Assembly: GCF_032884065.1 (NCBI RefSeq)
Contig: NC_088883.1
Coordinates: forward strand, 30,948,568-31,012,567
DNA: 64,000 nt
Source: Artemia franciscana
Lineage: Eukaryota; Arthropoda; Branchiopoda; Anostraca; Artemiidae
Reading direction: 5' to 3'
Shown here: piece after piece, positions 1 through 64,000 of the stretch
Layout of the letters: each line of letters begins with the position of its first letter
How positions within the stretch are numbered: position 1 is the stretch's first letter
Position numbers and translations under genes: made by a program
The notes under the pieces: model-generated
What the model saw: only the letters and a program-made list of their open reading frames with translations
Databases searched by the model: none
What the model was told of the DNA's origin: nothing

Positions 1-380
1 ATTTCCAGTGAGTTTTCTAGTTTTTTCCAGTGCAACGATCATAATGATCGAAGCCTCCACGGTGAAGTCATGTCTGCATAAACTCAGCTGTTGTGGCACC
101 CGTATATACAAACAACATTGCGTTCACTCGGTATTTTCAGACCTCAAACAGGTGGCGTACATATTGCGAACGTAACTGCAGAGATAGCGTGGCTGAAGGG
201 TTGGCACCAAGGCAAAAAGGAGAAAACTACTCATGTGTAACCCCATTCATGTGGCTGCAACTAACCGGGAGTGTCCAATAAGTAAGCCCAATCCATACAA
301 TCAATGATTTCGTGTGCCTATTCAACTGATCAAGCTTCTCCTGAATCTGCAGCCGGCTACCCTTATGCCACAAATTATTT
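1..380. other. No recognised gene
   Basis: Only short open frames are present (the longest about 62 codons) and none resembles a known family. It may be upstream sequence of the decayed LINE that starts near 385, but nothing in it proves this. Confidence 0.4.
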
Positions 381-384
381 GCTC

Positions 385-1809
385 GCGTCTTCTATCACCG
401 TTATTGTGACCAAAAATTTCCTCAATCCAGAGAGTTCTGCCGAATTTATCACTCAGCAACGCCCAGTCACTTTCGAACGAGCTGGATAAACTGGAAACGG
501 TTTGTGTAAGAATAATATCTCAGTTATCGCTTACAAGCTTGAATAAACTTGCACCCTCCCTGGTTTTACCACTATAATAATCACACGGTAAGACAGAGGC
601 CTCAATCATAGTGGTGGCGGCTTAGCAATATTTTACAGAAACAACATTCCGCTGAGATTCCTGCCTGAACTGAAAGACCCCTCCCATGAATCTTTTCTGG
701 GTTTATACGACGCTTAAAGGAGTATCCCGGCACTTCTCATTATGTTGGCATCGGTCTATTATCCGGAAAGCGTAAGAAACCGCAAAGAACTGTTATTGCA
801 TTCGCAAAAGGGGGTAGATTTTAGCCGCACCAAGTTCAGATACCTCTCCATTATTCTGTGTAGAGATTTCAATCAGACAAATAAAGATTATTTCGCTTCT
901 AGCCTCGGTCTGAAACAAGTTGTCGAAACCACTACTCATGTTGCTTGGGGTATACTAGACTTGATTTTGATAAATGCTGAAAGCTTCTATCACAATCCCC
1001 ACTGCCTGGGATTATTGGCAAAATAAGACCATTACACTGTCTTCTGGCACGCGAAATCTCCTGTAAAATTTCCAAAAACTTGGAAAGAGTCATGCATTAA
1101 AATGATACTTAAGAAATCATCTTCTAAGTCGTGCGATGATTTGAAACCGATTTCGCTAACCCCATGAACGGCGAATGACACCCATTTCAAGGCTACTGTT
1201 GAACGACTTAGAGCCCCAATTAGACTCTTATCAAAACGGATGCCTTCGTGGTGCCAACACCTCAGTGTATCTCGTCAGGTTTTACGATGATGTTCTATTC
1301 TGTTTAGAGCAGGGCAAATCCTTCGTAGGTATTGCTGTCACCTCAACGAATATAAAAAAGCTTTTGACGTGATCAGACACCCTGTTGCTCTTGAAAACTT
1401 AAGTAAAATGGGTGCCAAAATCGACTTGTTGCTTAGAGTTACCGAATTACCGTCTGGCCATGAAAAGTGTGGCTTCGCCCTTAGCGTAAATGACACGAAC
1501 TCTTCATTTCTTCTAATTACCTCTGGTGTTCCTCAAGGTACCAAACTTTTTGGTGTCGTTTTCCTGGCTGTCATAAACTATATCCTTCGGCCCTTTAAGA
1601 ATAGATACAAATTTATGGACTATTTATCCTTCCTAATGAAAAATGTACACGAAGGAAACTTTGCTGTGCCGAAATTTTACCCTCACATCACGAGTGTATT
1701 TCGCACCCATTGTGAACTAGTAAGTCTCACTCTCAATGAAATGAGGTGCAAGGTAATGTGGCTCAATTCTCAAAAAAGTGATTTCCTCTTCCTGGTAAAC
1801 CCCAACTAA
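385..1809 (+). pseudogene. Non-LTR retrotransposon (LINE) remnant: endonuclease plus reverse transcriptase
   Basis: This is a broken LINE ORF2. The endonuclease part shows a start like FLNPESSAEFIT (near 420), then GGGLAIFYRNNIP (from about 612), then CRDFNQTN and a GILDLIL motif (860-970), the usual order in apurinic-type LINE endonucleases. The reverse transcriptase part begins near 1150 and carries a Y-KKAFDVIRHP block (about 1350-1385), corresponding to the first catalytic aspartate region, and SGVPQGTK (about 1530), the conserved segment before the second catalytic motif. In-frame stops and frameshifts break it into at least four pieces. Foreign-looking sequence sits at about 490-600, and the linker between endonuclease and RT is far too short, so there is an internal deletion. 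No YxDD box is intact; around 1615 it reads YKFMDYLSFL. The copy is dead. The exact clade cannot be assigned by eye. Confidence 0.85.
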
Positions 1810-2375
1810 GAGTCTTTACAGTTATTTTAATATCATTCCGGTTAGACAAGTTTTAGCTTTTCAATGATTCCGTGTCCGTTATCTAAAAGATCTGCAACTA
1901 GATTGTTTTAAATCATTTTTTTCCAGGCTTTCCCTCTGTCCGACCATATAATACTCGTTGTCCTTTAAGTAAGTTTCCTGTGCCTTTCATTGTCTCCGAA
2001 CTAGATTTTCGCTTAAAAATGTTATTACAAATTATTGGAACACATGAATCTTTTTTTGATCAGAGTCTATCGCTCTTAACATAAAAACTAAAATCAAAGC
2101 TCTGCTAATTAGTAAATATTAATTTGTGAGTAGCTCCCGACCCTTCAGTTATCGGATAAATATTGACAATAATTTTAATAAATGTTTTTCGGTATTTATT
2201 TTTTGGTGTGAGATAGAGTGAGAAGTGTGGTGACATCCGTTTCTTCTGGGTTTGTTTGTTTATACTGTTTGTATTGTCGCCCGGCTTTCGAGCCAGTCTC
2301 CCTGCCGGGGATGTTATGTGAATAGTTTTAAATATGTATAGTTGAAGAATAATAAAGAACTTGAACTTATGGTTG
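1810..2375 (+). mobile_element. Probable 3' untranslated tail of the LINE remnant
   Basis: This AT-rich non-coding stretch follows the RT remnant directly and ends with an AATAAAG signal (near 2350) and a TTGAACTT end. A very similar AATAAAG...TTGAACTTGA ending occurs near 33569-33595, which suggests a shared LINE 3' end. The assignment rests on position and this short match only. Confidence 0.45.
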
Positions 2376-2381
2376 GGGTGG

Positions 2382-2535
2382 AAGGATGTTATAAAGAAAG
2401 ATTTAAAGGAAAATGAAAGCTTCCTTAGAGTGTGTAAAGAGGGAGGCTTTGAATAGATTTGGATAGAGGAGGATCGTGCGTAGCTTTGTTGGCCTCAGGC
2501 GGCTTGGTGCTGCGGTGAGTTGTTAGTAGTAGTAT
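2382..2535 (+). mobile_element. RTE-like LINE 3'-terminal fragment
   Basis: The reading DVIKKDLKEN, then CKEGGFE, then a GLRRLGAAVS-like end (some frames broken) matches the extreme C-terminus found at 6895-6945 ([11 protein letters not shown]) and on the minus strand at 39324-39480. It ends in a short TAG/AGT repeat (TTGTTAGTAGTAGTA), as RTE-type elements often end in a simple repeat. A 5'-truncated, inactive insertion. Confidence 0.7.
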
Positions 2536-2630
2536 GATGGTGCGATATATTTTTATTTTATCTAAGTGTAAACAAACTTATTTAATTGTGAAAACTTTAT
2601 ACTTAACGTTCAGTAACTTAAACATTTAGC

Positions 2631-2820
2631 GTAATATTTTACGTCCGCATTCTCAGAACCACTTTGCTGTCAGGGTTTCTAAGTGAAGTTAAACTCTAAT
2701 AACGTTTGAATTTCAGACAGTCAGGTATTTGCGGAGGAAGTTGAGCCCACAGGCCTTGTTCCCATTGAAGTGTCCCTTGAGAGATACCGTTTTGCAGCGT
2801 TGCCAACCAAATTTAGACGT
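2631..2820 (+). pseudogene. 3'-truncated copy 1 of the unrecognised 58-codon exon
   Basis: It is nearly identical to 2864-3053: the same intron tail, the same acceptor (GAATTTCAG at 2708-2716) and the same first ~103 bases of exon (2717-2819). It then breaks off after the codons for LPTKFR into a small GACGTAATTTA repeat (2817-2870). It has no donor site, so it cannot act as an exon alone. The offset from the full copy is 233 bp. High identity, including in intronic sequence, points to a recent tandem duplication. Confidence 0.75.
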
Positions 2821-2949
2821 AATTTAGACGTGATTTAAGACGTAATTTAGACGTAATTCGGACGTAATATTTTACGTCCGCATTCTCAGAACCACTTTGC
2901 TGTCAGGGTATCTAAGTGAAGTTAAACTCTAATAACGTTTGAATTTCAG

Positions 2950-3125
2950 ACAGTCAGGTATTTGCGGAGGAAGTTGAGCCCACAGGCCTTGTTCCCATTG
3001 AAGTGTCCCTTGAGAGATACCGTTTTGCAGCGTTGCCAACCAAATTTAGAGAGAATCCAGTAGAAAGTCGACTAAAGCCAAGAACATCTACTCGATTTTT
3101 TCCGGGCTCCACTATTTTATCTCAG
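2950..3125 (+). CDS. Internal coding exon of an unrecognised gene (complete copy 2)
   Basis: I do not recognise the protein. The exon is open for 58 codons between a good acceptor (GAATTTCAG, ending 2949) and a donor (CTCAG/GTAAAA at 3126). It begins after codon position 1 and ends in phase 0. It reads SQVFAEEVEPTGLVPIEV, then SLERYRFAALPTKFRENP, then VESRLKPRTSTRFFPGST and ILSQ. The composition is that of a soluble, charged, ordinary cellular protein, with no membrane segment or low complexity, and base composition is clearly richer in G+C than its surroundings. That argues for a real or recently real host exon rather than random sequence. Neighbouring exons are not visible in the window. 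Alternatives are an exon captured by a mobile element, or an exon of a gene lying mostly to the left. Confidence 0.55.
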
Positions 3126-3283
3126 GTAAAAAATGCTTTTGTGCTTCCAATTAGTTCAAGTTTATTTGTTTTGAAAAATTCAATATGTATTAAATTATAT
3201 AGATATAGAATGTACTTATAAATTAAATTTGAAATTATATTATAAAACTTTACACGGAATCAATGTATATATATGCGTGTCAC

Positions 3284-3411
3284 TTGAAGTGTCACTTGAG
3301 AGATACCGTTTTGCAGCGTTGCCAACCAAATTTAGAGAGAATCCAGTAGAAAGTCGACTAAAGCCAAGAACATCTACTCGATTTTTTCCGGGCTCCACTA
3401 TTTTATCTCAG
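3284..3411 (+). pseudogene. 5'-truncated copy 3 of the unrecognised exon
   Basis: It repeats the exon from EVSLERYRF through FFPGSTILSQ with the same donor (CTCAG/GTAAAA at 3412) and about 150 bp of the same downstream intron, offset 286 bp from copy 2. The acceptor and the first 16 codons are missing; the 5' junction lies in a TATATATATGCGT stretch that also ends the unit near 3555-3570. Without an acceptor it is probably skipped. Confidence 0.7.
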
Positions 3412-3599
3412 GTAAAAAATGCTTTTGTGCTTTCAATTAGTTCAAGTTTATTTGTTTTGAAAAATTCAATATGTATTAAATTAAATAGATATAGAGTATA
3501 CTTATAAATTAAATTTGAAATTATATTATAAAACTTTACACGGAATCAATGTATATATATGCGTATATATGCGCTGGCAGCAGGTACAGCCCCCCCCCC

Positions 3600-5460
3600 C
3601 TATTATCTTATATTGCATGTCTGGAACTAAAATCATCCGTCAGGGATGGAAAATGAAATAATTATAAGGTAAGGGAAATTGAATAAATATAATTATAATC
3701 TTATTATACAAAATAATTATAAACATAAGACACAAGCTCTGAAACAGTCAATGCACTTTGAGACGTAAAAAAACCATATATGGAAGCTTTTGTCTTGTGA
3801 TAGACAATAGCTTCAACGCTTACTTGGAATGGATAGAAGCTTGTATAGTATATGCCTCTACTATATTGGTGTACTCCTATCTACAGGAGTACTAAGCTAA
3901 GGTATTAATTTAAAACCACAAAAATGCGCAAAACCACAATTACCACAATTAATTTAAAACCACAAAACCCTTTAAAAAAAATATTTGATAGCTCACTCAG
4001 CTATAATACTCAATCAGCCGAATCATCCTGTTTTTCATGATTTGAACTCGCTTGTAATATATGACCAATCTTGTAATTTTGACCAAAATTGCTTATAGTG
4101 TTTGTGCCCGAAGATATGTTTTGAAGGTTTTTCCTTAATTCTTATTAAAATGGCTATCTTCAAATTCTCCTCCTTCATCAAATGGGTTCGCTGAGTGCCC
4201 GTGAATATAAAGGAATGGGTGCCCTCTGATCTGCTCTTTACTTACGGAGGGCACTAACTCTAAGATATTGCGTCATTTGGATTAAGACCTCTCCCAACGT
4301 TTCAACCCTATTCGTTCTATGTGATGATGTTGCGAAGTAAAGCATGAGTGACTTGTTGCTCTGTACTAAGTCCTTGTCGTCGTACAGACTACAATTTGAT
4401 CTCACATATTATTACTTGTCAAAATTATGCGTGAACAAAAAATATAAGGTAAATATAATGTGAACTAGACTTGCGTTGCCCGGGCAACGTGAAGTGCTGC
4501 GGCAACCTTTGTCCGGCTTCGCTGGCTAAAGTGTTGCGAGAGCAACACTTTGGTTTTGTTTCTTCGCTATCGATCAGTAATCACATTATCAAAGGCTATT
4601 CCTCAGCGTTGAAAAAACAACATGAAAATAGTATCGTCAAAAGAAGGGACTAAATTGACTAAGTTGACTAAATTGACCAAGTTGACTAAATTGACTAAGT
4701 CCTTGTCGTCGTGCAGACTATAATTTGATTTCACATATTTTACTTACCAAAATCTTGCGTGAACAAAATACATAAGGTAAATATAATGTGGATACTAGGT
4801 TCTGCGTCTTCTGTTTGGCATGACTCACAAACCAGAAATGTTTCGAGTGCTAAGGAATTATAGAATACTGAAAGACAGAGAATAAAAAATATCTTATAGT
4901 GAAAAAGCATAAAGACTCCGAAAGTTTAGATAGTTCTTCTAGATAGATTCTAATCTAAATATCTCTAACAACTTTGGAGCCACGTTAGATTTGGTAGCTC
5001 CAGTGACATACATGTCGTCATTAAAGATTTGAAACTATGATATTTTCTTTTCATTCGTCAAAAGCTAATTTTGGTGAAAAAAAGAAGTAAAAATTGAAAG
5101 ATAAAATACCATTGAAAGCGAAAAAAAAAAAATCCTTTGCTAGAAGCAAGGCCGTAAAATGAATAAATGTGAAATGAAATGAATATAAACAATTTTTATA
5201 AGTTTTTTAAAGTTTTTTGTAACCCTTCCCCCGAAAAAAAATACTTTTGTGACCCCCTCCCCTGAAAAAATCCTGAATACGGCTCGGGCTAGAAACATTG
5301 GTATTATTTTACGCATCTCGTTAGTTTAATTTTCGAATTAGTTAAATAGCTGATCCACGAGTTTGATATTACCATTACAATTAATTTTGTACCAAGAAGT
5401 GCTCCCAAACTAAGTGAAATACTAAAAAGCCGTTTTTAATCCCTGGGGAAATCGGCTGTA
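3600..5460. repeat. Non-coding stretch with a ~95-bp direct repeat
   Basis: No gene is seen. A segment at about 4368-4460 (starting AAGTCCTTGTCGTCGT) recurs at about 4698-4790, an offset of 330 bp. Between them is a short tandem run of GACTAAATTGACTAAGTT type (about 4649-4698). A C10 tract lies at 3590-3599. The short ORF at 4471-4653 resembles nothing known. Confidence 0.6.
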
Positions 5461-5640
5461 CGTGGTTTCTTTGTCTGTTGGCCCCTTGTCGTTTGCAACT
5501 AAAATGATAGTCGTTTGTTTTGTAAATATTGCTGTAAAGAGAACAGTATTGAAGCGAAGAATACTTAGATACTATTCAGCATTTACGAGACTAGTCAAGA
5601 TAGAAAACTATGATTTCACCGTTCGTTTACCTTCCTTGAA

Positions 5641-5641
<1 letters not shown>

Positions 5642-5707
<66 letters not shown>

Positions 5708-5712
5708 TTCTC
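5642..5712. repeat. (CT)n microsatellite
   Basis: About 25 CT dinucleotides followed by a decayed TTCTCT/CGTTCT tail. Open frames of Leu-Ser or Arg-Glu across it are consequences of the repeat. Confidence 0.95.
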
Positions 5713-5927
5713 TTTTTCGTTCTCTTTTTCCGTCTATTATATTTTTTACTAAATAGATAGCTTAATAATTCTGTAATTTTATTTGTAGAACAAAACCACC
5801 TTGCAGAAAACTTTGAATGCCTGGTACGGTAGCCCAAACCAGCAATGGAGAATGGTCTATAAGGCAGGAGTGCATGGATTTTCAAGTGAAGCATTCCACA
5901 AGCAGTGTGACGGTGTTTCTCCAACCT

Positions 5928-6100
5928 ATGTCATTGTTCAAGTTAGTCATTGTTAGTCAATTGTTAGTCAATGACCTATGTCATTGTTCAACCTATGTCC
6001 AACCTGTCATTGTTCAAGTTAGTCATTGTTAGTCAATTGTTAGTCAATGACCTATGTCATTGTTCAACCTATGTCCAACCTGTCATTGTTCAAGTTAGTT
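5928..6100. repeat. Two-copy tandem repeat, unit about 81 bp
   Basis: The unit contains CCTATGTCATTGTTCAA and TTAGTCAATTGTTAGTCA. Two full copies and a partial third are nearly identical. Non-coding. Confidence 0.85.
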
Positions 6101-6198
6101 TAAAGCTTGTATTCAGATTAATCGTTGATATCAAAACTAATAGTAATCTCGCAAAGAGTATATATGTTACAGTGAACGTTCGAAATTAGTGAGTATCG

Positions 6199-6480
6199 AC
6201 ATTCACCGGTGAGTGTTCGAAATACCTTTTTTTTCTCCTTGGATTTAATCAGCGTTGCCAGTCAACTTTTTCAGTTTTTGCATGGTTTGGTGGTGACATG
6301 TTATGTTAGGTTTTTAACCCATTTCTGAGATTTATAACCTAATTTAACCTAACCTAACTTTTACCATCAAAGCTTGCATAAGACTCAAAAAGATGACTTG
6401 TAAAGCTAATTGGATCCAAGTAGAGAAAAAGGTATTTCGGACATTCACCGGTGAATGTCCGCATTCACCAGATTTCGGAC
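6199..6480. mobile_element. MITE-like element with terminal inverted repeats (copy 1)
   Basis: The left end (GACATTCACCGGTGAGTGTT, then GAAATACCTTTTTTTCTCC) is mirrored by the right end (about 6425-6457; AGAGAAAAAGGTATTTCGGA, then CATTCACCGGTGAATGTC). The inverted similarity extends inward through TTGGATTTAATCAG versus CTAATTGGATCCAA. The core is a smaller palindrome built on TAACCTAACCTAACTT. No ORF. A second copy lies at 12393-12725. This structure fits a non-autonomous DNA transposon; the superfamily is not determined. Confidence 0.7.
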
Positions 6481-6571
6481 ATTCATAAAAGTAGAATAGC
6501 TAAGGCTCAGGGTGTTTTTTCACAGTTAAAAAAAAGTTTGGAAGAATAGAAAGATAAGTCTACAAACCAAG

Positions 6572-7710
<1,139 letters not shown>

Positions 7711-8147
7711 GGCGATATATTAGAATTTATATCTTATGGGAATATATCAGTTAAAAGCAGAAACTGGAGAAAGTTAGACAAAAACTGGAAACTGGAGAAA
7801 GTTAGACAAAGCAGAAACTGGAGAAAGTGCTTTTAAAACGGAAGTGTAAAGACTGAATTAGATTACGAACAAATTAAATATAGGAATAAAAACTAAGTAT
7901 GTTTTTGAAAAATGAGACTTCGGTGGCAGAAATGGAGAAAATCCTTCAAAATAGTCCCTCTCTTTCATATAGATAGTGTCTTCCCTAGAGGACTAATTTT
8001 ATAATGAACTTAATATCTGGCCAATTTGTTTGGAATAAGTGATCCTAGTAACCTTGGAAAGAGTCATTCGATTGGGAGTTGAAAATTCTCGTGTCTTTTT
8101 CTAGGGATGAAACTATTTCGATCGTAGCAAGATTTCTTAAAAAAAAA
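7711..8147. other. No recognised gene
   Basis: AT-rich sequence with a small duplication of GCAGAAACTGGAGAAAGTTAG (about 7757-7828, three partial copies). No open frame of interest. Confidence 0.5.
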
Positions 8148-8364
8148 TTAACCCTAAAGCTAGGCAAAAATCAACGTTTTTGGGTGAAAAAGTGTTTTAG
8201 TGCCAACCGAGTTTTTCTTGTAAGTCTGGCCTTTAATTCGAGGAAGCTGCCTGTATGATTTTCTTTCAAAACTGAGAAGCAGAAGTTTCAGAGGTGTTTT
8301 AGTGGCCCTAAAAAATGCACCAAGCGGGAGACTGAGATGTTTCAAAGAAGAATAAGCAGACATA
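8148..8364. repeat. Left flanking repeat of the 44-bp minisatellite
   Basis: This segment (AACGTTTTTGGGTGAAAAAGT, AGTCTGGCCTTTAATTCGA, CCTGTATGATTTTCTTTCAA) has a diverged same-orientation copy at about 10240-10440 on the far side of the minisatellite. The array therefore sits inside a duplicated unit. No convincing ORF. Confidence 0.65.
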
Positions 8365-10190
8365 ATGGTCGTGCCACTGTTTACTGTTCATTATTGTAAG
8401 GGTTTTGAAGCGGAAGCCACTATTTACTGTTCATTATTGCAAATAGTGTTGAAACGGAGGCTACTGTTCACTGTCCATTATTGTCAAGGGTTTTGAAAGG
8501 GAAGCCATTCATTATTGTAAATGGTGTTGAAACGGAGGCCACTGTTCACTGTCCATTATTATAAAGGGTTTTGAAAGGGAAGCCACTGTCCGTTGTTCAT
8601 TATTGTAAAGGGTGTTGAAACGGAGGCCACTGTTCACTGTTCATTATTGTAAAGAGTTTTGAAAGGGAAGCTACTGTTCACTGTTCATTATTGTAAAGAG
8701 TTTTGAAAGGGAAGCCACTGTTCACTGTTCATTATTATAAAGGGTTTTGAAACGAAAGCCACTGTTCATTATTGTAAGGGTTTTGAAAGGGAAGCCATTC
8801 ATTATTGTAAATGGTGTTGAAACGGAGGCCACTGTTCACTGTCCATTATTATAAAGGGTTTTGAAAGGGAAGCCACTGTCCGTTGTTCATTATTGTAAAG
8901 GGTCTTAAAACGGAGGCCACTGTTCACTGTTCATTATTGTAAAGAGTTTTGAAAGGGAAGCCACTGTTCACTGTTCATTATTTTAAACGGTGTTGAAACG
9001 GAGGCCACTGTTCACTGTTCATTATTGTAAAGAGTTTTGAAAGGGAAGCCACTGTTCACTGTTCATTATTGTAAAGAGTTTTGAAAGGGAAGCCACTGTT
9101 CACTGTTCATTATTATAAAGGGTTTTGAAACGAAAGCCACTGTTCATTATTGTAAGGGTTTTGAAAGGGAAGCCATTCATTATTGTAAATGGTGTTGAAA
9201 CGGAGGCCACTGTTCACTGTCCATTATTTTAAAGGGTTTTGAAAGGGAAGCCACTATCCGTTGTTCATTATTGTAAAGGGTGTTGAAACGGAGGCCACTG
9301 TTCACTGTTCATTATTGTAAAGGGTTTTGAAACGAAAGCCACTGTTCATTATTGTAAGGGTTTTGAAGCGGAAGCCACTATTTACTGTTCATTATTGTAA
9401 ATAGTGTTGAAACGGAGGCCACTGTTCACTCTCCATTATTGTAAAGGGTTTTAAAAGGGAGGCCATTCATTATTGTAAATGGTTTTGAAACGGAGGCCAC
9501 TGTTCACTGTCCATTGTTATAAAGGGTTTTGAAAGGGAAGCCACTGTCCGTTGTTCATTATTGTAAAGGGTGTTGAAACGGAGGCCACTGTTCACTGTTC
9601 ATTATTGTAAAGAGTTTTGAAAGGGAAGCCACTGTTCACTGTTCATTATTGTAAAGAGTTTTGAAAGGGAAGCCACTGTTCACTGTTCATTATTATAAAG
9701 GGTTTTGAAGCGGAAGCCACTATTCACTGTTCATTATTGTAAATAGTGTTGAAACGGAGGCTACTGTTCACTGTCCATTATTGTAAAGGGTTTTGAAAGG
9801 GAAGCCATTCATTATTGTAAATGGTGTTGAAACGGAGACCGCTGTTCACTGTCCATTATTTTAAAGGGTTTTGAAAGGGAAGCCACTGTCCGTTGTTCAT
9901 TATTGTAAAGGGTGTTAAAACGGAGGCCACTGTTCACTGTTCATTATTGTAAAGAGTTTTGAAAGGGAAGCCACTGTTCACTGTTCATTATTTTAAAGGG
10001 TGTTGAAACGTAGGCCACTGTTCACTGTTCATTATTGTAAAGAGTTTTGAAAGGGAAGCCACTGTTCACTGTTCATTATTTTAAAGGAATTCAAAAGGGA
10101 AGCCACTGTTCACTGTTCATTATTGTAAAGAGTGTTGAAACGTAGGCCACTGTTCATCATTGTAAAGTGCTTTGAAACGGAAGCACAAGG
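8365..10190. repeat. 44-bp minisatellite array, about 40 units
   Basis: The unit is of the type GAAAGGGAAGCCACTGTTCA, CTGTTCATTATTGTAAAGAG, TTTT. Two alternating variants (AAAGGGAAGCC and AAACGGAGGCC) give a higher-order pattern, and some units lack the CTGTTCA block. Unit length is not a multiple of three and no reading frame is kept. Long blocks within the array (for example around 8470-8960, 9140-9330 and 9420-9720) repeat each other, so it grew by multi-unit duplication. Confidence 0.92.
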
Positions 10191-10239
10191 ATCGAATTAG
10201 TTTACGATTAAATCTTGTAAAAAACCAGAAAAAAAATTC

Positions 10240-10440
10240 AAAACGAGGCTGGAATCAAGATATTTTGGTGAAAAAAGTGTTGTAGTGTCTATCCACGTCA
10301 TCTTGTAAAAGTGGCCTTTAAATCGTTGAACCAGCCTGTATGATTCTCTTTCAAGATTGAAATAGAAAGTGCTTTAGTAGAACTAAAAGATGAATCAAAT
10401 GGGATAGGGGGGCTATTTCAAGAAATAAGATACATACATT
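10240..10440. repeat. Right flanking repeat of the minisatellite
   Basis: A diverged direct copy of 8148-8364, sharing TTTTGGTGAAAAAAGTGTTG, AAAGTGGCCTTTAAATCG and CCTGTATGATTCTCTTTCAA. Non-coding. Confidence 0.65.
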
Positions 10441-10638
10441 GCTATCCCACTTTCTGTCATTATCATCAATGGGCTAAAAAGACTCATATAACTTTCATTT
10501 GGTCTAGCTGTAACAATCCAAAAATGAAAATAATTGCACCTTTTACTGGTACGGCTGTAAACCTGTTGGTACGGCTGTAAACCTGTAAACCTTTCATATT
10601 GCAGCTTTCATGCCTAAATGTCATGAAGCCTACTTAGG

Positions 10639-11433
10639 CTGGTCAACTAGCCTACATAGGTATTGACTGATCGACAGTTCTTCAAAGAGATTTTGATTAC
10701 ACTCCCTTATATTTATCGTAGCTTTAACTGTAAAATACTTTCTTTGAAAAATGTTTGAAAAATTTTCAAACTATTGAGATGGTTGCTAAATACCGTTTTC
10801 TGTTTTCAAATCGAGGATCATCAATAGGATAATGTATATTAGGAGAATTAAAGTATTGATTTAACACAATCTAACACGCTTAACACGATTTAACACAATT
10901 TAACACGCTCTGCTAATCTTCTCGCGCGAGCAGAGTAGCAAATGGTTTTCGGCAATTACCCCAGATGTGTATAAATATCAAGTTTGACATTTACGTATGT
11001 CGCGGCAATTATCCCAGAAGTGTAAAATGTCGAATGTGACATTCAAGTGTGTCAATGATAATATTTGCCGAGCATCAAAGAAACACTAAACACAGTTATA
11101 GAGGTTGATAGTAAGAGAGGGTAGGATGCGACTACTAAGTGGAATTATTGAACAAAATAGAAGTGAATCTAACAATATATACAAGGTAAAACCCCAAATA
11201 ATTAAGATTTAACGAAAAAAAAATAAAACGAAAAAAAAATCTAAAATGCAAATCAAAGATAAACCAAATATTGTATAAATTAAAAACAAGAAAATTGCAT
11301 ATTTTACGAAACAGAACTTATCAAAATGGTCAACTAGCCTACTTAGGTATTGACTGATCGACAGTCCTTCAAAGAGATTTTGATTACACTCCCTTATATT
11401 TATCGTAGCTTTAACTGTAAAATGCTTTCTTTT
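10639..11433. repeat. Pair of ~107-bp direct repeats about 690 bp apart
   Basis: 10639-10745 and 11326-11433 are almost identical (TGGTCAACTAGCCTAC, TATTGACTGATCGACAGT, TCAAAGAGATTTTGATTACA, CTTATATTTATCGTAGCTTT). Between them are short AT-rich repeats of AACACGATTTAACAC type (10860-10910) and two related GGCAATTA-CCCAGA segments (10950-11010). No ORF links them. They could be short terminal repeats of a degenerate element, or a simple segmental duplication. Confidence 0.7.
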
Positions 11434-12385
11434 TTTTTATTTCACTTTCCAAAATGTGTGCCGAACATTTTTGTCCATGTAGTTGTTTAATTATGTTTAG
11501 TTTTTTTTCATTGTTTCACCAATTTCTTCTCAAGAGTGCCATCTATTCTATTTTTATCATGTTTCCTCCTTTTAACTTGGTATCATCATTTTATAACTAC
11601 GTTACATTTCCATTCTTCGGTTCATCGGGATTCTGGAATGTATTGACTTTCGGTCAATTGCAGAAGATTATAAAGCTTTTAATTACATATCATATACTGT
11701 TAATGTGAAATAAATGTAGATTGATTGGGAAAATCCCAACCGAGTCATTTTGACATAACCAGTGTAATTTGAAAAAGAAAATATTAGATATGCTTTAATG
11801 ATCTTTGATGGCAGAGCATAAGCTCTCTACTTATTCTTTTTAATTTTTTTTGATTATTTGCCCAAGTTTGAGTCACTTCCTGCACGCTGGTGGAATTTTT
11901 CCCTTTTTTTGTTCTCTGCTTTCTTCTATCTTTTCATTTTTACTTCTGTGGTTTATCTTTATTTCTGTTTATTTATTTACTTTTTAACGCGTTGATGTGT
12001 ATAATTTTTATGTTTGTTACTCCCAACATTTACGATCCGTGCTCTCCGTAGGGGTGCATTATCATTTTGCTGTTGTGTTGTACTGATTTGAGTCAATAAA
12101 TACTTTTATTCATTATAAACACTGCGACCAGCACGAATAGCGCAGTTAACAAACACGGCTCTAAAAATATTTTCTTTAGTTTTCTTCTCATTTTACAAAA
12201 TATTTACCGAATATTCATGTCCACAATTATTTTATTATAAGGTATTTGAAATTGATCATTTAACTATTGGCTATTTTCTTCTTTTTGTTGTTTCATCTGG
12301 ATCTTCTCGGAGATGCCATCAATTTCATTTTGATCATTTTTTTTCTCTTTAATTTTTAATTTTGTGTATTTGTTACCGTGAGGGT
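11434..12385. other. No host gene; possible LINE 3' tail
   Basis: T-rich sequence with an 84-codon ORF at 11454-11708 that has no recognisable motif. It contains TCAATAAATACTTTTATTCATTA near 12093-12117, which looks like a LINE-type 3' end with a polyadenylation signal. The second half (12120-12370) repeats words from the first (ACATTTTTGTCC / ATATTCATGTCC, GTTGTTTCATC / TTGTTTCACC), so it may be a diverged duplication. Confidence 0.35.
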
Positions 12386-12392
12386 TCAAAAT

Positions 12393-12725
12393 CGGTGAAT
12401 GTCGACATTTACTGGTGAATGTCCTAAATACCTTTTTCTCTCCATTTAATCAGTCAGAGTTACCACTTAACCTTTTCAGTTTAATGTAAGGTTTGATGAT
12501 GATATGTTGGGTTGAATTTGGTTTGGTTGGGTTGGATTAGGTTTTTAACCTAATCTAACGTAACCTAAACTAGCATCATCTAACCTAACTTTAACTTGTA
12601 CCATCATAGCTTCCATAAGATGGAAAAAGCTGACTCACAAAGCTAATTGAATCCAAGCAGAGAAAAAAGAATTTCGGACCTTCGGTTGTGAAAATTGACA
12701 TTTACCAGATTCCGAACATTCACAA
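12393..12725. mobile_element. MITE-like element (copy 2)
   Basis: A diverged copy of 6199-6480. The left end has GACATTTACTGGTGAATGTC and AAATACCTTTTTCTCTCC; the right end has AGAGAAAAAAGAATTTCGGAC. The core carries TAACCTAATCTAACGTAACC-type sequence and is slightly expanded. No ORF. Confidence 0.65.
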
Positions 12726-13270
12726 CAACATATTCATTATTAAAGACTAAATTCTGCGAACAGCCCAGACTAGCTAACATATTTTAAAAAAATTTTGGAG
12801 AGAGCAGTTTCAGCATATAAAAAAAAAATAACGGTTTTATGGCCAGTAAGAAGGGAAACGCTAATCAAACAAATGTTTCGTGTGTACACAACAGGGCATT
12901 CTCAGTGTTGACAAAGGAAAATAATTTGAACCATAACAATCCTACAAAAAAAAGATAATAAAAACAAAAAAAAACAATAAAATTATTGTTATAGATTTTT
13001 ATTTCACTGTTGGAAAATTAGTTTCGAAATCCCCACTTCCCACCCCAACCCTTAGAATTTTGACGAAATCAGCAATATAGAATGAAGTTAATATACCCAG
13101 CCGGTGGATATGTTTTTGTTTTTTGTTTTTTTACCCTGTAACGTGTAATTTTCTTTATCTTAACTAATATTTAGTTTTTTAAATCGTGTAATTTCAAAAT
13201 TAGTTAATGTAAGAGACGAATACAGAAAAATTTTAATGTACGAGAGCCACAAGAATAATTATCCTATTAT
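12726..13270. other. No recognised gene
   Basis: AT-rich sequence leading to the first Helitron-associated (TA)n tract. No motif or repeat of note. Confidence 0.45.
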
Positions 13271-13273
13271 ATG

Positions 13274-13274
<1 letters not shown>

Positions 13275-13363
<89 letters not shown>
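13275..13363. repeat. (TA)n tract at the 3' end of Helitron 1
   Basis: About 44 TA units ending directly at the CTAG terminus of the Helitron hairpin. Confidence 0.95.
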
Positions 13364-13364
<1 letters not shown>

Positions 13365-13457
13365 TAGCTGTTGGGGTGGCGCTTCGCGCCACCCCCCAAG
13401 CCCCGCGCGCGCGTAAGTCGTTACGTGCCATTGTAGTTGTGTCCCTGTGTCCCACCT

Positions 13458-13571
<114 letters not shown>

Positions 13572-13621
13572 ACTACGTAAAACTTGCGAATATACAACAT
13601 TTTTTGCTGTCACATTGTCTG

Positions 13622-13853
13622 TTCATATAAATAGATTGTCAGGTTTACCAACTCTTGAACATGCAACATAATAATTGTCCATGGGAAAACAATCCGTATT
13701 CAGATCTATACCGCATTTTTCTAACGATTGCCCTTGAGCTTTGTTGATGGTGATTGCTAATCGAACATTCCCTGTGTCCCCGTCGTCACTTATATATCCA
13801 CCTGTGCCCCCTGCGTCCCCGTTGTAGTTGTGTCCCTGTGTCCTGGTCGTCAT
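13622..13853 (-). pseudogene. Helitron Pif1-type helicase C-terminal fragment
   Basis: The minus strand reads NVRLAITINKAQGQSLEKCG, then [20 protein letters not shown] and [17 protein letters not shown] and the YVACSR segment are the last conserved helicase motifs of Helitron RepHel proteins and Pif1 helicases. Upstream, the frame runs into a minisatellite-derived stretch (GDTGN-type residues), so the rest of the helicase has been replaced. Related fragments occur in the other three copies below. Confidence 0.85.
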
Positions 13854-14067
13854 TTATATTCTCTGTGTCCCGGTCGTCATTTGTGTCCCGGTATCCCAGT
13901 CTGTAATTTTTCTTTGAGTGTCCCGGTCGTCATTTATATTCCCTCTGTCCCGGTCGTCATTTGTGTCCCGGTCTGTAATTTCTCTTTGAGTGTTTTTTCT
14001 TTTTAGTTTTTTTAGTTTTTTACCTTTTTTCTTTTTTCAGTTTTCTTTTTCTTCTTTTTTTTTATTT

Positions 14068-14400
14068 TTATTTTTCAGGGTCACTATGAAATACATATCG
14101 CCGAAACTTTGTTTTTTTAATTAAAATCTGGTAGGCATTGATGACCTTATCCAAGTCAAAATCCCAAACACAATCATCATCGCTATCATTTTCAGTTTTG
14201 ATATGTTTTGACTCTCGCTGTCCAGGTGGATTTTCATCTAAATGCGCGGTTTTGCGTTCTTTAGCCGCAAGCCTGTTTTCATGCTGTTCTTGTGATTCCT
14301 CGGCACGCTTTCTTTTCTTACTTTCTCTATCAGCTGCAAGCCTGTTTTCATGCTGTTCTTGTGATTCCTCGGCTGTTGCCATTGTAGGTTCTTCAGTCAT
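14068..14400 (-). pseudogene. Helitron N-terminal ORF remnant
   Basis: A 110-codon frame beginning MTEEPTMATAEESQEQHENR, followed by two repeats of the type RLAADRESKKRKRAEESQEQ and a hydrophilic tail. Arg/Lys-rich RLA-x-R-E repeats ahead of the zinc-finger/Rep region are typical of Helitron proteins. Rep and most helicase motifs are absent. A second copy with disruptions lies at 15458-15854. Confidence 0.65.
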
Positions 14401-14932
14401 TTTACAATTAAAAATTTCTCTTTCAACGATCTTCTTACAATTAAAAATTTATCTTTGAACGATTTTCTTAAATACTTATAATGACGTCATATATTAAGCA
14501 TCGTCATAACAAACATGACGACATCTAACTTAATGACGACATACAGCTCAATCCTTATAATGACGTCAGTCGACAGAGAGACAAACAACTTATTTATATA
14601 CTAGCTGTTGGGGTGGCGCTTCGCGCCACCCCAACACCTAGTTGGTGGGGCGCTTCGCGCCCCCCCAAGCCTCCCCGCGCGCGTAAGTCGTTACGCGCCA
14701 TATTAGTTACGCGCCATTGTAGTTGTGTCCCTGTGTCCCACCTGTGAATAGAGATAGATATAAATATATGTTTTTAACTACGTAAAACATGCGAATATAC
14801 AACATTCTTCGCTGTCCCATTGTCTGTGCATATAAATAGATTGTCAGGTTTACTGACTCTTGAACATGCAACATATAATTGTCCATGGGAAAAACAATCC
14901 GTATTCAGATCTATACCTCATTATTCTAATGA

Positions 14933-15330
14933 TGTGTCCCTGTGTCCCAGTCGTCATTTATATTCCCTGTGTCCCGGTCGTCATTTGTGTCCCGGTGTCC
15001 CAGTTTGTAATTTCTCTTTGAGTGTCCCGGTCGTCATTTATATTCCCTGTGTCCCGGTGTCCCGGTCGTCATTTGTGTCCCGGTGTCCCGGTCTGTAATT
15101 TCTATTCGAACAATCCCTGTGTCCCGGTCGTCATTTATATATCCCGCCTGTGCCCCCGGCGTCCCCGTTGTAGTTGTGTCCCTGTGTCCCAGTCGTCATT
15201 TATATTCCCTGTGTCCCGGTCGTGATTTGTGTCCGGGTGTCCCAGTCTGTAATTTCTCTTTGAGGTTCCCGGTCGTCACTTATATTCCCTCTGTCTCGGT
15301 CGTCATTTGTGTCCCGGTCTGTAATTTCTC
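14933..15330. repeat. Helitron-internal GTGTCCCGGTCGTCATT minisatellite
   Basis: Irregular repeats of GTGTCCCGGTCGTCATT, TATATTCCCTGTGTCCC and TCTGTAATTTCTCTTTGA. The same repeats occupy the same position in Helitrons 1, 4 and 5, so they belong to the element family. ORFs rich in Cys-Pro-Gly across them are artefacts of the repeat. Confidence 0.85.
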
Positions 15331-15457
15331 TTTGAGTGTTTTTTCTTTTTAGTTTTTTTTTAGTTTTTTACCTTTTTTCTTTTTTCAGTTTTCTTTTTCT
15401 TCTTTATTTTTCAGCGTCACTATGAAGTACATATCGACGAACCTTTGTTTTTTTAAC

Positions 15458-15854
15458 TTAAATCTGGTAGGCATTGATAACCTTATCCAAGTGAAAATCC
15501 AAAACCAAACCATCATCGCTATCATTTTCAGTTTTGATATGTTTTGACTCTCGCTGTCCAGGTGGATTTTCATCTAACTGCGCGGTTTTGCGTTCTTTAG
15601 CCGCAAGCCTGTTTTCTAGCTGTTCTTGTGATTCTAGCTGTGTCCTCGGAACGCTTTCTTTTCTTACTTTCTCTATCAGCAGCAAGTTTTTTGGCATAAA
15701 CTCTTTGAGCAGCTTCCTCGGCTGTGGCCATTGTAGGTTCTTCAGTCATTCTACAATTAAACATTTTTCCGTGAACAAATGTCTTAAATACCGTTAATGA
15801 CGTCGCCGTCATAGCAAAAATGACGACAACTAACTTCATGACGTCAGTCGACAC
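15458..15854 (-). pseudogene. Helitron N-terminal ORF remnant in copy 2
   Basis: Shares RESKKRKR, ESQEQLENRLAAKERKTAQL and DENPPGQRESKHIKTENDS with 14068-14400, but has a frameshift and an inserted AAEEAAQRVYAKKLA segment near the N-terminus. Inactive. Confidence 0.65.
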
Positions 15855-15919
15855 AGAAACATGACGTCACCTGACAGACAGACACACAGACAGACAACTT
15901 ATTTATATATATATATAGA

Positions 15920-16553
<634 letters not shown>

Positions 16554-16554
16554 C

Positions 16555-16555
<1 letters not shown>

Positions 16556-16609
<54 letters not shown>

Positions 16610-16613
16610 ATAT

Positions 16614-16685
<72 letters not shown>

Positions 16686-16689
16686 TATA
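16556..16689. repeat. (TA)n tract interrupted by GGATATATACATG
   Basis: Two TA runs (about 16556-16606 and 16620-16680) ending at the CTAG of a Helitron 3' end at 16690. Confidence 0.95.
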
Positions 16690-16797
16690 CTAGCTGTTGG
16701 TGTGGCGCTTCGCGCCCCCAAGCCCCCCCGCGCGCGTAAGTCGTTACGCGCCATATTAGTTACGCGCCATGGGAGTTGTGTCCCTGTGTCCCACCTT

Positions 16798-16798
<1 letters not shown>
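16690..16798 (-). mobile_element. Helitron 3 (3'-terminal fragment)
   Basis: CTAG plus the GC-rich hairpin region and about 80 bp of subterminal sequence identical in type to Helitrons 1 and 2. It then runs straight into a (TA)n tract that leads to the next CTAG at 16885. Only the last ~110 bp of an element remains. Its hairpin arm is damaged (GGTGTGGCGCTTCGCGCCCC). Confidence 0.75.

Positions 16799-16884
<86 letters not shown>
16799..16884. repeat. (TA)n tract between Helitrons 3 and 4
   Basis: About 43 TA units ending at the CTAG of Helitron 4. It occupies the same subterminal position as the internal tract of Helitron 1, so Helitron 4 may have inserted into the internal tract of Helitron 3. 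Confidence 0.95.
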
Positions 16885-16885
<1 letters not shown>

Positions 16886-17047
16886 TAGCTGTTGGGGTGG
16901 CGCTTCGCGCCACCCCAACACCTAGTTGGTGGGGGCGCTTCGCGCCCCCCCCCCAAGCCCCCCCGCGCGCGTAAGTCGTTACGCGCCATAATAGTTACGC
17001 GCCATTGTAGTTGTGTCCCTATGTCCCACCTGTGAATATAGATAGAT

Positions 17048-17089
<42 letters not shown>

Positions 17090-17134
17090 TTTTAACTACG
17101 TAAAACTTGCGAATATACAAAATTCTTTGCTGTC

Positions 17135-17290
17135 CCATTGTCTTTGCATATAAATAGATTGTCAGGTTTACCGACTCTTGAACATGCAACATATAATGGT
17201 CCATGGAAAAACAATCTGTATTCAGATCTATACCTCATGATTCTAATGATTGCCCTTGAGCTTTGTTGATGGTGATTGCTAATCGACCAT
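17135..17290 (-). pseudogene. Helicase C-terminal remnant in Helitron 4
   Basis: The same segment as 13622-13775: the plus strand shows AATAGATTGTCAGGTTTACC, ACTCTTGAACATGCAACAT and CCATGG...CAATCTGTATTCAGA, which encode on the minus strand the QSLEKCG-type to NLFI region. Small indels break the frame. Confidence 0.75.
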
Positions 17291-17439
17291 TCCCTGTCCC
17301 GGTGTCCCGGTCGTCATTTACATCCCCCTGTTTCCCCCGGTGTCCCCGTTGTAGTTGTGTCCCTGTGTCCCGGTCGTCATTTATATTCCCTGTGTCCCGG
17401 TCGTCATTTGTATCCCGGTGTACCGGTCTGTATATACAT

Positions 17440-18370
17440 TCGTTTTTTAGTTTTGTTTTTCTCCTTTATTTTTTTCCTTTTTTTTCTTTTTTAGTTTATT
17501 TAGATTTTTAGATTTTTTAGTTTTTTTATTAGTTTTTAGTTTTTTTTTCTTTTTAGTTTTTTTGTAGTTTTTACCTTCTTTTTAGTTTTGTTAATTTTTT
17601 TTTTTACTTATGTCCTGGTCGTCATTTATACTCCCTGTGTCCCGGTGCTTTGTTGATTGCTAATCGAACATTCCTTTTGTCCTGGTCGCTTTCTCTTTGA
17701 GTGTCGTCATTTATTTTTTTCTTTTTTAGTTCTTTTAGTTTTTACCTTTTTTAGTTTTTTTTAGTTTTTTAGATGAAAATTTTTTTTAGTTTTTTCCTTT
17801 TTTTCTTTTTAGTTTTTTATTGGTTTTTACCTTTATGTTAGCTTATTTTTCAGTTTTTTCCTTTTTTTTTAGTTTTCTTTTTTTTTATTTTTTTTTTTAT
17901 TTTTTAGTTTTTTTAGTTTTTTACCTTTTTTTAGTTTTTTAGTTTTTTTAGTTTTTTTTAGTTTTTTAGCTTTTTTACTTTTTTTATTAGTTTTTAGTTT
18001 TTTTGTAGTTTTTGCCTTTTTTTAGTTTTTTCAGTTTTTTTTTAGTTTTTTATTGGTTTTTACCTTTATTTTAGCTTATTTTTCAGTTTTTTCCTTTTTT
18101 TTAGTTTTTAGTTTTTTTAGTTTTTTACCTTTTTTTAGTTTTTTTATTTTTTTTAGTTTTTTAGCTTTTTTATTTTTTTTATTAGTTTTTAGTTTTTTTT
18201 GTAGTTTTTGCCTTTTTTTAGTTTTTTTAGTTTTTTAGCTTTTTTATTAGTTTTTAGTTTTTTTTGTAGTTTTTGCCTTTTTTTAGTTTTTTTAGTTTTT
18301 TAGCTTTTTTATTTTTTTTATTAGTTTTTAGTTTTTTTTGTAGTTTTTGCCTTTTTTTAGTTTTTTCAGT
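17440..18370. repeat. Low-complexity T-rich tract with A/G/C punctuation
   Basis: Hundreds of bases built of TTTTTTAG, TTTTTTAC and TTTTTGCC words, with internal copies of a TTTTATTAGTTTTTAGTTT block. Phe/Leu or Lys-rich frames across it are not genes. Confidence 0.85.
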
Positions 18371-19311
18371 TTTGACGTCACCTGATCCAGTTTTTTCAGG
18401 TGACGTCACCTGATCCACGATCCACAGATCCACAGACAACTTATTTTTATATATATAGATAGTTTTTTTTTTTTTACTTATGTCCTGGTCGTCATTTATA
18501 CTCCCTGTGTCCCGGTGCTTTGTTGATTGCTAATCGAACATTCCTTTTGTCCTGGTCGCTTTCTCTTTTAGTGTCGTCATTTATTTTTTTCTTTTTTAGT
18601 TCTTTTAGTTTTTACCTTTTTTAGTTTTTTTTAGTTTTTTAGATGAAAATTTTTTTTAGTTTTTTCCTTTTTTTCTTTTTAGTTTTTTATTGGTTTTTAC
18701 CTTTATGTTAGCTTATTTTTCAGTTTTTTCCTTTTTTTTAGTTTTTTTTTATTTTTTATTTTTTTTAGTTTTTTACCTTTTTTTAGTTTTTTTAGTTTTT
18801 TTAGTTTTTTAGCTTTTTTACTTTTTTTATTAGTTTTTAGTTTTTTTTTGTAGTTTTTGCCTTTTTTTAGTTTTTTCAGTTTTTTTTTTAGTTTTTTATT
18901 GGTTTTTACCTTTATTTTAGCTTATTTTTCAGTTTTTTCCTTTTTTTTAGTTTTTTTTTAGTTTTTAGTTTTTTTAGTTTTTTAGCTTTTTTTAGTTTTT
19001 TTAGTTTTTTTAGTTTTTTAGCTTTTTTATTTTTTTTATTAGTTTTTAGTTTTTTTTGTAGTTTTTGCCTTTTTTTTAGTTTTTTTAGTTTTTTAGCTTT
19101 TTTATTAGTTTTTAGTTTTTTTTGTAGTTTTTGCCTTTTTTTAGTTTTTTTAGTTTTTTAGCTTTTTTATTTTTTTTATTAGTTTTTAGTTTTTTTTGTA
19201 GTTTTTGCCTTTTTTTAGTTTTTTCAGTTTTGACGTCACCTGATCCAGTTTTTTCAGGTGACGTCACCTGATCCATCCACAGACAGACAGACAACTTATT
19301 TTTATATAGAT

Positions 19312-19318
<7 letters not shown>
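17604..19318. repeat. Tandem duplication, unit about 860 bp
   Basis: 17604-18462 and about 18468-19318 are near copies. Both start ACTTATGTCCTGGTCGTC, share TGCTTTGTTGATTGCTAATC and the long T-rich tract, and end TGACGTCACCTGATCC followed by ACAGACAACTTATTTTTATA. The distal half of Helitron 4, including its 5' end, is therefore present twice. Confidence 0.85.

Positions 19319-19405
<87 letters not shown>
19319..19405. repeat. (TA)n tract before Helitron 5
   Basis: About 43 TA units running directly into Helitron sequence (GTTTTTGACTACGTAAAAC). Confidence 0.95.
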
Positions 19406-19408
<3 letters not shown>

Positions 19409-19935
19409 TTTGACTACGTAAAACTTGCGAATATACAACATTCTTCGCTGTCCCATTGTCTGTGCATATAAATAGATTGTCAGGTTTACCGACTCTTGAA
19501 CATGCAACATATAATTGTCCATGGGAAAAACAATCCGTATTCAGATCTATACCGCATTTTAGTGTCCCGGTGTTTAGTGTCGTCATTTGTGTCCCGTTGT
19601 CCCAGTCTGTAATATCTCTTTGAGTGTCCCGGTCGTCATATATATTCCCTGTGTCCCGGTGTTCATTTTGTGTCCCGGTCTGTAATTTCTCTTTGATTGT
19701 CCCGGTCGTCATTGATTCCCGGCGTCCCGGTCTGCAGCGTCATCTTATAATGACGTCATATACAAAGCCTTATATACTTATAATGACGTCATATGCAAAC
19801 CCATAAACAAACAAACATGCATACATAAAACTCGAAACAACTTCATGACAGCATAATGCTCAATCCTTATAATGACGTCAGTTGACAAACATGACGTCAG
19901 TCAACACACAAACAACTTATTTTTATATATATAGA
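19406..19935 (-). mobile_element. Degenerate Helitron 5, lacking the 3' hairpin
   Basis: It starts at the position corresponding to the internal (TA)n tract, with no CTAG hairpin. It contains the helicase remnant (19455-19560; minus strand [20 protein letters not shown]), GTGTCCCGGTCGTCATT repeats (19561-19735) and TGACGTCA-rich subterminal sequence. The minus-strand 5' end is at 19935 (TCTATATATATAAAAATAAG), followed by T on the plus strand. The helicase frame is joined directly to repeat-encoded residues. Confidence 0.75.
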
Positions 19936-20200
19936 TTTTTATATTTATATTATATTATAATTTTTAGAACTTAAACTTTCAAAACCGCTTATATGGGGAG
20001 TAGGAACCCAAGAGGAACAGCAGGGGAAAGAAGGCAGGGGAAGGAGGAGGATGGTGGAGGAGATAGGATGGAGGAGGAAGGTCGAGCCAAATTACAGGCC
20101 CAGTTTCTCATGACAGACAAAAAGGAGTTCAAAATCAAACGCTCTCGTTTCACTTAAGAATTATATATCTTGAATTTTTTTTAATTTTCGCTATTTTTAG

Positions 20201-20306
20201 AAAGTTGTATTGTAATCTTAGCCTCAGATTTGAAATTGGCTCTTGTCACCATGATCAGTTGAGAGCATTTAGAAGTGAGTATTTTAGAAGTTTCCATGAT
20301 TTTAAG
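20201..20306 (+). CDS. Possible upstream exon of the TLDc gene
   Basis: The stretch is open in the same phase as the following exon. It has an acceptor-like CTATTTTTAG (ending 20200) and ends in TTTAAG/GTAACT at 20307. It would read KLYCNLSLRFEIGS, then CHHDQLRAFRSEYFRSFHDFK. I do not see clear similarity to the part of the TLDc domain expected before the GGF motif, and the intron it implies (20307-20349) is only 43 bp. It may be chance; the true preceding exon may be elsewhere. Confidence 0.3.
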
Positions 20307-20349
20307 GTAACTGTCACTGTTAATTGCTACAAATTTAACTCCGTTTTAG

Positions 20350-20528
20350 GGTGGCAGTGGTCATATCTGTGGTGGCTTCAGCGATATACCCTGGGTTAAG
20401 TCTGGTCCTAAAGGAAGATATGGATCTTCCGAAAAGGCATTTATTTTCACCCTCGTTAACAATGAAAACGTGCCACCCACTAAATTTCCAGTTACAAAGA
20501 AAATGTATGCTGTTTGTTTTCATCACGA
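20350..20528 (+). CDS. TLDc-domain protein, penultimate coding exon
   Basis: The exon lies between the acceptor CCGTTTTAG (ending 20349) and the donor GA/GTAAGT (20529); it is 59 codons plus 2 nt. It reads GGSGHICGGFSDIPWVKSG, then PKGRYGSSEKAFIFTLVNNE, then NVPPTKFPVTKKMYAVCFHH. The pattern CGGFsDIPW - small/aromatic insert - SSeKAFIFTLvN - PptKFPv is that of the TLDc domain (TBC/LysM/domain catalytic family, as in OXR1, NCOA7, TLDC1 and BTB-TLDc proteins). TLDc domains are linked to oxidative-stress resistance and V-ATPase regulation; the subfamily here is not clear. The split last codon (GA+T) joins exactly to the terminal exon at 37151. A single long intron of about 16.6 kb separates the two. 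Confidence 0.82.
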
Positions 20529-21640
20529 GTAAGTTTCCTCTTCTTGTTCAATAACAGTATCAAAAATAAGCCCCCCCCCCCCATAAAGCTGAAATAGGCC
20601 ATTTTTGAGCCCATTATTTTCAACAGCAATTTAAATATTTGGCATTTTTGCAAAAATACTGGCCATAATCTGCTAATGACAAACCTCAATGGGATGCAAG
20701 GATTTGTTTTGCTACCCCGCTTTCAAAACTCAAATACATTTTAAGACTACTCTAGCTTTACATGACGTATGAAACAAGGAAGAAAAAATAATAAATGAAG
20801 AATAAAATCAAATAGCCAAAAAAAAGAGGGTAGTTGTCAGCCAGTGGAACAATATGAAGCAAAAATAAGCAGATTTTTCGACAAGGACAAAATAAGCAGA
20901 TATTTCAACAAGGACCTCTGCCAAGTCGGGCAGAGAAATAACAATAAACGAAAAAAAACACACAATTAAAGTCTAACCTTTCGAAGTAAACCTCACAAGA
21001 GAAAAAACACACTAAATCAAATCAACCAAGGTAAATGAAAAACCAATTTTTTAGGTTATTTGATTTTATTTTTCATTTATTTTTTTTCTTTATTTCATAC
21101 TGTCAAAACTCGCCCGATATTTTTAATAGATCTAGATGATATTACCTTGTGAAACTCTAACTTTTACAGTAACTTTTGGAATAGTGTTTTTCTATTCTTT
21201 TCTAATGCTTATATTGATACTTTGCCTTAGTACTCTTGTTTACAACCAAAGGGCATAACCAGATTTTTTGTTGGGGGGGGATTTCCTTTCGGGGTTGATA
21301 CAAAAAAGCTTTAACAAAACACGTCAAAAATTAGTTTTTTACATTTTTGCTGCTTTTTACGGATGGGATACAAATTTAGGAGGGGGTAGTCACACCCGTT
21401 AACCTGTAAGTCAATTTCAATAATAGTCAATAAACACTTTAGGTCAATAAACATATCGCCTTTTGACAATTAGAGAGAAACTTAGAACAAAGAAGTAGTT
21501 AATACAATCTTTTAACTTCGTTTCACGAACTTTTATCCCTGAGAGATTGGCTAAGCAGAAGTCTCGGCCAAAACTTTTGCATTTTCCTTTCTCCTTTTTT
21601 TATTTCTTGCTGTGAATTGACTCGTGTTTTAGCTGTAATT
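20529..21640. other. Start of the large TLDc-gene intron
   Basis: Begins with the donor GTAAGT. A C11 run at 20571-20581 and G-rich tracts are present. A GAACAATATGAAGC-type non-coding region follows. No gene is recognised. Confidence 0.5.
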
Positions 21641-21654
21641 AAATAAAAAAAAAC

Positions 21655-22413
21655 AAGTTTTTTTAATTGAAAGTAAGGAGCGACATTAAAACTTAAAACG
21701 AACAGAAATTATTCCATATATGAAAAGGGCTGTCCCCTCCTCAGCGCCCGGCTCTTTATGCTAGAGTTTCACCCTTTTTCACAACTCTACTTTTTAAAAC
21801 AATAAAAACTTTAGCGTAAACAGCGGGGCGTTGAGTAGGGGACAACAACTTTCATATGTGTTCGCTTAAGTTTCTGTTCGTTTTAAGTTTTAATGTCGCT
21901 CCTTACTTTCAGTTAAAAAACTTTTTTTTTATTAAATTTCTTGGTCAATTTTGGTCAATTAAAAAGAGCCCTAAAACTTTTTTAATTTACGTTCGAGTGA
22001 GCCCTCTCGCGAAATTCTAGGACCACTGGGTCGATACGATCACCCCTGGGGAAGACATACAAAAAAATGAACATGCATCCATGATCTTTCTTCTGGCAAA
22101 AAAAATAACAAAATTCTACATTTTTGAACATGGAAGCTTAAAACTTTAACTATAGGGTTCTCGAATACGCTGAATCTTATGGTGGAAAAGATTTTATGAC
22201 TTTTAGGGGATGTTTCTTTTTTTGAAAATACAAATTTTCTCAGACCCGCAACTTTTGATGGGTAGTACTAAACTTGATGAAACTTATATATTTGAAATCA
22301 GCGTAAAAATTCAATTCTTTTGATGCATCTATTGGTATCAAATTTTTTTTAGAGTTTTGGTTATTATTGAGCCGGGTCGCTCCTTACAGACAGTTCGTTA
22401 CCACGAACTGTTT
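21655..22413. mobile_element. Fold-back/MITE-like element with GTTCGTGGTAACGAAC terminus
   Basis: Left part (about 21660-21925): an imperfect palindrome, AAGGAGCGACATTAAAAC on the left and GTTTTAATGTCGCTCCTT on the right, around a spacer rich in GCTCTTTA / TTAGCGTAAA. Right part (about 21960-22413): the same unit as 27000-27449, ending GGTCGCTCCTTACAGACAGT, then TCGTTACCACGAACTGT. No protein is encoded. It belongs to the same family as 23690-27449. Confidence 0.7.
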
Positions 22414-23689
22414 AATCATGGTTACGAAGGGGATTTTTTTTTCTTTTTTTATTTAATGAGAAATAAAAACACAAAGCTCGAAACGATGATTGTTTTCAAT
22501 CAAAATTGTTTCGTGAAGATTGTTTAGTGATCTTAGAGCGATATTATCCTACTACAAACTCATTCCAAGAAAAACGCGATCAAAAATTTTAAACGCACCC
22601 TTTAGAAAATTCCATAGTCCAGTTAGGAAAATTGTTTCAGCTTAATCTTTTCTTCAGCCTTTGATGACAGTAAAAACAAATATATAGGACAATTTTGATC
22701 ATGGCGTGATTCCATACTCAGTAAAAGTGGTTACGGGTTGATTAGAATAAACTGAATTTTCTATTGCTGAGTAACAGAGGGTCGTAAGGAGTCCCAAAAT
22801 AGACCATTGGAAATAACAGGAAAATTATGAAAACAGAAGATCTCCTATATTTTATTTGCTTGCGAAATAAATCATTTTCGCTCTCAAGTTTGTGTTTTCG
22901 TTTTCTCGTATTTGCGGCCGAGCAAGTTTAATGTTTATCTTTTTATCCAGTAGATATATTTTGTAATAAAAATCATAACTTTTTCTGGTGTCGAAGTTCA
23001 TTATTACTTCGCTTGGAACTTTTATTTGTTATTTTTCTAAATCAAACTTCATTATTTTCTGCTTCTTCATGGATGTTCATTGTCAATTTCAGTTACAGAC
23101 TGGAGTCTGCGGAAAGGTCTCTTAGGGCTAAAGTATGGAATAAGAAAGGCAACCTGTCATCTATTAAATTGCGAAATAGATGGCAGCTGTGATTGTGTAT
23201 TTGAGATACCGCTTGAAACGCACTGTTTAATCCGATTCGTATAATTTTATCTTTGTTGTGATATTAGACTATATAGAGGCTGAGTCTCATACTCAGTCTT
23301 TCCTGTTGTACTTTAAGGTCGATCTCCTAGGTTAAAAGCAAATTCTATTTCCAATAACATTGAAATACGTTACGAGATTTCCTCCTTTTTCATTGGCTTA
23401 ATTGCTCCTTGAGGATTGTACCAGAATATCTAAAGACTGTTGACTTTCCCTGAACATTACGACCGGATTTAAAGGGAATTTAGATTTTTCACATGTCTAA
23501 TTGGTAACAGTTGACCATTTGAATTTGGTTGATTACAAGTCAGACAACAGTTTAGCATTTGAATTTTCACAATGGGCAGAAAAAAATACAAAAACAAAAA
23601 AGGGACGGGAAAACCTGAGACATTAGTAAGTTCTATCTCAACGTGATAGCAGAATGTATTACTTTTATTCATTTACAAGTTACTATTTC
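22414..23689. other. Intronic stretch without recognised repeat; one candidate exon
   Basis: No known element. A 32-codon open segment with a good acceptor lies at 23093-23192 (described separately). The rest is AT-rich. Confidence 0.4.
23093..23192 (+). CDS. Candidate alternative terminal exon (speculative)
   Basis: The acceptor GTCAATTTCAG ends at 23092. The next base completes the split codon left by the TLDc exon at 20528 (GA+T), and the frame then reads YRLESAERSLRAKVWNKKG, then NLSSIKLRNRWQL, and stops at 23190-23192. It is hydrophilic and looks protein-like, but it does not resemble the TLDc C-terminus and would truncate the domain. Phase agreement alone has a one-in-three chance. Confidence 0.2.
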
Positions 23690-25009
23690 AAACAGTTTGT
23701 GGTAACAAACTGTAGTAAGAAGTGACTAGGCTCAATAGTGACCAAATCTCTAAAAAACAAAGTTTTGATACAAATAGTTACATCAAAAGAATTGCATTTT
23801 AATTCTAATTTTAAATATATAAGTTTCATCAAGTGTAGTCTTACCGGTCAAAAGTTACGAGCCTGAGAAAATGTTCCTTATTTTAGAAAATAGGCGGAAA
23901 TACCCTTTAAAAGTAACAGAATTTTAAAAAAATCACATCATCAGGGTCAGCATATTTGAGAAACCTACTGTAGAAGTTTCAAGCCCCTATCATAAAAATG
24001 GTGGAATTTTGTATTTTTGCCAGAAGACAGATAACGGGTGCGTATTTTTTTTTCCTCAGGGGTGATCGTATCGACCTAGTTGTCCTAGAATGTCGCAAGA
24101 GGGTTCATTCTAACGTAAATTAAAAGTTATAGTGTCTTATTTAAGTGAACAAAAAATTGGAGGGCACCGAGACCCCCTCCAACACACATTTTTCTCCAAG
24201 GTCACCGAATCAAAATTTTGAGATAGCCATTCTGTTTAACTTAGTCAAAAACCTAATAATTATGTCTTTGGGGATGACTAAATCCACCACAGTCCCCGGG
24301 GGAGGGGCGGCAACTTATAAACTTTGACCATTGTTTACACATAATAGTTGTTAATTATGAAGTGTACAGACGTTTTCGAGGGGAATTTTTTTGTGTTGGG
24401 GTTAGGGTGGGTCGAGGGGGGGCAGGTTAAGTGGGAGGATCTTTCCATGTAGGAATTTTTCATGAGGGAAGAGAATTTCCATGAAGGGGTCGTAGGAGCA
24501 TCATTTATAAAAAGACAATGAGAAAATTATTTTTTTTTTAACTGGAAGTAATGATCAACATTAAAACTTAAAACGAACATAAAATATTACTTTTATAAGG
24601 GGGTTCATCTCTTCCACAATACCTTGCTCTTTACGCTAAAGTATTTTTAGTAACTCTAACTAGTTATTCTAAGGCCTTTGTGATTCAAGGGTCATTCTGA
24701 AAGATTTGGGACAAAATTCAAGCTTTAGTGTAAAGAACGAGGTATTGACGAGGGGGCAAACCCCCTCACATACGTAATAAAAATATACAATTATATAAGT
24801 TCGTTGCATAAGCTAATTCGTAAGGTACGTATGTTTATTACTAACAAAAACGTTTGTAAAAAAATAAAACAAATCTAGTTGTATTTTTAAGTAACCAAAA
24901 ATTGGGAGGTAACTATGCCTCCTCTCCCACCCCCTTTTTTTAGCGAAATTGTCCGATCAAAACTATGAGAAAACCGTGTAGCTTGTAATTAACATAAAAA
25001 TTGCTTCTC

Positions 25010-25500
25010 CAGGCTAAACATCCGTATGATATATGGGTAGATTATTGCAAAATATATCGTGCGAAGAGTATGTTCCGGCACAATATGCTTCAATCTTTTG
25101 AGGATGCCAACTCCACGTCCAACTTTGGTGGAGATAATGTCGCTATGATGCTTCTACGATAGATTAGAATCAATATGGAAGCCGAGGTACCGCAGTGATA
25201 TAGCTTGTAAAATAGGTTTTTCACCAAATAGAACTTTACTACTTACATCAACAGAATCACCCACTCCACAGAATGTCAGTAAAAAATTTTCTTTACATTC
25301 ACACACAGCAAACTTAAAATTGTAAACATCTCTAATCTTTTGAGAGTAATATGAGCTTTTGCTATTAAATTATCTTTTGCTATTAAATTATCGCAAATTT
25401 TGTTAGCAGTAATGTTAGTAATATATGTATCCTTTAGATAAACGCGCATCATGTTCACGTAAACTAAATAAAGTAAAGGACCCAGCACAGATATTTTGCT
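25010..25500 (-). pseudogene. LINE reverse-transcriptase C-terminal fragment
   Basis: On the minus strand VLGPLLYLVYVN (about 25460-25495) matches the segment following the VPQGS motif of LINE RTs. Further on, GEKPILQAISLRYLGFHIDS, HHSDIISTKVGRGVGILKRL and HIVPEHTLRTIYFAIIYPYI are typical of the post-catalytic region of CR1/L2/Jockey-like RTs. The catalytic YADD region is missing and a stop codon interrupts it. A different family from the LINEs at 0.4 kb and 6.6 kb. Confidence 0.75.
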
Positions 25501-25801
25501 ATTTATAATGTTAGATATTGTCGTATGAGTGTCTACACCAGGTAACTACTTTAACCCATGAAATACAAGGCTATCAAGCATGGACTCTTGATCATAATTA
25601 TCAAGCTTTTTTTCTATTCGACCAATTCTCTCCTCCAAATTTTCAATTTGAAATCTCAGACTACCTAGTAGAGCCTGCTCAATTTTTGCAAACTATGGAT
25701 TAAACTCGAGCGTGATTGAATCATAAACCTGGCTGATTATCAGTTCAGTACCTTCTTTGTTCAGTGAATTCGGATCATTGAACTTTTCAGTAACTGAAAG
25801 T

Positions 25802-26045
25802 AAATGAAAATAAGGAGCAACATTAAAACTTAAAACGAACAGAAATTACTCCGTATATGAAAGGGGCTTTTCCTCCTCAACGCCCCGCTCTTTACGCTAA
25901 AGTTTGACTCTTTCTATTAACTTTATTTTTAAAACAGTAAGAGACTTTAGCTTAAAGAGTGGGGCGTTGAGGAGGAAAAGCCCCTTTCATATACGGAGTA
26001 ATTTCTGTTCGTTTTAAGTTTTAATGCTGCTCCTTACTTTCATTT
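25802..26045. repeat. Near-perfect 244-bp palindrome
   Basis: The arms of about 105 bp (TAAGGAGCAACATTAAAACT ... GTTTTAATGCTGCTCCTTA; AAGGGGCTTTTCCTCCTCAA ... GAGGAGGAAAAGCCCCTTT) flank a ~30-bp loop centred near 25924. It is much better conserved than the larger arms around it, so it is a younger insertion or is being homogenised. Confidence 0.9.
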
Positions 26046-27449
26046 AAAAAAGCTTGTTTTTTTTAATTTAATTTCTGGACATTTTTGAATTAATGCATGT
26101 TTTGATCTTGGCTCTCCGCACATAATAATTAAAGCGAAATTTGCATATGAATTAATTGCAATTAATCGGAATATTTTGAGAAAAAAAGAGCGAGGGAGGA
26201 GGCCTAGTTGCCCTCCAAGTTTTTGATCACTTAAAAAAAGCAACTAGAACTTATAATTTTTAACAAACGTTTTTATTGGTAAAAAATATACGTAACTTAC
26301 GAATTAACTTACGTAACGAACTTCTATATCCGTATGTTTTTATTGCGTATATGAGGGGGTTCAACCCTCGTCGATACCTCGCTCTTAACATTAAAGCTTA
26401 GATTTTGTCCCAATTCCTTAAGAATGACATCTGAATCACAAAGACCGTAGAATAAATAGTTGAAATTACTAAAAATACTTTAGCGTAAAGAGTGAGGTAT
26501 AACGAGAAGGTAAACCCCTGATATGCGTAATAATTTTTGTTCGTTTTAAGTTTTAATGCTGCTCCTTACTTTCAGTAGAAACAAACTTTTCATATTTATT
26601 TTTTCATTGTTTTTTCAAATAATGCTAGAAAATCCTGCGCCACCTTTTTTGAAATTCTTTTCCCCCATGAGAGGTTTCTCCATGGAAATATCCTCCCATG
26701 TAACCTTCCCCCCTCAAATCTCCCCCCTAAACCAAAAAAAAAATCCCCCTGAAAACATATGTACATTTCCCAGTAACCATTACTATATGTAAACACAGGT
26801 CAAAGTTTGTGACTTGCAGCCCCTCCCACGGGGACTGCGGGGGAGTGAGACGTCCCTAAAGACATAGTTATTGGGTTTTTCGACGATGGTGAATAAAATG
26901 GCTATCGCAGAATTTTGATCCGGTGACTTTTGGGAAAAAATGAGTGTGGGAGGGGGAGTAGGTGCCCTGCAATTTTTTGGTCACTTAAAAAGGGCACTAG
27001 AACTTTTAATTTCCATAAGAATGAGCCTTCTCGCGACATTCTAGGACCACTCAGTCGATACGATCACCCCTGGAAAAAAAGGAAAAAAAAAAACAAATAA
27101 ACACGCATCCGTGATCTGTCTTCTGGCAAAAAATGCGAAATTTCACATTTTTGTAGATAGGAGCTTGAAACTTCTACACTATGGTTCTCTGATAAGTTGA
27201 ATCTGGTGGTGTTAAGACTGTATGACTTTTAGGGGGTGCTTCCCCCTGGTTTCTAAAATGAGGCAAATTTTCTCAGGCTCGTAACTTTCGATGGGTATAA
27301 CTGGTCTGGATGAAACTTATATATTTAAAATCAGCATTAAAATGCGATTCTTTTGATGTAACTATTGTTATCAAAATTCCATTTTTTAGAGTTTCGGTTA
27401 CTATTGAGCCGGGTCGCTCCTTACTACAGTTTGTTACCACGAACTGTTT

Positions 27450-27660
27450 GATTGGTTATATTTCCAGCAGATGACTTTTTATTTTCTCCAGCTGGGCTTC
27501 AGTTGTAGCTAATTGTTCTTAAATCAGGGCGATACTTGAAGACACCGAGTTAGACCCTAACTTATCTCTTGCTTCCAGGGCTTAAAAGGTCTTAGAAAAA
27601 GTTTCGTAAATTTCTGTGGTATTAGCAAGTTTTTGTGGCACTTTTTATTTACAAAGTGAC
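27450..27660. other. Non-coding spacer
   Basis: Nothing recognised between the fold-back element and the G-rich repeat family. Confidence 0.4.
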
Positions 27661-30330
27661 ATATAGTGATCGTAAATTCTGTCAGTCTGTCTGTCTGTCT
27701 GTCTTTCCCTGTTTTGCTAGTTTAGGCACTTCCAGATAAGCTAGGACGATGAAATTTGGCGGGCGTATCAGGAACCAGACTAGATTAAATTGGAAATAGT
27801 CGTTTCCCCAATTCGATTATCTGTGGGGAATGGGGAGACGGTTAATTCAGAAAAAAAGACCGGTTTGAAACTTTGTGGAAAAAATGAGCACAAATCCTAG
27901 GTACGTGATTGACATATTCGGAACGGGTCCGCTCTCTTTGGAGAAGTAGGGAGGAGGGTTAATTGTGAAAAATGAGAAAAATCAGTACCAGATAAGATTA
28001 AATTAGAAATAGTCATTTATCCGACTCGACCGTCTGTAGGGGGGGGGGGGAGTGGAGGGACGGTTAATTCGAAAAAATGAGGTATTTTTAAGTTACGAAG
28101 GAGTGATCGAATCTTAATGAAATCTCATATTTAGAAGGATCTTGCAACTCAGATCTTTTATTTTAGATCTGGCTGAATCCAGTTTCATTGGGGGGAGTTG
28201 GGGGGGGGGACCAGAAATCTTGGAAAACGCTCAGAGTGAAGAGGTCAGGATGAAATTTGGTGGGAAGAATAAGCACACATCCAAGATACGTGACCGACGT
28301 AACTGGACCAGATATGCACTCTTTGGGAGAGTTGGGGGGGGGGGGGTGTAACTCGGAAAAATTAGAAAAATGAGGTATTTGTAATTTATGGACGGGTGAT
28401 CAGATCTTAATGAAACTTTATATTTAGAAGGATCTTGTGCTTCAGCACTCTTGTTACAAACCCTGACAAGATCCGGTGACAGTAGCCAGAGGCGGAGGGG
28501 GAAACCGAAAATCTTGGAAAATGATTAGAGTGAAGATATCGGGGTGAAACTTGGTGTGTAGAATAAGCAAATATCGTAGATACGTGATTGACGTAGCTGG
28601 ACGGATCCACTCTCTTTGGGGGAGTTGGGGGGGGGGAGGGTTAATTCTGACAAATTAGAAAAAATGTGGTATTTTTAACTTAGGAAAGAGTCATCAGATA
28701 TCAATGAAATTTGATATTTGGAAGGATATCGTGTCTCATAGCTCTTATTTTAAATTCCGACCGGATCCGGTGATATTGGGGAGAAACTGGAAGGGGGAAT
28801 CAAAAATTATGGAAAATGCTTAGAATGGGGGGGATCGGAATGAAACTTGGTGGTAAAAACAATCGTAAGTCGTAGATATGGGATTGACGTAACTGGAACG
28901 GATCTGCTCTCTTCGGGAGAGTTGGGAGGAAAAAAAATAAAAAAATAAGGTATTTTCAACTTACGAAGGAGAGATTGGACATTATTGAAATTTGATATTT
29001 CCAAGGATATCATGTCTCAGAGTTCTTATTTTAAATCCCTACTGGATCCGGTGAAGCGGAATTTGGGGGAAACCTAAAGTCTTGGAAAAAGCTTAGAGTA
29101 TAGGGGTCGTGATGAAACTTGATGGTAAAAATAAGTACAAGTCCTAGAAACGGGATTGACATAGCCGGAACGGATCTGCTCTCCTTAGGGGAGTTGGGGG
29201 GGAGGGTTAATTCTAAAAAAAATACACAAAATTAGGTTTTTTAACTTATGAAAGAGCGATCGTACCTTAATGAAATTTCATATTTAGAAGGACCTCGAAA
29301 CCCAGATCTCAGATTTTAAATCTCTACCAGATCCAGTGTCATTAGTAGAATAAGCACACGTCCAAGATAGGTGACCGACATAACCGGCTCGGATCTGCTC
29401 TCTTTGTTGGAGTTGGGGGGGGGGAGTAATTCGGTAAAATTTAAAAAAATGAGGTATTTGTAACTTGCGAACGGGTGTTCAGATCTTAATAAAATTTGAT
29501 ATCTAGAAGGATCTTGTGCTTTAAAACTCTCATTTTAAATCCCGACCAGATCCTATGACATTGAAGGGAGCTGGAGGGGGAAACCGGAATTCTTGGAAAA
29601 CGTGAAAATCGAGGTATCTTACAAATGGATGATCGGATCTTAATGAAACTTAATATATAGAAGAATCTTATGTCTCAGATAATCCATTTTCAATTCGAAT
29701 TGGATCCAAGGATATAGAGGGTTGGAGGGAAAAACAGAAACCTTGGAAATCGGAAATCTTGGAAAACGCTTAGAGTGGAGAGATCGGGATGAAACTTGAT
29801 AGGAAGAATAAGCACAAGCTTTAGATACGAGATTGACATTATTGGTATGGATCCGTTCGATTTGAACGGATTTGAAAGCTCTTCTTTCAAATCCCGACCA
29901 GATCTGTTGACATTGGGGGGGGAGTTTGAGGGGGAAACCGGAAATCTTGGAAAAATGCTTATAAACGCCGTAGATACGTAATTGACGTAACCGGACTGGA
30001 TCCGCTTTCTTTGGGGGACTTAGGTGGTGTGGTTCAGTGCTTTGGTGATTTTAGTGCTTCCGGACGTGCTAGGACGATGAAAATTGGTAGGCATGTCAGG
30101 GAGCTGCACTAATTGACTCTTTACAGTTGTTTTCCCCGATTTGACCATCTTGGGGGCTGAAGGGAGAGGAAAAATTAGAAAAATTGAGGTATTTTTAACT
30201 TACAAGTGGGCGATCGGATCTTAATGAATTTTGATATTTAGAAGGACCTCGTGTCTCAAAAGCTCTTGTTTTAAATCAAGACCGGCATTAAGCCTTTGAT
30301 TTTCCTCTTAAAGCAAGCTATTGATCCTTA
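27661..30330. repeat. Diverged tandem family, unit about 280 bp, with G-runs
   Basis: About eight or nine copies. Each has a word such as GAGGTATTTTTAACTTACGA, a GATCGGATCTTAATGAAA segment, a TTTAGAAGGATCTTGTG segment, a GTTGGGGGGGG run, AATCTTGGAAAACGCTTAGA and GATGAAACTTGGTGGGAAGA. It is introduced by a CTGT(CTGT)n run (27685-27703) and a GTTTTGCTAGTTTAGGCACT head that recurs in decayed form near 30030. Copies differ by perhaps 15-25%. No ORF is maintained. Confidence 0.85.
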
Positions 30331-30499
30331 GAATTTTGCTAGAGCTCATATCACATGAGCTCTTGGCTCCTCTTGAACTCGTCATAAGTGCCATATGAGC
30401 TCTTAGCTCTTGTTTTTGACGAATAGTATATAAATATAAGTAGATTCAAAAATTTATTAAATACCCCTAAGGGGTTTCCTTCCTCCCTTACCTGTATTT
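30331..30499. repeat. Small palindromic GAGCTC-rich patch
   Basis: AGAGCTCATATCACATGAGC and CATATGAGCTCTTAGCTCTT near 30340-30410 form short inverted repeats. No gene. Confidence 0.4.
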
Positions 30500-30853
30500 A
30501 TGACCCCAGGGCAAGATTGCCCAATGTTTATTATGTACCTTCAGGAACATATGACTTTAAATGACGTTAATTTAATAGTATATGCATTACTCCGTAAAGC
30601 AAAGTATATGATTACCCCGGTTCCAAACCGGGGTAATCAGTCATTTATGAACGAGCCTATAAATCGTCAACTATATGAGATGTTGGGGAAAAACCAAAAT
30701 ATTCTAAGATACGGCACTATTGGGAATAAAATGAGATCCCGTGGAACTAAAATGGCCGAATATCCTACAACTTTAGATAAAAAAAATAATGTTCGTATAT
30801 TTTATAGACCTACAATCGGCGTTTCTTTACTTTTAAGAGCCAATAATGTTTAA
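30500..30853 (+). CDS. Unrecognised 117-codon ORF
   Basis: Begins MTPGQDCPMFIMYLQEHMTL, includes KAKYMITPVPNRGNQSFMN and GTKMAEYPTTLDKKNNVRIF, and ends GVSLLLRANNV. I do not recognise it. It is polar with no membrane segment. Its 3' half is tandemly duplicated downstream in broken form, which suggests it is part of a repetitive element or a gene tail that has been amplified. There is no splice evidence at its ends; TTACCTGTATTTATGACCCC precedes it. It could equally be a fragment of a transposon protein. Confidence 0.35.
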   Translation: MTPGQDCPMFIMYLQEHMTLNDVNLIVYALLRKAKYMITPVPNRGNQSFMNEPINRQLYEMLGKNQNILRYGTIGNKMRSRGTKMAEYPTTLDKKNNVRIFYRPTIGVSLLLRANNV

Positions 30854-31425
30854 AATAATGTGTTTTAAAGAATGACGTTCTTTTTTAAAGAAAACGTCAA
30901 CTATATGAGATGTTGGGGAAAAACCAAAATATTCCAAGATACGGCACTATTGGGAATAAAATGAGATACCGTGGAACTAAAATGGACGAATATCCTACAA
31001 CTTTAGATAAAAAAAAATAATGTTCGTATATTTTATAGGCCTACAATCGGCGTTTCTTTACTTTTAAGAGCCAATAATGTTTAAAATAATGTGTTTTAAA
31101 GAATAACGTTCTTTTTTTTAAATAATATTCATACATTTTATAGGCCTACAATCGCTATTTCTTTACCTTTAAAGGCCAATAATGTTTAAAATAATGTGTT
31201 TTTAAGAATAATGTTCTTTTTAAGAATAATTTTCTTTTTAAAAATAATGTTCATACATTTTAAAGGCCTACAATCAGTGTTTCTTTACTTTTAAAGGCCA
31301 ATAATGTTTAAAATAATGTGTCTTTAAGAATAATGTTCTTTTTAAAAATAATGTTCATACATTTTATAGGCCTACAATCGGTGTTTATTTACTTTTAAAG
31401 GCCAATAATGTTATCTGCTTTGTAA
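30665..31425 (+). repeat. Tandem decay series of the ORF's 3' end
   Basis: Unit 1 (30665-30894) is repeated at 30895-31120 with one extra A in the A-run (31010-31017) that shifts the frame. It is then followed by shorter copies of only the last ~100 bp (TTCATACATTTTATAGGCCT, ACAATCGGTGTTTCTTTAC, GCCAATAATGTTTAAAATAA) near 31125, 31248 and 31345. Similarity falls with distance from the ORF. Confidence 0.85.
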
Positions 31426-32370
31426 CAGCTTTGTAACCTAACAAATTCCCATTCGTATGAGGTGTTGTTGCCAATTATACATGTTTTCAACTTCCTTTTA
31501 AATCTGGTCGTAATGCTAAGGAGATGTCAACATTCTTAATGATATTCTGGCAAACCCCTTAAGGAGTGATTAAGCCAATGAGAAAGGAGAAAATCTTGAA
31601 TACTAAGAATTATTGCTAAAAATCATCTCTCATAACTACAAACTTAAGAATCTTTGGGATTATTAATCAGTATAAGATCTACAAAACGACACAAAAATCA
31701 AGGCTGTATGATTAGTACAACTCTTTTAAATAGTAAAGGAAGAATATCTTAAATGGCAAATTTTAAAGGAAACTGATGATAATAAAAAAAAAAATTCACG
31801 GCCAAAAACTTTGAAATCTTGTGGCAAATCGAGAGGCTACTTTACAATTCTCTACATCTTCTAAAAGTAATTTTATTACTACTTTTAAAAATTAGAGGTG
31901 TCCCCACTAATTATTTTTTTGTGAAGCTCTAAAGAATAAAAATGCAAATTTGTTCGCCCTATTCATGTTAAAGCTTTCAATGAAGCCACAATAATTTTTT
32001 CATCAAAGAATCTGCTCGTGTATGCTGTTAATACGCATTTCACTGCTATAGGAAAATAGCATTGGCTTCAAACCTCGGAGATTGACCTTAAAAGGTGTTA
32101 AGTGGTGTGGTTTGTCAAATGCCTTCCAGCAATCTTTAAGAACCCAAATAACTTTGTTTTCCTGTATTTTATTTTGTAATTCCAGTACCGCGTGGCAATT
32201 TAGAAGCTGCTATTCGACTGCCTTGTCAAATGATGGTGTCTAACCATCAGCATTAGGGACGACCTCAATCAAGGGGTAACTAAATGTCAAATAAGGATTT
32301 TTACCTGACTGAATTCGTAAAACTTTGAACATCCTGTTGGATTGTATTTTTTTTTTCCTGCCGCCTCGTA
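31426..32370. other. No recognised gene
   Basis: AT-rich intronic sequence; no open frame of note and no clear repeat. Confidence 0.45.
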
Positions 32371-33540
32371 TTGAAGGGGGTTGTACAAACTTCAGAGCGT
32401 CTGATCGGATTGGAAATTGAAAGACCTAGAGTCTTTTTAAAGAATCAAAAGTTATTGAAGGGCAACCATCTACACTCCCGTACCTTTTTTACCTCTCTGC
32501 CCTCTTTTTTTTACCTTCTGTAGCACCTCATAATGTCCGATCAAAATTTTAATCTAGCCATTTTGTCTAGAATTAGTAAAAAAAAAATCCAAGAAAAACG
32601 CTTCCTGGGATGGCGTGATTCTACAGCACCAGGGTGTAGGTTGAAAGTTATGAATTGCCAATTGTTTACAGATAGGTTTTATAGCGGAAAGGGGGTAAGT
32701 TTGATTCTGGCTATCCGATTGGCTTTCGAATTTCAGCGATCATTCCCTGGGCCAAGAGGAACACACCTTTTTAGGAGGGGCAGTTAATAAGGCCTGGAAA
32801 TGGGCTAATAAGCTCTTTGTACTTGATTACTTCGACATATATAACCGTATTTCCTTCAGCGAAAATGAGTCTAATGTACTAAAATATTGTTTAGGGACAT
32901 GACCTCCTAATATTTGGCCCCGAAAAGGAACCAAAAACTTTTTTCCAGTTGACTCAAAATTTATACTTTTGAGTCCTTAGGCTAGAGGGGCCCTAATGCA
33001 AAAGAAAAAATAGAAAAAAACATCAGTACCCCCAAATATGGGTCACAACAGAGGGTCTAACAAGTGTTTATCCGATAGACATAAAACTATTAAGGGTTGT
33101 TTCCTGGATTAAGGGGGCCGCATATATTTGTTGGGAAAGAAGCGGTTGTTATACAGGCTAGATATGGGCCAAAAAAACTTGTTGTCTTAGGTCAGTTTGA
33201 AATTGACAGTCTTAATTTCAAGAGCCTAGGGGAACCTAATGCAAGAATGTGTGAGAATACAGTTGGCAAAACTTTTTTCCCTAAAATGCAGATTTGGAGA
33301 ACCACAGATAGATTTTTCCTCATTTGCTCTAAAATTAAATGTATATGTGGAAAGGACCGAGAGATCCTTGTTGAAAATGATTAATTTTGAAAAGAATAGG
33401 GGTGTTTCAATTCTTAACTTCGAAAATAGGCCCAATTTTTTGTGTCCCTTCTATAGTTTACCGCCGAGAAAGTATACAGTATGTATGGTCAAATATGACT
33501 TGCTCCTGAATTATGCCTTGGATTAGTTATGCTTAATTGA
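32371..33540. repeat. Diverged interspersed/tandem repeat region
   Basis: TCCGATCAAAATTTTAATCTAGCCATTTTGTCTAG (32538-32572, in part) matches a word also seen near 24197, 24945 and 45900. Two related blocks (about 32690-32830 and 33080-33190: CCTGGGCCAAGAGG ... TGGAAATGGGCTA versus CCTGGATTAAGGGGG ... AGATATGGGCCA) suggest a ~390-bp tandem unit. Short ORFs here look incidental. Confidence 0.5.
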
Positions 33541-33600
33541 AAGCTTTAAACATCAATAGGCATAAAATAAAGTAAGTTTAACTTGAACTTGAGATATGGA
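33541..33600 (+). mobile_element. LINE-type 3' end
   Basis: AAATAAAGTAAGTTTAACTTGAACTTGA resembles in arrangement the end near 2350-2369 (AATAAAG then TTGAACTT). It is probably the last bases of a LINE insertion. Confidence 0.35.
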
Positions 33601-33944
33601 GTTCAGCGGTAATTTAAATTTACTAATTATGTCAAACTAAGCTTAATCCTGACTACTCAAAAAAATCTATTCAAAAAAAAAAATATCTTAACTGCTCAAA
33701 AAATCCGTACTCCGCTAGTAGAACTCGGTGTATTTGCGTTTTTGGCATGGATTAATCAGTTTTTTTTGTGCTAGTGAGTATTAATTACGGACACATTGTA
33801 TCTAGGCCTGCCTTTCTTTTTCTTCTATATTTATGTACCCCGTCTCTTTTGTTTGCTTTTGACGGTAATAAAGTAATATTATTATTATTTACAGAAGTAG
33901 TTGAGATAGAATTTTATTTGAGGAAAGCTAAAATAATTTATGCC

Positions 33945-34145
33945 TTACCATAGTCCCGCCAGTGCCAGGGAGGCACTCACGGCGTCTAAGATGAGCCTCT
34001 TTTCAGTCCTTAAGCCTTCTGCAGCTATGATGTCCTCCCAATCTGGATTGATGCAGGTATTAAGGCTGTGTATATCTGCCTGATGATTGTGTCCTAGTGT
34101 GTTCCAGGGTCTTCCGCTTTGACGGCTACCCGGCGGATAAGTCAA
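33945..34145 (-). pseudogene. Possible LINE C-terminal remnant
   Basis: The minus strand reads PPGSRQSGRPWNTLGHNHQA, then DIHSLNTCINPDWEDIIAAE and GLRTEKRLILDAVSASLALA. The GRP...W-D spacing resembles the tail of LINE ORF2 proteins, and it lies next to AATAAA-bearing sequence. The family match is weak. Confidence 0.35.
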
Positions 34146-34369
34146 TTTATAAAGACCAAAAGTTGAAAGTTATTTCAGATTTGTCGAGTTTTGACGCTCG
34201 AAAATGGGCCTAAAACTTATTATGTCTCTGATAGGCTTACACCTTGCAGAACATGTGGGTAAACCTCAGAGACCGGGTAGACCTCAATGAAGGCAAAGCA
34301 TGTTGAAGTTTTGTTGAATTTATATGTGACAGCTGAAAAAACATTTGTTTTTGTCTGATTAGCTTGAAC

Positions 34370-35405
34370 GTACAGGGCATGTCGACAGGGACAAGAGGAC
34401 CCTGTCCTATAAACAGGCATGTGGGCAGTAGCTGTACAGTAGATAGTAGACTGGCATGTAGACAGGTGCTGCACAGTAGACAGGCATTTAAACAGTAGTT
34501 GTACAGTAGACAGCCATGTAGACAGTAGTTGTACAGTAGATAGGCATGTAGACACTAGTTGTACAGTTGTAAAGCAGACAGTGGACAGTAGTTTTACACT
34601 TGTAAAGAAGACAATAGTTTTACAGTTGTAAAGTAGACAGTAGACAGTAGTTTTACACTTGTAAAGAAGACAGTATTTTTACAGTTGTAAAGTAGACAGT
34701 ACACAGTAGTTTTACAGTTTTAAAGTAGACAGTAGTTGTACAGTCGACAGTAGACAGGCTTTTATACAGTAGCTGTGCAGTTGTAAAGTAGACACTAGTT
34801 TTTCAGTTGCAAAGTAGAAAGTAGTTGTACAGTAGTAGACAGGCATGTAGACAGTAGTTGTAAAGTAGATAGTAGTTGTACAATAGACAGGCATATAGAC
34901 ACTAGCTGCACAGTTGTACAGTAGACAGGCATGTAGACACTGGTTGTACTGTTGTACAGTAGACAGACTTGTAGACAGTAGTTTTACAGATGTACAGTAG
35001 ACAGTAGACAGGTATTTAGACAGTAGTTGTACAGCAAACAGGCATGTAAAGAGTAGTCGTACAGCTGTAAAGTAGTAAGTAGTTCTACAGTTAGTAGACA
35101 GTAGACAGTAGTTGTAGAACTGTAGTAGTTGTACAACTTTTACATTAGACAGGCATGTAGACAGTAGTTGTACAGTAGACAGTGAACTTGCATGTAGACA
35201 GTAGTTGTACAGATGTAAAGTAGACAGTAGATAGTAGTTGTATAGTAGACAGTAGACAGGCGTGTAGACAGTAGTTGTACAGTTGTAAAGTAGACAGTAG
35301 ACAATAGTTGTACAGTAGGCAGGTGTATAGACAATAGTTATAAAGTTGTAAAGTAGACAGTAGACAGTAGACAGTAGTTGTACAGTAGACAGGCATTTAG
35401 ATAGT
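34370..35405. repeat. GTAGACAGTAGTTGTACA minisatellite
   Basis: About 1 kb of irregular units (roughly 20-36 bp) made of TAGACAGGCATGTAGACAGT and AGTTGTACAGTAGACAG. A 285-codon minus-strand frame rich in Thr, Tyr, Leu and Ser across it (34712-35569) is a by-product of the repeat. Confidence 0.92.
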
Positions 35406-36540
35406 ACACAATGAAAACAGTTGTTGTATTGATGTTTTACATAATTAGTTGTATTGATTCGTGACGTCAGTTGAGGGATTTTCAATTTGTATGAATTAAA
35501 GTTCTCTTTTCGATCCAACCCAAACTTTAAAGTAAAAATGATTGCACTAAACTGAGATTCATCGGACATTTTATTATATGTCTAAGTTTTGCCAAAAATT
35601 TAAATTGTTATCCAAAAATTTTGTTTTTAAGTGGTAAACCTGAAGAAAAATACTTAAAGATATCTCTAAAATTAACCAATAGCAATTATGCAATTATTAA
35701 AAAGCCGAGCTGAAATGATTAAAAAAATATTAAAAAAGTTTTTCAAAGAAAAGTAGACATACATTTTGAAACCCAAAACGAGCAAAAATTAATATTGATG
35801 CATAAATAAAATTAAAATGAATAATCACACCAAATATAAAGATAACAGGTACTACTGTGTACGAATAGATGAATTCTGAAACGAACGGTAAGCTCTAAAA
35901 CCCTAAATTAGAGTAAAACTACCACCCACCTAAATCCTGTAAAAGCCAAAGCGTCATAGCGCTTAAAAGTAATGAAAAAATAATACATGGGAAGCGTATG
36001 ACTTTTTACTAAAATAATGGCGGAGCATTTCCTTTGATAATATTTTGGAGGCTCTGAACCTTAGAAAAACAAATTTAGTACAGAAAATGTCTAGAAGTTG
36101 TACAAAAAGAGATTGTATGCGTTGATTTTTTGAAAATATTTTCCTAATTTAAAGGGTAATTGATTGGAAATAAAGTTCGTAGAAGCAAGTGGAAATTTCT
36201 TAGATATTTTAGGTTTCACTGATACCTTTTATTTTTGGCAGTTTTGCTTTTACAATCTTTGGCAATGAATTTAATTTTTTTAACATTAAAAAAGTGTGGC
36301 TATTTTTTTCTTAATTTTTTGACGTCATACTTATGACAATGACGGAATACAGAAGACATCCGCAAGATCCAACCACGCCAAAATGCTACATACACGCTTC
36401 ATCTCAATTTGAAAATTTTGAGGAGTTTTTCATTTGCTGTTAAGCTTTGTCTTCTCTGCGAGATGAAAATGCAAAGGAAATATCTAGAACCCTTACCAAC
36501 CATAAAATTCACAAGAAGTTCAAACGAATATAAGCATAAC
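35406..36540. other. No recognised gene
   Basis: AT-rich intronic sequence; no repeat or ORF stands out. Confidence 0.45.
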
Positions 36541-36553
36541 CAACTAAAAATCC

Positions 36554-36790
36554 GTCCTAGCCGAGAGGTTAGCACGCTAGATGGGATTTAGTGGCGTAAC
36601 TCTCCAAGTTCAGCCAGAGTCGACCCAGCTCAAAATGGGTACTTGGGGAAATTCGGGGAAGCTAAACAGAAACGGAGTGCGAAAGCAGAGGATGGCAGGC
36701 CCCCCACTCCCTTTTGCACTTGCTGGCTGAAGGACCATGAAGCAGAGATCAGCACCGCTGGTGAGGACTGTAAAGTTCAATGCTGTAATC
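36554..36790 (+). mobile_element. tRNA-derived SINE (copy 1, internally deleted)
   Basis: Starts GTCCTAGCCGAGAGGTTAGC (box A-like), then skips most of the tRNA body, including box B, and continues with TGGCGTAACTCTCCAAGTTC, GAGTCGACCCAGCTCAAAAT and CAGGCCCCCCACTCCC as in the copy at 56862. It ends GAGGACTGTAAAG. Without box B it is unlikely to be transcribed by RNA polymerase III. Confidence 0.75.
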
Positions 36791-37150
36791 TTTTTTCATT
36801 CTTTACTTTTATCAAGTATGAGAAATACCCATATAAATTAAGAATGTAACGAACAAAAGAGCCAACTATGAAAAATGCACATAGAATGTAATCCAAAAAT
36901 GGGCACTATGCCCATTTTCTCATATATTTTCCGCATAAAATTATATGTCAATAGAGGAAAATAGCAGCCAAGTGTTCTGGCTGAGTTTTTTGGAGGTTTA
37001 TGAGGGGGTAGGAATTTTATGTGTTGCATTTTGTTCTGTTAAGATGTCATGGCAACGATTTTTTCGGGAATCTGCTATATTACCTATGTAGATCACCTAA
37101 GTTTGTTGTGTTTACTTCTTCAGTTTTGATGGTCTGCGTCTTATTTTCAG
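36791..37150. other. 3' end of the large TLDc intron
   Basis: No element recognised. It ends at the acceptor CTTATTTTCAG (37150). Confidence 0.5.
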
Positions 37151-37334
37151 TTGTGGTCCCATTTTTGGAGCTGGTTCTGATTTGTACATTGCAAGCAATG
37201 CTCACGAGAATATGGAGAGCTATACAAACTTTCCTCATTCTTATAATGGAGATGAGACTTCGCCAACTCTCCTAATGGGAGACTATAACTTCTCAATTGC
37301 AGATTATGAAGTGTTCACGCCAGCTACCAATTGA
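37151..37334 (+). CDS. TLDc-domain protein, terminal coding exon
   Basis: After TTATTTTCAG the exon's first base completes the split codon of 20350-20528. The frame then reads CGPIFGAGSDLYIASNAHEN, MESYTNFPHSYNGDETSPTL and LMGDYNFSIADYEVFTPATN, and stops at 37332-37334. GPiFGaGsDLyIa, then SY-NFpHSY, then LmGdYNFsiadyEVF are the final strands of the TLDc domain, including its GxGxDL glycine-rich turn and the EVF end. The protein thus ends just after the domain, as in most TLDc proteins. Together with the previous exon this gives 120 residues of the domain's C-terminal half. Three decaying copies of this exon follow downstream. Confidence 0.87.
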
Positions 37335-37578
37335 TTTTTCTATTTTTATATATGTGTTTTTTTTTTTACTTTTCTCCTTGCTAGTGTATATTTGTAGACT
37401 AAATTAAGCCTATAAAAAGAAATCTAAAACTTGATCAGAAGTGTTGCTGAATTCCTTTTCCAATGGGGTAGATAAAAACTTAAACTCGGTTTTCCAAAGA
37501 GGAAAAATTGTTTTGGTAAGGGGGGGGGGTGAGTTGATAAAGTCATCAAAATATATAACCAGCTGGTTCTCACTTGTA

Positions 37579-37722
37579 GGTTGCAATACTCACGAGAATA
37601 TGGAGCACTACACAATCTTTGCTCATTCTTAAATTGGAGATGAAACTTCGCCAACCCTCTTAATGGGAGACTAGAACTTCTCTATTGCAAATTATGAAGT
37701 CTTCATGCCAGCTACCACCTGA
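37579..37722 (+). pseudogene. Decayed copy 2 of the TLDc terminal exon
   Basis: It matches the real exon from the AAT-x-CACGAGAATATGGAG segment to the stop region (GCTACCACCTGA), offset 388 bp. It has TAA in place of the YN- codon (CATTCTTAA) and TAG in GACTAGAAC. The GPIFGAGSDLYI part is absent, although a CACTTGTAG acceptor-like end sits in front. Confidence 0.85.
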
Positions 37723-37989
37723 TTTTTATTTTTTATTATTTTCTTTTTACTTTTCTTGAAGCTGCTATACATTTATAGGCTCAATAGCCTATATAGGCCT
37801 TAATAGGCCTAATAGGCCTTAATAGAACTTAATAGGCCTATAGAAAGAACTCTAAAATGTAATCAGAAGTGATTTTGGATTTGTGTTTTAGAGGATAGGT
37901 AACATATCTAGTATAAATATGTATTTTCGACAGGCAAACACTGTTTCATTAGTTTGGGGGGTGATAAAGTCATAAAAATACACAACCAG

Positions 37990-38120
37990 GCGAATATAGA
38001 GAGCATCACAAACTTTCAGCATTCTTATAATACAGATGAGACTTCGCCAATCTTCCTGATGGGAGACTATAACTCCTCACTTACACGTTTATGGAGTGTT
38101 TGCGCCAGCTATCAACAGAT
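37990..38120 (+). pseudogene. Decayed copy 3 of the TLDc terminal exon
   Basis: Offset 396 bp from copy 2. It reads NIESITNFQHSYNTDETSP, then IFLMGDYNSS, before a frameshift that destroys the EVF end. No acceptor and no N-terminal part. Confidence 0.82.
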
Positions 38121-38326
38121 TTTTTTTTAACTTTTCTTATTGCTAGTACATATTTACAGGCTTAATTAAGCCTATAATAACAAACCTAAAATGTAATCAG
38201 AAGTGTTTTTGAATGTGTTTTTATGGGGTAGTGAAGAGATCTAGTTTGTATTTTTAGCTGAAACAGCCAAGAATTGTTTTGGTAGCTGGGGGGGGGGGGA
38301 TAAAGTTATCAAAGTTGTATTTCCAA

Positions 38327-38452
38327 GCGAATATGGAAAGCTGCACAAACTATCCGCATTCTCATAATAGAGATGAGACTCTAGTAACCCTCATAACGGG
38401 AGGTTATAACTTCTCAAATATATATTAGAATATGTTCAAGCCAACCAACGGT
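38327..38452 (+). pseudogene. Decayed copy 4 of the TLDc terminal exon
   Basis: Offset 337 bp from copy 3. It reads NMESCTNYPHSHNRDETLV, then GGYNFSNIY and a stop. The most diverged copy. Flanking spacers of all copies share ACTTTTCTTATTGCTAGTA and ATGTAATCAGAAGTG, so whole exon-plus-3'-flank units were duplicated. Confidence 0.8.
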
Positions 38453-39323
38453 TCTTTTTTTTACTTTTCATCATTTTTCATTGAATGTGTTCTGCACGTG
38501 CAATAATAGTTTTAATTATAAGTCATCAAAAATAAAAAATCAGGCATATTGTAGGAAAATTCAAATAAATGAGATAGACCTAAAAACCCTGCCCTTTGCG
38601 TATTTACATGATTTCTGATTTTCTTTTTTTTTAACTCGATACAAAACTTGTTTTTATTTTTATTTTAATAGTTTCAATTTTTGTGTATGGCAATGTTGTG
38701 TTGGAGATGTCGATGAAGCCGCACAATAGTCGGTTATTCTGTCCTTCTCAATTTGGAGTCTTTCAAACCCCAAAAATCGTGGTTTGGTTTTACAAGCGAA
38801 TCTGTGGGAAGTTAGCGGATTATTTTTAAATTATTGGATATTAAAAAAAAACTATTGATGTCGAAGTTTTGGGCCCCCACTACCCTTTCTGCGCATGCAA
38901 TTGAGCTCAATTAAGCATGTCTCGATGAAAAAAACAACAAAAACTTCTGAACCCTTTAGTTTTTATTTTCCTCGCAATTTTTATATGTTCTGCCTTCTTC
39001 TTTTGTCTGTTTGCCAAATTCATAAATTTAAAGCAAAAAAAGATCGAATTTTTTGGAGTGGGTAGCTCCTTAAAGGCTTGTGAAAAAGATTGAGTAAAAT
39101 TAATATAAAATTGGGCTACGATAAAATTATCAAATGGGATATGGAAAATATTGCGCAGGAGCTCGTCGCAGCATATAGTATTTTTTTATGGTTTTACAGG
39201 GGGAATGCCTGAAATTGTTTTTGAATATTTTTTCCTCCTACTGCTACTTCAGATTCGTCGTAGTATCCACCTGTCCGAGACTGAATCACTATTAAACACT
39301 CCATTGCATTTTGCTTAAACTAC
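38453..39323. other. No recognised gene
   Basis: AT-rich, presumably downstream of the TLDc gene. No features. Confidence 0.45.
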
Positions 39324-39480
39324 TACTACTACTTCTAATTACTTACCGCAACACCAAGCCGCCTGAGGCCAACATAGCTACGCTGCTCCCTCCTCCATCT
39401 CAATCTATTCACAGCCTCCCTCTTTACCCCCTCCCACAAAATTCCCATTTCTCTTAAATATTTCCTTATGACATAATGAT
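39324..39480 (-). mobile_element. RTE-like LINE 3'-terminal fragment
   Basis: The minus strand reads MGILWEGVKREAVNRLRWRR, then SYVGLRRLGVAVSN, with a following TAGTAGTAGTAG tail. It is the same element end as 2382-2535, in the opposite orientation. Confidence 0.78.
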
Positions 39481-39999
39481 GATGATTGTGTTTAAAACTT
39501 ACCCTTTACTCACATCCCTCGATATTCCCGACGATTCTAGATATTCTCTTAGGAACTCAGGACCAATAGAGCCTAAAGGTCCTAACTTCAAGAAGAAAAT
39601 ATATTTCATCAGTCCTCATTTATATACTTTTTATTGACTCTCATTTATACTATTAGCTTAGTGTTCTTAAAAACCCTGTAAAGTTATACTGTGTCCAATT
39701 AAGAGTTAAAGCACATTCTGCAAATGTGCTCATGCGCATTAATTCAATTTGAGAGTGGAGGTGGGGGTGGATTTGAAAAAAAACGCAGAAAAGTGAATTC
39801 AATGAGAAATAAAGAAAATTTTGAAGAAAGTTTTGGAATAAGAGACTTTTGGGAGGCCAGCACGCGTGTATACGTAAACTGGGGGTTCCTGTCATCAAAA
39901 ATGATCAATATGGAACTTCAAAATGTTTAGGTAAAGTGACGCTGATATGAAACGTTTTATTGTGCATGTATTTAGACCTTGTGACACCTTTATGGTACT
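39481..39999. other. No recognised gene
   Basis: Two overlapping short ORFs on opposite strands (39653-39930) show no known motif. Confidence 0.4.
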
Positions 40000-40500
40000 G
40001 TCACATTGAATATGTAGTGATTTTGCTCCGTCCATTGCCTCTGTTTCAGGTGCGGTAACACAAAAGGTGTTATGTTACATGTAAAAGGAAAGTAAAATTT
40101 TTTAGGAGAACGAGAAAATTGAAAAATAGCAATTCAGATATTTTTCTGCGCTTTTTTTGTCAGTGGCACAGTTAAATGAAGTGTCCCGGTAACAGTGGCT
40201 TCTGTGGCACAATGTTACTTTTAAACGGAGAATTTAATTTTATACGTGAATAGAAAAAAATTATATTTTTATTTAAGATTTGTTCTTTTTATTACTCTTT
40301 TTACCGAGTGGCACAGTAATAAAGTGCCACAGTAAAAGTGGCCTCAGTTGCACAATGATACATGTAAATGGAGAATGTAATTTTATAGGAGAATGGAAAA
40401 ATGAATATACAGTAATAAAGTGCCACAGTAACAGTTGCTTAAGTGGCACAATGCCACGTGTAGGAGGAGAATCCGTTTTATTGAAGAGTAAATAAATTAA
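40000..40500. repeat. Diverged tandem repeat around GTGGCACAGTAA
   Basis: About four copies, roughly 110-130 bp each, of a GTGGCACAGT(T/A)A, AGTGGCTTCTGTGGCACAATG, GGAGAATTTAATTTTATA pattern (near 40040, 40165, 40308 and 40415). Non-coding. Confidence 0.75.
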
Positions 40501-41320
40501 AAAATGGTAGTGCAAATTAGGCTTTGTTTTTTTTACTCTTTTTTATGCTGGTCGTAATCAATAAATCAATAATTTTATTCATACTAAATTATTATTTTAA
40601 TTTATTAAAAAAATCATTTTTGCAATGTGCTTTTAATGTGCAAGATTTTAATACATATAAGATTCGAAGAAAAAATAGTTTTGGCTTCAAAATTTTTTTA
40701 TGATTTAAAAGTTTTTGGGGTGTTAATTTATTGTCTAAAAAATTATTTTAAATTTAATATAAATCAAGTTTTGGGAAATACTTTTTGTCGTTACAACGAA
40801 CAGCATTTATTTATTATATTTATTGTTAAACTATAACACAGTGAAACCATTTTTTTCTTTCTTATTAATTGGTTGAAAATTATTTTTTTTTTTACATATT
40901 TTTATCTTTTTTTGGGGTGGACTGGGGTATATCTGATTTTAAAATGCAATAACACATCCGTGTAATCAAATTACTTTCAATTACTGGATTGGTGTCATTC
41001 ACCCCACTTACTTTTCTTTTTGTTATAAAGAACGTACGAAAAAAGAAAGTGATGTAGTGCCTTTTAAATTTTTCATTAGTTTCTATTTTATTTTATTATT
41101 TAAATATATCATAACTGTATGTATTGGTATAGTGGGAAGTCTTGTTTTAAAATGCCCTAAATTTTTGTGGGCTTTCCTAGATTTCCATGAAAGAAAATGA
41201 TGTTTACCGAAATATTTCCGAAAACTAACATGAATAAATTCACGAACATTACTATGTATTTTTTTAAGTAATCATTTATGTTAATATCAATTATTTAAAA
41301 AAAACGTAACCTAAACACAT
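40501..41320. other. No recognised gene
   Basis: Very AT-rich. The 69-codon frame at 40627-40836 has no motif. Confidence 0.4.
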
Positions 41321-41560
41321 CCCCTCAAAATGCCACAGCATGGTATGGATGAGGAGTAACCAAACAAATCCACAAAAAAATAATAGTAAGTAATTTTAGT
41401 AAGTTTTAGTAAGTAATTGTAATTTTAGTAAGTAATATCAGTAAGTAATTGTTTATTTTAATATCAGTTTTATAAAAAAAATTAACATAAACACATCCTC
41501 TCCAAATGCCACAGCATCATATAGAGGAGGGTTTAACCAAACAAATCAACGCAAAAAAAA
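41321..41560. repeat. Two-copy direct repeat around AATGCCACAGCAT
   Basis: CCCCTCAAAATGCCACAGCA ... AACCAAACAAATCCAC (41327-41372) recurs at 41505-41552, with a TTTTAGTAAGTAAT short tandem run between. The surrounding ATATCA-TTTTAAAAAAAA sequence is also shared. Confidence 0.7.
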
Positions 41561-42800
41561 TAATAGAAAACACAACGTCAACATCCTGTACCCTTCTAAC
41601 ACTAAATTAACCCTTAGCATTAGAAATCGTTAATGTTCATTAATTTTAACTATTGGGCAGAGACGGGAAAACCCAATTTTTCCCGGGGGAGTTCTCGGAA
41701 ACCCCGAGAAATCAGTGATAGCGAAAGCACTACTATTAAAGAAATAAATTGGCTCAGGTCATTTCGGCCCATGAAATTGCAAAATTACATTTATTTTTTC
41801 TTCACAATATGGAACATAAGCAAATCACATGAAGTTAATCCACATTATTAATAAATAAAATCATGTGATGTAGTGGCGCTGGAACTTTGAGCATATTGAA
41901 AAACAAATCATAATTGTGAAAACAGATTTAAATAATCGTTAGATGGCGCTGGTGTTATTATTGTGGTTTAACAAACCTGACTTTGGAAAATATGTAACAC
42001 AACGTCTTTTAAATTACTGCATCTGATTTGGTGTTTCGTTTATTTGTTTATTTTTGTTGTCTTTTTTAAAGGTGAATAAAGAGAATTATTGAAGCATGTT
42101 TCTATGATATTTTCCTTTTGTTAAAAATATATTTTCAGGGATTATGATTCAAGACCGCTAAGTTCTCTTTTTCAAAGTATCGACACTTCAACATAGCATC
42201 GATACCCTTTTTTGATAGTAATACCCCAACGTAGCTAGTACTGAAATTTTTTCATTGCTTTCAGTTTCAACAATTATCTTCTTATTTGGGCGCTGAACGA
42301 TGTATTTCAGCCATTACTAAAATTATCTGACTGCTATTGAGACATGACAAAATAAAAAGTTAATCAACCAAAGAAAACGTAAAGAAAGTCTCTCAGCTTT
42401 CAATTTTTTGATTTATATTGCGTTCCGTACGCAAAATGACTAACGAAAACGCGGCATAAACTTATTGGAAATATAAGTAGCAGCTTCTGCCAAAGATTAT
42501 TTGCGATACGATAAAAGTACCTGTGTCTCAGTAAAATAAGAAGATTAATATAAAACAAAAGAATAAAAAATAAAATAGAGACACAGAGAATGAATTCACG
42601 AATGTTGTAACAATGATATTTTACTAATTACTTTGACTATACTGCATGTTCAAATCATGTTTGCATCTGCATGTTTGCAGAAATCTGCAAACATTTAGTG
42701 TTTGAATAGATTGAATAGTTTTTACTCGGAAACAAAGAATTTGAAGCCAAGTTTGATTTGCAGAAAGCGTTTTGTACCTAGGATTTGAGCGTCCCTAGAC
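41561..42800. other. No recognised gene
   Basis: ORF 41633-41851 has no motif. A GATGGCGCTGG word near 41942 and GTGGCGCTGG near 41871 form a small repeat. Otherwise featureless. Confidence 0.4.
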
Positions 42801-42816
42801 TGCATGTTCAATTGGT

Positions 42817-42898
42817 GCTGCTGCCATTCGCAGCAGCAATGTGCTGTAAGGTGCTGCTGCCATTCGCAGCAGCAATGTGCTGTAAGGTGCTGCTGCCC
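42817..42898. repeat. 36-bp tandem repeat
   Basis: GGTGCTGCTGCCATTCGCAG, CAGCAATGTGCTGTAA is present twice with a partial third copy. The unit is itself partly palindromic (GCTGCTG / CAGCAGC). Confidence 0.9.
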
Positions 42899-44690
42899 TT
42901 ATCACTTTGTACTTTAAATAAAAGTCAACGACATTGGAAAAAAAGGAAACGAACATATGACACATTCGAATTATTGTTTCCACAATACATCAAAAAGGGT
43001 TGACTCATGTAGTCTGTAAGAAATGCATTATTGCCTCCCCCTCCCCCAAACATATCCAATTGACTGGCCTTGATATCTATGCTCCTAATCTTTCTCGGGA
43101 ACAGGTACATATGGAAGGGGTGCACCATTAGGTACGCATGGGGTGTACAAACTCAATTTAGGAAATTCAGACTTTTAATTTAATTCAAAAATTTTGCAAA
43201 AGTTTATTTTATATTGGATGAAAGGCTCATCAAACAACAGTTTTTACTAGAACTTTTATTTCTCGCTTCGACTCTTTCGAAGTACTTGAACAACCCACCA
43301 GCAGATAGATGGCTTACGATTGGTTTTGTTTTACGTATATGTTTCTGCTTTCAATTTTATCATAAAAAACTTTTGGCTATGCTACCAGAATCTATCTTAG
43401 ATTCTGTTCATCTATCTTATTATAGATGACCGGACGCTAATATATGTTTTAGTATTTATCTTTTTTACCTCGTATTACATGTAACCTACCTGTTTACATC
43501 CACTGTACCTATCCGTCTAAATTAAATTTATTAGTTACAGCTATTGCATCAATTTATTACGATCTATTAACAGCTATTTATGATCAATCACGAAAATTGG
43601 TGTATTATTAAAATCTATTATATAGCATTTATCCATTTCGATCAAGCTGTTAAACACAAAACTATCGAATACAAAAGCCACTCCTAGTTTTTCTTAAATG
43701 ACGGAATTCGAAGGGTTTTTCGTGTTCTTCGAATTCTTGAATTTCGCCCTAAAATGCTATCAGGAGTTTCGATTCGTGTGAGAAATTTACTCGCAACAAT
43801 TTTCAGTTTGCAGGTTCAGTTCGCAATTCACCATGCAAAAACGGATTTGTAGGTATTGTAATCTTTTTATTAATTTCTTGTTTTGTTTAGTAAGAGTTTT
43901 TGTCAGGACAATTAGATTAGGGCTAAGATCTTTGGATAAAATGAGCCATCTAATGAGTGAATATAATAGATGTCGTCAAAGCAGTGCTATTTTATAGAAT
44001 TGATTCGGAGCCTGGGGCAATCGGGACCGAGCCTAAAATTATAATTAGTAAGAAAATGTCTATTATTTCAAAATAATTTTTTCAGATTCTTTGAATAATG
44101 ACTTTTTCAGAAAGAATTTCAAAGTTTATCCAAATACAAAAAAAAATAGGTTCCAAAAAGACGGTACCATTCTGTATTGGCGACTATAAAGAAGGAAGCA
44201 TATCAATAAAATAAAGAAGCATCATTAGGTTTCTTATTTTATGCATTTTCCAAATGTCATATTTGCATTTTTGGCAAATCAACTCCCTCCCCCCCTTGAT
44301 GGTCCCAGATATAGTAAGTCAGTAAATGTTGGTAAGTAAGCATTAAAAAAAAAGTCATAACTAAAGGTGGTATCTTACCTTAAACTGTTTAAATAATATG
44401 AACTTTCGTTTCCGTCACGGTGAAAGGTCACAGGTGACATTTTCGCGCTTATGAAACAGATGCAAAATCTGTTTAAATAATATGACCTTTTGTAACCGTC
44501 ATGGCTAGGGGTCATATCTTACCTTTAATTGTTTAAATAATATCACCTTTCGTAACCTTTATGAGTAAAGATCATATCTGTCCTTTAATTTTACTTACTT
44601 TAAGTTTTCAACAAAGTTTTGACTTTCCCACACACCCTTAAATTATTGTATCTTCATTCACTGCTTCGCCAGTGTGTCTGAGCGGCTGTT
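42899..44690. other. No recognised gene
   Basis: The 71-codon frame at 43214-43429 is unrecognised. A diverged repeat of TTTAAATAATATGACCTTTYGTAACCGTCATG type occurs three times near 44388-44570 (unit about 75 bp). Confidence 0.45.
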
Positions 44691-44855
44691 TGCTTGTCTC
44701 TCTCTCTCCCTATGTCTGAGTGGGTGTTTGCTTGTCTCTGTGTCTGTCTTTGTTTGTTTGTATGTCTGACTGTTTGTCACTCTCTCTCTCTCTCTCTCTC
44801 TCCATCTCTCTCCGTACCTGTGTGTCTGAGCGGCTGTTTGCTTGTCTGTGTGGGT
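44691..44855. repeat. GTCTCTCT / TGTCTGTTTG low-complexity region
   Basis: Tandem TGTCTGAGCGGCTGTTTGCT, TGTCTCTCTC units enclosing a pure (CT)n run at about 44780-44812. Peptide frames here are repeat artefacts. Confidence 0.85.
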
Positions 44856-45440
44856 TTTGGAAAAATTCCAGCTCACTCTTTCTGACTTCGGTAAAGGACC
44901 TGTTAACTTGTCTCAGATTCTAATATACCCCCTATGAAACCGCTAGTAGAGCCTATGTTTCTGAAAATTCCTTTTCTTACATCCCTGACTTTTTAATATA
45001 CATTCCAAACGTTCGAATTGATAGCGTACCCTAAAACTAATGAAAACATAACAAAGTAATGCATAAAATATTTTTACCAAAATAATGGCATGTAGAATTC
45101 TATCGAATCCTTTCCATAAAATCCTTCATTGTTTTCTCTTGACATGGCACTTATCACATTTGGGGGTCATGCATGAGTTTAACATGGATTCAGCTACAAA
45201 TTTATCAGACCTTCCATCATTAGCATTACTGGGCTCACTGACTGTATCTGTTGGTAAACTATCGATTTTAGTAGTTATGTTTGTAGGTGCTTTGGTTTTT
45301 CATCATACGTCTTTATAGTCCTTTGTTATGTTGTCTACCGATGCTATTTTTATTTTACTTGCGGTTTCACTATCTATTACGAAATTATTTTTACACAGAC
45401 TGCAGTTTAGGCACGTAGATAATATGTGGCATATTATCTA
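44856..45440. other. No recognised gene
   Basis: A 77-codon frame at 45085-45318 has a hydrophobic C-terminal stretch (VGKLSILVVMFVGALVF), but no flanking gene signals, and no homologue is recognised. Confidence 0.35.
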
Positions 45441-46130
45441 CGACCCTATAATATGGTTCCGAAAATTATATCTTTGAGGATGACAACACACCCACAGCCC
45501 TCAGGGCAAGAGTTGTAAGTTACATCCTGGGGGCATATAAGGTTTTTATAGAAAGTGTCGGCGTATGAATTTTGGAGGGGCTCATTGGATCGGAGGACAA
45601 CACCTACCCCCGCACACGTTTTATTTTCCCGAAATGCATCTGAAAGAAATTGTGAGATAACCATATGTTCAAAAACGGTTCAAAGACCGCATAAAAATGC
45701 CTTTGGGGTTGATAAAACCCCCCAGAGTCTGGGGGCAAGGATTTTTAGCTGAAATCCGGGGAATAAAATGTTTTTAAGGCTTGGTCGTTTGAACTCATCT
45801 GCTTGGAAATGCATATTTCTAGTTCCCTTAAGTGTCAAAAATGATGGAGGGCAAATACCCCCCTTCTCCTCTCCCTGAAATCCTCTCTTCCCCAAACGCA
45901 TCCGGTCAAAAATGTGAGATAGTATTTTAATCGCAATAGTCCAAAGAGTATATTATAATGTCTTCAGGGTTGACACCCCCCCCCCTCATTCCAGGGGTAA
46001 GGGTTGTAAGCTATGCCCCGGGGCATATAAGGTTCTAGAATTTGAATCGAATATGGTAGTATAAACTTAAAATCGGAGGAGGGTAGTATAAACTTAGAAT
46101 CCTCCCATTAGAATGGGAGGAGCTGTAATA
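45441..46130. repeat. Diverged ~270-bp tandem repeats
   Basis: Three related blocks each contain a TTTGAGG/GTTGA-ACAC/ACCCCCC segment, an AGGG(C/T)AAG-GTTGTAAG-TA segment, CCGGGGCATATAAGGTT, and an ATGCATCTGAAAG...TGTGAGATA segment (starts near 45470, 45695 and 45970). The last word links it to the interspersed family seen at 24200 and 32540. Confidence 0.6.
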
Positions 46131-47620
46131 ATCACAGGAGGGAATAATGACTAAAACTTTGAACAAAGTGGCACAGAGAAGGAGCGTGCGTGGGTATGGT
46201 GTTGCAGTACCGAATTGTCAGTACCAGTAGTAGTACTGGAGAGATAGAAACTAAAACGAGTATGTTTAATTTCGGAAATCGTGTTTTCGCATAAATTCAT
46301 TGCAACAACAATCTTTTTTAAACAATTGCTTCTTGACCTACACACAGCATCAGTTTACCCAAAAAGTTCTCTTGTTTTTGAGAAAACGCTGAGAAAAACT
46401 TCTCAAAGGCGCAAAATTCCAGCGGCCTTCATGAAAATTGTAGATAATTATGAAAAAGATAAGGAAAATCGTAATATCTCTGGGGGAATACCTCGGACCC
46501 TAAACCCCCCTCCAAGAATTTACACCTTTTGCCATTAGAACACGACGTTGTTAATGGTGAATTTTTTTTTGTATCGAAGGTGCAGGAACAAGGTCAAGTC
46601 AATCCATCCAATCTTTGGCCAATCTGGAGCCGAGTCCCTCCTGTCATATCACCAATACTATTAGCTTTGTATGATATTTTGTATGTCATTTTGATATATT
46701 GTCTCCGCACCTTTCTCACTCCTTTATCCTCCTAGCCTTGTTCGTTTTATGATCGGTTTCCAAAATTTGGAAACTCTCTCTCTCTCTGAGTTTCCCTTTC
46801 CTAAATACTCTGAAAAAAAAACATCTAATACAGAAGCAAACGGTTTATTTTATCTTTTAATCAGAATTTTCATCCACTTTGGAATCCCATTAATAAACAA
46901 CCTTTCAGAATTAACTTATATACAAGCTTAAAAACTATAAAAAATCACAAAAATATAACTTCTCTGTTCTCTCGGTTACTAAGAAAAGTAATAAGTGCCA
47001 AGAAAGAAAGAAAAAAAAAACAGGAAATTTTGTAATTAAACACAGATTTCAACTACTTTTTCGCCCATGGAAATCTTTATCAATGGCCAAAACTTAACTA
47101 AATTCCTAGATGACATTAAACTTTTACAGCAACCATTCCATTAAGTATTATTTTAATATTTAATTTAGTATTTATCAAAATAATTAAATATTTTATTCAA
47201 TATTTAATTTAAATGTCTTTTAAGTTTTATAAGGCACGTACAGAAGGTGGGAGGGGCTTTGGATTTATATTTCCTTCAAAGTTTCAAAAATTCTACGATT
47301 TCACCACTAAATTCCTTATATTTAATAAAAAAAAATACGATTATGTTTGTTGTTCTTTTAGATTTATGACTCCATCCCGGTATGTCAGGTCTTCCCCGAG
47401 ATAAATTTCCACGTACACACCTGAACTCTGTTTACAAAAAAGTCTTTTTTTTTGGACAAACGTCTAGTCTTTTTATATAGCTACTATGAGTTCAAGATGC
47501 CAAGAATTCTTAACTAAAATAATAATGAAGAAATAAACGAGCCAAAAATAAATAACGCTTCTTTAGACATCAAATACACTTATTACTTTTTTGACCGAGA
47601 TTATTTTGGATATGTAAAAA
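46131..47620. other. No recognised gene; region 3' of G6PD
   Basis: It lies downstream of the G6PD stop codon on the minus strand, so part of it is the G6PD 3' untranslated region. A minus-strand AATAAA at 46849-46844 is one possible polyadenylation signal, but it is not unique in such AT-rich sequence. Short ORFs here are unrecognised. Confidence 0.4.
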
Positions 47621-47726
47621 TCACATATGTGCCTGATTTGGTTGCTTCCACTTGTACGAGCCGTAGTATTTAAAATCAACTTTGGCTAAAAGTTCATCTG
47701 CTTCTTTGGGTCCACGCGAGCCAAAC
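47621..47726 (-). CDS. G6PD: Glucose-6-phosphate dehydrogenase, last coding exon
   Basis: On the minus strand, after the acceptor TTCTTCTAG, the first base completes a split valine codon. The frame then reads [20 protein letters not shown], then [14 protein letters not shown], and stops at 47623-47621. This is the G6PD C-terminus (human YGSRGP...EGTYKW). From the family's structural NADP+ site, the residues equivalent to human Arg487 (GSRGP), Tyr503 and Trp509 are kept, while the position of Lys497 is Ala, with Lys one residue later. The exon joins in phase with 52035-52195. Confidence 0.93.
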
Positions 47727-48500
47727 CTAGAAGAAAACTTCAATGAAATAACTACCTTTCGAATTAATTTTTTTTTCATGAATTTAATTTAGGAAACACA
47801 GATTTTTGGACCGAAATAGTTTTTTGAACTGCTAATTATTATGGTGTTTTGAAAATACAATCAAAATTTTCCATAGTTCATAGTTTTTGCACCAAATTCT
47901 TTTTTAATTTTTACCACTAAATTTACATTAAATAAACATATTGTTTACAAATGTTTTTGACACAGTTTTATCTGCTATATAAAAATGTATCCAAGATAAT
48001 TTCTTAAACTACGGTGGTTTTTAAAGGACGGGTTGAAGGACATGTGGGTTTTAAAGGACAAACGAAAATACTGAAAAAACACAGAAAGTGAATATTTCGA
48101 GAGAACAACCACCTCTCTTCTTCAGTGCGAAAAAAGTTAATATAATCGAGGATAAAGCAAAACCAAAAAACAAACGCGGAAAGTACAACAAAACCAATTA
48201 AAAACCACTGAAAAAACCGCCAAAAAGTTTAAAGACAAATAAAATTCAATAAAAGACCAAAACTTATAAGAATTAAAATCAAATAGCTAACAACAATAAA
48301 GTGAGTTATTCGCCAATATCCGTGATTTGCACAAAATCCAAACAAACATGATCTGCCATCGGCGGATACTAACGAACAACTCATTGTTCGTTACCCGACC
48401 AAATAGTAAAGCAGCTTGCAGAAAATCACCAAACAGGGGCCAAGGAGGTCACAAAAGATAATCAATGCCACGCGAGATGGATTCACCTCTTCTAGCCACA
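47727..48500. other. G6PD intron, 3' part
   Basis: Contains a TATTTCGAGAGAACAACCAC, CTCTCTTCTTCAGTGCG motif (48092-48129). A related TATTTCGGTCGAGACATCAG, CTGCCATCCTCAGTGC occurs at 51571-51608 in the same intron, so an interspersed repeat family is likely. Confidence 0.5.
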
Positions 48501-50310
48501 AGTACCAGTAGGTAACTATAAGTAACTGGTTCTAAAAACTTGTACGGCTAAACCCTTAAACGCACCCCATCAAACAAACAAACTGAACTGAAGTATTTTT
48601 TAAATATAAGAGAAAACCAATTTCAATTAACGTCACCCATAAGTGGGGTGGCGACGGCCACCCGAGATTGGCAGGCAAAACAAGATAACACAAAACACAC
48701 AAAACTGATAAAGAATTCTTTTAATCATCCAGAAGAACCAGATTAACTAAAGGCACCCGCAAGTAGGGTGGCAACTGGCCCAATGCGTTTGAAGGGCTAA
48801 ACCAGTAAACGCACCCGACCAAATAGAAAGCTCAGCTGAGGTGTTATTTTGAACATCAGGAAACAGTTTTAAATAACGGGATCCACGAGCAGGATGGTGG
48901 CTTATTCCCAACATATTGAACGATAAACCTCTAAACACAACCCATCAACTGAGCTGAAGCATCCTTTCGAACATCTGAAAGAAGTAGTTTTAATTAGCTG
49001 CACCCACAAGTCAAGTGGTAACTGACCCTCCAGGTTTCGAGGGCTAAACCAATAAACACACACGACCAAATAGAAAACTGAGCTGAGGTGTTATTTTGAA
49101 CGTCAGGAAACAGTTTTGATTAGCGGGATCCAGGAGCAAGGTGGTAGCTTATTCCCAATATATGGAACGATAAGCCACTAAATGCATCCCATCAACCAGA
49201 TAGACTGAACTGAAGCGTCCTTTCAAAATCTGAAAGAAGCAGTTTTAATGAAACTCTAGGTTTCGAGGGCTAAACCACTAAACACACTCGATCAAATAGA
49301 AAGCTGGGCTGAGGTGTTATTTTGAATATCAGGGAACAGTTTTGAATAACGGGATCCAGTAGCAGGGTGGTAGCGTATTCCCAATACATGGAACGATAAG
49401 CCACTAAATGCATCCCATCAACCAGATAGACTGAACTGAAGCGTCCTTTCAAAATCTGAAAGAAGCAGTTTTAATGAAACTCTAGGTTTCGAGGGCTAAA
49501 CCACTAAACACACTCGACCAAATAGAAAGCTGGGCTGAGGTGTTATTTTGATTATCAGGGAACAGTTTTGAATAACGGGATCCAGTAGCAGGGTGGTAGC
49601 TTATTCCCAATATATGGAACGATAAGCCACTAAATGCATCCCATCAACCAGATAGACTGAACTGAAGCGTCCTTTCAAAATCTGAAAGAAGCAGTTTTAA
49701 TGAAACTCTAGGTTTCGAGGGCTAAACCACTAAACACACTCGACCAAATAGAAAGCTGGGCTGAGGTGTTATTTTGATTATCAGGGAACAGTTTTGAATA
49801 ACGGGATCCAGGAGCAGGGTGGTAGCTTATTCCCAATATATGGAACGAGAAGCCACTAAAGGCACCCCATCTACCAGATAGACTGAACTGAAGCGTCCTT
49901 TCAAATATCTGAAAGAAGCGGTTTTACTTAACTGCACCCACAATTCAAGCGGTAACTGACCCTTTATGTTTCGAGGACTAAACCACTAAACACATCAAAG
50001 AGAAAGCTGAGCTGAGGCGTTATTTTGAACATCAGGAAACCTTTTTCGAATAACGGGATCCAGGAACAGGGTGGTAGCTTATTCCCAATATATGGAACGA
50101 TATGCCACTAAACGCACCCCATCAAACAGTTAGACTGAGCTGAAACGTTCTTTCAAAAATCTGAAAGAAGCAGTTTTAAATAAGTGCACCCACGAGTCAA
50201 TTTAATGTAATTAATTAATTTTTAATTAATTGCATCCACAAGTCAAGTGGTAACTGACTCTCCAGGTTTCGAGGGCTAAACCACTAAACATACCGCACAA
50301 AACAATCAAT
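48501..50310. repeat. Tandem satellite-like array, core unit 226 bp
   Basis: Repeats of GGCTGAGGTGTTATTTTGA, ATCAGGGAACAGTTTTGAAT, AACGGGATCCAGGAGCAGGG, TGGTAGCTTATTCCCAATAT and TAGACTGAACTGAAGCGTCC. Three central units (starting near 49306, 49532 and 49758) are nearly identical, at exactly 226 bp spacing. Units toward both ends (48500-49250 and 49900-50310) are longer and more diverged, with an extra AATTAGCTGCACCCACAAGT, CAAGTGGTAACTGACCCTCC segment. Lies inside the 4.3 kb G6PD intron. Confidence 0.9.
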
Positions 50311-52034
50311 TTGAGTCGAAATATTTTTCAAAAAATAAAAAGAAAGAGAAAATAGAATAGAGAAAGAAGATCAGATAGTATGAAACATTCACACAAACCT
50401 GAAAGGACTTGATAAAAACCAACAATTAGCTAATTTTTCAAAAAAAAGAAAAATGAAAATCTTATCATTCTTGACTGAAGAAGAGTCCATAAAAATCACG
50501 GGTGACTGAACATTTAGATATAGGAAGATCATGCAAACTAAAAATTACAATCAGGTATCGTAATTCTGAAACACATGTCAAACTCGAACTATGTCAATTT
50601 GAAAACACGAAAAGGTCATATTAAGAAAAAATGTTTTTCCAAGGAAAGTGAATAGCAATAATAAAATCTGAAACATCTGGGAAAAAATTAATTTTACAGT
50701 AAATCAATAAATGAAACCGAAAACGAACACTGATGATATAACTATGTCTGACTTAGATGACTATTCGCCTACATATCCAGCAGAAAATGAGATCAATAAA
50801 AGTTAAACTTAAAACAAATAGAAGAGTTGGGTTGAACAGAAATTGGGAGATACCACCCCCCAAAGGGCTTCAAATTCCAAAAAAGGGGTGATAAAATGTA
50901 TCATTGAGCTAAATCATAAAACAGTTGTTGTAGAACAAACATACAGCTTAAAAGCAAAAGGACATAGCCAAAACTTGGACTCGGTAGCTGTCGAAATAGG
51001 AATAATTTACATGGAAAGTAAAAAAAAAGTTATTATTTTTTCTGTTTTTGCTTATTATTATTATATACTTATATTATACTGGTTATATCATACTGCTTTT
51101 ATTATTACATTACATTGCTTATTATTTGCGGTTTTCTAGCATACACTTTCATCTGTTTCACATTAAGCCTGTTATTTTTATCTTGATTTTTTTGGGCTCG
51201 GTGTACATAAATTGTTGTTTTCTTCAAGTCAATTTGTTTTCTTTTCTCTATTTTATTTTTTGTCTTTTCTGTTTTGTGCAGTAACTACTGTATAAAAGAT
51301 CTGTCAAAAAATAAATAAAATCCAAATTTGTGACAAGGAAAAAGAATACAATTCAAAAAAAGCAGAAAATAAGTATGGTTAGAAACAAATAATATAGGAT
51401 ACATTGGGCCAGTCCTGTTGATAGAACGTGCTGAGCTTAGAAATATTTTTGTCGAAGAAAAAGTATAATTTCTGATATCACACTGGTTAATTATGACAGA
51501 ACATGAAATCACAAAGAAGAGAGAAAATAAGGATAATAAAAACAATGAAAAACCAAAGAAAACTATGTAAATATTTCGGTCGAGACATCAGCTCTGCCAT
51601 CCTCAGTGCAAAACAATAAAAAAAATACAGATAAAAGTCCAAAGGAAAATATAAAAACAATACCTTAAAATAAACACTGAAACTAAAATAAGGACCCTTT
51701 CTGAGTAAAGATGAAAGGGTAACTGAATAGAAAACACAATACTGAATGACATTTCACAATTTCATTTTATGTAAAGCCTTCTTAAAGGCTATTACCAGGA
51801 ATAGTGTTATCGGATACTCTATTACGTAGCGAAATGTAATCTCGTCGACGGATATAAAACGACCAGATTTAATAATTTCATTATAAATTGGGATTAGAGA
51901 AACATTTTTTCTGCTCTGACGAAAAAATAATCACATAACACCTTTTGAATTATCATAGAAAGTTAAAATCATAACGTTAAAAAATTTGAAGGTTGTACAA
52001 TTGAATAATTTACAATTTGTAGAGATTTACTCAC
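50311..52034. other. G6PD intron, 5' part
   Basis: No gene. ORFs 50843-51139 and 51048-51284 are AT-rich and unrecognised. The intron begins, on the minus strand, with GTGAGTAAATC at 52034. Confidence 0.5.
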
Positions 52035-52195
52035 ACATAGGGAATCGGCTTAATTTTCTCCTTTTCAATTTTGTGGAGAAGGGGCGTAAAAATCCTCCAG
52101 GCTTCAGCTAACTCGTCAGTTCTGACGAAATGCATCTGAGATCCACAAAAAACATCCAAAATCAAACGTTCATATGCGTCAGGCATCTTTACATC
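52035..52195 (-). CDS. G6PD: Glucose-6-phosphate dehydrogenase, penultimate coding exon
   Basis: On the minus strand, after CGTTCTTTTAG (acceptor), the exon reads [40 protein letters not shown] and [14 protein letters not shown]. It ends with a split codon at GT/GTGAGT (53 codons plus 2 nt). It closely follows human G6PD ([37 protein letters not shown]) and covers the C-terminal alpha+beta domain. G6PD oxidises glucose-6-phosphate with NADP+, the first step of the oxidative pentose phosphate pathway, in the cytosol. The intron immediately upstream of this exon is packed with copies of this exon's own acceptor region (52196-54895). Confidence 0.95.
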
Positions 52196-54895
52196 CTAAA
52201 AGAACGTTCGTGTTTTAAAATGAGCAATGAGCTTTACATCCTACAAGAACGTTCGTATTTTAAAATGAGCAATGAGCTTTACATCCAACAAGGACGTTGA
52301 TATTTTAAAATGAGCAATGAGCTTTACATCCTACAACAACGTTCATATTTTAAAATGAGCGATGAGCTTTACATCCTACAACAACGTTCGTATTTTAAAA
52401 TGAGCAATGAGCTTTACATCCAACAAGAACGTTGGTATTTTAAAATGAGCAATGAGCTTTACATCCTACAACAACGTTCGTATTTTAAAATGAGCAATTA
52501 GCTTTACATCCTACAATAACGTTCGTATTTTAAAATGAGCAATGAGCTTTACATCCTTCAAGAACATTCGTATTTTAAAATGAGCTTTACATCCTACACG
52601 AACGTTCGCATTTTAAAATGAGCAATGAGCTTTACATCCTACAAGTACGTTCATATTTTAAAATGAGCAATGAGCTTTACATCCTACAAGAACGTTCGTA
52701 TTTTAAAATGAGCAATGAGCTTTACATCCTACAACAACGTTCGTATTTTAAAATGAGCAATGAGCTTTACATCCTACAACAACGTTCGTATTTTAAAATG
52801 AGCAATGAGCTTTACATCCAACAAGAACGTTGGTATTTTAAAATGAGCAATGAGCTTTACATCCTACAACAACGTTCGTATTTTAAAATGAGCACTGAGC
52901 TTTACATCCTACAAGAACGTTTCGTATTTTAAAATGAGCAATGAGCTTTACATCCTTCAAGAACATTCGTATTTTAAAATGAGCTTTACATCCTACAAGT
53001 ACGTTCGTATTTTAAAATGAGCAATGAGCTTTACATCCAACAAGAACGTTGGTATTTTAAAATGAGCAATGAGCTTTACTTCCTACAACAACGTTCGTAT
53101 TTTAAAATGTGCAGTGAGCTTTACATCCAACAAGAACGTTGGTATTTTAAAATGAGCAATGAGCTTTACATCCTACACAAACGTTCGCATTTTAAAATGA
53201 GAAATGAGCTTTACATCCAACAAGAACCTTGGTATTTTAAAATGAGCAATGAGCTTTACATCCTACAACAACGTTCGTATTTTAAAATGAGCAATGAGCT
53301 TTACATCCTACAACAACGTTCGTATTTTAAAATGAGCAATGAGCTTTACATCCAACAAGAACGTTGGTATTTTAAAATGAGCAATGAGCTTTACATCCTA
53401 CAACAAGAACCTTGGTATTTTAAAATGAGCAATGAGCTTTACATCCTACAACAACGTTCGTATTTTAAAATGAGCAATGAGCTTTACATCCTACAACAAC
53501 GTTCGTATTTTAAAATGAGCAATGAGCTTTACATCCAACAAGAACGTTGGTATTTTAAAATGAGCAATGAGCTTTACATCCTACAACAACGTTCGTATTT
53601 TAAAATGAGCAATGAGCTTTACATCCTACAATAGCGTTCGTATTTTAAAATGAGCAATGAGCTTTATATCCTACAACAAAGTTCGTATTTTAAAATGAGC
53701 AATGAGCTTTACATCCAACAAGAACGTTGGTATTTTAAAATGAGCAATGAGCTTTACATCCTACAACAACGTTTGTATTTTAAAATGAGCAATGAGCTTT
53801 ACATCGTTCAAGAACATTCGTATTTTAAAATGAGCTTTACATCCTACACGAACGTTCGCATTTTAAAATGATCAATGAGCTTTACATCCTACAAGAACGT
53901 TGGTATTTAAAAATGAGCAATGAGCTTTACATCCTACAAGATCGTTCGTATTCTAAAATAAGCAAAAAACTTTACATCCTATATGAACGTTCTTATTTTA
54001 AAATGAGCAATGAGCTTTAAATCCTACAATAACGGTTGTATTTTCAAATGAGCAATGAACTTTACATCCTTCAAGAACATTCGTATTTTAAAATGAGCTT
54101 TACATCCTACAAGAACGTTCACATTTTAAAATGAGAAATGATCTTTACATCCTACAAGAACGTTGGTATTTTAAAATGAAAAATGAGCTTTACATCCTAC
54201 AAGATCGTTCGTATTCTAAAATGAGCAATGAACTTTACATCCTACATGAACGTTCTTATTTTAAAATGAGCAATGAGCTTTACATCCTACAATAACGTTC
54301 GTATTTTAAAATGAGCAATGAGCTTTACATCCTTCAAGAACATTCGTATTTTAAAATGAGCTTTACATCCTACACGAACGTTCGCATTTTAAAATGATCA
54401 ATGAGCTTTACATCCTACAAGAACGTTGGTATTTTAAAATGAAAAATGAGCTTTACATCCTACAAGATCGTTCGTATTCTAAAATGAGCAATGAACTTTA
54501 CATCCTACATGAACGTTCTCATTTTAAAATGAGCAATGAGCTTTACATCCTACAATAACGTTCGTATTTTAAAATGAGCAATGAGCTTTACATCCTTCAA
54601 GAACATTCGTATTTTAAAATGAGCTTTACATCCTACACGAACGTTCGCATTTTAAAATGAGCGATGAGCTTTACATCCTACAAGAACGTTGGTATTTTAA
54701 AATGAGAAATGATCTTCACATCCGACAAGAATGTTGGTATTTCAAAATGAAAAATGAGCTTTACATCCTACAAGATCGTTCGTATTCTAAAATGAGCAAT
54801 GAACTTTACATCCTACATGAACGTTCTTATTTTAAAATGAGCAATGAGCTTTACATCCTGCAACATTGTTTGTATTTTAAAATGAGCAAATTAGC
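52196..54895. repeat. 45-bp minisatellite built from the G6PD splice-acceptor junction, about 60 units
   Basis: The plus-strand unit is AGCAATGAGCTTTACATCCT, ACAAGAACGTTCGTATTTTA, AAATG. On the minus strand each unit reads GCTCATTTTAAAATACGAAC, GTTCTTGTAG, GATGTAAAG: the intron end, AG and first nine exon bases of G6PD (real site: CGTTCTTTTAG/GATGTAAAGATG). The first unit starts at the real junction. Some units are shortened to about 34 bp (for example near 52583, 52980 and 53830). Variants (TACAACAACGTTCGTA and CAACAAGAACGTTGGTA) alternate in multi-unit blocks, and the distal part (from about 53870) repeats a ~270-bp block. The plus-strand frames are open up to 205 codons only because 45 is a multiple of three. 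Confidence 0.95.
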
Positions 54896-55305
<410 letters not shown>

Positions 55306-55469
55306 GCGGAAATTGAGCATATTAGACTTCAATCGAAGTTTGATTGTAAGGACATTGTATTTACCCACATATAAATTTGTGTTGTGTCTATAAATATTTT
55401 TTTCTACAAGTTTTCTAGAAAAATAGTTTTTATATTAAGATATTTTTCTAGCAAAGTATTTTTTCTACA

Positions 55470-55583
55470 GCTTTGAAGCATGGGCGCTCGGAAAAACAGA
55501 GGAAGATTTGCTAGATGTTTTCCAGAGAAATTGTCTACGGATTGTTTTGAGTACCTGGCTTACTGACCGTATTTCATTCGAAT
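55470..55583 (+). mobile_element. RTE-like LINE fragment
   Basis: The frame [20 protein letters not shown], then CLRIVLSTW and LTDRISF is the same block as 6615-6725 ([20 protein letters not shown]). It is a fragment of about 110 bp without either element end. Confidence 0.8.
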
Positions 55584-55905
55584 TTAGGTTCTTAAAAATA
55601 GAAAAATATTTCAGTTGCTAAAAAATAGGGAAAAAAAATCATTTTGTTGCACAATGCTATACTAATGTTTAAAATTCTTGGCAATGATATACTGGGATAG
55701 CCATAGAGCTTCTCTGGATTAGTCTAAAGAAAAAACAAAAACAGAACAACAAAAGCCAAAAAATGATGAATAAATTAAAATTATTTAGTCAGGATATAGA
55801 AAAGAAATAAAAGGGGATGGATATTTTGACCTGTAATATCATGATGATATACTTTTATTTTGGTCTTGAATATAGCCACCATTATCGATGTTCACTGGTC
55901 AAACC

Positions 55906-56768
55906 CAGTGATTCCCATTTTTGGGGCACAGGCCCCAAAAATGGGGCATGGCAATATTTTAGTGGGTCAAGCACAGGATGCGCACCCTCTGAATGACCAT
56001 ACTCTAGAGCCTGAATTTAGAAAAAAAATTCATGTGAAAGGAGTCACATTCATATGCTTTTAAAGAGCAAGAACGACACAAGATAGTATTCCAATGACAT
56101 CATGCAATGATGCAAAGATAGTATTCCAATGACATCATGCAATGATGCAAAGATAGTATTCCAATGACATCATGCAATGATGCAAAGATAGTATTCCAAT
56201 AACATCATGCAATGATGCAAAGGTAGTTTCAATGACATCATGCAATGATGAAAAGGTAGTATTCCAATAGTAATCATGCAACGTATAAAAAGTGTTGTAT
56301 AAAGATATAAAATTAGTATAATTAATGTATTGTACTAAAAAAAATTAGCTTATTATACTAAAAAAAAATGGGGTATGGCAATATTTTAGTGGGTCATATA
56401 CAAGACGTGCACCCTTTGGCTGACCATACTCTAGACCCTGAATTTAGAAAAAAGTCATATGAAAGAAGTCCCATTCATATGCTTTTAAAGAGCAAAGAAC
56501 ATACAAGATAGTATTCCAATGACATCATGCAATGCATAAAAAGTGTAGTATAAAGATAAAAATTTAGTATAATCAGAATATTATACTAAAATAAATCAGC
56601 ATGAAAGAGGACGATTCGAAAAAAGATACCAAGTTAATGACAATTTGACTTCCCTTCAAGTGAATACGCGTAAAAATTTGAGTAATAAAATTTAAATATC
56701 AAGAGGGGGCACTATGATTTTAGAAATGCCTTGGTAGGGCATGGCCCAAAATTGGCTGGGAAGCACCG
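55906..56768. mobile_element. Possible hAT-like non-autonomous element with internal tandem repeats
   Basis: The ends CAGTGATTCCCATTTTTGGG (left) and, in reverse complement, CCGGTGCTTCCCAGCCAATT (right) resemble the CAGNG-TTCCCA style of hAT terminal repeats, but I see no convincing 8-bp target duplication. Inside, a ~160-bp segment (GGCAATATTTTAGTGGGTCA ... TCATATGCTTTTAAAGAGCA) occurs twice, at about 55950 and 56378, and a 35-bp tandem repeat (56080-56280) lies between. No transposase. Confidence 0.5.
56080..56280. repeat. 35-bp tandem repeat, about 6 units
   Basis: The unit is GATAGTATTCCAATGACATC, ATGCAATGATGCAAA. The last units are degraded. Confidence 0.92.
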
Positions 56769-56861
56769 GTTTACACTAACTGCCTAATAATGTTCAACTA
56801 GGTCTTATCGAATTAAACATAACTACCAGAACTAAAAGCAAAATAAAGTCGGATACTTCCA

Positions 56862-57155
56862 CCATTCTAGCCGAGTGGCTAGCACGCTAGACTTGAAATC
56901 TTTTGTCCGTGAGTTCGGAAGTTCGAGTCCTAGTGCCACTGGTTATTTGGTTTGGAGCAGGGGTCAGTGGCGTGACTCAGTAAGCTCAGCCCAAGTCGAC
57001 CCAACTATAAATGGGTTCCTAGAAAGTTGGGGAAGGGAAACAGGAAGGGTATGTGAAAGCATACTATAGCTGGCCCCCAACCCCCCATTGTACTTCCTAG
57101 CTGAAAGGTCATGAAACGAATATAAGCACCACCAATAGGGACTGTAAAGGTAAGT
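56862..57155 (+). mobile_element. tRNA-Ser-derived SINE (copy 2, full head)
   Basis: The head looks like a serine tRNA: TAGCCGAGTGGCTAGCACGC (box A), anticodon loop CTTGAAA (UGA), a long variable arm, and GAAGTTCGAGTCC (box B). The expected acceptor-stem pairing is poor, and tRNA-unrelated sequence follows directly (GTTATTTGGTTTGGAGCAGG ... CAAGTCGACCCAACTATAAA ... CTGGCCCCCAACCCCCC ... AGGGACTGTAAAG) and is shared with 36554-36790. It is therefore a SINE, not a tRNA gene. The tail has no long poly-A. Confidence 0.82.
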
Positions 57156-57437
57156 GCATTACTCTGTACCGTTTTTTTACAGGCATTTTAGAATCTAACC
57201 GACTATATCATTAAACTATATTATTTAAAAATAAAGGGAGGCTATCACTTTTAAGTCAGGTACGACAGAACAAGAAAACTAGATTTGTACGGGATATATT
57301 TATGTTAGGCATTTTCACTGGAGAGAAGCCCTTAGACCTGTGCCCCCAGGCATATTTCCGAAAATCTAAAATCCCAGTTTTTATGATCATTGCATTATTT
57401 CCCATGTTTTTCGTTTAATTTGGCATTGCTATTATTA
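57156..57437. other. G6PD intron, spacer
   Basis: Nothing recognised between the SINE and the mariner. Confidence 0.45.
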
Positions 57438-58602
57438 CAGGGTTTGTCCTGAAAGCAATAGGACTGAGTAGATTGAAAAATATTTATGGAGCCAATCGGT
57501 TACAATTCTTTAAAAAATTTCAAAATAGGCTCCTTCTGCGTCAATGCAGCGCTGCCAGTGTGATTTCCAAGCATTGAAGGCGGTACGATCGGCCTTTTCA
57601 GGTTAGGAAAAAAATCTGGGGGCCACATCTGGGCTGTATGGCAGCTGGCAGGTGGCAGTATGGCGGGGTGATCCAGGGCGTTGTCGTGGTGCAACTTACA
57701 GTCGACTGAGACGTCTTGTTGGACCCGATTGACCCTTCATTTGAGTCTCTTGAGCATTTCACATAAAATTTGGCGTTTACGGTTTGTCCAGGAAGAACAA
57801 ATTCATGGTAGACGATGCCTTTGATATAAAAAAAGACAATGAGCATTGTTTGCTCATTCTAGCCTTTTTTGGACGAGGAGACGCTGACGTGTGCCACTCG
57901 GAAGATTGCCTCCTTGTCTCGGGATCATACTCAAAGATCCAGGACTCGTCAACTGTGATTACGTTATTCGAAAATTGGGGGTCACTTTTACACATGATCA
58001 ATTTTCTTGGCACAATTACATTCGCCACAATTTCTGGTTGTCAGTGAGAGATTTTGGGACAATCTTCGCGCACACCTTGCGCATATTTATATACACCGCC
58101 ACAATGTCAAGAACGACAGATTTTGGTAAATTTAACATTTGGGCAAGTAAATGAATACTTAGTCGACAGTCTGCACACACGAGTCACATTGTCGGTGTTT
58201 GTCGAAGTCGAAGGTGTTCCAGCACGGTCTTCATCGGCGACCTCTTCCCGGCCCTCCAAAAAAAACCTGGTGCCACAGACAAACATCACATCTTTCAAAA
58301 GCAACATCTGGGTAAGCCTGCTTGATCATATCAAACGTCTCTGTCACAGATTTACCGAATTCCGTACAGAATTTAATAGCGTACCTCTGCTCTAACGAAC
58401 GCTGCATTTTCGGTTTGCACCACTCACAGAAACATGTTGCACAAAAATGCCTGTCTTGACTCACCAGGTGCTTGGAGACAACTTACCAGCCACTCGTTCG
58501 TTAGCTAGGAACGCCCTCTACCGAATGCAGTCGGCGCGCGCACGCTCCAAAGTACGGTCGCGGAGGAAGAAAATCAGTCCTATTACTTTCCGGACAACTC
58601 CG
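57438..58602 (-). mobile_element. mariner-type DNA transposon, 1165 bp
   Basis: The terminal inverted repeats CAGGGTTTGTCCTGAAAGCA, ATAGGACTGA (left) and, in reverse complement, CGGAGTTGTCCGGAAAGTAA, TAGGACTGA (right) are flanked on both sides by TA, the mariner target duplication. The length suits mariner (about 1.2-1.3 kb). It lies within the G6PD intron, transcribed in the same direction as G6PD. Confidence 0.88.
57500..58470 (-). pseudogene. mariner transposase, inactivated
   Basis: Minus-strand pieces in order: EQRYAIKFCTEFGKSVTETF, MIKQAYPDVAFERCDV and WHQVFFGG (N-terminal helix-turn-helix region); REEVADEDRAGTPSTSTNTD, NVTRV (linker); VDESWIFEYDPETRRQSSEW (first catalytic Asp region, VDESW instead of the usual GDE(S/T)W); YHEFVLPGQTVNAKFYV; and LHHDNALDHPA (second catalytic Asp region). 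At least three frameshifts and a deletion between the linker and catalytic core separate them, so no intact protein can be made. Confidence 0.88.
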
Positions 58603-59028
<426 letters not shown>

Positions 59029-59385
59029 CTATGTTACGAAAATAAAAAAATGCTCCTGAAAACGTGAAGCTTTAAGATGAAAAGGTTTAATACTTTTTGA
59101 GGGAGAAAAAGTCAGTAAAATGTCTAATCAGCGGAAGGAGGTCTGTATATGTTGTGTAACCTTATCCGCAAAGTCTTTGTTTGAGAATGGGATATTTGCA
59201 TAGTTTGGGATACTTGCCCATCAAGCTGTAGGAAAAAGGCGGCCCCAATTGCAATTTTAGCCTATAAATTTTTTCCCTAAGTCCCTGTCAAGAAAACAGA
59301 TGAAGTAAAAAGGAAAAAATGTTTTCAGAGTATCATTTCAATAGCCTTTAAATACACACTTGGCAATACACATATATACACCCTT

Positions 59386-59389
<4 letters not shown>
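59029..59389. other. G6PD intron, spacer
   Basis: No features recognised. Confidence 0.45.

Positions 59390-59478
<89 letters not shown>
59390..59478. repeat. (TA)n microsatellite
   Basis: About 44 pure TA units. Confidence 0.95.
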
Positions 59479-59480
<2 letters not shown>

Positions 59481-59569
59481 AGCCCACATAAGAGGTCTAC
59501 CAACTAAAAATGATATATTTAGTGGTCCATGAACTTCTAAAGTTTGGCAACCGCTGCTTTAAATGACCA

Positions 59570-59960
59570 CCCCTTAGGTTTAGGCATTCTAAAATTACAT
59601 TAGCTGACAAGGCATAACTGAAATTTAACATTTTAATTACAGATGATAAAAATTCAAACTCGAAAATGGAGATCTACGACGGAGATCCTGCGCAAGTTAT
59701 TGACGGTTATTAACGGTAATTCCGTTATTTAACGGTATAGTTGTCCTGCGTTCAGTAGAGATAAAATCACATACTTTTTGCAGGTTCATCGCCATTAAAA
59801 TCCTCTGATTGGTTGAAAGTGATCATACGACATCACTTTCATATGAATCCTCTATTAAAGGTGGCTTTGGATTTGTTCTCCCGGATCTTTAGAATTTTAC
59901 TAACTGAAGTTTAACATTTTATTTCCAGCTGATAAAAATTCAAACCGCAAATGAAAATCA
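59570..59960. repeat. Imperfect direct repeat pair, offset about 290 bp
   Basis: CTGAAATTTAACATTTTAAT, TACAGATGATAAAAATTCAA (59619-59658) recurs as CTGAAGTTTAACATTTTATT, TCCAGCTGATAAAAATTCAA (59904-59943). The central GTTATTAACGGTAATTCCGTTA patch (59706-59727) is palindromic. Confidence 0.7.
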
Positions 59961-60249
59961 ACATTTTATATGTCATTTGCAAAAAAAAAATGCATGACAA
60001 TATTATATTTACTATATTTTCCGATACGTTTTCTGAATTCATACTATTAACTTTTTTTTTATCATACCTTTCTTTTTATTCTTCTTCAGGTTCAGCAACA
60101 CAGACATCACAAAATACAATACAATTACACTGTATTATTATTTCATATACAATATTACATATATGTGTTGTAGGAAGGCTATAATAATATATATATTTGT
60201 ATAATATTTGTTAATTACAAATATTATATATACTATATCCTATATAATA

Positions 60250-60250
<1 letters not shown>

Positions 60251-60345
<95 letters not shown>
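60251..60345. repeat. (TA)n microsatellite
   Basis: About 47 pure TA units within an already TA-rich stretch (60180-60390). Confidence 0.95.
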
Positions 60346-60348
<3 letters not shown>

Positions 60349-60737
60349 AATACATTTCCTATATTTTACTACACTATATATAATATAGATACTATAATAT
60401 AAAGCAGGATTGAGAGGAATTTAGCCAAAAAAACATTTTCCCAAAATTCCTCCCGAAAGTTGGTGAGTAAAAGTACCAAAATTGAACTGTACATTCGAAC
60501 CAAACTTTATAATTCTAACTTATTTTCTTTTCTCTCTTTGGACTAGCTATGGTTCAAGATCCATGATAACTGTCTGACATTATCATAACACAGTACTGAC
60601 ACAAATTCTGTTAAATAAATTTTGCTAAAATTCATTCCAATATTTTGCTAAATAAAAATACCAACATTGAATCGTGCATTCAAAACCAACTTTCCATATT
60701 TAACTTGTGTTTTGTTTTATACCTTTAGTTAGCTTAC

Positions 60738-60943
60738 CTTGTACCTGGTACCATAGGTCAAATCAAGCTCAGTTTCTTCAATATCAAAAGACATTCCAGG
60801 TGATTTGGTCATCATTTTGATATAGACAGCTTCACCAGGCTGCACTCGAATGACCAGCTCATTACGTTTAGCTTGACGACCAAAAATATCACCGGGTACA
60901 TCACGATACTGAATTCTAATTTCTGCTTTCCTCTCGTTCAAAG
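60738..60943 (-). CDS. G6PD: Glucose-6-phosphate dehydrogenase, internal coding exon
   Basis: The exon lies on the minus strand between the acceptor TATTTCTTTAG and the donor AAG/GTAAGC (60737). It begins with 2 nt of a split Ala codon, then 68 codons: [60 protein letters not shown] and LTYGTRYK. It is nearly collinear with human G6PD ([38 protein letters not shown]). Residues equivalent to human Arg393, Tyr401, Lys403 and Asp421 of the structural NADP+ site are all present. The exon ends at the same Lys/Asn-Val-Lys junction and joins in phase to 52195. Earlier exons were not found up to 64000. Confidence 0.96.
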
Positions 60944-60979
60944 CTAAAGAAATACAGGCAACCTATTAATACTAGGATG

Positions 60980-62760
60980 ATATTTAATGAATAAATTTAG
61001 GGTTTTAAGACCGCATGCATAAGCGGCTTTATCATAGAAAAGAGTGCGTTTTCTCGGCAACCATTTTAAATTTGTAAAACATGGACATTCAAACGAAACA
61101 ACTTGTTGCATCGAGCTATTAGTATGTCTACAGACTCAGCACAAGAAATATCGAGTTTTTTCTAATGTAACTTAGTAAGCCAGCATAAGAAGGCCCAAAG
61201 CGAGCATTAATCTAGAAAGAGTGTCAATGTCGATAGTTTGGGAAGGCCATAAGCTCCTGTTGACTAATTTTACCTGTTGACCACAGCGTGGCAAACGCCA
61301 CATCTTTTCAGTCCTTAATAGCCAAGCAACAAGCTAGCCAAAGAACATTCAAACAATCGTTTCTAAAAATAATTAGAAAACTAGAAAGAATGAAAAGGTC
61401 AAATTAGCCCCTTTTAATAACAATATTATTTTATACTATTTAATACTTTTATTATTTATTATTTTTTATTATTTTATTATTATAATACTTTTATTATTTT
61501 ATACTAACCTAATACTAATATTATTTCCAATAGATAAATTTAGGGTTTTAGGACCGCATGCATAAGCTGGCTTTATCATAGAAAAGGGTGCGTTTTCTCG
61601 GCAACTATTTTCAAATTGTAAAACATGGACATTCAAACGAAATAATTTGTTGCATCGAGCTATTAGTATTTCTACAAACTCAGCACAAGAAATATCGAGT
61701 TTTTTCTAATGCAACTTAGTAAGCCAGCATAAGAACGCCCAAAGCGAGCATTAACCTAGAAAGAGTGTCAATTTCGATAATTTGGGAAGGCCATAAGCTC
61801 TTGTTGACCACAGCGTGGCAAACGCCACATCTTTCCAGTCCTTAATAGCCAAGCAACAAGCTAGCCAAAGAACATTCAAACAATCGTTTCTAAAAATAAT
61901 TAGAAAACTAGAAAGAATCAAAAGGTCAAATTAGCCCCTCTTAATACTAACATTATTTTATACTATTTAATACTTTTATTATTTTTTATTATTTTATTAT
62001 TATAATACTTTTATTATTTTATACTAATTTAATGCTAATATTATTTCCAATAGATAAATTTAGGGTTTTAGGACCGGATACATAAGCTGGCTTTATTATA
62101 GAAAAGGGTGCGTTTTCTCGGCAACTACTTTTAAATTGTAAAACATGAACATTCAAACGAAATAATTTGTTGCATCGAGCTATTAGTATTTCTACAAACT
62201 CAGCACAAGAAATATCGAGTTTTTTAAATCTAACTCAGTAAGCCAGCATAAGAACGCCCAAAGCGAGCGTTAACCTAGAAAGAGTGTCAGTGTCGATAGT
62301 TTGGGAAGGGCATAAACTCCTGTTGACTAATTGACTAATTTCAGCGTGGCAAACGCTACATCTATCCAGTCCTTAATAGCCAAGCAACAAGCTAGCCAAA
62401 GAACACTCAAACAAACGTTTCTAAAAATAATTAGAAAACTAGAAAGAATGAAAAGGTCGACAATTTACATAAAATTAACCGATTTTAATAAAAATACTAT
62501 CGTTTCAGCTTGAAAATCGCTTCGTCTTTCCAGTCTTTAATAGCCAAGCAACAAGCTAGCCAAAGGACACTCAAACAATCGTTTCTAAAAATAATTAGAA
62601 AACTAGAAAGAATCAAAAGGTCAAAAATTTACATAAAATTAGGCCCTTTTAATAAAAATACAATCGTTTCAGCTTGAAAATCGCTTCGTCTTTCCAGTCC
62701 TTAATATAATAAAGCAGCAAGCTAGTGTAAGAATTCTCAAAACAAGCGGTAACTGAAAGA
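60980..62760. repeat. Large tandem repeat, unit about 520-540 bp, three full plus two short copies
   Basis: Each unit starts ATAAATTTAGGGTTTTA(A/G)GACCG and runs through CGTTTTCTCGGCAACTA, ACATTCAAACGAAATAA, CAGCACAAGAAATATCGAGT, AAGCCAGCATAAGAACGCCC, TCCTTAATAGCCAAGCAACA and CTAGAAAGAATGAAAAGGTC. Starts lie near 60993, 61534 and 62056. Two shorter copies of the final ~170 bp follow (62520-62690 and 62690-62760). It lies in the intron upstream of the G6PD exon at 60738-60943; its first copy begins about 50 bp from that exon. Non-coding. Confidence 0.9.
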
Positions 62761-63130
62761 AATCATTGTTCAAAATTTGGCAAAAATGATATTTTCGCCA
62801 AATTTTGGCGAAAACAATAATATTTGTGCAATAGCCCACGGTTTTACAATTTATACGTTGCTACTGAGACCTAATACTCATCACCCAGGAACTACATGAT
62901 GTTTTATTTTTTGTTCTAGACAGACAAGGTAAGCATTAGTGAATCTATTTGGCGTCATAGCTAAACCCAACAATATCTGAGATTAGTTCATTCTGCTTAG
63001 CTTGATCAAGGCATATCAAGATATTGAATTGTAAATTTTGTTTCAAAAAGATTAAATTGCTAAACATATAAAAGATTAAAGCTAAAAAATTAAATTGATA
63101 AACATCAGTATGGCAAAGTGTAAGAGGGAG
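62761..63130. other. G6PD intron, spacer
   Basis: Contains a short inverted repeat, ATTTGGCAAAAATGATATTT / TTCGCCAAATTTTGGCGAAA (62776-62816). No gene. Confidence 0.5.
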
Positions 63131-63131
63131 G

Positions 63132-63268
<137 letters not shown>

Positions 63269-64000
63269 AAAATAAATCAATAACTATGACAAAAGGGGAG
63301 CAAGGGAAAGAAAGAGTTGTGGAGAGAAAGGAAAAGAGAGGGAAATATATATTTTTTGAATAACCAAAATAAAAAAAAATTACAGTTTTTTCTCTTTCTA
63401 CTGTATTAAGAGCATCAAACAAAAGATATGGAACTACTTGTTACAATGTACCTAACTTTCTTTGCACTTTCCATCGGTATTTTTTGCGTCCACTTTTTAA
63501 TTTCACATAATCATAGTTTATAGTACCCAGTCGAATAGCCCATTAAAAAGTCTAGAAGTTATTTCGCAAACAATATTATTGCTTCAAGGCGGCATAGAAA
63601 TTGGATTCAAAGAAATGTGCGACAAAGAAACAATATATATCGATTATCTCCGGCGCGTATAAACAATAATATAAGGACAGATGTCAATATTTCTATTTTA
63701 GCTCACGTTAACTTATCCTTTGATGTGACTACAATCGTTGTATTAATTATATTGCCGCGCATGGTTCATTTAGACTGAAATAATGTACCAATTACCTCTG
63801 GGCTATTACTTCGCCAAGAGTATTTTGTTGGCACTTTTAATAAGCTTTTTTTTAATATATCTTCGTCAGCCATCAGCAGATTGTTCAGGCCGACAGGGAG
63901 GGGAACCTCTCGGTTAAATTAGCTTCCCAGGAAATGTATATGGATTCTCATTGTGGCGTCCGCGTCTGGTCCCATAACAACAACAACAAACAGTTGATTG
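63269..64000. other. G6PD intron; possible LINE-like end at the right edge
   Basis: No exon is seen. Near the right edge, CGGCCGACAGG-type GC-richer sequence followed by CCCATAACAACAACAACAAACA (63972-63993) looks like an interspersed element ending in an (AAC)n tail, but the family cannot be named from here. Confidence 0.35.

Follow-up and report, generated by a model that had tools for sequence, protein, structure and literature searches.

How is a splice acceptor chosen when the intron that it closes ends in dozens of near-copies of it? This question is raised by a minisatellite of Artemia franciscana located in the 64,000-nt stretch of DNA analysed here (the window), which belongs to contig C21 of an assembly of 1.27 Gb in 6,468 contigs. 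An earlier note on this DNA had read each 45-bp unit of the minisatellite as a copy of the acceptor of the adjacent G6PD exon, and had proposed that the splicing machinery either passes some 60 decoys or uses them, the array being neutral or a length-variable regulator of G6PD output.

The G6PD gene and the architecture of the array

The identity of the gene as G6PD was confirmed by domain and protein comparison. Pfam G6PD_C matched two minus-strand stretches of the window, and residues 6–526 of the annotated A. franciscana G6PD protein (P0002) matched eight collinear places on C21. When these matches were joined at GT–AG sites, the protein was reproduced around all seven junctions. On the minus strand, a coding exon of 206 nt (60738..60943, defined by junction mapping with P0002 and by G6PD_C) ends in phase 0 with the donor AAG/GTAAGC and is followed by a phase-0 intron of 8,542 nt (52196..60737, junction mapping), in which the array occupies the 3' end. 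The array had been placed at the intron start, which is correct in plus-strand coordinates but not in the sense of the transcript. The coding exon after the array (52035..52195, minus strand, 161 nt, donor TGT/GTGAGT) was defined by junction mapping and by 100% identity with P0002 over 53 amino acids, and the last coding exon, including the stop codon, was mapped in the same way to 47621..47726 (minus strand). The real acceptor of the array exon is the site used by P0002, a single annotated protein.

The first G6PD coding exon has a near-identical second copy (L024, C1041:587276-587452), either a duplicate, a haplotig or a pseudogene. The intron with the array also contains a weak Transposase_1 match on the minus strand (about 57751–57864, E = 0.0021, below cut-off). 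The annotated G6PD protein of Chelonia mydas (P0001) displays a tandem 31-residue repeat in the part that is homologous to the array exon, perhaps an annotation artefact.

Parsing of the array unit by unit revealed 60 tandem units (52196..54857, minus strand), while TRF gave a span of 52187–54889. Most units are 45 bp long (52 of 60), the others measuring 38 bp (six units), 46 bp (one) and 48 bp (one). The consensus unit of 45 bp consists of nine exon-start bases, two branch-point-like CTCAT motifs, a short tract and TAG. In the unit comparison, the nine bases that open the real exon (52187..52195, minus strand), GATGTAAAG, were found exactly at the start of 56 of the 60 units and with a one-base difference in the remaining four, in agreement with the description of each unit as an acceptor plus the first nine coding bases. 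The real exon start follows the units in register, so that the array indeed abuts the real junction. A degenerate leading unit (54858..54889, minus strand, from TRF and inspection of the edge) ends in TTGCAG, which is followed directly by GATGTAAAG of unit 1; measured back from the end of this AG, the homology extends over about 32 nt.

The AG is kept at 49 of the 60 unit ends, 44 of these being TAG, and corresponds there to 48 decoys and the real acceptor TTCTTTTAG (52196..52204, minus strand), which was characterized by matrix scoring and pyrimidine count. At the other 11 ends it is lost (TTGTTG nine times, TTGTCG and TTGAAC once each). The TTGCAG of the leading unit brings the decoys to 49 in total. 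The figure of about 60 decoys is thus right for the whole units but too high for the acceptors, which are 49 decoys and the real site. The difference between TTGTAG in the units and TTTTAG at the real site holds for the commonest unit end (34 of 60), and a T at position -4 is confined to the real site among the 50 AG sites. Two CTCAT motifs that fit the branch-point pattern yUnAy are located at -33 and -26 in the last unit. Since the same motifs are present in the consensus unit, each full unit looks like a self-contained acceptor module. Units 1–24 form a six-unit higher-order repeat, with a divergence of 0.058 at lag 6 versus 0.10–0.14 at lags 1–5 and 7. The 45-bp units differ from each other by 9.1% on average (pairwise), and the mean deviation of a unit from the consensus is 2.4 places (5.3% of 45), which is not exceeded by the last unit with its two deviations.

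The possibility of a chance resemblance was addressed at 26 resolved junctions, where the upstream 1,400 nt were searched for perfect matches to the nine bases at the start of the exon. Thirty copies were detected at the array exon and none at each of the 25 control exons, which shows that the shared bases exceed chance. In the 1.27-Gb assembly the array unit was not found elsewhere, in a search that scored a single candidate place and of which the counts are lower bounds. The nine bases encode D-V-K, which is frequent among animal G6PDs: DVK occurs in 68 of 118 aligned G6PD homologues (118 of 120 listed sequences, out of 939, matched the alignment pattern), indicating that the array was copied from the exon. 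At the place of the CTC of the units, Leu was found in 99 and Met in 19 of these 118 homologues among the matches listed. As the listing was ranked by similarity to a query with Met, and as Met is present in Daphnia magna (P0055) too, an exon origin is safe for nine bases only, and it is not claimed here that the CTC represents an ancestral Leu codon.

Decoy acceptors and the real site

The strength of the acceptors was evaluated with a small matrix derived from 25 other junctions of two genes, G6PD and Artemia dynein, one of the 27 introns (L056–L058) having been left out as unresolvable. With a score of 5.60, the real acceptor was the best of the 50 sites, followed by decoys at 5.00, 4.86 and 4.81, which corresponds to a margin of 0.6 bits. 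Decoy scores ranged from -0.39 to 5.00, each of them exceeding at least 4 of the 25 genuine acceptors in leave-one-out scoring; the median of the 50 sites, 3.44, was above 10 of the 25 under the same scheme. Ordinary intronic AGs (n = 446) had a median of -6.4, with 1.8% reaching 3.44 and three (0.7%) reaching the score of the real site. All seven positions from -9 to -3 are pyrimidines at the real site, uniquely among the 50, whereas the 49 decoys have six (8 decoys), five (40 decoys) or four (one decoy). The T-to-G difference near the AG matters but is small. Given that the margin is only 0.6 bits and that the decoys lie within the genuine range, site strength alone does not explain the presumed use of the real site, and position or the downstream exon must help in its choice.

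An argument based on exon definition is weakened by the properties of the exons concerned. The donor of the array exon (TGT/GTGAGT, window 52035) is weak, exceeding no more than 2 of the 26 values that leave-one-out scoring gave for real Artemia donors (a set that includes its own), and the nearest decoy would give an exon of 206 nt, an ordinary length beside the mean coding piece of about 246 nt listed in Table 2 of the A. franciscana genome paper (PMC11492255). A donor inside the unit (GAT/GTAAAG), which would create cassette exons, was considered and rejected: it is weak as well, surpassing 2 of 26 real donors and being equalled by 23% of the 571 intronic GTs scored. RNA structure hiding the decoys was also rejected. 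Compared with shuffled sequences, folding is somewhat better in the exon-proximal stretch (z = -2.1, 3 of 100 shuffles as good), the middle of the array shows no folding excess (z = -1.0), and within windows of 200 nt the decoys are, if anything, more open than the real site.

The consequence of decoy use was predicted by reading each decoy in phase 0. All 49 run into a stop inside the array, as had been expected, after 8–29 codons. The product DVKLIAHFKIRTFL followed by a stop, which the earlier note had derived, applies to the consensus unit but not uniformly to the array, exactly 14 codons being obtained for 27 decoys. Of the 526 residues, the C-terminal 88 would be missing from the product, and the stop would lie at least 161 nt before the last junction. 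A stop that far upstream of the last junction is by the usual rule expected to lead to decay. The decoy transcript is thus a candidate for nonsense-mediated decay, where the frame is observed and the decay predicted. A regulatory role gains no support from this stop, which is nothing special and no sign of design, since the consensus unit contains stops in its two other frames as well.

Junction duplications in Artemia and in other animals

Arrays of period at least 10 were surveyed at 26 acceptors and 26 donors, and additionally at 40 myosin exon matches, the ends of which are not exact junctions. The latter were taken from 66 listed matches, the first 20 without internal stops and the second 20 partly with them, leaving out 26. 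Besides the G6PD array, two junction duplications were identified among 25 other introns and the 40 myosin exon matches, suggesting that such duplication recurs in the Artemia genome. In a myosin-head exon (L074, C4:16779204-16779916, local 68–281), which makes a second acceptor mirage in the genome, the acceptor and the P-loop-coding start are present in four tandem copies, 53, 53 and 52 bp apart, and the last alone continues into the exon. The real site scores 4.63 versus 0.86, 0.48 and 0.86 for the decoys, its tract being free of a purine present in the other three copies, and two of the three decoys stop at the TAG of the next unit. The other case is located at a donor of a dynein heavy chain gene (L053, local 1631–2048, C5 near 58639528), where a 207-bp repeat is present in two copies with four differences (98%), each comprising 47 bases of exon and 160 of intron; this is either a recent duplication of the junction on its donor side or a duplicate created by the assembly.

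Since arrays of period at least 20 account for 8.5% of the gene loci sampled (the array locus excluded), two cases represent no excess, and by a rough estimate junctions are not enriched for arrays, if anything spared. In both acceptor arrays the top score belongs to the true site (best of 50 in G6PD, best of four in myosin). Were every unit equally likely to be the real site, this would have a probability of about 1/50 × 1/4, a post hoc value obtained from two cases with a small matrix.

An AT-rich array of period 62 ends 2 bp before the second G6PD coding exon (L022, local 1345–1519, minus orientation) and supplies the pyrimidine tract of that exon without containing exon bases. Among the candidates that were rejected as junction duplications, a pyrimidine-rich array at L070 overlaps the match end by nine bases and was discarded after sequence inspection, while the arrays at L069 and L087, within 60 bp of the match, were discarded from unit and position only.

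The closest counterparts are the so-called mirages of amphioxus, minisatellite-like tandem repeats across the intron-exon boundary, which are described for Adh3, TnC and the globins BflGb6 and BflGb9, and to which PGBD5 duplications are likened (PMC3087553, PMC3902484). Regular splicing is reported as undisturbed, splice signals as kept in many but not all units, and length instability as occurring between haplotypes or cells. The repeat of BflGb6 combines an intron 3' end with the 5' part of the exon, haplotypes with six and three units being reported, and concerted evolution operates inside the clusters with the edges left out (PMC3087553, PMC3902484). The Artemia unit likewise spans the boundary, with an acceptor and nine exon bases in register, and the splice signal is kept in many, not all units (AG at 49 of 60 ends). 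As to the edges, the homogenized six-unit blocks and the degenerate leading unit would fit such evolution, but the last unit does not, being no more deviant than average. The Artemia array differs in belonging to a crustacean, in its 60 units compared with the six and three of BflGb6, in having nine exon bases per unit and in its six-unit higher-order repeat.

In the human ABCA7 gene, a VNTR of intron 18 consists of 25-bp units holding the donor of exon 18 and counts about 12–427 units in people (PMC5954066). Retention of one unit amounts to about 2% independently of array length and leads, through the site of the next unit, to a premature stop, whereas length correlates with skipping of exon 19 and with lower expression. 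Both arrays flank an exon of which they contain the splice site in many decoy copies; it is a donor in ABCA7 and an acceptor in Artemia, and effects on splicing and expression were measured for ABCA7 while the Artemia array is known from its sequence. Human segmental duplications contain internal tandem repeats at exon-intron boundaries, on average four units of 30 bp and half of them in coding sequence, which change splice choices and have formed novel introns (PMC2812944). Minisatellite expansion at the boundary is common to both, and the sections seen of that report describe no acceptor array of the Artemia size. The title of a Drosophila paper names tandem duplication as giving rise to novel intron positions (PMC2891723), thus junction duplication as such is already known in arthropods. 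An array of this kind in Artemia or another arthropod was not seen in the literature surveyed, which was mostly that readable without subscription. Measured against the cited passages, the Artemia G6PD array joins the known junction-spanning minisatellites, and its acceptor array is long compared with the amphioxus figures.

Origin of the array and its meaning

All in all, the G6PD array is probably a junction-spanning minisatellite of the mirage kind, grown by duplication, with a functional last unit, and its effect is most likely neutral or a slight cost. Some 45 bp straddling the 3' splice junction (at least about 32 nt of intron tail and nine exon bases) would have been duplicated in tandem, and unequal exchange would have led to growth and homogenization, as suggested by the unit structure and the higher-order repeat. 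Duplication would push the older copies into the intron, so that every unit would be a complete acceptor module, while the unit touching the exon would remain the functional site. Splicing most likely uses this last unit, because it has the best pyrimidine tract, is alone followed by the exon body and is nearest to the exon donor. That the annotated protein uses the real acceptor and that the real site is the best of 50 both count for the mirage reading, faithful use of the last unit being suggested by this one protein. Decoys are probably used rarely, and any use would produce an in-frame stop within 29 codons; a low, unproductive leakage is possible.

Other origins were weighed against this. 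A larger part of the exon (some 39 bases from its start, including ATATGAACGTT) could have gone into the unit, the acceptors being derived exon sequence. An 11-base stretch (ATAYGAACGTT) is shared, with one mismatch, by unit and exon interior, yet its score was reached by 6.7% of 5,000 shuffles and equalled by 3 of 25 control exons; the sharing is not significant, and this origin was rejected as highly improbable. Even harder to credit is a dispersed or mobile satellite that fell by chance beside an exon with a few bases in common. The genome is rich in tandem arrays (those of period at least 20 make up the 8.5% of sampled gene loci mentioned above and 16.9% of window 1–48000), but the unit was found at this locus only, in a search giving lower bounds, and its nine bases stand in exact register, unlike at any of 25 control exons. 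Finally, an inflated or misassembled copy number seems very unlikely. If the assembly analysed is the published one, it was made from PacBio reads of DNA of 14 females with Peregrine, Pilon polishing and reference-guided scaffolding (PMC11492255), which leaves the copy number uncertain. Against an artefact, the units differ from each other and units 1–24 carry an ordered repeat that error would hardly create, the flanking G6PD exons are in order, and an array of 2.7 kb should fit into single reads of a 20-kb library. For another large minisatellite of the window (8373-10156, 44 bp × 42), a neighbouring exon was looked for, but no Pfam family was detected above cut-off in 7001–12000.

A length-variable regulator, in which decoys would capture a share of splicing, the transcripts would stop early and decay, and array length would tune G6PD output, is unlikely although more plausible than the origins just discussed. 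It would benefit from the 49 decoys scoring inside the range of genuine Artemia acceptors and from their 49 stops, but the latter are not diagnostic in a unit that stops in every frame. In variability the A of the AG ranks third among the positions of the unit, with changes in 10 of the 52 45-bp units where the G is invariant, as selection against decoys would give. The losses are however few in kind, mostly TTGTTG (9 of 60 units), and could simply have spread by homogenization, so that AG loss does not decide between drift and such selection. The ABCA7 VNTR offers a precedent with use of the donor of the next unit, length-dependent exon skipping and lower expression, but the use of the next unit was unchanged by array length (PMC5954066). 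The true site being the best copy in both acceptor arrays points instead to quiet decoys, in line with the mirage reading.

These data suggest that junction-seeded minisatellites, known from amphioxus, recur in a crustacean genome, and that a junction minisatellite can get large in a core metabolic gene with the annotated protein still intact. Tentatively, and with more doubt than confidence, Artemia may add to amphioxus another, distant animal lineage whose junctions repeatedly seed minisatellites, here under a 'weak-copy' filter. A junction array would then expand only if the copy that starts it had a spoiled pyrimidine tract, and the genuine site would stay the strongest at the exon edge, a pattern that both acceptor arrays fit. 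The choice of the spliceosome among near-identical acceptors is usually studied with artificial constructs, and the G6PD array provides 49 natural near-copies, whose tract strengths and positions differ by small and known amounts, in an animal amenable to culture and sequencing. If the filter is true, such arrays would be a natural mutagenesis record of how weak a tandem acceptor must be in order to be ignored, and loss of the margin would make array length a dial on gene output.
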